A DNA stretch of 64,000 bases from Owenia fusiformis (Eukaryota > Annelida > Polychaeta > Sabellida > Oweniidae): assembly GCA_903813345.2 (NCBI GenBank), contig CAIIXF020000012.1:2705318-2769317 (forward strand), in the 5' to 3' direction. The translations under genes and the position numbers were made by a program. The stretch's first letter is position 1; each line of letters opens with the position of its first letter. The notes under the pieces were generated by a model. It had not been told where the DNA came from. It made no database searches and saw only the letters and a list, made by a program, of their open reading frames with translations. Shown piece by piece: positions 1 to 64,000 of the stretch.

Positions 1-781
1 AACCCTTAATATACCATGTTAGTCCCCCCTCCCCCAAAATTCACCCCTATCAGGGGGAAAAATTCTTTAACCTAAAATAACTTTGATTTTATGGTTTTTG
101 TAAGTGAAATACATGGACATTGTATAAAATAAACATTTGAAGTATGAATGATATGGATTACACTTAAGAAATTTGAATAAAAGCAAAAAGTGTGTACCCC
201 AGGGGGCAAATTTATGACCTATTTTTTACTTTTCGTGTCATAACTTTTTTATCAGACAATGATGGATGCTAAAAAATCCATGTAAAAGGCTTAATACCTG
301 GTATACCAATCCTGCAAGAATCAAAGTTAAAAAATTACTGAACTTAAGAAAAAATGACATTAAGGCGGGGCTGATTTTATGTGTGACTATAACTGACCCC
401 TATTGCTTTAACATTTATCACTCTGTGTTCATATATTTGGCATTTTAGAATAAATCTAAAATATAAAACTTATTTTAGCTAAGTTTTAGGAAGATTTAAG
501 CTTTCTAGCATGTTCAAATATTAAAAATTCATGAAATATGATGTCTAAAATTGATAAGTTATAGGTATACCCTTGGATTCAAGACCCCTATAATTTCTTA
601 TTTATGAACATATTTGTACCAATATTAGTTTTCTAGCTTAGGAAAATAATGTATAATATCTCCTGGCTTGGCTTTCTGGTGGTTTGAACAATCCTAGGTG
701 TTATCATTGAAAATTCATTCTTAAATCATAGGTCTGCAATCGATCAAATTCAAGTATACCATTAGTATCATTCTACTGGTA

Positions 782-1362
782 CAGGGTTTCCAAAAAAGGA
801 CCGAAGAAAAGTTAATTAACTTGGTCAATCCTGCATATTCTGCCTTAAAACTTCAGAATTATTTAGTTCATTCAATGTGGATTTTGTTGTGAAAGTTTAA
901 TGATAATTTGCTCATGGAGTCAAAAACTACAGCACTTTACAACATATGTCCAATGTGGCCACTTCTCCTCGACATGCACAATCAAATCTGGCGAAGGAAG
1001 TTGTTTAATTGTCCACGGCATGACTAAAATCTATCTAGAGAAGTGAAACTAGTGTCAGACAAATTCGCAGATGTTCTTTTTTACATGCCTAAAATTTTAA
1101 GTCGATAGCTCCATCAGAAGCTTTGTAATCCATGTTGCTATGAGTAGGAGAGTCATCAACAGCTTCGTAGGTCGGAGTTGTGGCCACATGGGGCATGTGT
1201 TGTAAAGTGCTGCAGTCTTTTACTTAATAAGCAGATTATCATTAAACGTTCACAACAAAATTCACATGAAATGAAGTAAATAATTCTGAAATTCTAAGGC
1301 AAAATATGCAAGATTGACCAAAATAATCAACTTTTCTTCGGTCCTGTTTTTTGGACACCCTG
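782..1362. mobile_element. Tc1/mariner-type MITE with TA target duplication
   Basis: A 581-bp element begins CAGGGTTTCC, ends GGACACCCTG, and has roughly 185-bp imperfect terminal inverted repeats. It is bounded by TA at 780-781 and 1363-1364. The homologous place in the right arm of the surrounding palindrome (about 3829-3840) is uninterrupted and has a single TA, so the empty site is visible in the same window. No open frame for a transposase is present. Confidence 0.9.
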
Positions 1363-1945
1363 TATGAGTATACTTGAACTTGCTATGATTTCATAGATAA
1401 GTTGTTTGATGTATGACATATTCCGAGCCGACTTTCTGTTTATTTTAACCATCTAAGAGGCTTAATCATTGAAAATCATTACAAATAAAGGTCTAAACAG
1501 ACAGTATTAAGGTGCACTTTTACAATACACTTATTATTTCCAGGCTTAGGGTAGATTGGTACCTACTACTGTTTCATAGCTCGGAGGTTTGATATATGAC
1601 ATATTCTGACTAGTTTTTCTGCAGATTTGAGCCACTTAACAGGTCTAATCATTGAATATACTTCATATACTAGGTCTAAAATTGAAGTATTCAATAGAAC
1701 CCTCTATTAGAAATTCAAAAAAGATTCAGAATGACATTAACCTAAACATTGGATCTGAATCAGGATTAAAATCCTTCATAGAGCTGAACAAGGAAGACAA
1801 GGCTAACTTCATTCTGTTGGTGATACATGGACATGGTCCAAATACTTCACCCAAGCCCAAAGAAAGGGAGCTTCATCTCAATGCACTTCAATGCATGATC
1901 CCTTATTTCATGACCACCAAAATTATGGAAGGTGGGGCACAGTAA

Positions 1946-2850
1946 ACTTAGAGAAAATGCACTAACTTACCTGCTGCAGTTGAGTGAGGATTCTTGCATT
2001 GAAACTATGTGGTGAAAGGCTCTACAAATTCAATCAACCAAGTTGATTGACCCCTATGCCAGTATGCTATTGGTTAGAAGGGTGGCAGAATTGTAGGCAT
2101 ATACAATATCTGCATTGAATAGATGGGCACCGGGGTATAATATTAGGTCACACATGGGGAGTCCAAACAAGAATGATGTTTGGACTTGCGTTTTGACATT
2201 CCATAGAGGGGGGATGGTAATTTGCAAATCAAAACAAGAATCTATTGAAGACGATAAAATATGTGACATGCTGCTGAAGTTTGGCATGTTTTCAGAAGAT
2301 CCATTACTTAATCTCCAAAGTATATGTACAAAAGATGTACTCACAGAAACAATCAACAGGCTCGACAGCTTGGCCAACAACAACTGGATGTCTTTGTGTC
2401 TTAGAGGTTGATACCAACAGAGTCAATTGAAAGACAGCAAGCACCAACATTTTCTAAACTATGTGCCTAATCCCAATATAAACGAGCATAAAGTTGTTAG
2501 GGCAGACAAGAATGTTTTGCAGAATCTTATCACTGCATATGAAGCTAACAACAGACCTGTGGGCATCAATGAAATAATGAAACATGAGCTGATGTCTTTT
2601 CCAATAGCCCTCTCATTGACGAATGAAACATTCAAGCCAACTCAAATGTACTCTACTCCTTAACTGTTTAACAAATGGTATTGAAATGCCACCCGCAATA
2701 TTTCTGATATATGATCCTTCTTACAAATTAGCATCAATTGCATCTACATCTGAGGATTTGGCTACAGTCTTCAAGGAAGCAAAACTTCAGCAAAGAAGTG
2801 TACTGTGCCCCATCTTGCATACTTTTGGTGGTCATATCTCATGAAAAAGG
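1946..2850 (+). pseudogene. Relic of a mobile-associated protein gene, centre of the palindrome
   Basis: Broken plus-strand frames (2115-2411, 2427-2663, 2623-2844) carry patterns such as VVRADKNVLQNLITAYEA and EIMKHELMSFPIALSL. The arms, read toward the centre, carry pieces such as ELHLNALQCMIPYF and YARWGTV. From memory these resemble a family of uncharacterised multi-copy invertebrate and fish proteins that travel with transposons, in which a K-A-D-R-x-L segment precedes an H-E-L-x-x-x-P-x-S-L segment. Several stops and shifts separate the pieces, so it is not functional. The family assignment is tentative. Confidence 0.45.
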
Positions 2851-4968
2851 GGATCATGCATTGAAATACATTGAGATGAAGCTCCCAATTTCCCTTTCTT
2901 TGGGCTATGGTGAAGCGTAGCAAGATTTGGACCTGATGTCCATGTACTACTGCCAGAATGAAAAGTCATCCTTGTCTTCCTTGTCGAAGGATTGTAATTC
3001 TGATTTACAAGAGTCATCCAAGATCACATCAATCGGTTGCTTTATTTGATTTCCAGATCGAATGTTGTGATTAATGCCATTCTGAATCTTTTTTGAATTT
3101 CCCATATAGGGTCCTATTGGATTTAAATTGCAAAAAATGCTACTCTGCAAAAACTCTCAACATCCAATTCAAAATGTTGTCAAAGTGAGTATACTCCATT
3201 TGTTAAGAATTTCTGCCTTAGCTCCAAGAGTAACACAGAAAGGTTAATGGTGACGGGGGGGGGGGGGGGGATTTTTTAAAATGACTTAACATTATTCAGG
3301 GAAGAAAACTCCATAAAATGAAGATTTGTATGAATCATTGGTACTTTTTCTCTCACGTCATGCAATTGTCAGGCTGCTTAGAATGAAATTAGCTTTGTCT
3401 TCCTTGTTCAGCTCTGTGAAGAATTGTATTTCTGATTCAGATCCAATGTTGAGGTTAATGTCATTCTGAATCTTTTCTGAATTTCTCATAGAGGGTTCTA
3501 TTGAATACTTCAATTTTAGACCTAGTTTATTAAGTATATTCAATGATTAAACCTATTAGGTGATTCAAATCTGCAGAAAAACTAGTCAGAATATGTCATA
3601 TATCAAACCTCCGAGCTATGAGACAGTAGTAGGTACCAATATACTCGAAGCCTGGAAATAATAAGGGTATTCTAATAGTCTACATTAATACTGTCCGTTT
3701 CGACCTTTATCTGTAATGGTTTTGAATGATTAAGCCACTTAGATGGTTAAAATCACCAGAAAGTCTCGGAATATGTCATACATCAAACAGCTAATCTATG
3801 AAATCATAGCTAGTTCAATTATGCTCATACCAGTAGAATGATACTAATGGTATACTTGAATCTGATTGATTGCAGACCTATGATTTAAAAATGAATTTTC
3901 AATGATAACACCTCAGATTGTTCAAACCACCAGAATCCCAAGCCAGGATATATCATACATTATTTCTCTAAGCTAGAAAACTAATATTGGTACAAATATG
4001 TTCATAAATAAGAAATTATACGGGTCTTCCAAGGGTATACCTATAACTTATCAATTTTAGACATCATATTTCATGAATTTTTAATATTTGAACATGCTAA
4101 AAAGCTTCAATCTTCCTAAAACGTAGCTAAAATAAGTTATATGCCAAATATATGAACACAGAGGGATAAATGTTAAAGCAATAGGGGTCAGTTATAATCA
4201 CACATAAAATCAGTCCCAGCTAAAATGTCATTTTTTCTTAAATTCACTAATTTCTTTAAAGGCAATTACCAGAGGAATTACTTTGATTCTTGCAGGATTG
4301 GTATACCAGGTATTAACCCTTTTTCATGGATTTCTTTAGCATCCATCATTGTCTAATAAAAAAGTTATGACACAAAAAGTAAAAGATGGGACATAAATTT
4401 GCCCCCTGGGGTACAAACTTTTTTGCTTTTTACAAATTTCTTAGGGGTAATCTGTATCATTCATTCTTCAAATGTTTACTTTATACAATGTCCATTTTTT
4501 TCACTTACAAAAAACATAAAATCAAAGTTATTTTTGGTTGAGGAATTTTTCCCCCCTGATAGGGGTGAAATTTTGGGGAGGGGGGACTAACATGGTTTTT
4601 AAAAGGGTTAAATAATCATATTTCAGCTTGCCAACATGGTTTTTTGGATTCAGCATAAAAAGTTACATAAGAAACACTTGTCAGAACACTTTTAACACTA
4701 AACGCCTACCACATTTTACAGAGAGACCTTTTGGAGAAAAGCACCCGGTCTAATATGGCAGAGAATTCAACACACGGGTATAAAATATGTGGGTGGGGAT
4801 TCTGCAGCATCGACTTCTATTGCGCCATTACTTCAGAGGGGTAGAATGAATAATATGTGCGAGATTCAAAAAATAATATTACCAATTTATTAAGTTCGTA
4901 TTAATTGAAGTTAATTTTACGTAACCTACTGAAATTGTAAAATCCATGATGAAAGTAAAGATGACAAG

Positions 4969-5066
4969 GCATTAACGTGCAAAATGACACCAACTGCCAT
5001 TTGTTACAGACGCCGACCGCCAAACACCGTCCACAAAAAAGTTCGAGAAGATAACGTGGTGGTAAC
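4969..5066 (+). repeat. Copy of the 'AAGGCATTAAC' hairpin repeat family (partial)
   Basis: This stretch opens with GACAAGGCATTAAC, continues with TGCCATTTGTTACAGACGCC and a CCGACCGCC block, and ends near a run of A. The same order of blocks recurs at 13671, 18537, 20297, 28251 and 32968. It lies just 3' of exon 3 of the partial hydrolase gene. Bases 4610-4968 hold nothing else I can identify. Confidence 0.7.
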
Positions 5067-5090
5067 ATGGCAACAAAACGTATGTCTTAC

Positions 5091-6369
5091 GGTATAATTT
5101 CTTCCCTGCTGAAGACATCTGCAGCAAGTATTGACTCATGTCCAGGAATACCTGTTTTGTGAGCGATAATATCTCTCAATGACACCTCTTTTGTTCTCCA
5201 GGGGTCATAAAAGTGGAATTCCTCACCAAGGCTCCACATTATATCACTTACAGGCGAGTCCCATGTTAAACTAAAAGAGAATTGTGTTTATCTTATATGT
5301 ATTATTGTAAAGAAAATCATTTTAAACCTAGCCTTATGTTTTATATGGATCATTACGGAGTTTGTTTTTTATCTGTTTTTGTTTGTTCATTGTTTCTTGG
5401 AAAATTTGTTTTTCCATTCGCCATCAAGGTGACACACTAAAAGTGCTATGAAAATCGACAAAAAAACGGCATCCAAATTGGATTTTTTCAAACCAAGGCT
5501 CCGAGTCACTTGCCACCTAGGGCTACATATTTCAAATGTATTCAGCTATACTTGTACGAAATCTGATAAAAAACTTTTGATCATGATGCGATTTCGCCAT
5601 TTTTTATCTTAGACTATCTTGTCACTAGTATTAAATAATAAAAAAACTTACTTGGTCTTCTCAATGAGGTGTGATAGGATTGTCCCAGTAAAGTGTTTAG
5701 AAACAGAGGCAACTGGAAATATGGTTTTGTTTGTTACTGGTACATCTCGCTCGTCATCGTCGTAGTCTTGAGCCAAGCCATATCCTAAACACAGGATCCA
5801 GATCATAAACAACTGTTTTATTTTCAATTCAAATCCATCAAGGATTTACTAGGATTTACTTTCTTAAAGTAATACTTAACCTCTAAGATAATAATTAATA
5901 TAGTGAAATAACGAATTTGAGATAGAATATGTCATATTACAGACATTGAGGGTTAAACAAATTGTGTTGTAGAATGCAGACGACAATGACGTCATATGAA
6001 TCCGACCAAGGCGTTCCCTTTAGCGTCCCAATTGAAGACACTCAATGTTTTTTGTCAAATAATGAAGATATTCATAACCCATATTGTCTCCGATACTCCC
6101 TTTAAAACAAATGGCCCATATATGAGCTTATATTGGAAATATGGTAAGAGCAAATAGGGTCAATCATTTGAAAACTTACCCTTCGCTAGTATTGTCTTCC
6201 CTCCTCTTACCAGTGTTAGGGGCATTCCTACTATGTCGTTGCAATCCATGAATTTCCTTATAAGGTCATCAACGAACTGTAGCTCCTTTTGGGTAAGTTC
6301 CTGTGTGTATCCCCCTCCCACAAATAACATCCCTATTAATAACAGGATACTCCTAGACATGCTTAGCAC
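5091..6369 (-). CDS. Secreted beta-lactamase-like serine hydrolase, copy A (partial)
   Basis: Three exons are visible on the minus strand: 6369-6180, 5784-5652 and 5270-5091 (190, 133 and 180 nt), with GTAAG-type donors, AG acceptors and continuous phase. Exon 1 encodes a hydrophobic signal peptide ending near GGGYTQ and the N-terminal helix of the domain. Exon 2 holds the catalytic S-x-x-K as ASVSK. Exon 3 carries the VSLRDIIAHKTGIPGH segment typical of the CubicO / class C beta-lactamase fold. Exon lengths and phases are identical to exons 1-3 of copy B except for the length of the leader, so the two are tandem duplicates. Exons for the YxN and H-S-G motifs are not found downstream; the palindrome at 1-4609 fills that space, so the gene probably continues past the left edge. 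Hydrolysis of small amides or esters outside the cell is inferred from the family; no substrate can be named. Confidence 0.75.
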
Positions 6370-7475
6370 TGTGATATATCTCCAGTTGCTTCAAATTTTG
6401 GCTTTTGGTATACTATCGAAATCCTTAATTTGAGATCAGTTCTTTTTGTTGCACTACACATTAAAATTTCAAGGTTAATGTTGTCTCCTGTTTTGAATCT
6501 CAATATTTTTAAATCGAGAAGATCAAAAAATAAGGTTTATTATTAACAATTTGATAATAATTTGATAGATCAAAGTCATAATTCATAATCTCAAAATGAG
6601 AAGATTAATACCAAAGGACACAGAGTACTTGCTGATTTTAAGTTGTACATAACAAGTTTGTGGGTTAATTATGATAATGGAGATAAGTAGATCTGAATAC
6701 GACTTGATACTTGAGTTTCAATGCCATTAATCGCAAGGGGTGTGTCACTTTAATCTAACCGGTGAGAGTACATTTAAGAGGGATGTGTCAATGTACTAGG
6801 GTTAAAGGAAAGCTATCACAAAATAGTATAATGCTGTTATATGTTGTATTTCAAACCAACTTAGGTATGCAAAACAAAAGAGTGAACTGTATTTATTTTA
6901 AAGAATGTACAGTTGTAACAAAAGAAGAGTATATTCTTTTTCTGGACACTTGGCAAGCTATCAAAAACCATTGTGGCACAAAAGACTATCAATAGTTGAA
7001 TAGGCAATAAATGAAACCAAACGGAAGAGTTGAATAGTACTGTCTGTTAGGAGAAATACTGGCATCGGGCTTACGGCCCTCGGCCATTATTTCACCTAAC
7101 AGTCAGTATTCATGGTTTATACATACCACAATACAGGGTCATGTTTGATATTTTGCCCCTCTTTTAAATGCAGTTTTTGGTGCAGGTGTCTGTGATAGTT
7201 AAAATGATCAAGAAATATTTTTCAAAATACTTTAGTTTTTAAAGGATAGGTATGCTCAATTAGTTTAATGTGGGTATATCTTATACACAGCTGCAAAATA
7301 AATTGAAGCATTTTTATAAAATTATTTGAGATTTTATTATTTTCTCCTTTAGTGGAAATGTTAAAAAGGGCTATAGTGACGACGACAGTGATAAGTTGGT
7401 TGTATATAAACACCGATATATGAATTTTGAAGAACGTGAACGCGAAACGGGGGACTAATTTTCGTTTTCATTGCC
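6370..7475. other. Intergenic region between the two hydrolase copies
   Basis: No coding sequence is supported here. An imperfect inverted repeat at about 7032-7111 (arms around CTGTTAGG and CCTAACAG) looks like a small MITE. The region should contain the promoter of copy A and the 3' flank of copy B. Confidence 0.5.
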
Positions 7476-7481
7476 TTTATT
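7476..7481 (-). terminator. Candidate polyadenylation signal of hydrolase copy B
   Basis: AATAAA on the minus strand lies about 145 nt beyond the stop codon at 7627. A second AATAAA lies near 7331-7336. Which one is used cannot be told from sequence. Confidence 0.4.
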
Positions 7482-7626
7482 CGGCGGATTGAGAAGGAAA
7501 GTTTAAGAAAAAATTCTATCAAGTCCCTGTACAATCAATTTAGAATGCCAGTAATCCCGAATGGTCCTACTATTACACTTTCACGTCCTTTCAAATAACC
7601 TCTTAAACTCTCTAATGTTGATCTGT

Positions 7627-10600
7627 CTAATGCATATTGATGATTAGTCCTCTAGTCATACAGACCAGAAACAATATCCACGTGTGATGGATCTTCAGTT
7701 TGTTCACTCCACTCGTTGGAGATGGCGTTGTAGAAACAGATGGTGGAGCAGTGGGCCATTCACCTGTGTTAGGTGGCGGGACATCAGAAAGCTTCAATCC
7801 CTTTTCGTAAATATACCGATCATCTGTTGGATCTAATTGTGCTTCCATACGATCAATTACACTGTTTCCCTTAGAACTCCAAAACCGGACAGTCTGTGGT
7901 ATAAACCATAATACATCGAGTTCAAAGTGGTCTGTTTTATTCCCTGGGAATAGCTCGAAGTTCAAGATACCATATCGTAATATTAAACTTGAGTTGTCTG
8001 GCACTTCTGGGTCAAACAGAATAGTGACGTTTCCATATGCGAAATTTCCATATATTCCGAGATAGGCTGAAATGTCACGCCTGGTTCTGTGTCTTTGCTT
8101 GGGTACTCTTGGGTACTCTGAAATAAAGAGTAAATGAATCAACATAATAGGTTTAATATTTAATAATTGAGGATTTAATGGCTTACAACATCAATACATA
8201 CAGGTGACAAATAGAGGTGTCGTGGACTACTGGCACAGTTTAAAATGACGTGAATCAGTGATAGGACGTATTTTAGTCAGTATAATTTTTCCAAGATGAA
8301 ATCATGATTACCTAAATACACATCAAATACATCATATACTTACCAAATTGCAGTCCTGATTGTTTCCCGATTTTCTCAAGCAGTGTTTTCAATGCAAACG
8401 CTTTTGGAGTCATTGTATTTGGGCTTTTATGAAGTTCTTTCTTGATATCTGGTACAGCCTCTCTGAGCAGGGATGGAATGAGTCTGGTGAATCCCAGGTC
8501 CTCATCTTTTACGTCTCCAGGTCTTTCATGTCCAAGGTTGTTGGGGTTACATATAGTACTAGAGTTGTATAGTGGCGTCTCACCTACAAGTATATCATAG
8601 ACACTGGTAAAATAGGTACAGTTGTACATGAGGTAATGGGCCCACAAATAGATGGCATTAATGGGGTGGAATATTTAATTTTCTCTTTACCTGGCCCCTT
8701 CCGTAAGTACATGTAGTTTTGCCTAAATAATTTAAATTATCATTCATATATTCTTCTCTGTCTCTCTCTATACAGGGTGTCAAAAAACAACAGCACCCCC
8801 CTCTACAGCAAAAAGTACTTAATGTTACATGGTGTGTCATATCTCATTTTAAAGACAATTTGATACTGGAGTTACCTGAGAAATTTCAGCTTTGTATCAT
8901 ATAATTTTACAGATCTACAGCTGATTCTTATTAGTTGGTATGACCACCAATTGCTGCTCAAACAGCAGCTTATCTGGATGGATATGATTTCAATAAAAAT
9001 CCACATAAAGGTGTAGCATTGCAGAATCCTCTTCACACTTTCCTCACATTCTTCAGAAATACGTCCTTGCTGTGTCTTTTTTCAAGAGGTTCTATGTCCA
9101 TCAGTTCCTAATACCCTATTTTTCAGAAATCAACCCATATGTTCAGTGCAGTTGAAATCTGGGCTAATTCTTTCATATTTCACTCTCTGAAGATTTGACT
9201 TTTAACCAGTAACAGAGCAGCAAACAACAAAGTACCGACGTAGCAAACTTTGAAACAATGTAGCTTTTTTAATATCAAGTTTTATGAAATCAAATTTGAT
9301 GAGTAACTCCAGAATTAAATTATCTTTCAAATGAGGTATGACACGATATGGAACATTAACGACTTTTTGATATAGAGGGGGGTGCTGTTGTTTTTTGACA
9401 CCCTGTATATAGAGGATATCCAATGCTTTTTGAGGGATACCATTTTATCCATGAATCGGCGATATCTAAGATTGGATAAAAATGATAGCCCGAGAAAAGC
9501 ATAGGGTAAGCCGCTATCATATTTATCCTATGGTCACTAAGTTTTGTATGGATTTAAAATAATTTGACCCCAAAGTTGTTGTTTTCTAATTGCATAGTTG
9601 TTTATTCATCAATTATATCAATGTTCATTGTACAGGCAACTGACACCCATGCGGGTGTATATAGTTACATATGATTATATTACGTAATTGTATTAATCAA
9701 GATGACAAGATATAAAACTGTTTTTAAAGATAGAAAGTTAGGAGAAAAGTAAAAGAAGAGAAAGAAATATACATATATAAGCACATATAGCTAAATGTTT
9801 TACAGATCAATTTAATACTTGTCCAGATAATACTTTTTCAAATCTGACTTAAATTTATTTCTAGAATTCAGATGTTTAGAAGTTTCAGGTAATTCATTCC
9901 ATGGATGTTGTTTGTCCTATGTATTTAATGCTCCTTTGTCCAAATGTAGATTTAAATTGTTGATTAGCTCTAAGATTGAATCTATAACGTGTCTCTTGAC
10001 CATGAGTTTGGGCATTTGATATGAAGTAGGCTAGTCATGGAATAAAGTTTGAGGAAATTCTTTAGGTCGTTAGAGACAATTGAATACAAAAATACCAACA
10101 TTTCGTCTTTTCTCATCTTTTCGTTTTATTTTCTGTGAACAAAATGATTGCATGAAAAAATTCAACTCATTTTTACTGAGCACATAATCTTGTGACTATA
10201 GGCCTATTGTTGCAGATCAAACAGACAGGTGCAATTTGGGGCCACATTCAAAACCAATGAAAAAAAAACGTCAAATAAAGACGTCAAATGAGTCGGATAC
10301 GATTTTAGTTGCGCTTACGGCCAAAATTATCTAGTAGCCTAAGCCTATTGTTATCCCCATATATATTTAGTATCCAACGGATAAATAGAGGATATTCTTT
10401 CCCATTTTGAATTATTTTGTCGCAGAACAAACAGACAAGTGGTTATTTGGCGCCAAATTCAAAACTAATGAAAAAATCGTATCCGACGGGTAAGCCTAAG
10501 CCTACTATTCTTAAGACGACGGTCCTATACGAGTCGGATACGATTTTAGTGGCGAATAATAAAATAATCTCTTGTCATTTTATCCCCATATATAGTCAGT

Positions 10601-13600
10601 CAATACTCTTAATACCATTCATTGCAGTCATTCCCGCAACGATAGCAGTTGCGCTCATGCCGCAATATTGATGTAAAATTTAGTGCTGGACTACATGTAG
10701 ATCTAATATTATTTATTGAATTTGAGTGTTTAAAAATTATACTTTGGGTTCACTATTAATTTAAATAGAATAGTATGACGAATCATCACAGATTGGAGTT
10801 ATATGATAGACTTTTAGATAATTATGCTTGCGTATCGTATTCACTTCGTATTCTTTAAAAATGGCGCGCTGCACTCGTTTTCGGGAGGAATGATTTCTTG
10901 AATAAATGGCTAAGTATATCATTGTGAAACCTTCATGCATTCTATCTTGTAAAGGAGAAATCATTAGTTCGAAGTTCAAACATAGCATAGCAACAATAAT
11001 CTATCTAGTCTACAAAAATGCCGAAAAGTCGTTCCAGGTAAGAAGTAGAATTATTTTTCGAATATTTTCGATTCCAGCCATTTCCAAAACATTTAAGTAT
11101 GGGAGAATTTAATACAGGGGCTTGAATGGAGGATCGAACAATGACTTCGTGTGTTCCTATGACTCTCCCTCAGTATCTTCAGATGGATGCAATATTCTCT
11201 GAGGGGGGCTTCGCACCTTTCTTTTTAGGAGGACACTGTCTGTGGGTAGCCCTATGTATCCAACAGATACTTCTCGTCAGTCTGTTATGATGTACTACTT
11301 TCCTTTGGAAATTGCAGTGAAATTTTTTGCACAAAATTATCAATTAGAGGAACCATTTCTTCAATAAAATAAACATTACAAAATTTCAATTAAGTAGTAA
11401 GGTACAATTAAATGCAATAAAAAGTAACACAGCATATTGTCAAGTGGAAATAAAGCTAGATGAAGTAACAAATGTGCAAATTAATTTTGAATAGCACTTC
11501 CTACATTGAATGCACTTCCTACATTGAATGCACTTCCTACATTGAATGCACTTCCTATGTAAACAAATATTTTGAATTACCAAGCTTTAACATAGGTGCT
11601 TTATAGTCTGAATATAATTCAGACTAAATAGGATATAGTCTAGGGTAGCCCTGCAATTGTACCATTTCAATAAAGATTTCGTATTGGGGCATGATAACTG
11701 AAAAAAGCATAATCAAGGGGAGATCACCCGAATTTCGACCATGGGTTTACTTCGTCATGGCCCTATCATGGGCGTAGCGCTATTTTTCTAAGTAGTACGC
11801 CACAACCACGGGAACAAGAGTTGAGTGGATCAAAAATGAGCATTCAGGGGGGTTTGGGGGTTCTCCCCCAGGAAAATTTTAAAATTTGGTTGTATTTGGA
11901 GCGAATTTGCAACCATCTGGTACGCCTGTGCATACCCAGCTTACCGGGCGCTACGCCCATGCCTATTTCGACCATGGGGCTATTGTGACATCGGCTTATA
12001 TTTCCGATTCGCGAAGTCCGCCATATTTGTTTTTGAAAAATTTTAAAAATAGATTGAAATTTCCAACAGGCAAGATCTTGAGGTGCCATGGTTCTGACAG
12101 GAAATGACATTGACAAAACAGGAAGTGACAAAACCATACTGAATTTTGAATATTTTTTGAACCAAGATAACAGCACAGGGGTTTGGAGATCAGGCAGAGC
12201 CACATCGTGTCTAGTGCCACATATCATTTACATGACCAGGATCACAATGTACATGGTCAGAATGACCCTAAACATAATGAAATAACTTTTTCAGCCCTTT
12301 GACCATGTACATTGTTATCCTGGTCATGTAAATGATATATTGAACTAGTCAAACTGACTGGAGGTCAAAACAGAATTTCTGTTATCTTACTTGGTTCAAA
12401 AAATATTTAAAATCCATTGGAAATTTAAATCATGGTAATTAAAAATTAAAAATGAATGTTTGTATTCCAGAATCAAGCGTGACGTGAAGTATGATGACAA
12501 GCATGAGCATGAAATAAGCACCTTATCACAGCGAAGGCTTGTTGCCGATGCATATTGGAGGACTCAAAATACTGGAGACACAGTGAATTTGTGGAGATGG
12601 TACATCAAAGATAATGGGCCCTTTACAATTGAGAACTTTAAGAAAGTTGCCTCTAAAGACCTTGACCTTGACTGTGTGGATGAAGATGGCCAGCTATTAT
12701 ATCCCTCAATATCGAGAATACAGCCAGAACCACTCTTTGATATTATTTGCAATAGTAGCAATCCTGCTTGGGTTCCCAGACAACCAACAAATAAACACCA
12801 GTCAAAGATAGATATTCTTAAGGTATGTTAAGTGATTCAAGTAAAAAAAACCAAAAATCACTGAAAAAATTAACAATATTCAACTTGACTTTTCCTCCAT
12901 TTATTGATTACCTTTTGCACCAAAAACTAATAATACATTTACTAGCTAAAGTTCAGTGAAGCTTTTGTCCCTAGTACTGAGAGGTTGTCAAAGCCAAAGA
13001 CAGCCAAACGAAAATACCAGCCTAAAAAGCACCCATCCAGGTCCAGAGTCCCATTAGAGATATTGCCAGAAGAGCCTGTAGAGAAAATCCGGCACATAGT
13101 AAGAAGAAACAGAGGTCCAAATAGGCGCTATATGGACAGTGGTAGGTGCCTATGAAATGATGAGCAAATTCTCCTTATACTTGTGATTCTCTAAATATAT
13201 TGAAGCACATCAACCTTACTTTACATTTAAGAATATAAGAATACAATATGCCTAAAGTGTCCCCAAATGTATTCATTCCCACTAAATATCAGCCATTAAA
13301 TCCTGATAATTGTAATAAGTAATGGATAATGATTTTTATGACGCAGGTTGGTGGTTGCTGTCTGTAGCAAATTCTTGCAACTTCCAATAACTTATGCACC
13401 ATTCAAAAGTCTTCGTGAGATCCCCCACGTGGGTATGGATGGGAATTTGACAAAAACAATTTTGGCCTGTCTTATTCCTTACCCTGGGGCCAGATCTAGT
13501 TCTGTGCTGCTTAGTGAATAACATTTTTCATAAATGCTTCATAATGTATTTACAGTGTCAAAGAAACAATGAGAAAAGGATGAAACCAGCCACTTCAAAG

Positions 13601-16600
13601 CAAATTATCCATTGGATAAATATAAAGCAATAAAGCAAGTCGATGTGGCAAAGGAACAAGTCACAATACAATGACAAGGCATTAACACAAATTGTCACAA
13701 ACTACCATTTGTTACAGACGCTGAACGCCGAACACAACGTTGGAGACTATAACAATATTTTACCACTTCTTGTGTTGATAAAAATGAAATGCAAGCAGAA
13801 CTGGTATCGGACAAAAGGATTGTCTGAGAATTCAAGTCCATACCTAATAACATATCGAACAGGGCTTGAGAGGCACGCAGGAAACCGAATGGATCACCCA
13901 ATGAGTTCCTCGCCATGGATACCCCAATGTTGGCTGTGGGTAACATTGCCATATGCGATGAATAGCCACCCATCCCACCAGAGTGCTGGTATAGAGGCAA
14001 TCCTGGAAAAGAAAATTTGATAATTCGAGATTAGAAACTTTACAATGCTATGTACAGGGTGATCAAAAATACAGCCCTGTTTTAATAACATGTTATCTCT
14101 CCTCATTTCTCATTTAATATGACAAACACGAATTAACATAGCTTCTATGAAGGAAAATATGACCCCTATGGACATCTGTTCCGCTTAAACAAGAAAATAC
14201 AGATTCACGTATGCAAAAACAGTTTAATATAAATTACAAATTAACCCGTAATACAGTGAAATCATTTTAACCTCTTGAATACCCAGAATGACGGATATAT
14301 CTGTCACAAATAAAATCCATTTGGAACCCAGAGCGACAGATATATCTGTCCCAGAATTTTTCACTAAAACTGCTAGATAACTTTGGCATTTTTATCCAAT
14401 CTTCACAAATTATGTTTTAAAATGTATGTAATGGGTCTATGTTTACCATTTTTATGAAATCAAATATTAAACATTGTGTTTTTAGATGTAAATATCCAGA
14501 AAACTAGCAGAAAATGAAAAATGCTCTGGTTTTAAACCCTTTTTAGAGGCTGGTATTCAAGAGATTAATAGATAATCTGGATGTTGCAGACTAACCTCTG
14601 TGCCATCCAATGAATATACCCTGTCCATATCGATCAGTGCCGTGGCTATAGGGGGCAACTGGTAACGTGTTTCTCGGATTAGGATGACGAGTAAATACAA
14701 TCGAGGCCTCCCTCATTTTGTTAATGACATCTTCACTGACGACTTGACGACCATTGGCGTCCTTCCCGTGGGTCAACTGGAAAGACAACCATTTCCCGGC
14801 ATCCTCTGCCGTCAATGCAACTCCAGCACCAGGACCAAGAGCTCTGCCCATACCACTGGAGTATATTAGCAAATATTGGTAGGGGATTTAGTAATCTAAT
14901 GTAATCGAATGAATATAAAATAAAAAAGATATTTCCATTTATTTGCTCTAACTATTTACTACAATACAGTGACACATGAAAATCATCAGTGCGGCGAAAA
15001 GATATTTATAAAATACAATTGTTTAAAATAGTCATTAATAATTCAAACACATTTACCACATTCTTAATCATGATCAACGCTTGAATGGAGACCTGTTTAT
15101 AAAATCAAAAGTTCATAAAATGTTTGACCCGCGTGAGAATGATAAACCTGATTGACTAAATAGTTCATTATCCAGCTATCTCTTCATAGCATACAAAAAG
15201 CTGAAATGCCGTTCAAATGAACACCATAGTAATCCATGTCAATACCTGAATGAAGTCAAATCAAGGGGGCCAGACAATGATTGACCACTAACGGTGATAT
15301 GCCAACGGGCCCAGTCCGTCCAATTCGTTCTGGGGCCCCAGTCAAGAAATGAACTGTCATTCATATCTTAAATATAAATAAGCATTACACTTAATATCAA
15401 ATGATCCAACAAATATCAAATGATTATAGTTATTAGATTTGTCGAAATCATGCCCGTAAAAAGATCGTATACGAGGCCCTCGACGCATTTTCCTGTTTGC
15501 GGATGTGAAATGATCACGTTAGTACTTTTGTTAACGTTTACAAAATATGGAAACATAGATTTTTATACCTAAATATAGTATTCTTTGGTTTTAAAAAAGG
15601 TAACACTGTATACCTAATTTATCGTACAGTTCTTGCTTGACAAGTTCCTCCCATGTTTTGCCAGTCATCTTCTGAGGTATGATACCCAGCAAAGCGTAAA
15701 GTGGATTATTATAGTTCCATTGAAGACGCAGTGGTTTTGTAGGCCTGAGGAATCTCAACCGCCTGTAATAACAGCCCAAACTAAACCAGGGGATACATTA
15801 TTGTATATAATGGGAAGCTATGATTATCCCAACGAACGAAGTTCGTTAGGGATATAGTGAAGCCCTCCGTCCGTCCGTCTGTCCGTCAGTCTGTCAGTCC
15901 GTCAGTCAGTCAGTCCGTCCGTCTGTCCGGAAGATAACTCAAATACTAGTTCACAGATTTTCTTCATATTTAGTGGAAAGATGTATATTGGTGAATAGTT
16001 TTACGCAAAAAAAATTTTTTCAAGATGGCCGCCGCTTTAAAAATGACGGGACTTTTTCGTAAAAATCATAAATTTTTCATTCTAAACCAAAGTAATTAAT
16101 ATTATTGTTTGAAATTTTGGAAGTGTATTCACAACATTTATCTATTTCACATATATTCCGTGTTTTTCATCCTGACCCCCAGGGGCCATGTATGGGGGGA
16201 CAGGAAAACAGAAATTTTCGCTAATTTTTAGATCTTTCTGAAGTATAGCTTTATTATACTCAAATGAAAGGCAATTAAGAGTAGATTGCAAATATTGTAT
16301 CTTTTTTCTGATTCGAGCCTCGTAAAATTCAAAATGACTGTCTAATGTACGATTTCGCAATAATTTTTCGATCCCTTCAAAGTATGGCTATATTATACTC
16401 AAATTGAAGGAATTTTGGAGTAGATCACAATTATGGTATTATTTTTCAGATTTGTACCTCAGAAAATTCAAAATGGCTGCTTTGCAGGAATTCGCAATTC
16501 TAAAATCTAATTTTTTCATTTTCAACCAAAGTAATGAGTCAATTATGAGTATAATTGATTGGAATTCGGTAATTGATATTTTGTTCGTTGGGATTTGCTA

Positions 16601-18075
16601 CTCCGCGGAGTTGCCGTTATCTAGTTGAGTTATGGTTTTATGGTTCAATTTTTCAGTTTATTCATGTCTGGCGAATTTCTTTTCTTTAGCGGTTAAAGCT
16701 GACTAGTTAACATTGTGCAAGGGTAGGTTACATGTATGTCAATGGGCTTACAACTAATTGTTTCTCCATTGCAGTCTGTTCCGCGCGTTTCTCTTCCTCC
16801 ACAGAAAAGGACTGTGGCCGAACGTTAATTTTATTTAGCCTAGTGTAGAAGAATCTATGTTCAATTTAATCTAAGTCAAAGAATGTGAAGGGTAGAACGA
16901 TTGAGACACAATAGTACTGAACGAACGACTCGGAAACGAACAAAGTTGCCACAAAATAAATAGTGATTGAACTTTCCAATACAAATATTAATTCTGATAT
17001 CTTACGGTATGATTTCTTCTCTACTGAAGACGTCAGCAGCCATAAGTGTTGGGTGTCCAGGAATACCTGTTTTGTGAGCGATAACATCTCTCAATGACAC
17101 CTCTTTGGTTAGCCAGGGGTCATAAAAGTGGAATTCTTCCCCAAGGCTCCGCATTATGTCACTTACAGGCGAGTCCCATGTTATGCTAGAAATGACATTT
17201 TGCATAATTTCATCAATCATTATGTTAACCATTCTTTGTTATGCAACTAATGACTTGGGGGCTTTCAATTGATTAAAAATTTGTCATGTTAGAAAGTCTC
17301 GCTTAATGCCATCTCAAGATTAGTACTCGGTATCTGAAAACAAAATACAGTAAAGACCTTTCCGATAAGTCCATTTTTGAATCAAGGAAATGTGAAAGAA
17401 ACTGGACAAACTGGGGGAACTGTAGTGACACCATAACCAATAACACTGCGAATAAGGAAAATAACGTTTTGGTGAAATAACGAACATACTGTTTCTTATC
17501 ATGTTTATGGCTTACTTTGTATTTTGAATCAGATGCGATATGATTGTTCCAGTGAAGTGTTTAGAAACAGAAGCCATTGGAAATATGGTTTTGTTTGTGA
17601 CGGGGACATCTCGCTTATCATCGGAATAATCCTCAGCCAATCCATAGCCTAAAATAAAAAGGAATGTATTACATAAGGCTATGGAGGAAACATATTCCAA
17701 TAAATGATTTGTATTTTTCAACCCCTATTTTTTACAAAAATTATATATCCCCCTGAAAAAACCCGAAAACTAAACTATATTTTAAATTTGCCCACATCCT
17801 TTTGATGAAAAATAGCAAAATTGAGAAAATATTGCAAACACAATAAGTGTACATGTAAGCTTACCCTTCGCCAAGACAGTCTTCCCTCCTCTTACCAGCG
17901 TTAGGGGCATTCCTACAATGTCATTGCACTTCATTAATTCCCTTATAAGGTCATCAACGAACTGTAGCTCCTTTTGGGTAAGTTCCTGTGTGTATCCCCC
18001 TCCCACATTCAATGTGGCCACTAGAAGCAACATACTTGGCACCCAGACCATGCTGGTATTTAGTAGTCTAACCAT
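7627..18075 (-). CDS. Secreted beta-lactamase-like serine hydrolase, copy B (nine exons)
   Basis: Exons on minus: 18075-17865, 17648-17516, 17185-17006, 15762-15614, 15366-15246, 14855-14596, 14002-13844, 8583-8344, 8117-7627. Every junction keeps phase; the sum is 1,944 nt (647 aa plus stop). An N-terminal hydrophobic leader ends near GGGYTQ (an inner Met at residue 9 is an alternative start). Catalytic S97-x-x-K100, Y192-N-N194 and H358-S-G-G361 match the three motifs of class C beta-lactamase/CubicO enzymes. Exons 8-9 give a C-terminal beta-rich region (around AYLGIYGNFAYG) like the lipocalin-type domain found after such hydrolases. A Pro/Thr/Ser stretch and a hydrophobic tail follow, which could be a GPI or membrane anchor. 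Exons 1-6 are secure. The link from exon 7 to exon 8 spans 5.3 kb full of repeats and rests on phase and domain order. Substrate unknown. Confidence 0.82.
8773..9405. mobile_element. Tc1/mariner-type MITE in intron 7 of hydrolase B
   Basis: A 633-bp element starts CAGGGTGTCAAAAAACAACA, ends with the inverted counterpart ...GACACCCTG, and is flanked by TA on both sides. Inverted repeats extend about 130 bp. No transposase frame is present. Its end sequence is close to those at 53359 and 782. Confidence 0.88.
9812..10040 (-). pseudogene. 3' end of a truncated LINE (non-LTR retrotransposon)
   Basis: The minus strand reads NSRNKFKSDLKKYYLDKY followed by a stop at 9812-9814, preceded by ELPETSKHL. 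This matches the usual C-terminus of non-LTR reverse-transcriptase proteins (pattern W-N-x-L-P ... F-K-x-x-L-K-x-Y-Y). Upstream a frame change occurs near 9905, and the rest of the element is missing. The adjacent 9406-9811 and 10041-10200 show only AT-rich sequence. Confidence 0.6.
10205..10560. repeat. Diverged repeat pair around AACAAACAGACA
   Basis: Two related stretches begin near 10211 and 10427 (similar AAACAGACA...TTTGG...CAAATTCAAAAC order), each followed by GTCGGATACGATTTTAGT at about 10290 and 10532. They look like a degenerate repeat pair in intron 7 of hydrolase B. 10561-11490 shows nothing further I can support. Confidence 0.45.
11495..11557. repeat. 18-bp tandem minisatellite
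   Basis: The unit CACTTCCTACATTGAATG is repeated about 3.4 times head to tail. Confidence 0.9.
11768..11960. mobile_element. Small MITE with ATGGGCGTAGCGC ends
   Basis: A 193-bp unit is bounded by ATGGGCGTAGCGC and its exact reverse complement GCGCTACGCCCAT. The interior has G- and C-runs and no coding potential of its own; open frames here (for example 11886-12107) are by-products of the repeat. Confidence 0.8.
12221..12338. repeat. Hairpin-forming inverted repeat
   Basis: ATATCATTTACATGACCAGG and CCTGGTCATGTAAATGATAT are exact reverse complements about 78 bp apart. The inner arms also pair through TGTACATGGTCA and TGACCATGTACA. It lies directly upstream of the candidate nested gene. Confidence 0.85.
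12471..13390 (+). CDS. Unrecognised gene fragment nested in hydrolase intron 7
   Basis: Two plus-strand exons fit splice rules: 12471-12822 (acceptor TTCCAG, donor GTATGT) and 12946-13141 (acceptor ACTAG, donor GTAGGT), joined in phase 0 without stops. A possible terminal exon 13347-13390 follows in phase and ends in TAA. The first exon reads through KRDVKYDDKHEHEISTL and WRWYIKDNGPFTIENF. The second is basic (PKTAKRKYQPKKHPSRSR). I do not recognise the family. The 5' end is not found; exon 1 has no start codon of its own because the ATG at 12460 lies upstream of the acceptor. It could be a decayed transposon gene or a real nested gene. Codon quality and clean splice sites favour exons that are or recently were under selection. 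Confidence 0.5.
13671..13790 (+). repeat. Copy of the 'AAGGCATTAAC' hairpin repeat family
   Basis: It contains ACAAGGCATTAACACAAATT, then CCATTTGTTACAGACGC and GAGACTATAACAATAT in the family order. It abuts the 3' side of hydrolase exon 7, so the long minus-strand frame 14000-13695 is exon 7 read into a repeat. Confidence 0.75.
15826..16594. mobile_element. Non-autonomous element with ATCCCAACGAAC ends and CCGT microsatellite
   Basis: A 12-bp perfect terminal inverted repeat (ATCCCAACGAAC / GTTCGTTGGGAT) bounds 769 bp in intron 3 of hydrolase B. A CCGT/CTGT/CAGT microsatellite starts about 40 bp in, at 15866-15930. The interior has two diverged copies of a ~120-bp unit containing 'AAAATTCAAAATG'. 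The same microsatellite-near-one-end design occurs at 48244-49898. Confidence 0.8.
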
Positions 18076-18536
18076 CCAAGAGCAAAAAACAAATGTTTTA
18101 GATTTTTGGCCGACTAATGAGGCTTTTATAACGATGAAGGCTGAATGAAAATTCTCTAAAGTTTAAATCCAAATGGTGTCTAGTGGTTTCTCAGTGGTTA
18201 AGGTTATATCACGATTATAAAACTTATTTTTATTACACATTTAATATTTGTACAAGTCTTCACTCTTTAGGACATTGATCTATGTTACTGAAGTACATCA
18301 TATCAAAATATAGTTCATTAAGATAACAGGGCAAGTGAGAGCTTTGATGCTAATGTCATTTACAAATTAAAAGTTGAGATTTCGTAAACATAAAAAGTTA
18401 AAAGTACGTAGAACCTCAAATTATTTAAAAATATTTTTTTGACTTTTGTATTGTTTTGATTGGAGATTTTCCTCGAGGAATATTTAATCATAGATGTCAT
18501 AACCATGATAACGTTCTATTTAATAACTCGTAAATT

Positions 18537-20292
18537 AACAAGGCATTAACATGACAAAATGTCACCACCTATTTTGAAAAAAAAAATTAGTCAATTTGAA
18601 GCAAGTTGAAAAAAGACCTTTTTGACCTTTTTGACCTTGAGAAGGTCAAATGTCAAATCTAAAGTCATATTTGAATTTCTGAGAACATGTAGATGATTTT
18701 GAAAAAATATTTAGTCAATTTGAAGCAAGATGAAAAAATACCTTTTTGACCTTTTTTGACATTGAGAAGGTCATTGAAGGTCAAATGTCAAATCTAAAGT
18801 CAGATTTGAATTTCTGAGAACATGTAGATGATTTTGAAAAAAAAATTTAGTCAATTTGAAGCAAGCTGAAAAAAGACCTTTTTGACCTTTTTTGACTTTG
18901 AGAAGGTCATTGAAGGTCAAATGTCAAATCTTAAGTCAAATCTAAAGTCAGATTTGAATTTCTGAGAACACGTAGATGATTTTGAAAATTTTTTTAGTCA
19001 ATTTGAAGCAAGTTGAAAACAGACCTTTTTGACCTTGAGAAGGTCATTGAAGGTCAAATGTCAAATCTTAAGTCAAATCTTAAGTCAGATTTGAATTTCT
19101 GAGAACACATAGATGATTTTGAAAAAAAAATTTAGTCAATTTGAAGCAAGTTGAAAACAGACCTTTTTGACCTTTTTTGACCTTGAGAAGGTCATTGAAG
19201 GTCAAATATCAAATCTAAAGTCAGATTTGAATTTCTGAGAACATGTAGATGATTTTGAAAAAAAAATTAGTCAATTTGAAGCAAGTTGAAAAAAGACCTT
19301 TTTGACCTTTTTTGACTTTGAGAAGGTCATTGAAGGTCAAATGTCAAATCTTAAGTCAAATCTAAAGTCAGATTTGAATTTCTGCGAACACGTAGATGAT
19401 TTTGAAAATTTTTTTTAGTCAATTTGAAGCAAGTTGAAAACAGACCTTTTTGACCTTTTTTGACCTTGAGAAGGTCATTGAAGGTCAAATGTCAAATCTA
19501 AAGTCAGATTTGAATTTCTGAGAACATGTAGATGATTTTGAAAAAAAAATTTAGTCAATTTGAAGCAAGTTGAAAAAAGACCTTTTTGACCTTTTTTGAC
19601 TTTGAGAAGGTCATTGAAGGTCAAATGTCAAATCTTAAGTCAAATCTAAAGTCAGATTTGAATTTCTGAGAACACGTACATGATTTTGAAAATTTTTTTT
19701 AGTCAATTTGAAGCAAGTTGAAAACAGACCTTTTTGACCTTTTTTGACCTTGAGAAGGTCATTGAAGGTCAAATGTCAAATCTTAAGTCAAATCTTAAGT
19801 CAGATTTGAATTTCTGAGAACAGGTAGATGATTTTGAAAAAAAAATTTAGTCAATTTGAAGCAAGTTGAAAACAGACCTTTTTGACCTTTTTTGACCTTG
19901 AGAAGGTCATTGAAGGTCAAATGTCAAATCTACAGTCAGATTCGAAGGTCAAATGTCAAATCTAAAGTCAGATTTGAATTTCTGAGAACATGTAGATGAT
20001 TTTGAATAAAAATTTAGTCAATGTGAAGCAAGTTGAAAAAAGACCTTTTTGACCTTGAGAAGGTCATTGAAGGTCAAATGTCAAATCTAAAGTCAGATTT
20101 GAACTTCTGAGAACATGTAGATGATTTAGAAAAAAATTGAAGTCAGTCTAAACAGTATTTGTTAAGTTATAGGAAGTTGTAAGAAATTGTTACAGACGCC
20201 AACCGCCGGACGCCAACCACCAACCGCCGGACGCCAACCGCCGTCGCAAAAAAACGGAGACCATAACAATATGTCACCACTTTTGGTGGTGA
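18537..20292 (+). repeat. Hairpin-ended repeat with 11-monomer central satellite ('pearl'-like)
   Basis: Monomers start with AGTCAATTTGAAGCAAG at 18589, 18713, 18849, 18996, 19134, 19269, 19417, 19553, 19701, 19849 and (variant) 20016, so the period is 124-167 bp and mostly 135-138 or 147-148. The 12-bp difference is an extra 'TTAAGTCAAATC' block. Before the array is ACAAGGCATTAACATG; after it are GTTACAGACGCCAACCGCC and a terminal hairpin, TATGTCACCAC-TTTTG-GTGGTGACATA, at 20266-20292. These flanks are the two halves of the repeat family seen without satellite at 13671 and 32968, so the array has grown inside one copy. The design (left flank, tandem core, right flank with hairpin) matches non-autonomous Helitron-like 'pearl' elements of bivalves. 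It sits upstream of the start of hydrolase copy B. Confidence 0.85.
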
Positions 20293-20296
20293 CATA

Positions 20297-20405
20297 ATAA
20301 TAACTAACAAGGCATTAACATGCAAAATATCCTATCATTTGTTACTGGACACCATCCGCCTAATGCCATCACAAAAAACAAAAAATTGAAGACTTACATG
20401 TCAAT
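20297..20405 (+). repeat. Second partial copy of the 'AAGGCATTAAC' family
   Basis: It begins AACAAGGCATTAACATGCAA directly after the hairpin of the preceding element and keeps CATTTGTTACTGGACACC. A weak mariner-type end (ACAGAGTGGGTCAAAAAACC) lies nearby at 20474. Confidence 0.65.
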
Positions 20406-20744
20406 ACTTGTGGTGGTGATAAAATAGGATACCTGGAAGAATAATAATTTGAATTTTCATATATTGAGATATACAGAGTGGGTCAAAAAACCATGTATGT
20501 ATGATTCACATGATATAGCTTAAACCATGCCATGTATTATATATCATTTTAAAGATAAATCATTTCCTAATAACTTGACACCATCCGATTGAAAAACTCT
20601 TGCTTTCTTGTGAAGTTAGAGCCTAAAATTGACACTAGAGCAACCAAAATCAGTAAATGAAAATCAAAAAATGTACACCCATATTGCAGTCACCACTGCA
20701 CTTAATATGCTTGACCGAATCATTATTACACACTCAGAGGCCCG

Positions 20745-21098
20745 CACATAGTGACAGATGGCATGCTGAATACTCCATATTTGATGTGAGTGAAGAACCT
20801 GATAACTACAGACTTAAAATTGGAGGTTAGAGTGGAGATGCTGAGGATTCACTTGCTTACCATTCACTAAAAAGGACTGTGATCATGATAAATACAGCGG
20901 CAATTGTGCTGTTATTCACAAAGGGGCTTGGTGGTATGCCTGCCCTTTTCGAATCTGTTTGGTTTCTATAGTACTAAAGCTAGGTGCGATCTTAGTAGTT
21001 AGTGTGTGACATGGTACCATTGGCCAAACAGAATAAGCTCATCTAACATTTTTTACTATTCTTTCAAAAAGATTGACATGAAAGTTTGTCCAAAATAA
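20745..21098 (+). pseudogene. Fibrinogen-related protein pseudogene (C-terminal part)
   Basis: This stretch is homologous to 24790-25127 of the intact fibrinogen-related gene: AEYSIFDVSE, then a TAG where the gene encodes the Tyr of GGYSG, then AYHS, GAWWY and a final KIDMKVCPK with TAA at 21096. At least one in-frame stop and several frame shifts or deletions are present, and the N-terminal half is missing. It is a decayed tandem duplicate of the gene 2.7 kb downstream in the same orientation. Confidence 0.9.
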
Positions 21099-23797
21099 GA
21101 GTATCCTCCATATTTTACTATGATACACAATGTCAGACAATATAGAGGACATTTGAATTATTGCTAATGGAAATGCGAAGATATCAAAATGATAAATAAT
21201 TTAACTATTTCTTGATTGATCTCTGCAATGTAGAAATATATAGAGTTGAGAAGTTATAATTTATTCTGTCCATTAATCATGTTAATTTCAACGAATATTG
21301 TAAGAAGTTCAGATTTTATAATTACCACAAAAACCAGCGGTCATATACATTGATATTAACAATAAAAAAAGATTGCTCCGATTGAATTCCTTAATTGAAC
21401 TTTTATCATCACTAATATGGCAAGGTGTGTGATTGCCAACCTTTAGTCACATTATATGTATACATACACATACATACACACCCATGGTCCTCATTAGGTA
21501 TTGATCAGTAATGCCAGTTTGTTATCTAAATTGGTGTATTGGTTTGGTGTATCAAGAGGTGTTGCCATCGACAACATGCTAAATAAATGATGTCACTCAT
21601 TCATTAGCTTAGTTATTTTATGTTACTAGTGCGTGGAATTTTTGTACTGATCATAAACAAGTTATTCAAAAATTTATCAAATGCATTTATATGTATAATT
21701 ATGTTTTATTTATGGTTCATACATGACCAATGACAAGCCTGGTTTAAGAACCATGAACATATTACGACTGCAACTGCCACTCCGTTGAAAATGATTTCAG
21801 AGCACATTGATGTAAAATGTCTGGAATAGTTCAAAATTATATCAATGTCATATCTCCATATCTACTATTCCAGTATTCAATATTGTTAATGTCAGCTCTG
21901 CTTGGTGTTCCTCATTGCAGGTGTCAGGTTTGAGATGTTACTGTCTTTAATGATGTCAGCTCTCTTAGGTGTCAAGTCTGAGATGTCTTTGTTTTCTGTG
22001 ACTGTTGCCTCTCCTTGAATTTTCTTTTATTCATGTTCTGCCTGGATATACAAAAAACATAAACATTTTCATATTTTGTTGTAAGTGGCTAATGAAAACT
22101 CTGTATGGGAGCTGTGGTACTTTGCATGCTTAGAATACGATTAACAAATATAACTAGAAAACAGAAACTCCCCAAGTAGCAAATCCCACCAAACAAAACA
22201 TATTTTATCAAATTATTCATCATTTTAAATATTTCATGATAGAAAAACCATAAAGTAGAAGAGTAGTATTGTCACCCTTTGGCAAAACCTACTCCCATAT
22301 ACAGATAAATGACACCATATCAGAAGTTCCTTCTCTCTATGCCATCCAATTAGTGTTGTTATTAAATAACCAATACAGGTATGTTAGTGACAGATTAATC
22401 TAAATCTGCAAATTAAGGATATGTGATTTCAAAAACATTCAGGATCTCACAAATTCCACTCTTTTGAAAAGTGAAAATTGGTAGGGCAAATCCGACACCA
22501 ATAGTCTAGAATTGTTTCCTTTTGGCATTATGTTAGGGACACATTGAGGCTTACAATCAAATGTCAAATTGTCAATATTCAAGTTAAAATAGACCTATTA
22601 CGCATTTAAAGTATGATGATTTTTGACAGAAAAAAACAAAGCAAACAAGTAGCCTACTGGAGAGTGGACATGTGGTATATTGCCAAATAATTATGAAACC
22701 CTAGAAATCCTAATACACAAGATAATTCCTCCTGGCTTCCTTCTGATCGAAGTATCTCAGATCTGACCTAAAAGTTTGTTTAAATACTTCAAGTATCATG
22801 AGTAACAATTTTACTTAACAAGTTTTCTGTACATACTATTTCTTTTAATTTCTATCACTTCTCTATGAATGCTCCACTGATAAGTGAATGGATCCAAGGA
22901 GTTTTGTGTTTTCTGCTGACAATGAATGTTTTTTCTCCCGGTGTTAAGCCATCCACATTTTATTACATTTTATTCAATAAAAACAAAAGTTAAAAATTAT
23001 GATAGTTAGAAAGATATCTTACAATGATGCATAACAAACAGATCAATACTTTTAAATGAGCAATAAATAGTTATAATGTTGTTTTGTTACTCATTATATG
23101 TAAATATGGAGATGAGGTGAAAATGACTTAATACAAAACTTCAAACAATATTGTTTATTATATATTACCTCGTTAATAAATATTATAAAACAAAACCAGA
23201 CAATTAAATAACACACTGTTAAAGTCATGATCTACCTTTAATCTACTAAGTATATATTTGTGAAGATAAGCCCCCATAAAATAAAATATATTTTGACTTG
23301 TAAAATACGAACACAAATGTAAAATCGATTAACCTTGTTGAATTTTTACTATATGATATTCTTTGTATGATATGATATGAATTTGAAATAAAATGATTAA
23401 AAATAATATGAGGGGTGATAATAAAATTCTTGAAACCCACTCATTTTTTTCAATATTCTTTATTGAAATTTTCAAAGAAGGTGCAATTTATGGAGCAAAA
23501 AATATTCAGGTAAATATTTAATTGGAAATCAAATAGAATTCTAAATTATATATGTTGTTAACAATTATCTAACAATAATGAATAGTGTAATGTCACACTA
23601 TCCACATCGTTCTCACTTGATCTGGAAGGTAAAGCATGTCTTTAAATCACAATAAAATTGCACATATTTGCTTGATGCTAAGCAACCAAGTTAATGATGC
23701 ATGCAATATGAAAATTTATGTTTTTGATTATGAGAAAATTAGTTTTAACAGAGCACCATCAACATCATATCTAATCAACACACGTCTTGCTAGAATC
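21099..23797. other. Intergenic, AT-rich, no gene seen
   Basis: Only short chance frames are present. A small (CATA)n tract lies near 21460-21480. The core promoter of the fibrinogen-related gene must lie in the last few hundred bases, but I see no clear TATA box. Confidence 0.5.
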
Positions 23798-25127
23798 ATG
23801 TGTCTGAAAGTATTGTTGATAGTATTCCTCGTTGGACATGTACATTTGCAGAAAAAAGGAAGTACATGCAAGAAATGGCATATTTACGAACTTGAAACAC
23901 ACCTGAGAACACAGCTTAATGAACTTAAATCAGACACACAAATTTGCTGCATTAAAAATGAGAGAGACAATATACTTCAAATTAAGGGTAATATCACAAA
24001 GGCTGGAGTAACCATTGAAGAAGTAAATGCTAAAGCAGAAGAAATGAAAAATGATGTTAAAGAGATGAAAGCAGATGTTGGAAGACTTAGTACAGAACTT
24101 AACAATTTTAAAACAGATGCTCAAAATTGTTGCAACACAAATAAGGAACAAATGAATGCAGTAAATGATAAATTGGAAGAAGTAAATGATAAAGTAGATG
24201 GCATTAAAGCTGATGTAGCTCTCATAAAAAATCACTTGAAAATGATACGGAACAATTCACAATGTAAATCAGAAGGTAAGACTGTAAATACTTATCAGAT
24301 TAATTGGTTCACATGGCATTTTTACTCTACAGTAGTTGTATAAAGTCAGACAATTGATTCTCATCCATACCATACAATTTTAAACCTATATTGAGATGAG
24401 AGATTACAATAATTAGTTGAAAAATAAGCAAGGAATTAACCTCTTTGATTCACTTCAAAAAATCAAAGAACACGTAACAGTTTTTACAATTTCTTGTCTT
24501 CCAGTAACATCTCATGACTGTCGTGATGACACAAGCTTTACTGGTGTAAGAACAATCCAACCACAGGGACAAACTGCATTCAGAGTATACTGTAGTGGTG
24601 GGTGTGTCTACATGGCAAGGCGCTTTAACGGGAGTGTTGACTTCTACAGAACCTGGGTAGAGTATCAAAGAGGATTTGGAAGCCCTCTAGGTGAACACTT
24701 CATTGGCCTGAACAACCTTCATGGTTTACTAAATCAAGGGAACTATAAACTCAGAATTGATCTTACCATGTGGCCCCCACAGAGTGAAACCCGTCACGCT
24801 GAATACTCCATATTTGATGTGAGTGATGAACGTGATAACTACACATTGACAATTGGAGGTTATAGTGGGACTGCAGGGGACTCTCTTGCTTACCACAATG
24901 GTATGGCATTTAGTACAAAAGACCGTGATCATGATAGACATCACAGTTTCAATTGTGCTGTCCAAACTAAAGGGGCTTGGTGGTATAAGTCCTGCAACCA
25001 TTCAAATCTATTTGGTTTATATAGCACTAATGCTAGTTGTCCTTTTAGTGAGTGTGTGACATGGAAAAAATGGCAATCTCATGCATATTCTTTTAAAAAA
25101 GTTGACATGAAAGTTTGTCCAAAATAA
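23798..25127 (+). CDS. Secreted fibrinogen-related protein (coiled coil + FReD)
   Basis: Two exons, 23798-24275 and 24505-25127, join in phase 1 (GTAAG donor, TTCCAG acceptor) to give 366 aa. I chose Met 23798 because it opens directly on the hydrophobic leader MCLKVLLIVFLVGHV; an upstream in-frame ATG at 23636 would bury it. Exon 1 continues with heptad-rich sequence (EEVNAKAEEMKNDVKEMKAD and similar), a coiled coil with two Cys-Cys pairs likely to link subunits. Exon 2 is a fibrinogen C-terminal domain: GSVDFYR, GNYKLRIDL, YSGTAGDSLAYHNGM, the calcium-site DRDHD, GAWWYKSC and KVDMKVCP. The usual GGGWTV strand near the domain start is replaced by a shorter SGGCVYMARR. Several N-x-S/T sites fit secretion. 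Such proteins act as lectin-like recognition molecules; the ligand is not predictable. Confidence 0.92.
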
Positions 25128-25911
25128 GATTATCCTCAATATTCTTTTTTTTCTTTTCAAATATAGTTTATTCCAATTCACATTGTTAACTATAGAAATC
25201 TACAATATTAGAAAATTCCATGGTGGAGTTTTTGAGAAAATGACATATTGATAGCGGTTTATAATGGCAGGCAATGGGGATTTTCCAAAATTCAAACGCA
25301 AATATCTTTTGAACTAGGTAAAAGAAAACAATTAACCCTTCTTATTCTATTATATTCATGTTCTTGTAACATACTAGGAATGTGGGCTTTATTGCTCTAG
25401 AACTTTTATGCAGGGGGTCTTTTGAAGATTGATAAATTGACATGGAGCTCAATGTAAATGTGCAAAATTTTCGAAACTGAAACTATTATGAAACTGGGGC
25501 CACTTTTCAACACCACTTCGTTAGATATCAAAAATATATGTTTTGATGATACTTATGTCAAAAGATGGTGCTGTATATAAAGCAAGTGCAATTGAACACC
25601 TAACTGACTACACTATTTCATCATATGATCAATATTTTATTTTTAGGGGTAATTTTATGATTATGTTTTCAATATGTTGCCCTTTTGTGTTCCACCTTAA
25701 TGATGACAAACAAAAACAAAAATGATATTTGGAATGACTTGTAAAGTCAAATTTAAACACACTGAATGACCGTAGTTTTAATCCTAATGACCCAATTCCA
25801 TTTTGGATATGTTCATAATTGATTAAAGTAACTATGTATTTCAATGTTATTATCAAAGAAACCTTTGGTGGCGCCTTTAGGTACTTTGGGTAATGGATGC
25901 TTAAGTATTGA

Positions 25912-25917
25912 AATAAA
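25912..25917 (+). terminator. Candidate polyadenylation signal of the fibrinogen-related gene
   Basis: AATAAA lies 785 nt after the stop. No earlier perfect hexamer was noticed, so the 3' UTR may be long. Confidence 0.35.
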
Positions 25918-25924
25918 GTGATAA

Positions 25925-26400
25925 CTGCATCCTGTCTTGCAAGTAACTTATAATATATTAAAATAAACTAAAATAATTGTGATTCCAATTTTTTGCCCCT
26001 CCCACTTTTGGGGTGACCTTACTTTTGCTGTATAACATCTAATATATGCACCATATGATTATGTGCTAAAATTTAATATTGAAAAAGTGATGAATATGTC
26101 CTGTCTTGCAGGTAACTAATAATATGTTAAAATAAACTAAAATAATGGAAAATGATTGAGATTTCATTTTTTGCACCTCCTACTTTTGGGGTGACCTTAT
26201 TTTTGCTGTATAACACCTAATATATGCACCAAATGATTATGTGCTAAAATTTAATATTGAAAAAAGTGATAAATATGTCCTGTCTTGCAAGCAGCTAATA
26301 CATGTATATAAAAAAACACTAAAATAATAACAAATAATTGAGATTTCATTTTTCTGCCCATTCCACTTTTGTGGTGACCTTACTTTTGCTATCGACCAGT
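25925..26400 (+). repeat. Three tandem ~172-bp repeats
   Basis: The marker CCTGTCTTGCAAGTAAC (with variants) recurs at about 25932, 26100 and 26279. Each is followed by TTTTTGCCCCTCCCACTTTTG-like and GGGTGACCTTACTTTTGCT sequence. It lies between the 3' ends of the convergent fibrinogen-related and DDX52 genes. Confidence 0.85.
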
Positions 26401-26560
26401 ATTTGAGTTATCACCCAGAAACATGAACAAATGGACAGACACACAAACATCTTCTCTATATCCCAGCCAATTTTGTTTTGTGGTGGGATAACAATATTTC
26501 ATGCAAATAACACATTAGGCATACCTTATTCACATTTTGTTTGATTCATTTAGATTAAAA

Positions 26561-34323
<7,763 letters not shown>

Positions 34324-34332
34324 GCTGAAGAC

Positions 34333-34342
34333 TCTCGCGAGA
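34333..34342. promoter_or_regulatory. TCTCGCGAGA palindrome
   Basis: A perfect 10-bp palindrome lies ten bases upstream of the DDX52 start codon. The same decamer is a known core motif of vertebrate housekeeping promoters bound by BANP (earlier attributed to Kaiso). Function in this animal is inferred from the motif and position. Confidence 0.65.
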
Positions 34343-34534
34343 TTTTGAAGTTCTTGTAATTTCAAAGTGGTGTATCTTCCTGAATATAGCTATATAAAAC
34401 TTCATACTCATCTAATCACATCAATGTGATTCGGGGATTCACTCAGGAAAATATTTTTTATTACTTTTACCCGATAATAAGACATTTTATGTTTGAATAG
34501 AAGTAGGTCACGAGAGCTCAAACGAGATTACATC

Positions 34535-34542
34535 CCGGAAGT
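34535..34542 (+). promoter_or_regulatory. ETS-type site CCGGAAGT
   Basis: CCGGAAGT is the consensus for ETS/GABP factors and is common in divergent housekeeping promoters. It lies about 55 bp before the plus-strand start codon. Confidence 0.55.
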
Positions 34543-34596
34543 GGTCTGCTCAAAAAAGGGCCTGGAGAAGTCGCAGTTGTGGTTTCTTGTGCAATA

Positions 34597-37500
34597 ATGG
34601 CGAGTACAACGCATACAAACGATACAAAGGAAGAAGAAAAACTTACAATAGCAGAGAAACTAGAAATAATTGATAGAGAAATCCGAACACTGCATGAATT
34701 CTGCAAAAATAAGGGTTACAAGCAGTTTGAGATTGAAAAATTAGCCCAGCCAATTTTGAAACCAGTGAGAGAAGCAAATAGAAAGAAATGGTTGAATAGA
34801 TTCAAATGGGCCGGTATCTGTGTTCTGATACTAGCAATTCTGTTTTATTTTGATCCTGCTTACAATACCCTGTGTATGATTGGCAGACTTACAAGTGTCA
34901 AGGTAAGATTTTTAAAATAGACACATCCAATCACATGCTATCTATTGCAAGACTTACGCCTGCCACAACCGTCACCATGTTAATCAGTGTTTTTTAAGTA
35001 GCGCAAGGATCCTGCCATGACCGTGGTAGTGTTATCGTGTAAGCCTGGTATAACCGTGACAGGCTGGTATAACCGTGACAATGTTGTATTCTATTGCAAG
35101 GCCTGTCATGACCCTGGAAGTGTTATTGTGGAAGCCTGGCGCGACCGTAGCCTTTATTGTGGTTTATAACCGAAAGTGAATATTAATGTATAGTAGTAAT
35201 TTTGATTTTGACATGATTAAGGTAGTTAAACACCATGATCATAGTATTAAACTTATAGTTTTATCACTTAAAATTGTTAAGGATATTCCTGGCATTAATG
35301 TCATACATATTTACTAGTCATTGCAATACATTATAACGGTCATAGTAGAACTAAGCCTAAATCTCTACATTACCACCCTCATACCTGGCCTTGCAATACT
35401 ATATTACATTGTCACGGTCATACCAGGCTTTGCGATCCCATAATACATTGTCATGGTCATGCCAGGTTTTCAAATACACATTGTCACGGTCAATTATAGC
35501 AATCATAAATTTCTACATCACCACTCTCATACCCGAACTTGGAATATTATATCACATTGCCATGGCGGTCATACTAAGCCTTGCAATACTATATTACATT
35601 GGCATGGTCATGCCAGGCTTTGCAGTACACATTGTCACGGTTATAGCAGTCCTAAACGTAAATTTCTACATTACCACTCTCATACCTGAACTTGCAATAC
35701 TATATTACATTGTCACGGTCATGCCAGGCTTTGCAGTACTATATTACATTGTTACGGTCATACCAAGCCTTGCAGAACTATATTACATTGTCACGGTCAT
35801 GGCAGGCATTGCAATATAATACTGCATTGTCGCGGTTAAACCAGGCTTTCACGATAACATTACCACGGTCATGGCAGGATCCTTGCGCTACTTAAAAAAC
35901 ACTGAATAACATGGTGACGGTTACGCCAGGCGTTAGTCTTGCAACAGATAGGGTCTCCATCCAATACATGTACATGTATCTAGTTCCGATCCCATCTCTA
36001 TCTTGTGCACATACAATAGCAGATAGATCCACATGCTATATTTCAAGAGTTGAAAAATATTGGCGCTAGCGATGCACATATTTTATACCTCAATCCATTC
36101 AAAACACCAGCCTAAACATTCTCTCAAAGCCCAAAAAGTTGCAGCTGTCAAACTGCAGAGATACATGTACATGTTTACACTTCACTCCACGTCAGGTGAT
36201 TCAATTTGTAAAATAATTCATAGCATGATGGGAGATGTACTTTAAATTGACAATGTTGGCTCAAAATCACTTGTAAAATGCTCAAAATGGAGAAAAACTG
36301 CATGATTTTGAAAGAATTTTCATTGAGGGGGAACTCCTCTGGTCGCAGGCCTCTACTAAATCTACATGTACATGTAGCGATCTCTTTGAAACTCAAATGA
36401 CAGGAGAGGGCAAACATTTGTACTGAGATAAATACCCCAATTGTAGTTTACAATAATGTGTCATTCTGAGGCCACTCAAATATGGTCCGTGAAAATCCTT
36501 GGGTTTGATATGGCTATGCTCTATCCCAATGTGCATTATTGGAAAAATACAGGTAATTTGATTGTTGCATGGGTAGGCACACAAAACAGTAGTTGAAAAA
36601 CCTGCAAATCTTTGATAGAAATGTGTAGATGTATTTTGTAAGGGCCTATCAAGAAAGCCCTGATCTGAACCTGATATATTTTGCAAGGGTAACAAGGGTA
36701 GATAAAGACAACTCCTATCAGATCCAGAATATGACATTTTTTGTAAGGGCATTGATAGGGATAAGAGTATTGATAAGAACACCCTATGCAGACAGAGCCT
36801 GTGGGAAATATTGGGTGCGGCGCAAATGAGCGGAGGGTGCGGAGCTAACGGTCATTTTTGAATTTAAAATTGGGATATTTCTGAAACTAAGTCGTTTTGG
36901 GACTTCAAATATATCAAGATATGTGTATTTGACACCAAATATCAATAAAATTGTGAAAATAGTATTGCAATTCATTTTATAGCGACGCAGTATGCCTTAA
37001 ACATTTCCCAGACCTATATATTTTGAGACTATCCTTTTATTACTGCGTCCCCAGCATTCATAAAAAATGGTGTTCAAGATACACTACCCATGCAAATTAT
37101 TTTTGCATCTTGGAAGCCAGGCAGTATCTGTGTGATTTTATAAAAATTCGGAAATGTTCTTCAGATATGAGCCCCCTCTAAATATTGGGTGCGGAGCTAC
37201 GTTTATGGAGCTGCTCCGCACCCAATATTTAGAGAGGGCTCATATCTGAAAAAATTTCCGAATTTTTATAAAATCACACAGATACTGCCTAGCTTCCAAG
37301 ATGCAAAAATAATTTGTATAGATAGTGCACCTTGAACACCATTTTTTATGAATGCTGGGGACTCAGTATTAAAAGGATAATTTCAAAATATATAGGTCTG
37401 GGAAAGGTTTAAGGCACACTGCGTCGCTATAGAATGAATTGCGCTACTATTTTCACAATTGTATTGATATTTGGTGTCAAATACACATATCTTGGTATAT

Positions 37501-40500
37501 TTGAAGTCCCAAAACGGCTTAGTTTCAGAAATATCCCAAATTTAAATTCAAAAATAACCGTTAGCTCCGCACCCTCCGCTCATTTGCTCCGCACCCAATA
37601 TTTCCCACAGGCTCTGTCTGCATAGGGTGAAGAACAAGCCTCTAAATTAAGTGTATCATGATTAACGTGAAACCATGGGCTTTTGAAAGCCCATGGTGAA
37701 ACTAGATCTACATGTACATGTATATAATTTCTATAAGGCCATAGGGCATACATGTAGATAAAGACAATCCCAATCAATCCTGATTTGACATTTTCTGTAA
37801 GAGTCCAGATCATAGGTGTAATGAAATTTTTGCTTGGTTTAACTCTTGAGTGTTCAAGCATATAGATGAATGGAACAAATCGCATCTTTAATAAGGCATA
37901 TTACTAATAATGCAGAAGAAATGATAATATGACTCACCTTCAATAAATCTGTTGTAACGATCAAAATGACATTGTCAGTTTCCACAAAAATGTTTGGAAT
38001 GAAGCAATCCATATGACTGTATAATAGACATATGGATTGATATGAAAAAAATGAATATAGTCATATGGAATGATATGAAAAAGTAAATATATATAGTCAT
38101 ATGGATTGATATGAAAAAAAAACATATATGTATATAGTCATATGGATTGATATGAAAAAAATATAGTCTTAGATTGTAGAATGAATTTGTTAGATTTACT
38201 TTCCTATGAATTCAATAATATCACAATTTGAATTCCAAATTATAGAATCTAGACAAATCTGATCTATTGCCATATTCTATATTTCAATTGATATTGTCCT
38301 ATCAATCATATTTCAGTAATTATTACCCTGCTATATTTCAGTTGATAATGTCCTACTATATTTCAGTTGATTTCAAATTTTGTATTTCAGTGGATATTGT
38401 CCTTCAATATTTCAGTGGATATTGTCCTCAGACATGTTAGACTAACATATTTCAGTTGATATTGCCCAAGTTTAATATTTCAGTTGATATTGTCCCTTCT
38501 ATATTCAATTGATACTCCCAACTATTTTTCAGTTGATATTGCCCTTCTGTATTTCAGTTGATAGTCTCCTATTATTTTTCAGTTCATATTGGTCCATCAT
38601 TTATTATATTTCAGTTGATATTGCCCAGCTTTAATATTTCAGTCGATATTGTCCCATCTATATTTCAGTTGATATTTCCCTACTATATTTTAGTTGATAT
38701 TCCCCTATAGACTATTTTTCAGTCGCCCATTTTCAGTCAATATTGTCCTTTACTATATTTCAGTTGATATTGCTCCACAAGTTTTCAGTTGATATTGCCC
38801 TACTGTATTTCAATTGATACTACTCATTTTTCAGTTGATATTGCCCTACTGTATTTCAATTGATACTACTCATTTTTCAGTTGATATTGCCCTACTGTAT
38901 TTCAATTGATACTACTCATTTTTCAGTTGATATTGCCATACTGGGACTGGACAGAGGTGTATGATAAAAGCTGTTTGGTGTATAATCCCTATTTCATTGG
39001 AAAACAACTTGATGAAGACGATTGTGAGGTGAGTAATTTTAATACATATCAGATCACATAAAACATTAAAATGTCTTATGTAATGTCTCAACACCTCTCT
39101 AATTCAAATACTGTACCTCTTGATGTTAACATTTTTTCTGTCCCATTTTTTAATCCGTCATAGACTTCCATGTTAAAAACCTTGAAATGTGAACACCTGC
39201 CAATCTGAAAACTTTTAGTCAGTTTTAGTGATATTTCGATTTTAGTTTTAGTGTAAGGAGTTTATATTAGAAATTAAGATTTTTTTATGGATATGTGTTA
39301 ATTCAACTAAAATCTGCATACATTTTATGATTGTAGCTATGTGAGACCACAACTTCGTTGACACGAGAAGAGAATATTTCGCAAGTGGAAATGACAGAGA
39401 ATTTTCTGAAGCGTGACATACCGCTGATTGTTACAGACGCTATGTCTGATTGGCCGGCCAGAGAGAACTTCAGTTTGAAATATCTCCATGAAGTAAGAAG
39501 CACATTTTAGTTTATTACAATAAAGTTCTCATTTGAAATTTTCTTTTTATGATACATAAACTTGGATATCAATCTCAACGGTTTCCTGATTTTCTAAATA
39601 TGGTACAATTGAATTTTCAACTGCAAGTGTATTTTTACATTCTCTACTAAATACCAGATCTGATTATTTCAATGATTGTTTCAATGGTTTTTACAATGAT
39701 TGTTTTTCTCTAACATCTTACTCTTCAAGATTCCTAATAGAAATCATGTACGACTATTATTTGGGATAGTTGGGGTTTGTTTAACTTATAACTGATGCAC
39801 TTTTAGATGTTTTCTTTTTCTTGCTGTTTTCTCTTACCATTTTTTGGTACTTACCTGTTGACACTTGCGTAAAGACTCTTTTCCACTGAATGTATTAAAC
39901 ATTTTTTACAGCTTCACAAGAATGATCCAAAACTACGAGATGCATCGCCATGTGACTTTACAACAAATCTCAAGATTCCCAATGGAAACCATAGGGCATT
40001 TCTGAAGAAAGCTGCAAGTGGGAACATTAATAACTACTATGCACATTGGTTAGTCAGCTCTATAAAGTAAAGAATTATGTACCTATAAATAAAACTGATT
40101 AATGTTCATGTGAAAAATCATGAAGGGCAGCATCTGAGCAAAAAAACCAAGCAAATCCTCTATGAATCTTACGAACCATTTTATTTTACATGTATTCTAT
40201 ATTGAGCCAACCCGTAGCCAGGGGGGATTCGCAGGGTTCGGGCGAACCCCCCCCCCTGGCCCAAAATTCTCTCAAAATTATGCAGTTTTTCACCATTTTG
40301 AGCACTGTGAGCAAAGTGATTTTAGCCATATTTAGGCCAAAATTGTCAAAAGTGAACCCCCTGGAAATTTTTGAAAACTGACCCCCCCTTCGCAAATCCT
40401 GGCTACGGGCCTGTTGAGCTGATAATGAGAGAAAATATACAAAGAGAAATAACTTCAGTTTTGAATGTTTAGGGAAATGCACACTGAATCATTGATGAAT

Positions 40501-43500
40501 ATCTTCAGGGTCCTCAAGTACACTTCATTAATTGTAGTTTTTGGATACTTTGTACTGATTTTTATTCTCTTCCCTATTTATGGCTTCTCTAAGTCTAATA
40601 TGCATTTTTATTGTTTTTTCCTCGTAGGTCGAACTGTGACAAACAGGCAGCTAAAGTGTTGCGACAGTTCTACAAACGGCCATATTTTATCCCACCTATG
40701 GTAGAGTTCAGATACTCCAATTGGCTCTTTGTGTCAAACAAGTTTACAGGAAAGAGATTTAAGCCAGTAAGTTCTGTTCTTGTCATAAATTTTATCACTT
40801 TGTTATTAATTGTACTAAAAGTACCATATCCCTGCTCATATTCAAATTATTGACAATAATTTCATTTATGGCAATGTGAGAGTCGGTTAAGGTTTAGGTA
40901 TGAACAAGCCCTAAGAAGACCATTCCCCGGTTATCCCAGGTAAATGTTTCTGGTAAGTTACACTGAACGAAACATCAAGCTTCAGATCTCGAGAGTACGA
41001 GATGAGACTTTAGACGAGATATCGATAGGATTGTAGTTGGAGGGTTTTCTCCCTAGGTGCGTACAAAATCCATTAACATCAATGTAAGTTATACATTTCG
41101 ATTCTTTTTATCGACATTTATCTCTTGTATATACATTTATCTATCGCTGAATCGTTTTGTGAAAATTTTATCGTAATATTTCACACAAAAAACGTCAGTT
41201 TAAAAAAGTTCAAAAAAATTTCAAACTCATTTTATCTTTTGTCTTTATGACTTTGTAGTTTTATGTTTGAAGTATTCAATTGGTTTCTCGTTCATATGGT
41301 TTACAACTTGAATTTATACAAAATAATTAATTTATTGATGAATATGGACACGTCACATATTACTCGAGTCTCTACCTTACAGCTAGATGTAACTTCATTT
41401 ATTTCGTACGTACTCGTATTTCGTATGTAAAAATTGCTACACGCACCTAGAAATCATTTTATATTAATTATATTTAGGATGAAGCGTTGCTTGTCTGGTT
41501 TTAGATATTTCAAAATTTCTTTTCGGAGTTTGACACATGGTTAAATTTTCTCGCTGTAGCTAAAATGGCTTCCGGTTCCAGACGTCAATAATGTAGGAAA
41601 CTTTGAAATTATTCTCGCTTAAAGAAATCAAATATAACAATAGATTCAGACGGAGATGTGTGCTGATGTTTCTCAAATCTATACATAAAGATATATTTCA
41701 TATTATTATGCCGTATTTCCTGTGTGTGTGACACATTGATTTACAATATTTACAACACCAAGGCAGCTAATCTTTTTACTCAAAGCCGGAATATAGAGAA
41801 GGTTTGGACCTAAGTAAGTCACATACATGTCCTCAAGTTACGTTCAATAGACTCCATCAATCTAATAATAGATATTTCATTTATTTACGAGTGTAATTAA
41901 CCTTGTAGGCTATTAAATAAATATATCTATTCTATTTTATTATCCCATTCCAGAGATTTCTGGTTGTTATTGGGATTATTCATAGTACCATTAAGGTACA
42001 GATATCATTTTATTATTTGATATATATTTATCTCTTGAGAGAGCTATAATTATTCCTTTTCTTCTATATTTCTGACACCTTATTGCACATAATAAACTTT
42101 ACTCTGAGGATAAGACAGGAGTCAATAATATCCTTACCTTTCTTCTCCCATTATACAAGACAATTAGAGATGCCTAATGTTATTAGGGTCAGCATTATAG
42201 GCCACAGTTTTGTTCGGAAAATAGAAGAATCTAACCATTTTGACTTTAAATTAAAGGAAGACATAGTTAACTATAATACCATCATTGTATATACAATTAA
42301 ACAATTTCAGATGATGTAAAATATAAAAATCCCTATCCAGATATGGCTATATTACAGCTAGGAGAAAATGATCTGGTTCATAGATCATCTACCTTTGTTG
42401 CAAAAAATCTCATCACTTTGGCTGAACAATATTTAGATATACATCCTTCATTAAAAGCCTTTTATATTGGAGAACTATTTCAACGCTCATGGCATCCTTT
42501 CAAATCCTCGATCAATACTGCTTCAGAAGGCATTCAATATAATTCAATATTTTATCTACCAATTTCAAATTGTTAAATGATATTCATCATATCATAAGGG
42601 CAATAGACTTTTGTTCCTACACCACCCACATACCACCCAATATAGAATCAATGGTCAAATTTGATAGATGACTCCTACGATCCCATACATCTCAATGCAT
42701 AGGGGAAAAGCGTTTCGTCAAGTCCTGGAAAGGCGCAGTCCTGAGATTTCTTGATTACATTTATTAGGTAATAATAATTAGACTTAACATTAGAAGAGAC
42801 GGCTACTCTTCTCTAACCAAACATAAGCCAGAGAGTCGTTAACTTTTCACAATAGTTTATTCACTTAGTTATCCTTCATAAGTACTATACTTGTATTAGG
42901 AAATTTAGTTTCCTGTTTACTTATATTTTATCATATTTATATTATGATAAATATATATTATTTTGTATATCATCTGCATTTATTCATGCAGTGTATACTA
43001 TACCTTTAGACATGATATGTTATCATATTTATATTATGATAAATTCATATTATTTTATATTTCATATTCATGCATTGTATGCTTTACCTTTATTCTTAAA
43101 GGTTATCATATTTATATTATGATAATTCATATTATTTTATATATCATATGCATTTATTCATGCATTGTATACTTTACCTTTATTCTTAAAGGTTATCATA
43201 TTTTTATTATGATAATTCATTTTTTATATATCATATGCATTTATTTATGCAGTGTATTCTAAATCATATTTATTATGATTAGCCTTATGGGCATCATATT
43301 TATATTGTGATAATTCATAATCTTTATATATCATATGCATTTATTTATGCAGTGTATTCTAAATCATATTTATTATGATTAGCCTTTTGGGCATCTTATT
43401 TATATTATGATAATTCATAATCTTTATATATCATATGCATTTATTTATGCAGTGTATTCTAAATCATATTTATTATGATTAGCCTTATGGGCATCATATT

Positions 43501-46500
43501 TATATACATCTAACATGGAGCATGTGCTTCTATTTATATTTATCTAAATGTTTTTATGTCTTGAAGTTGCTTACCCTCTATATAACTACTAATTATTTCA
43601 CTGCAAATGTCTGAAACTGAAGGACCTAACCCAAGTGTTACTATTGAAGAGTATCACACTTCTAATACCCTGACTGCAGCCAAGTCTATGCCCACTTTAA
43701 TAAGGGGCAACTTTACAACAACTTTTCCCTTATCCCCTTTCCCTTCTTATTCCACTACATCTTCCATTCCAACCCAACATTTCATTCTCTCTAATTAGAC
43801 CCACAGCATCTATTACTCGCCCTATTCCATCTTTTGCATCAAGCGCTAATATCCGACCCTACCCTTTCATCCCTCCAGTCTCTACTAACCTTTCAGCTTT
43901 TCATAATTCCCAACCCGTCTCTACAGCTTATGGATTAATTCCCAACACAAATGCCATGCTACAAGGACAGGTGTCAGTAGCTTCAATAAATCCAATTCCC
44001 AGTTTTCAACATATTACATTACATTAATTTGTCCATATTTCAGTTTTTGCGGATTTACTTTAATTCATTTCTTTGATATTCTTATATTTTGGTATTCATG
44101 TATTGATTCATGATTGTTTTGAAGGAGACAAAAACAATGATTATGTCCTCTGTGAGATGTAATCTGACAATTCTTTTGAATCAAAACATTTGAATTTAAA
44201 CCCTTCAAAGAAGGGAAAATCCTTTCATTTCCAGAATGGGTCCGAGCATTCAGTATATTTATTGCTGTCTATACCCAAAGATTTCATGATCAAACCCCTC
44301 ACCTCTTGAAATATATATCCCCTTGTCCCTTTAACCACACCTGCCCAACTTGCAAAATGTTACTCCCGCAACAACGGCAGGCAAGCCCAATTCCCCAACA
44401 AAAAGCGCTCAGGTACTGGAGACTCCAAAAAAACCCTTCGAGTGAACTTATGTCAACACAAGTTGTTACTCCAGTTAAACCTGAAAGACTCGGATATTGG
44501 CTTGAAGGCTATGAACATCAAGAAGAAACAGTTCATGGTTTCTAGTACGGATTTAAATTTCCTCACTCTGATTTGCCAGAACATTACAACATTACTCATG
44601 ATAATTTGTCATCATATCTAAGAACCCAGAAGCTCTCAAAAAATTAAACAAAGAGCTTGAAGCTGGTAGAATACTTGGACCTTTTGACCAGCCACCGATA
44701 TTATTTCACCCTTATTTCTCGTTCCTAAAAATCTCCAGGTGAATTCTGTGTTATTCACAACTTATCACATCCCATAGGCCAACCCATAATGATACTATCC
44801 CAGACGAAACTTCTACAGTTAAATATGCAACCGTACAACAAGCCATAGATATTATAAAACATTTAGGAAAAGGTTGCTTCTTGTGTAAGACTATTAGAAG
44901 CTTGTTTGCTCATGGAAATGGCAAAACAATCATTGACACTTTATGTAACATCAACCCCTTTACCATTAAGCCAAAACCAAAGAAAGTCTCAAAGAGAACT
45001 TTTATCTGCTATAGGATTCCTTAGCTACTGTTGTTGTGTGATTCCTTTCGGTAGATCATTTATTTCATTATTTATTCATCTATCTAAAAATGAAGGAGCT
45101 ACATTATAAATTCTTAATCAACACTCCATCTATGCAGGATTTATTATTGTGGAAATAGTTTCTAATTCCCTTTAAGGGGAAATCTATTTTCCTTACAGAA
45201 GAACAAGAGACAAGAGAACAATTGCATCTTTTACCGATGCTTCTACTACGATAGGCTATGGAGCCGTTTGCAATTATCTTTGGTTTAAAGGGGAATGGCC
45301 ATCAGAATGGAAAGAATTGGACATCAATATTCTTGAATTATATCCTATTGTTACTGCTATACTTACATAGGCAAAACTTATGTCTGGACACACAGTTATC
45401 CTGCATTCTGACAATGAAGCAGTAGTGAACATACCGAAATAAATTTTCTACCAGCAATCAAACGTCCATGCAACTCTTACTTCCTATATATTAAAATGTA
45501 TCTTAAACAATATCATGTTCAAAGTGAACACATTGCTGGTATTCTTAATTCTGCTGCTGACGCTTTATCTAGAAACATTTATGTTACTTTTTATCTTTTT
45601 AGAAGCACTTCAAGCTGCCCAAGCCCCGTCTACCAGAAAGTCATATGATTTATTAGTACAGTTCAACTCCCAGACAGGTATAGGTGAATTTCCTCTAACC
45701 CCAGCCTCTGCTAGCCTTTTTGCAGCACATCTTCGTTTAAAGAATTATCCCCCTAATTCATTCAAGTCAGTTCTGTCTGGTATATCATTTTTATCATATT
45801 TTCACAATTAACAATTTCAAGGATCCCACTACTTCTTATGTAGTCTCTCAAATAGTTTCTGGTTTTTGTAAAAATTCCTAGCATAGACACTAGATTGCCA
45901 ATCAACACACCCTTGTTAGAACAAATGGTTTCTAAAACTTCTGAAGTAGATTTTGACCCTTTTGCTCAAGTCTTGTACAGAGCTATGTTATCTACAGCCT
46001 TTTTGGCTTACTAAGAAGTAGTGAGTTGACAAGTACTTCCGCAGGACACAACTTACAGTTAGAAAGTATTAAATTCTCTCCCGATGAAGCCTTTTTCATT
46101 ATTACTTTTTCACATTTTAAACATAGCTCATCTCCTGCTACGATATCAATTAATTCTCAATTACCATCTTGTTGTCCAGTATTACATATGAAGTTGTACC
46201 TGAACATAAGGTCCTTTAAATCAGGTCCTCTTTTCATTTATAGAGATGCTCCAGTGAATACTTCTGTATTTAACAATTTTCTTCACAAACTCTTTGTTCA
46301 ATGTCAGGTAGATCCTACCTTCTATAAATGCCACAGTTTGCGGATAGGCGGAGCTACATGGGCCACAAATCTTGGACTTGATTACTATACTATCAAAAGA
46401 TTGGGAGATGGCATACATACATACATACTTTAAAAAATATATTAGGTAGACATTTATAAACTCAGACTGGTGTCGAGTATGCAATTTTCATTAAAGCCCC

Positions 46501-49500
46501 AAAGTTGCTCAGACAGGTGTCGAGTATTCAATTTTCATGTAAACCCCAAAGTCGGCTCAAACAGGTGTCGAGCATGCAAATTTCAAGTAGCTACTGTTTT
46601 TTCTTCATGATGTACTAGAAATTTAATTGAGATAAACCCGCACTTTCTGAATTCAAAAATTTTCATTCAATTCTCATTCCTTTATCTTACCTGAGATTTA
46701 CAGCATATTACATTACATTACATTAATTTGTCCATCCATATTTCAGAATTTGCGGATTTACTTTAGTTCATTTCTATGATATTCTTATAATTTGGTATTC
46801 ATGTATTGATTTGTGTGTATCAATAAATGATTTAACTACTTTCTATTTAATCTTCTTTTCTTTTGGGCTCTCGCGAGAGATCGCGCATGGCCTTATTTTC
46901 GCCCAAGAAGATGAGTTGGAGATGGTATTATAATATATCCAATTGAGCTAATTAACAGTTATGTCAAATTGTAAACTCTTGTAGCTAATTAACTTAAATT
47001 AGCCATTATTTTCCAAGGTATTGTGTTTTGTGTTAATTGGCTCAATATTTATTTATATTAATTTTATATTAATAATTTTACATGTACGACTCTCACGGCC
47101 ATATCTATACTCTACATGAACATAAATTCAAATTATTGACAATAATTTCATTTATGGCAATGTGAGAGTCGGTTAAGGTTTAGGTATGAACAAGCCCTAA
47201 GAAGACCATTCCCCGGTTATCCCAGGTAAATGTTTCTGGTAAGTTACACTGAACGAAACATCAAGCTTCAGATCTCGAGAGTACGAGATGAGACTTTAGA
47301 CGAGATATCGATAGGATTGTAGTTGGAGGGTTTTCTCCCTAGGTGCGTACAAAATCCATTAACATCAATGTAAGTTATACATTTCGATTCTTTTCCCTCA
47401 CCTCCTTCCCCAGCTTACACCACCAGTTGGAGCCTTATTTTCGCCCAAGAAGATGAGTTGGAGATGGTATTATAATATATCCAATTGAGCTAATTAACAG
47501 TTATGTCAAATTGTAAACTCTTGTAGCTAATTAACTTAAATTAGCCATTATTTTCCAAGGTATTGTGTTTTGTGTTAATTGGCTCAATATTTATTTATAT
47601 TAATTTTATATTAATAATTTTACATGTACGACTCTCACGGCCATATCTATACTCTACATGAACATAAAAGTAAATTAGATTAGTGTATAATGTCTGGATC
47701 TTTCTGTGTCAGCTTTTACAGTGTGTTTAAATTGCCCAGGGTCCACTCACTCGGTGCCAAAATATGATTTTCCTAAAACATTCTTATTAGTTTCTCAATT
47801 TCTCATTTCAAACTTAGCACATACTGTATAAGATGGGATATGTTACATTTGTTTATTTTTCCCATTTATACTTATAATTTAGTTTTGTTGCTTATATATC
47901 CATATAGGCTAATTATAGTAATTATATTATATTTATCATATTATATTTATACATTATATTATATTAAAAGCTCAAAATAGTCTCTATATCTCTCTAGGTA
48001 ATTTGACTTGTTCAAGATATGTACAATCTGCTAAGAAGGTCAGATATTTTTTTATTTGCACTTCAGCAGGACCCTTATTATAAGTGTACATTTGTATATT
48101 GACAACATTATCTGGGGCTTGCAATAATATCAAGGTGTTTAAAAATTGGAAAATTAAATTATGTAGAAAGTTTCATTCTTGAACAGAATTTTCACTGCAA
48201 TTTTTCGAAAGAGGCCCCTCGTAAACATTTTCCACTTTTTGTTATGTCCCCACCACATAGTGTGGGGCCATATTGTCGGCCAAGGCGCGTCCGTCCGTCC
48301 GTCTGTCCGTCCGTCCGCCCGTCTGTCCGTCCGTCTGTCCGTCCGTACGTCCGGGAGTTTTCTCCAAAACCGCTACAGATATCACCTTCAAATTTTCAGG
48401 GATAACTTATGAGTGCATACAGATGTGGATGAAAAAAAATTAACTCCATACCTACTTCCTGTCGGCCATTTTGAAGTCAAATGCTAAAATCCTTGTCTGC
48501 AAACTTTAAGAAAAACGGCTTCACAGTTGCTTTTAAAACTTTAACATCTTGTTCAGCTCACTTCATTCTAGATCTGATTAGGTTTTGGACCTGTTAGCTC
48601 AGTCATGTCAGCCATTTTGAATGTCTTAAGAAAAGTTAGCGCACGATAATACTTTGTATCATATTGAATGGTGTTTTTGAGTTTTCATATTCTAACTATT
48701 TAGTAGCTTTATAAATAATTTCAGATGTACTTTGTTGTTAAAGCCTATGTTGTTGTTAACAGTATTTATATGTGATAATTTTGTAAAAAGAAATCAGCAA
48801 AAACTCATGATCACTTTTTTATTGTCAGCCATTTTGGATTTTTCCGTCCTAAAATCTTGTCTGTGGAGTCTTGTCTACGTGTTTCCAGGTGAACCATTTG
48901 GTGGATCAATTCTTGATTTTCAGGGATGATTCTTAGTATAAAAATCTAGATCTGATTAGTTTTTTGGCATTCTGGGTAAATGTCAAGGCAGCCATTTTGG
49001 ATTTTCCGTCCTAAAATCTTGTCTGTAAAGTCTTGTCTACGCGTTTTCAGGTGAACTGTTTGGTAGATCAATTTCAATTTTTCAGGGATGATCCTTAATA
49101 TGAAAATGTACAACTGATTAGTTTTTTGGCATTCTGGGTAATTGTCAAGGCAGCCATTTTGGATTTTCCGTCCTAAACTATTGTCTGTAAAGTCTTGTCT
49201 ACGCATTTCCAGGTGAACAGTTCTGTAGATCAATTTCAAATTTTCAGGGATGATTCTTAGTATGAAAATCTAGATCTGATTAGTATTTGGGCATTCTGGG
49301 TAAATGCCAAGGCAGCCATTTTGGATTTTTCGTCCTAAAATCTTGTCTGTAGAGTTTTGTCTACGCATTTCCCGGTGAACCGTTTGGTAGATCAATTTCA
49401 AATTTTCAGGGATGATTCTTAATATGAAAATCTAGATCTGATCAGTTTTTTGGCATTCTGGATAAATGTCAAGGCAGCCATTTTGGATTTTCCGTCTTAA

Positions 49501-52500
49501 AATCCTGCCCGTAAAGTCTTGTCTATGCGTTTTTAGGTGAACCGTTTTGTAGATCAATTTCAAATTTTCAGGGATGATTCTTAGTATGAAAATCTAGATC
49601 TGATTAGTTTTTTGGCATTCTGGATAAATGCCAAGGCAGCCATTTTGGATTTTCCGTCTTAAAATCCTGCCCGTAAAGTCTTCTCTACGCGTTTTTAGGT
49701 GAACCGTTTTGTAGATCAATTTCAAATTTTCAGGGATGATTCTTAGTATGAAAATCTAGATCTGATTAGTTTTTTGGCATTCTAGGTAAATTTTAAGGTG
49801 GCCATTTTGGATTTTCCGTCATCAAATTGTGTCGGTAAAGTCTTGTCTACTCATTTTTAGGATAACCATTTGACAGGATCACCCATAGGTGGGGACATTT
49901 TGTACACATTTGTGTTCTTGTTTCCCTTTATTAAAGGCTGAAGGTTTTGGTGAAGGTTGTTGTTGGTAAAGCAAGTGTGCAATATAAAAAACAATATTGA
50001 ATGGTGAATGGGAATAAATGTGGTGTAGGCTATATGTTTATTACTTATGTGCTATAAGGTATTATGGTTGTATGTTGGCACTTAACGTGTATAGTAAAAC
50101 CTGTATAAGTGGAACACATTTGGTACCTGTAAAAAGTGTTCCAGTTAAGAGGTGTTCCACTCACAGAGGTGTTCCACTTACAGAGGTGTTCCACTTTCAG
50201 AGGTGTTCCACTTTACAGGTTATACTGTACATGGTGGAGGGAAAGTTATTCTTCAAAAATAGAAACCATTGGTTGACCACCGAATAAATACTTTACAATA
50301 TTAAAATGTTGGTTTCTTGCAAAATCACCAAAAAATGAGACTGTATGTTTAAGAAAGTGAGCTCTCATAAGCCATATTTAGAAATAATTAAGTATCCATA
50401 TTATATATTGAATGAAGCCTAAGAGGTGGATGGATATTAATATCAAATACTTAATCAGAAACTAATATACCTATTTTCTTGCGCTAATATTGATATCAAG
50501 CTCCAATATAGGATACTTAAGGTACCATTCTTCAGATTATTTTTCCAATGGGTGCACATTATCTAATGAAGCATATTATGAAAATATGATTTATTTGCAG
50601 CATTCTTTCCATTTTATTGATCCAATATGATGCCTTTTGTAAAAATCAACCATGAAGAATAAATGGTGAGAATCATTGTTTCTAAAATTGATCTGATACT
50701 GCAGGTTGACACCTGCAAATCTGAAGACGTATTTAATATGATAGCTTCTTGTTGAACCTATTTAATTGCTTGAATACCTGCAGCGCCAAGATTTCTTGTG
50801 ACCAAAAACTGACCCAATACCTCGAGTGAAGACTTTGGAGAGACACATGCAATCATTCATAGAGTTCTTCATTAGAATTGGTCTTTTTATTATAAACTAC
50901 ATGTATGCAACTTATGTTTCTAAATGGATGCTCATTACTTTACCAACTTGAGAGTCATATGTTGTGTAATGACCCGAGGGCGCCCCAGGGGAATGACTAA
51001 CTAGGAATGACTAACCAACGAGCATAGTGTAACAAGCCAGATAAAGAAATTGAAAGAAAGTGTGCTAAATTCAATGCCCTGTGTGGGAATCGAACCTAGG
51101 ACCCTTGAATCCAAAGACTGATGCTCTACCGACTGAGCTATAAAGGCTTAAGCCACTACAGCTGGACTGTAGTAGCAACTTGCTATCAAGGGTCGTTACA
51201 GTTGTATAATATGTCACTGATTTGTCAATCATCTGTCAATCATCATGTAGATAATCATCAAGTGACCTGTCAATCATTATATATTTCATCATTTTTATTA
51301 GCTATCAATTGGATCAGCAGTTGGTGTGATGAGTGTAGTGACAGGTCAATTTGACATCAAATTGTTGCCCCGCCCACCAGGCAATGTGACCTGTCAATCA
51401 TAACATATTTCATCATTTGTAGCTATCAATTGGGTCAGCAGTTGGTGTGATGAGTGTAGTGAAAGGTCAATTTGACATCAAATTGTTGCCCCGCCCACCA
51501 GGCAATGTGACCTGTCAATCATAATACATTTCATTATCATTGTAGCTATCTATTGGGTCAGCAGTTGGTGTGATGAGTGTAGTGAAAGGTCAATTTGACA
51601 TCAAATTGTTGCCCCGTCACCAGGCAATGTGACCTGTCAATCATAATACATTTCATTATCATTGTAGCTATCTATTGGGTCAGCAGTTGGTGTGATGAGT
51701 GTAGTGAAAGGTCAGTTTGACATCAGATTGTTGCTCCGCCCAGAAGGCAATGTGACCTGTCAATCATAACATATTTCATCATTTGTAGCTATCAATTGGG
51801 TCAGCAGTTGGTGTGATGAGTGTAGTGAAAGGTCAATTTGACATCAGATTGTTGCTCCGCCCAGAAGGCAATGTGACCTGTCAATCATAACATATTTCAT
51901 CATTTGTAGCTATCAATTGGGTCAGCAGTTGGTGTGATGAGTGTAGTGAAAGGTCAATTTGACATCAAATTATTGCCTCGCCCACCCTGCAATGAAACGT
52001 GCGTGGAGCTGACAGAAACTCTCACAGAAGGTGAAATATGTAAGTATACTTTTATCTCTGCACCTCAGTTCAAATGTTCATTAGTTGAAAAACAATATGT
52101 TCCAATATTACATAACAATAAAAATGAGAAAATGTGATTTATCTAATTTTACACATTATTTTCAAATTTTGATTATTATTCACATGTTGAATTTATGTAG
52201 CTCAATGATTTGATCAATTCTGTGTTAACAAAATGTTTGTAATATTTCCTTTGTTATACGACTTGTTGACGACATTTGTCTTCGTAGTTATTTGAGGAAG
52301 TATACACTGCCTTTAGAAGAAACTATCTATATCAGACACATTACCAAACAATGAACTTATCTTATCATTAAAATAGAGATAACCTTGTGTAAGTTCAAAA
52401 GATAGATTCCTCGAAATATGTATTACATTGTATTCTTAGGTCACTGACCAACCTTAATTTAAATTTCACTAATAATCTGAAGAATTGAGAAGCATGTTTA

Positions 52501-52826
52501 TTATGTCCATAATAGCAGTGTATCAATATATATTTCAGTGGTCTTTACTGACAACTTATGGTATCTCGACTACCTTCCCAATGGGATCCTCGCATTCTCG
52601 TGAACTAATATAATCAGTATTTCAATATATTTCAGTGGTCTTTACTGACAACTTATGGTATCTCGACTACCTTCCAAATGGGATCTCGCATTCTCGTGAA
52701 CTAATATAATCAGTATTTCAATATATTTCAGTGGTCTTTACTGACAACTTATGGTATCTCGACTACCTTCCAAATGGGCCTGGAGAAAGCATTGCAATAG
52801 GAGTTGGAGGCAATTTTGATGATTAA
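34597..52826 (+). CDS. Single-pass membrane protein with JmjC/cupin-like domain lacking metal ligands
   Basis: Seven exons: 34597-34902, 38927-39028, 39337-39492, 39912-40048, 40628-40766, 51910-52039, 52732-52826. All join in phase; 1,065 nt give 354 aa. Start chosen at ATAATGGCG; an in-frame ATG at 34579 is possible. Residues 1-70 are charged and probably cytosolic, 71-85 (WAGICVLILAILFYF) span the membrane, and the rest carries sequons (NIS, NFS, NET) that suggest a lumenal or extracellular side. The later part follows JmjC/cupin_8 order: FLKRDIPLIVTDAMSDWP, SNWLFVS, then LLPRPPC, LTEGEILVFTDNLWY and a Gly-rich end GVGGNFDD. The expected H-x-D and distal His are not visible (KRFKPLSIGSAVG and NLWYLDY occupy those places), so it may be a pseudoenzyme. 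Intron 5 (11.1 kb) holds a retrotransposon. Exons 2, 6 and 7 are each preceded by tandem copies of their own acceptor region. Confidence 0.85.
34938..35954. mobile_element. Foldback element with tandem subrepeats in intron 1
   Basis: The left end (around GCAAGACTTACGCCTG and TTTTTTAAGTAGCGCAAGGA) is repeated inverted at the right end (TCCTTGCGCTACTTAAAAAA, then CAGGCGTTAGTCTTGC). Arms exceed 150 bp and carry a ~45-60-bp subrepeat with 'CATTGTCACGGTCATACCAGG'-like sequence, reiterated about nine times on the right side. The 142-codon frame at 35391-35819 is produced by this repeat and is not a gene. Confidence 0.85.
36780..37629. mobile_element. 850-bp near-perfect palindrome (foldback element)
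   Basis: Arms of about 410 bp start CACCCTATGCAGACAGAGCC and end with its reverse complement. They meet near 37190-37215 around GCGGAGCTACG. The phrase ATTGGGTGCGGAGC occurs twice in each arm. High arm identity indicates recent formation or conversion. Frames such as 37434-37625 and 36784-36975 are mirror images and not genes. Confidence 0.9.
38029..38165 (+). repeat. Short tandem repeat CATATGGATTGATATGAAAA
   Basis: The unit CATATGGATTGATATGAAAA plus a variable AT linker recurs about four times. It lies in intron 1 of the cupin-like gene, ahead of the splice-acceptor array. Confidence 0.85.
38272..38926 (+). repeat. Array of ~25 copies of the exon 2 splice acceptor
   Basis: The motif TATTTCAGTTGATATTGCCC (19-35-bp period, many variants) is repeated about 25 times directly before exon 2. 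The real boundary at 38926/38927 reads TTTTCAG then TTGATATTGCC, so each unit reproduces the acceptor AG and the first nine exon bases. Most units keep CAG; some have CAA or TAG. Confidence 0.92.
40211..40409. mobile_element. MITE with CCCGTAGCCAGG ends
   Basis: A 199-bp element is bounded by the perfect inverted repeat CCCGTAGCCAGG / CCTGGCTACGGG, with a C-run near the left end. A shorter relative lies at 57882-57970. It sits in intron 4 of the cupin-like gene. Confidence 0.88.
40841..41108 (+). repeat. Split direct repeat A1
   Basis: Starts TTCAAATTATTGACAATAAT and ends CGATTCTTTT. Matches A2 throughout. Contains GTGAGAGTCG, the reverse complement of CGACTCTCAC near the end of the B repeats. 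Confidence 0.95.
42083..42705 (+). pseudogene. SGNH-hydrolase relic of the retrotransposon
   Basis: IRVSIIGHSFVRKIEE gives block I (G-x-S), DMAILQLGENDL gives block III (G-x-N-D), and DPIHLN at about 42681 gives the D-x-x-H block. A stop near 42318 and later shifts break the frame. SGNH-type esterase domains are known in Ngaro-like elements; their role is unclear. Confidence 0.7.
42930..43505 (+). repeat. AT-rich minisatellite inside the retrotransposon
   Basis: Two related unit types of about 85-90 bp share TATATCATATGCATTTAT: one with 'TTTATTCTTAAAGGTTATCA' (42960-43210), the other with 'GATTAGCCTTATGGGCATCA' (43260-43505). The 99-codon frame 42963-43262 is a repeat artefact. Confidence 0.85.
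43607..45120 (+). pseudogene. gag-like and reverse-transcriptase pieces of the retrotransposon
   Basis: 43607-43798 is a Ser/Thr/Pro-rich start. About 44215-44545 reads FPEWVRAFSIFIAVYTQRF and a Cys-containing segment CPFNHTCPTCKM. 44640-44900 has the N-terminal RT palm (LGPFDQPP, then VIHNLSHP across frames). 44906-45109 is the RT tail (LLSAIGFLSYCC). The middle of the palm with the Y-x-D-D site is missing, as if deleted. A ~100-bp sequence at 44011-44109 is repeated at 46704-46812. Confidence 0.75.
45195..45440 (+). pseudogene. RNase H piece of the retrotransposon
   Basis: A frame reading SFTDASTTIGYGAV, then WKELDINILELYPI and HSDNEAVV shows the D...E...D order of RNase H. A stop follows within the domain. 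Confidence 0.7.
45515..46470 (+). pseudogene. Tyrosine recombinase of the retrotransposon
   Basis: 45590-45811 gives an N-terminal core-binding part (QAPSTRKSYDLLVQF). 46026-46433 gives the catalytic part with KCHSLRIGGATWATN (H-x-L-R box) and the terminal region. The segment holding the first Arg is interrupted by stops. A one-base shift near 46405 turns the expected L-G-R-W into L-G-D-G just before the tyrosine-bearing end. Family: DIRS/Ngaro YR. Confidence 0.85.
46868..46879. promoter_or_regulatory. CTCTCGCGAGAG palindrome next to B1
   Basis: A perfect 12-bp palindrome containing TCTCGCGAGA lies 10 bp before repeat B1. The same decamer occurs in the DDX52 promoter. Whether it serves the element as a promoter or packaging/recombination site is unknown. 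Confidence 0.45.
46890..47126 (+). repeat. Split direct repeat B1
   Basis: Starts GCCTTATTTTCGCCCAAGAA, ends CATGAACATAAA; matches B2 throughout and abuts A2 directly. Confidence 0.95.
47127..47394 (+). repeat. Split direct repeat A2
   Basis: 268-bp repeat of A1, joined directly to B1 and followed by a 37-bp spacer before B2. Confidence 0.95.
47432..47668 (+). repeat. Split direct repeat B2, right end of the element
   Basis: 237-bp repeat of B1. The shared sequence stops at CATGAACATAAA, which defines the element's right end at 47668. 47669-48243 then shows AT-rich intron only. Confidence 0.95.
48244..49898. mobile_element. Element with ATGTCCCCACC ends, CCGT microsatellite and tandem core
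   Basis: An 11-bp inverted repeat (ATGTCCCCACC / GGTGGGGACAT) bounds 1,655 bp. A CCGT/CTGT microsatellite lies at 48287-48353. Then six or so ~173-bp tandem units run from about 48820 to 49850, each with AAATTTTCAGGGATGATTCT, AAATCTAGATCTGATTAGT and CAGCCATTTTGGATTTTCCG. The 97-codon minus frame here is a repeat artefact. It lies in intron 5 of the cupin-like gene. Confidence 0.85.
50092..50228. mobile_element. Small Tc1/pogo-like MITE with GGAACAC subrepeats
   Basis: Ends AGTAAAACCTGTATAAGTGG and the inverted CCACTTTACAGGTTATACT. The interior is a run of GAGGTGTTCCACTT units (about four). A relative lies at 56505-56656. Confidence 0.75.
50965..51200 (-). mobile_element. tRNA-derived element with short terminal inverted repeats
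   Basis: TGTAATGACCC at the left and GGGTCGTTACA at the right form nearly perfect inverted ends flanked by GTTG on both sides (possible 4-bp target duplication). Within it, minus strand 51146-51075 reads as a tRNA-like unit with A box (TAGCTCAGTCGGTAGAGC) and B box (GGTTCGATTCC). The anticodon arm does not pair, so it is not a working tRNA. The 5' flank and the tail CATTGAATTTAGCACAC are shared with the copy at 57511. Confidence 0.75.
51302..51909 (+). repeat. Five upstream copies of the exon 6 acceptor and exon start
   Basis: Units of 121-123 bp start at 51302, 51423, 51546, 51668 and 51789, each a TAG acceptor followed by about 80 nt of exon 6 (SAVGVMSVVKGQFDI), in front of the real exon at 51910. 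In the copies the frame leaves the exon after RPPGNVTCQS and meets TAA (copy 3 has a 1-bp loss). Only the last copy continues to CNETCVELTE and a GTAAG donor. Confidence 0.92.
52539..52731 (+). repeat. Two upstream copies of the exon 7 acceptor and exon start
   Basis: TATTTCAG followed by TGGTCTTTACTGACAACTTA occurs at 52539, 52636 and, as the real exon, 52732 (period 96-97 bp). The two copies share the first ~55 exon bases, then turn into CTCGCATTCTCGTGAACTAA, which would end the protein early. Confidence 0.92.
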
Positions 52827-53062
52827 AGACAGCAAGGAACTCATTGAACTGATAGACAAATGGTGCCAGGGGTGATACATGGATGTAATTATGCATGGGG
52901 CAGGACATGAGGCAAGACAGCATTGAACTGATAGACAAATGGTGCCAGGGGTGAAAGAGGGGTGTAATTAGGCATGGGGCAGGACATGAGGCAAGACAGC
53001 ATTGAACTGATAAACAAATGGTTCCAGGGGTGAGACATGGATGTAACGAGGCATGAGGAGGT
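52827..53062 (+). repeat. Tandem ~80-90-bp repeats in the 3' UTR of the cupin-like gene
   Basis: AGACAGCA...TTGAACTGATAGACAAATGG...CCAGGGGTGA recurs at about 52827, 52915 and 52994, beginning right after the stop codon. Confidence 0.85.
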
Positions 53063-53358
53063 GAGGCAATTGCCTCAACAAAATTTCAGAGAAAAATATC
53101 ACTGCAGACATTTTTCAATTGAAATCCTGAAAATGAAGCCTAATGCTAATATGTATATTGCTATTTACTTCATTTTTAGCTCGCCTATTTAAATTTGCCT
53201 CACCTATTTATTCACCTATGACTACACCCCAGTGATATCTGCATTTAGTTTGCAAGTTATAGACATAAAGTATATATGAAACTATTGTGCCAAAATCCCA
53301 AAACCCAGGCATTAGGGTGTGAATACTGTATATGATGAATATATATGTGGCAAATATA

Positions 53359-53574
53359 CAGGGTGTCAAGAAACTACAGCACCACTCCACATAGCAAGAA
53401 CAGGTTAACTAAAATAATGCATACTGTGTCATGTCATTTTAGAGGAATTGAATTCTGGTATTACCTTGAAAATATTAGCCTTTGTATGATTAAAAATCAC
53501 TAAATAACTAACATTCTTGGAAAAAGTTTTTTTTACCATTTTTCTATTATATTTTGACACCCTGTATATATGAT
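53359..53574. mobile_element. Mariner-type MITE with TA target
   Basis: 216 bp, CAGGGTGTCAAGAAACTACA to TTTTGACACCCTG, flanked by TA on both sides; inverted similarity extends a short way inward. Confidence 0.8.
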
Positions 53575-55403
53575 ATAATAAAAATCACCTGGTATGACAA
53601 GTATAATTAAGAGTGAACAACACACAGTATATATTGATTTACAAATTACCAATGACTTAGTTTTATTGCAATAATTTATAAGCTACTACAATTACATTAT
53701 TCAGTACAGTAAAACCTGTGTATTTGAGGATTATGTCTACATGTAACTTTTAGTCCTATGAGACACTATTGTAAATTGTCATGCTTCTGTAAGTCTCTAT
53801 TTAGTACAGTGAATCTACAATTATGTTGTATCATTATTGTAACTCATAGTCATAATACATGTGAAAATCTCTATTTAGTACAGTTAACCCTGTATTTGAG
53901 ACACTGTTGTAACTCTAGTCAAATTGCACATGTAAATCTCTGTTTATGAGGCACTATTTTATCAATGAATTAGAATATTTCACATTATTTTATGACTCAA
54001 TGAATTAGAATATTTTACATTATTTTATGACTCCATTTATAACTTCCATCTACAGTTTATTTTTACAGTCTAACTGTAACTGGAATATATCACTCTACAT
54101 GATTACAAAACTTTACAATATTATTGTACTAAACAACCTTACAAAATCTATAAATACAACGATAAGTACACTCCCTTCTAATTGAGAATTCTCTTTTGGA
54201 TCATTTTCAAGGCCTGTTTTTGTTTGTTTGACTCGTTTAAAAAATATAAAATTTGTTATAAAGTTCCGAACTATTGTAATTAAAATTAAAATGAACAAAA
54301 TTATGATACAGTCATTGACAGCTTTGATATACTCTCAAAAGAAAACTTGCTAAACTTATGGAGGGGAGTGTATAATTGTACAATTTAATAGCATATGCAA
54401 TTACAACTTAAAGAAATTATAAATAAACATGATTGTATAATGACTCCAAGCATTTTGCTTGTTCATAGTGGTATTTAGTGTCATATTTATAGTGTCATAT
54501 TTTATGACTCCACTAAGTGTATTAAAATTAAGATAATAAAAATAGTTCTATAATTTAAAACAATATACAATGTAGGATATCCTAAAAATTAAGATAATAT
54601 ACATAGGTTTTAGACCAACATAAAGATTGAAATGGTGTAGTTTGTCTTTAGAGTGATAGACAGCTTCACTGCGCTGTCATCTTTTAATGGACTTTCTATT
54701 TCAAGTCTATGGTAATACTTGAAGATACAATCATTTAGTTTACAATATATCATGCACATGTTACAATGTACTTAGTATGAATAAATTGACCACAATCATA
54801 CGATTAAAAATAACATATTTCTCAAGAAGCCCATTTTCATAATCGACTATACAAAAATACATGGTTTTGAAGATCCTACATCATGGCAACTTGATTTAAT
54901 ACAATGTACACCAGGGGCGCCCCCAGGATTTCATAACATCAAAATATGCAACACATATTAACTCATGTGGACTAAATCACAGTACCCTACTCCCATACTG
55001 TAGCCTGTATTTCCTGAAAATGGATACAGGCTAGCCCACTGAAGTTGGAAATGGAGGACGTTTCTTTATATTATTCCATATTTCTCAAGGTATACCAGAT
55101 TTTACATAGGCCTATATTCCAAGTGTCCTACTTTGCATTGTATTGATTCATCGAGCAGTTTGCAATGTATTATTTACCAGAAAAGTCCTATAGACAAAGA
55201 TAGAGAATACCCGCACCATTTGCAACTTCACTGTAGTCTGTCTCCTTTTTAAAGAAATAAAGGCTAGAGTATGGGGGTAGGGTTTTGTATAAATATAAGG
55301 ACACTTTTAATAATACATGTACATGTATAAGCTGGCCTCTTTCTATATAAATCTTACACACAACTATATGCTTTAAAACATCATTTGAGAATGAACATTT
55401 AAA
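53575..55403. other. AT-rich intergenic stretch
   Basis: No gene is supported. Three diverged pogo-like ends (TACAGTAAAACCTGTGTATT at about 53707 and relatives near 53806 and 53878) and a short direct repeat around 53970-54010 are the only structures seen. Confidence 0.5.
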
Positions 55404-55405
55404 TA

Positions 55406-56398
55406 CAGGGTGACCGGAAAAAAAGGAGACCATTGAAATAGGTAATATCTCCTAAAATAGACTAGTGACATCAATGAAATTTTGCATACATCAGGACAGT
55501 TCTATGGAAATTTGTTCCTGAAAGTGTCAATACAAGCAGTCAACTGGTTCAGGAGCTATGATCATTTACATAACATGCTCCAAATAGGCGCAATTGAGAC
55601 CAACGCAGAGCTGGATACATTTGGCAAATACCCTTACATATTCCGACCTTGTTATGGCATTACATTTAGCATTTATTGCCACCTTTAGGTCAGCAATTGT
55701 CTCAGGATTGTTTTGGTACACATTGTCTTTCAAATTGCCCCACAAAAAGAAATCAAGTGGATTCAAATTTGAGGTGTATGGAGACGAAGCTTATCTGACC
55801 TATGGCTTCTGACTCAGTGGTCCCACTCAGTTACAGTATCATCCTAAGGAGGTTTTGGGCAGCCCTTGGTTTCCATATGGGATTTAATTGTGCCATATAG
55901 TGGTTTTAGTAACATGGCACTATGCCCAATACCTAAAGTGACTCTTAAGATTGGGTAAATCAGCACTTTGGCAACAGGATGATGAACCACATGTCAGATA
56001 ACCCTTCATTGCCATTACAGCCTAGACTTGAATCCTGCTGATTTCTTTTTGTATGGATATTTGAAAGACAATCTATACCAAAACAATCCTCAGACTATTG
56101 TTGACCTAAAGAAGGCAATCACTGCTATATGTAATGCCATAATAATGCCATAGAGGGCAGAACATGTAAGGGTAGTTTGCCATATGAATCCAACTCTGCG
56201 TTGGTCTCAATTGTGCCTATTTGGAGCATGTTATGTAAATGATCATAGCTCCTGAACCAGTTGAATGCTTGTATTGAAACCTTCAGTAACAAATTTCCAT
56301 ATAACTGTTCCAGTGTATGCAAAATTTCATTGATGGCACTTGTCTAGTTTAGGAGAAATTGATTACTTCAATGGTCTCCTTTTTTTCCGGTCACCCTG
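55406..56398. mobile_element. Inverted-duplicate mariner-like element
   Basis: Ends CAGGGTGACCGGAAAAAAAG and its inverse. The outer ~360 bp of each side are inverted copies. Both sides encode the C-terminal part of a Tc1/mariner-type transposase, one on minus (55566-55766, LDFFLWGNLKDNVYQNNPET) and one on plus (about 56028-56130, DFFLYGYLKDNLYQNNPQT). So the element is a foldback of the transposase 3' end; the catalytic N-terminal part is absent. TA is present at the left (55404-55405) but not at the right. Confidence 0.85.
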
Positions 56399-56504
56399 AG
56401 TATGATGACTTTAGGGGAGAAAACAGTATGCTGAAGATCTGTGACATTAAAAAAATAGACCAAGATCTTATTTGGGGAATAGGCCTAGAGATATCATTTT
56501 TAAA

Positions 56505-56656
56505 TACAGTAAAACATGTTATGTGGAACACCTTAGGTACCTCTAAAAGGTGTTCTATTCGATAGAGGTCCATTTAACATTAAGTCAGTTGGTTTCACTA
56601 ACAGAGGTGTTCCACTTCTAGAGGTGTTCCACCCCCCTATATAAGTTTCACTGTAA
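56505..56656. mobile_element. Pogo-like MITE, relative of 50092
   Basis: TACAGTAAAACATGTTATGT at the left, TTTCACTGTA at the right, GAGGTGTTCCACTT units between. Confidence 0.7.
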
Positions 56657-57510
56657 TGTAATTTTGCATTAATTGCCAATGGTTAACATTTTGTTGGAGA
56701 AGGTATTGTATTAGCTATTTTTTACAAATCAAATGGAAAATATTGAAAAGCAATATATTCAGCCATCTTGCTTAATCAAGCTTCAGACCGATAGAACATA
56801 GTGATTGAGCGTGGGAACCGACGATGATATTCAGCAGCCTTGTTTCCCTCTAATGTTATCCAATTTCTGTTTCTCTCTTACACTGGGGTATTACCCATAC
56901 CCCATAATTCAATGATGAACCCATCACCATCTCCATGTAAATATGAACCTTTAGAAGTTCATTTTTCATGGAGACCATCTTTGAATTCTTGGGTTTAATC
57001 ATTTCATTTATACAGTTTGATAAATGCAGATTCTATCACAGTTACAGACACTACCTTTAAATAGTATGATACAATACACCACATTGCAATATTGTATTGA
57101 ATTTACATAGTAATTTTATTACAGACACTACTTTTAAATATGATACAAAACATCACATTGCAGCTGATTCCTTTTATGTTAACTCCTTCATTCAAATTAC
57201 CAAGAAATTGGTATGTATGAACTGAGCATGTATGAAAATGTTTTGATTTCTCTTTTTGTCATTTTGGTTAATTTAAGTATTCTGTGATTATCATGACATA
57301 ATTTTGGCTTAAATTAGTTTAATTTATTGCCCAATGAAAGAGAACTAAAATATCTTGGAAAAGTAAAGTCATTCAGATATAAATAAGTTACAACATTATG
57401 ACCTCACTAGGAAATACTTTAAATGATACGATACAGAATGACAGACTCCTTGAAATGCAATATATATTTTGATGACAATCACTTCCTCAGAGACAAATCC
57501 AGGAAACATA

Positions 57511-57665
57511 TGTAATGACCTTCAATAGCAAGTAGCTAATACAGTCTTAGCTGTAGTGGCTAGCCTTTATGGCTCAGGGGTAGAGCGTCTGACTCGAGAG
57601 CGGAAGGGTTCGATTCCTGTATGGGGCATTGAATTTAGCACACTCTCTTTTGAGTCCAGTATCTA
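57511..57665 (+). mobile_element. tRNA-derived element, second copy (3' truncated)
   Basis: Starts TGTAATGACC, then AGCAAGT-GCTA...CAGTC..GCTGTAGTGGC, a tRNA-like part at 57563-57627 with GGCTCAGGGGTAGAGC and GGTTCGATTCC, and the tail CATTGAATTTAGCACAC. The right inverted end is missing. The tRNA stems pair poorly, so it is not called a tRNA gene. Confidence 0.75.
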
Positions 57666-57881
57666 GCTCAATGCTCAATTAACACATATGAAGGGAACAG
57701 ATGAAAATCAAACTACATTACAAAAATCTATTACCAAGAAATGCATTTATATTGCATGACCATATCAAAATTTCATCATTGTAATTAAGTACAAATTGTG
57801 TAAAATATGATAATTTTTCTTAACAAATTCTCAATTAAATTCTTTAAACCACTGTATCTTCACAAAATAACTTTTTCATTG

Positions 57882-57970
57882 TACCCAGGCCCGTAGCCAG
57901 GGTTTGCCAAGGGGGGGGGGGGGTTCAGTTTCCCCCGAACCCTGCAAACCCCCTGGCTACGGGCCTGGTA
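57882..57970. mobile_element. 89-bp MITE with CCCGTAGCCAGG ends and G-run
   Basis: AGGCCCGTAGCCAGGG and CCCTGGCTACGGGCCT are perfect inverted arms flanked by TACC/GGTA; a 13-G run fills the centre. Family of 40211-40409. Confidence 0.85.
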
Positions 57971-59525
57971 TCAATAGCATCGCTGTATCTTTGTGAGTAT
58001 TTATTAGCAAAAAGTGTATTTCAGACATTAGCAAAGGAGTATCATTTAATATTCAATTAATATTCGTTTAATATTGATCATGTACTTAAGGTTCATGATT
58101 TAAAATTCTGATCCTGAGCGACTCATTTCTACAAATTAGATTCCATTGAGGTAGACAAAATATAAGAAATCCAGTCTACAAAACACTAGAAGGGTTCTTA
58201 AAGTTACAGTGGCACCAAAGTACTGTATTGAAAGTGTTACAAAATGATAATGTTATCTTTTCAAAAAGCATGCCAGCGTTTACTCCTTTAAATCCTAATT
58301 TTACTACCTGAAAAATAATCTAAGATATGAAATAAAATATAAAGTTATCGAAAAAAGAAGATGACTACATTTAAAAGTGTACTGTAATGTTATGATATAA
58401 ACTTTAAAATCCGAGGATAAATCATGAAAAAAGTTGGAATTAACTGTTTAAACATTTAGAAAATAAGCATGACATGGAATGTTATAAATAAAATATAAAA
58501 ATCATGACATTTTAATCTCAATTCGTATTTGGTTTTTGCTGAATCTTTAAAAATTATGTCTTTTAGGAGGTATAATTTTTGCCACTAGGAATGTTGCTGA
58601 AATATGCTCCTATTTAATTTAGGCATTATCTCCAAAATGTCTTGAAATGAGTAAATATTCAACTACTTGATGCAGATTTCTCCGCGTTATTTAGACAATA
58701 ATATTACCAATACCTATCAAAATGGTAAAATAACTCAACAATATTGGTAAATTAATTTGCTTTCATTTGATATATGAATCAACAATTTTGGCCTTCAATA
58801 ATTAGACTTATATCCCCAAAGATGACATAGGGGTTATATCTGTCTGGGCAGATTTTGACCCCTGTGGTAATCGAAACGTCATTTTAAAACAAATACTTAT
58901 TTATGTGAAATAAATTATATATCAGTCTGTTGGAAAGTCTTCCCAATGATATATGATTTATACATTTTTCTGTAGTATTAAAAATGTTGAAGCAAAACAA
59001 AAATATGGATGTTTTTTTGGCCCACCCTGTATAACGGAGGGTGGGTTGGGGTTAACAAGGGCTTGAATCAAGACTACATTTCCAGCATTTCAATACAACA
59101 TTCAACTGTTTACCTTTACATTTAGTCATTTACCTACAGTACGTATGAATACAAATTGTGTTTCTACATTTACCTAATACAATATATAGTAAGTATATAT
59201 ACAATTTGTGCTTGTACATTTACTAATACATACCATTTACGTATTGCACTTACTTTTTGCACATAAAGCTTGACCTCCATCATATTTTCTTTGACTGGAT
59301 TTTAATTTCTCATGATTTCTTTTGATTCTGGTCACCATATTAAAAATTCTCACCATTCAAGGATTTGCAAAATTCTAAAAATAACATGTTCTGAAAAGGA
59401 CGGTTTTATATTCTGGTTCCCTAAACATATTTGTTGCATCTGACTGCCAATTTTGGGATATAGCTGAAATAATTTGGGTTCCAAACTGGAAACCAGAACC
59501 AAATTCATATTTTTTTCTAAACCTT
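57971..59525. other. AT-rich region 3' of the TLCD4-like gene
   Basis: No coding exon is supported. A mariner-like end (GGCCCACCCTGTATA) lies at about 59018-59032. The 3' UTR of the minus-strand TLCD4-like gene must start here. Confidence 0.45.
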
Positions 59526-59789
59526 TTATACGACCTTTTTCTTGACCACTGTCGCATAAACACCTTTTATCATTTGTTTAAACCAGTAAATCTGTGGCAG
59601 GAGGAGGACAGTGCATCCCACAGTGCACTTCATTGGAATGATCCCTGGGACTTTCCAAATTCCTACACCGCCTGCGTAAACTCCATACATGTAGTACATG
59701 TATATAAAAATGACTATCCTCGAGAGGAAAAATGATACTGTCATAAGAATGCCATTGACTTTGTAAAGCATCGTGTGAGCTAGATTTGC
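59526..59789 (-). CDS. Last exon of a TLC-domain protein, TLCD4 (TMEM56)-like
   Basis: Minus exon 59789-59526 opens after TTTTCAG and ends with TAA (88 codons). It reads LYKVNGILMTVSFFLSRI, then YMYGVYAGG, then two more hydrophobic stretches ending QIYWFKQMIKG and a Lys-rich tail. The N-G-I-L-M-x-x-x-F-F-x-x-R-I pattern, later W-F-K/Y-K-M-x-x-G, and a basic C-terminus are those of TLCD4-type multi-pass proteins with the TRAM/LAG1/CLN8 fold, thought to act in membrane lipid handling. Earlier exons are not found up to 64000, so they lie beyond the window, and the ORF at 60480 would be nested in its intron. Function beyond family is not deducible. Confidence 0.65.
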   Translation of the reverse strand, partial: ANLAHTMLYKVNGILMTVSFFLSRIVIFIYMYYMYGVYAGGVGIWKVPGIIPMKCTVGCTVLLLPQIYWFKQMIKGVYATVVKKKVV

Positions 59790-60479
59790 CTGAAAATAAA
59801 AAAATAATAAAAAATGTTCACTTGGCAGTGATAATAATTCTGAGATTTAATCAACAATGTACATTCAGCACAGTTTATGGTACCGTACAATACTGTAATT
59901 TCAGGGTGCAGATTGGGGGTGTAGTCTTGTTTCAAAACCATGGACAACCCTCCCTATCTACTTTACATCTGTCGTTAAAGTAGATAAGTGGGGGGGGGGT
60001 CCAGGGTATTGAAGCAAGCCTAAGCCTCAAAAATATGTTACTGGAACAACAATTATTGTCAATAAGTTCAAAATTGCATGCACCTTGTTTAATTTAAATA
60101 CAAAACTGCCACCAATGTTTTTGACTTGGCAGTTTATGTTTTGTATATTTGAATGTATTAGCAGGAATAAAGAAAAAAAAGAATTAAAACTCAGATTACT
60201 ACTTACTACATTTTCAAGATGAAATTACCTTTATTACCATATATTTTTTACAAGTACATTGTACACACAGGTACCTCTATGATACAGTAATTTTAGGCCA
60301 AGGCAATTTAAATTCATGCTTTGCATTATTTCGTTTCTTTAGAAAAGTTAGGGGATGAGTTTCTTTTCATTTCAATGTTCAATGTATCCTCAAAAGTTAA
60401 GTCATATATGTAAAATAGAATGGAACATGTATTTTGTCAAAACAAAGTATGCTTTTATCACAAAATGAACGTTTTCAAA

Positions 60480-63400
60480 ATGGCGTCGGATGTAGTCGAT
60501 GTCGTTTCACGCTCCGGTTTTTCGGACCTAGATCCGTGTATGGAAAGACTGTTAGATCAATGTGAATCCAGACCGCACTATGAGATCACGGAGAACCTTT
60601 ATATGGATTATGATGAGCCCTTGCTTCAGGAAGGACGAGATATTCTATTTAGATTAGGGTGGTCCAAAATATGGCGAAAAACCAACTTTGTTTCAGATCA
60701 TCTTCCTCATTTCACTTACTGTTGTCCATGACCTAAAACACCTGCACACCAAATTTTAAGACCCAAATCACATGGGAAATTTACCCACGCTTCGACTGAA
60801 AATTCGGTTATTTCATGATTTTTTGCTATTTTCGATAAATTGTCATCTCCCTTTTCCTGGTATAATATGGTAGATATCTTTTCATAATAAATATTTTTGG
60901 ATGACTCTTTATTACTTCATAATACTTAGGAACCCATACATCAAATTTTGAGACCCAAATCCCATGGGAAATTTACCCACGCTTCGACTGAAAAATTCGG
61001 TTATTTCATGATTTTTTGCTATTTTTGATAAATTGCCATCTCCTTTTCCTGGTATAAAATGTTTCTATTTTTTCATAATAAACATTTTTGTAGGACTCTT
61101 TATTACTTCATAATACTAGGAACCCATACACCAAATGTTGAGACCCAAATCCCATGGGAAATTTACCCACGCTTCGACTGAAAAATTCGGTTATTTCATG
61201 ATTTTTTGCTATTTTCGATAAATTGCCATCTCCATTTTCCTGGTATAAAATGGTAGATGTCTTTTCATAATAAATATTTTTGGATGACTCTTTATTACTT
61301 CATAATACTTAGGAACCCATACATCAAATTTTGAGACCCAAATCCCATGGGAAATTTACCCACGCTTCGACTGAAAAATTGGGTTATTTCATATACAATA
61401 CAATACATCTCTATTTTCCTGGTATTATATGTTTCTATTTTTTGTAATAAATATTTTGGGAGGACTCTTTATTACTTCATAATACGAGGAACCCATACCC
61501 CAAATATGCACCAAATTTTGAGACCCTGGCCCCATGAGAAATTAATTCATGCTTCAACCAAAAATTTGTGATTTTCTGCGAATTTTCTCCTATTTTCAAT
61601 AGATCAACATTAATCTTATATTTAGTTTTTAAACATTTTAGGAGGACATTAATACGTTCTTAATACTAGGAACCCATACATTAAATATGTACCAAATGTT
61701 TAGACCTGAACCCAATGGGAAATTCACGTTTGCTTTGATCATATACTTTTGATTTTTGTTGTTTAGAGCACCATATCATTGTTGTGTGATGTGCAATTTG
61801 TAATAAATTGTATTACACGTTGTCTTAATTATCCTGTTTGGCCTTACATACGTTACATCGTGAAAGATGGTTATATAGTACTTTAAGGTAATTCCTTATT
61901 TTCAGTTTTAATGGCTTCCTAATTGGAGCCCCATGTTTTTTCAGGAACACATAACTCATTCCATTCAGATGCACAAACAGTGTATAAACATAGCACATAG
62001 TACATTATAGAAAATTACTAACCATCAACTAATAATCTAAATACATATTTGAACTCAGTGTAAAATTGAAAGAGCTGACCAAGTATGGAATGAGTTCCAG
62101 AAATAACATTGGACTCCACTTAAAATTTCTGAACATACAGAATTACCTTAAGTGTTTCTCATTGCTCTTCCTATCTTCTACATTGTGTACTTTCAGGGCA
62201 TGAACATTTTCAGAGAAATGACAAAGCTCAGTGGAAGCTCGAATCCCTTGAAGATTTGGTACAGGCTTACTGGTTACAACAGAGACCATGCCATTGATAC
62301 ATTGATCAATCAAAAAATCATTTCTCCAAAGAAAATCAGATTTGATATTTGACCTTACCCTGCAAAGATGTGAGAAAGAATATGACATCTCACACAAATC
62401 AAAACAAAGTCCTGTGATGTATCCCTACTGAAAGCAACAAACCAAATCTTCAAGGCATTTGAGTTGCTGTCGAGTCATCACTTCTTAATATTAACCACAG
62501 TATATAAATGTACAAGTAAAAGATCCTAAATTTTCCCCAAACTACTGAATTTGTCGCCTTTCAATAAGACTTAAAGTCTTGATATTTAGGTGTTTCTTTG
62601 GATTAAGAAGGAATTACCATAATGTTTATTAACATACTATGCCCCTAAAACAGACATCATAAGCTATCATAAGCACCAGTTTTCAGTCAAAGCATGGGTA
62701 ACGTTCTCATTGGATTTGGGTCTCAAAATTTGGTGGATATTTGGTGTATGGGTTTTTAGTATTATGAAGTAATAAAGAGTCCTCAAAAATGTTTATTATA
62801 AAAACATATCGTACCGGGAAAATGGAGACAGCAATTTATTGAAAATCGGAAAAAATGTGAAAATCACAATTTTTCAGTCAAACCATGGGTAAATTTCCCA
62901 TGGGATTTGGGTCTCAAAATTTGGTGTATGGGTTCCTAGTATTATGAAGTAATAAAGAGTCATCCAAAAATATTCATTATGAAAAAATAGAAACATATTA
63001 TACCAGGAAAATGGAGACAGTAATCTATTGAAAATCGGACAAAACTGTGAAAATCACAATTTTTCAGTCAAAGCATGGGTAAATTTCACATGGGATTTGG
63101 GTCTCAAAATTTGGTGTTTAGGCTCCTAGTATTATTAAGTAATAAAGAGTCCTACAAAAATGTTTATTATGAAAAAATAGAAACATTTTATACCAGGAAA
63201 AAGGAGATGGCAATTTATCGAAAATAGCAAAAAATCATGAAATAACCGAATTTTTCAGTCGAAGCGTGGGTAAATTTCCCATGGGATTTGGGTCTCAAAA
63301 TTTGGTGTGCAGGTGTTTTAGGTCATGGAAAACAGTAAGTCAAATGAGGAAGATGATCCGAAAGAAAGTTGGTTTTTCGCCATATTTTGGACCACCCTAA

Positions 63401-63754
63401 TTTAGATTGGCGACAATAAAACTGGATAAGAAATGTACGAGTATATACGGCCCAGCCTCAGCTAGGGGAATGGAACAAACTTTGGATATTAAACCGAAGA
63501 AAAGGCAGGGTGAGACAAAGCTTATTAGTCTTTCTAATGACATTTATGAACTTTACGTCTATGTTAGAGGTCTTGTTGAAGATTTTCCTAGAGGTGTTCT
63601 TGGGACTACTAGCAAAATCCCTGAACTTATCCTGTTCCCGGACTATGGTCCTGTGAACATCTCACTCTTTTGCCTGTGCGATTACAACATGGGAGAATTT
63701 TTTACGCTTCTTACACTTCAGATACCTACTTCAATAGATTCCTTGGTATTTTAG
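60480..63754 (+). pseudogene. Unrecognised 173-codon ORF split in frame by a transposon
   Basis: 60480-60653 encodes 58 residues from MASDVVDVVSRSGFSDL to QEGRDILFR (ATG in CAAAATGGCG). The frame is then entered by a 2,747-bp element flanked by TTTAGA. After the right TTTAGA copy, 63407-63754 continues in the same frame for 115 residues (start LATIKLDKKCTS, basic IKPKKRQGETKL, then SNDIYELYVYVRGLVEDF) to TAG. Removing the element plus one target copy restores one uninterrupted frame with no lesion, so the insertion looks young. No family is recognised; the protein would be small, acidic at its N-terminus and without a signal peptide or membrane span. It could be an ordinary host gene with a null allele in the sequenced haplotype. 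Confidence 0.7.
60654..63400. mobile_element. 2.7-kb foldback DNA transposon with tandem-repeat arms
   Basis: Ends TTAGGGTGGTCCAAAATATG and the inverted CATATTTTGGACCACCCTAA; target duplication TTTAGA (or ATTTAGA). Each arm carries four or so tandem ~175-190-bp units with CATGGGAAATTTACCCACGC and TTCGACTGAAAAATTCGG, so arms are roughly 0.7-1 kb. The centre (about 61750-62690) has only short frames (62143-62397 minus, 84 codons, not recognised), so it is non-autonomous. The superfamily is not identified. Confidence 0.9.
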
Positions 63755-63943
63755 CATTCTTTTCGTGTAGTTGAATCCACAATTGTCTGGGTTTATCGGC
63801 AGAACGAAGACATTTTCGTTTTTGATCGCAATATTTGCGTGTAACATTTAACTTATTTCAACCGTCAAATTCCTCCATATTGGTACTTCCGGTCCACATC
63901 CAGGACAGTCATACGGGGGATTCCCCTTTTAAATCCAACCGCC
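63755..63943 (+). promoter_or_regulatory. Candidate promoter of the next gene
   Basis: The stretch before the ATG at 63944 has ACTTCCGGT at 63885-63893 (ETS-type site) and is less AT-rich than its surroundings. It is short because the previous ORF ends at 63754. Confidence 0.4.
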
Positions 63944-64000
63944 ATGTTGAAAAGTGATGGAATCTCTCTCGATGAAAAAGAAAAATGTTCCGGTTCTGCC
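63944..64000 (+). CDS. Start of a gene running off the right edge (hypothetical)
   Basis: ATG in CCGCCATG is followed by 19 open codons (MLKSDGISLDEKEKCSGSA) to the window end. A second ATG at 63956 in another frame is also open. The upstream ETS-type site and near-Kozak context support a start, but too little is present to identify a protein. Confidence 0.35.
   Translation, partial: MLKSDGISLDEKEKCSGSA

Follow-up and report, generated by a model that had tools for sequence, protein, structure and literature searches.

The locus raises the question of why several exons of one gene should each be preceded by tandem copies of their own 3' splice site, and of whether such arrays belong to acceptors or to exon edges in general. 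The gene lies in the window, by which we mean the whole stretch of 64,000 nucleotides of Owenia fusiformis DNA that was analysed. A sequence-only reading had noted acceptor copies before three exons and no copies across a donor, and had proposed either a process linked to acceptors or a regulatory use of the surplus sites. Splice-site choice is usually studied using engineered duplicate sites, and arrays of this sort are natural tests of how the correct site gets chosen.

Acceptor arrays in the window

Five exons of the window gene were found (exons 1, 2, 3, 6 and 7 in the numbering of the sequence-only reading; exons 4 and 5 were not found), and with these five joined as the query there was neither a Pfam match near the cut-off nor a significant PDB relative, so that the earlier label, cupin-like, was not confirmed. 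The arrays themselves were found as described: by TRF and boundary mapping, exons 2, 6 and 7 are preceded by 24, 5 and 2 copies of their own acceptors (Table 1), and self-alignment also recovers the three tandem arrays. All are well over the TRF score threshold of 50, with several overlapping rows at exon 2 (38277-38943; the 46-bp row scores 317), 6.0 copies of 121 bp at exon 6 (51262-51994; score 1207), and 2.6 copies of 96 bp at exon 7 (52528-52778; score 488). The exon-2 array is built of units of about 25 bp, its last part consisting of 46-bp higher-order units, and shares only about 9 exon bases with exon 2.

Table 1. Acceptor arrays of the window and the exons that they precede (window positions).
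Feature	Position	Strand	Basis
Exon-2 acceptor array, 24 degenerate copies	38277..38926	+	TRF and per-copy boundary mapping
Real exon 2, then gtgagt	38927..39028	+	Sequence and boundary mapping
Exon-6 acceptor array, 5 copies of 121-123 bp with about 80 exon bases	51262..51909	+	TRF and boundary mapping
Real exon 6, then gtaagt	51910..52039	+	Sequence and boundary mapping
Exon-7 acceptor array, 2 copies of 96-97 bp with about 55 exon bases	52510..52731	+	TRF and boundary mapping
Real exon 7, ends at its TAA stop	52732..52826	+	Sequence and boundary mapping
One upstream acceptor copy, 121 bp, DDX-like exon	31797..31947	-	TRF, repeat pair and boundary mapping
Real DDX-like exon, then gtaaga	31639..31796	-	Sequence and boundary mapping

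The upstream copies end before the donor and give a stop or a frame change if entered. At exon 2, AG is present in 19 of the 24 copies, and using these would produce a stop in 18 and a frame shift in one; at exons 6 and 7, AG is present in every copy (5/5 and 2/2) and each would lead to a stop (5/5 and 2/2). Pooled over the three exons, 25 of the 26 intact copies yield a stop and one a frameshift, as the sequence-only reading had predicted. Its statement that the last copy is always the real exon is true, but the geometry of a tandem duplication across an acceptor forces this; its view that these are separate events with different units, tolerated as an intact edge remains, is supported.

Two other origins were considered and rejected. 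Mutually exclusive exons do not fit, the window copies not being whole exons with both splice sites. A dispersed repeat is not the source of the arrays at exons 2 and 6, whose units match nowhere else in the genome in a DNA search that skips simple or very common words: the exon-2 17-mer TTTCAGTTGATATTGCC has seven exact genome matches, all of them in the exon-2 array or exon 2 itself, and the exon-6 array occurs at one single place in the assembly.

A fourth case, absent from the earlier list, was detected by TRF and self-alignment at window positions 31700-31947 on the minus strand, in a gene that we named DDX-like from a DEAD match and a Helicase_C match in one stretch. Its single decoy carries about 95 exon bases and an intact AG, and would cause a frameshift if used.

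Arrays are common in the window anyway, since it contains 50 TRF rows and direct repeats cover 12.35 kb of its 64 kb (self-alignment, at least 25 bases, within 1.5 kb). That three of about six acceptors in the window gene are affected would have p=0.004 at the 6.1% rate reported below, but the gene was chosen on account of these arrays, and the figure is therefore no evidence of clustering. Between the exons of the window gene, at 42050-46430, lie ORFs that resemble, by eye, pieces of a tyrosine-recombinase retroelement (DIRS-like), and at 46890-47677 there is a direct repeat of 246 bp with 98.8% identity, its copies being 542 bp apart.

Frequency of boundary-spanning arrays in the genome

The genome searched was the 498-Mb assembly of 525 contigs, twelve of which hold 95.8%; the window is C12:2705318-2769317 in it. 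The genome contains haemoglobin-linker-like genes: for the query compared, the top-scoring chains were LDL-receptor relatives, which match over the LDL-A repeat alone, annelid haemoglobin linkers came next (best 1.5e-14), and enteropeptidase likewise matched over most of its length. A search for COX1 found none. Exons were located by family searches (kinesin, myosin, DEAD and kinase), giving 189 pieces with 500-bp flanks and 280 exons; flanks of this length do not capture arrays whose units are longer. The first set took 232 of the 292 listed rows (112 kinesin, 81 myosin and 39 DEAD), omitting long or multi-stop rows, whole-domain single-exon rows, weak rows, the window's own DEAD row and a 12-row myosin tandem-exon cluster, and collapsing the 18 rows of one kinesin array to one. 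The kinase set took 48 of 144 rows, that is, 40 pieces in table order plus the exons merging with them, and omitted long, multi-stop and near-duplicate gene rows. An edge was scored as crossed when a direct repeat extended 6 bases or more beyond the predicted boundary in both directions and its partner lay on the intron side. The omitted myosin cluster (C9:37986009-37994334, minus strand) comprises twelve matches to positions 18-84 of the Myosin_head profile, spread over some 8 kb and lying upstream of the myosin gene's other exons; they appear to be complete alternative exons.

Acceptors were crossed in 17 of 279 exons (6.1%; 95% interval, 3.8 to 9.5%), one of the 280 acceptors being unpredictable, and donors in 7 of 280 (95% interval, 1.2 to 5.1%); negatives were scored by script, so that misses are possible at acceptors and donors alike, and the four cases of the window, whose genes are not fully annotated, are excluded from these counts. 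At acceptors, the first set contributed 15 crossed edges of 231 and the kinase set 2 of 48; at donors, they contributed 6 of 232 and 1 of 48. The acceptors of four loci (L021, L040, L072 and L169), mispredicted with in-frame stops or in the wrong frame, were corrected by eye, and all remain acceptor-spanning.

The donor-spanning arrays lie at L034, L041, L097, L100, L129, L160 and L174. This total is unchanged by the removal of L069, in which only four exon bases are shared, and the addition of L174. In the former (C4:17295408-17299481), a 34-bp unit repeats from the exact donor of a myosin exon, the four shared bases being ACAG; in the latter (C5:68921-70277), a single kinase exon is affected at both ends, with three decoys of 86 bp at its acceptor and one copy of 71 bp across its donor. 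On reading, repeats were also seen to come near a boundary and stop short of it at six loci (L010, L039, L074, L114, L136, L137 donor side).

An acceptor-only rule is thus not supported, seven sampled donors being crossed and one exon, L174, having both kinds of array. Nor did the sample give the equal number at donors that the sequence-only reading had named as its refutation: the difference is 2.4-fold (binomial p=0.064; Fisher p=0.039). We regard the excess as borderline and suggestive only, and there may be a moderate asymmetry; the sparing of donors in the window was a small-sample impression, possibly with a kernel of truth.

Repeat density around exon edges

In the first 232 exons, repeat coverage on the upstream side was 8.7 to 9.9% in the intron (60 to 480 bases off), 6.5% at the acceptor and 3.0% in the exon (60 to 100 bases in). 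On the downstream side it was 5.8 to 7.3% in the intron (60 to 480 bases off), 2.6 to 3.1% at the donor and 1.6 to 2.5% in the exon before the donor. Crossing counts over all 280 exons agree with this picture: upstream intron points 60 to 400 bp inside were crossed in 15 to 27 of 219 to 278 cases (6.8 to 10.0%; 15 to 27 of 219 to 271 for those at 100 to 400 bp), and downstream points 100 to 400 bp inside in 12 to 15 of 217 to 272, which places acceptors near the intron background and donors about twofold below it. The points 100 and 150 bp into the introns were not crossed at a rate significantly different from that of acceptors or donors (p 0.08 to 0.41).

Nothing seems to draw repeats to acceptors, since these are crossed no more often than intron points, and the fall in coverage toward the acceptor in the first 232 exons argues against the lariat-, branch-point- or replication-linked process that had been suggested for them.

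Properties of the decoy copies

We aligned 92 decoys to the corresponding real edge in 27 arrays (17 sampled acceptors, 3 window acceptors without that of exon 2, and 7 donors). The splice signal is intact in most of them, AG being kept in 70 of 74 decoys at acceptors and GT in 17 of 18 at donors. Splicing at the 87 intact decoys would lead to a stop in 68, a frameshift in 9 and an in-frame insertion in 10, and the exon-adjoining copy carries the reading frame on. Unit length is a multiple of 3 in 7 of the 27 arrays, which is no preference, and 77 of the 87 decoys break the frame or bring a stop; on these two grounds a coding use of the decoys was rejected, and we conclude that they are not kept for coding. 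Decoys differ from the real edge by a mean mismatch of 9.5% on the intron side (25 bases) and 4.9% on the exon side, and contain 10 exonic frameshift indels. In the kinesin, myosin and kinase domains the copied piece is recognisable as the start or end of a conserved-domain exon, from which we conclude that the exon is the source of the array.

Changes between acceptor decoys and real edges were 44 synonymous to 55 non-synonymous, with 25 synonymous expected (p=4e-5); between donor decoys and real edges they were 6 to 13, with 4.9 expected (p=0.6). Among decoys alone there were 19 synonymous changes to 29 (12.2 expected; p=0.03), a result that leans on L017 (6 to 2). The synonymous excess can be explained by purifying selection on the real edge together with exchange between copies, and the shift between decoys and acceptors is not taken as a sign of decoy function, since purifying selection on the real edge yields it. 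AG was mismatched in 4 of 122 comparisons versus 245 of 2752 at neighbouring positions (p=0.03), a figure that includes four misplaced boundaries and non-independent copies and is not relied on.

One extreme case, L017 (C2:23265859-23270305), has 18 copies of a kinesin exon edge in units of 159 bp, of which the last is the real exon and the other 17 are near-identical decoys ending in TAA; we take the exon to be KIF4-like from its sequence. At two other loci, decoys match the real site without a difference in the 25 bases compared on each side of the boundary (both decoys of L101, and two of the three of L130).

Origin of the arrays

The reading that we favor, with a probability of about 0.8, is that the arrays are minisatellites that came to include an exon edge by chance as they grew, and that survive since one intact edge remains. 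The course of events may be pictured as follows: (i) a short stretch running from the intron into the exon would be duplicated in tandem, its breakpoints lying on either side of the boundary, and the exon edge would be copied together with its splice signal; (ii) slippage or unequal exchange would then expand the copied edge into the intron; (iii) the array would be tolerated, one complete exon edge staying beside the rest of the exon; (iv) the spliceosome would presumably pick the site that can be paired, across the intact exon, with the opposite splice site (exon definition), so that the exon-proximal copy wins; and (v) decoys would be ignored, or their products sent to nonsense-mediated decay. 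Exon edges would on this account be hit passively, with weak purging that is maybe stronger at donors, as suggested by the facts that intron arrays are common, that acceptors are crossed at about the background rate and that donors are crossed at about half of it. Two observations count against a purely passive origin, namely, the acceptor excess (p=0.064 or 0.039), which a purely symmetric process leaves unexplained, and the leaning of the decoys toward synonymous change.

That excess, 17 acceptor to 7 donor arrays in 280 exons, would be expected if arrays started at acceptors by a mechanism that prefers them, be it branch-point- or lariat-linked or slippage in the pyrimidine tract, and the window, its genes not fully annotated, adds four acceptor cases with no donor case noted. 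We nevertheless hold such a preference to be quite unlikely: donor arrays exist, intron points are crossed at a rate (6.8 to 10.0%) no lower than the 6.1% of acceptors, and coverage drops toward the acceptor instead of rising. It is likewise improbable that the decoys are functional and act as poison acceptors, titrating splicing or feeding transcripts to decay. Their dinucleotides are intact (70/74 and 17/18), and the 17 decoys of the KIF4-like array share a common TAA end and vary mostly synonymously; however, young or homogenised copies would have intact signals as well, units and positions are specific to each locus without any frame preference, and the 10 exonic frameshift indels are present. 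A bolder version supposes that, with intact splice sites multiplied in about one in twelve sampled exons, certain arrays, the KIF4-like one with its 17 decoys for example, could be reservoirs of decoy acceptors that titrate splicing, their use leading to decay or a truncated protein, and that donors would be spared since donor decoys cannot be ignored; we give this little credence.

For exon 2 alone, the acceptor may have moved into an older intronic array, the repeat then being the source of the exon's start. The degeneracy of that array and its overlap of about nine exon bases are consistent with such a shift, but at other loci the repeats clearly derive from conserved exon edges, and we consider the shift doubtful. 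Assemblies are prone to errors in tandem repeats, and the copy numbers given here are those of the assembly only, but that the arrays as such are assembly artefacts is hardly credible, as copies differ from one another in most arrays (the mean mismatches being those given above) and the arrays recur across many unrelated genes.

The arrays have several consequences. Very local sequence alone cannot decide which site is used, because decoys at L101 and L130 match the real site exactly. Since the arrays are so frequent, edges of this kind may mislead gene predictors and RNA-seq aligners. The arrays also provide material from which introns can be gained and new splice forms can arise.

Comparison with known systems

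Tandem repeats that span splice sites have been described in lancelets, where they are named mirages (PMC3087553, PMC3902484); examples are PGBD5, Adh and troponin C (PMC3902484), and normal splicing (by RT-PCR) and length instability are reported (PMC3087553, PMC3902484). The Owenia arrays have the features of mirages: they are boundary-spanning tandem repeats in which either exon edge, acceptor or donor, may be affected, AG or GT is kept in many copies, and the real edge stands at one end. Units are 10 to 160 bp in the lancelet and 25 to 260 bp in Owenia; the published mirages concern a handful of genes, whereas the present sample has 17 crossed acceptors out of 279 and 7 crossed donors out of 280; and the host is a lancelet in the one case and an annelid in the other.

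Other systems resemble the arrays less closely. Mutually exclusive exons, which arise by tandem duplication of whole exons, also repeat exonic sequence within a gene; unlike them, the Owenia copies are truncated and lack the opposite splice site, the C9 myosin cluster perhaps being an example of whole-exon duplication. Intron gain by internal tandem duplication (PMC3087553, PMC2891723) similarly involves tandem duplication that includes splice signals, but the Owenia arrays lengthen an existing intron, and no new intron was seen. In a literature search that covered few subscription papers, no report was found of mirages outside lancelets or of their genome-wide frequency, and for annelids the one paper that came up concerns intronic minisatellites and an earthworm metallothionein (PMC12783039). 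The occurrence in an annelid suggests that mirages are not a lancelet peculiarity. The structure is thus of a known kind, and what is new is its annelid host and its measured frequency, about 6% of the sampled acceptors.
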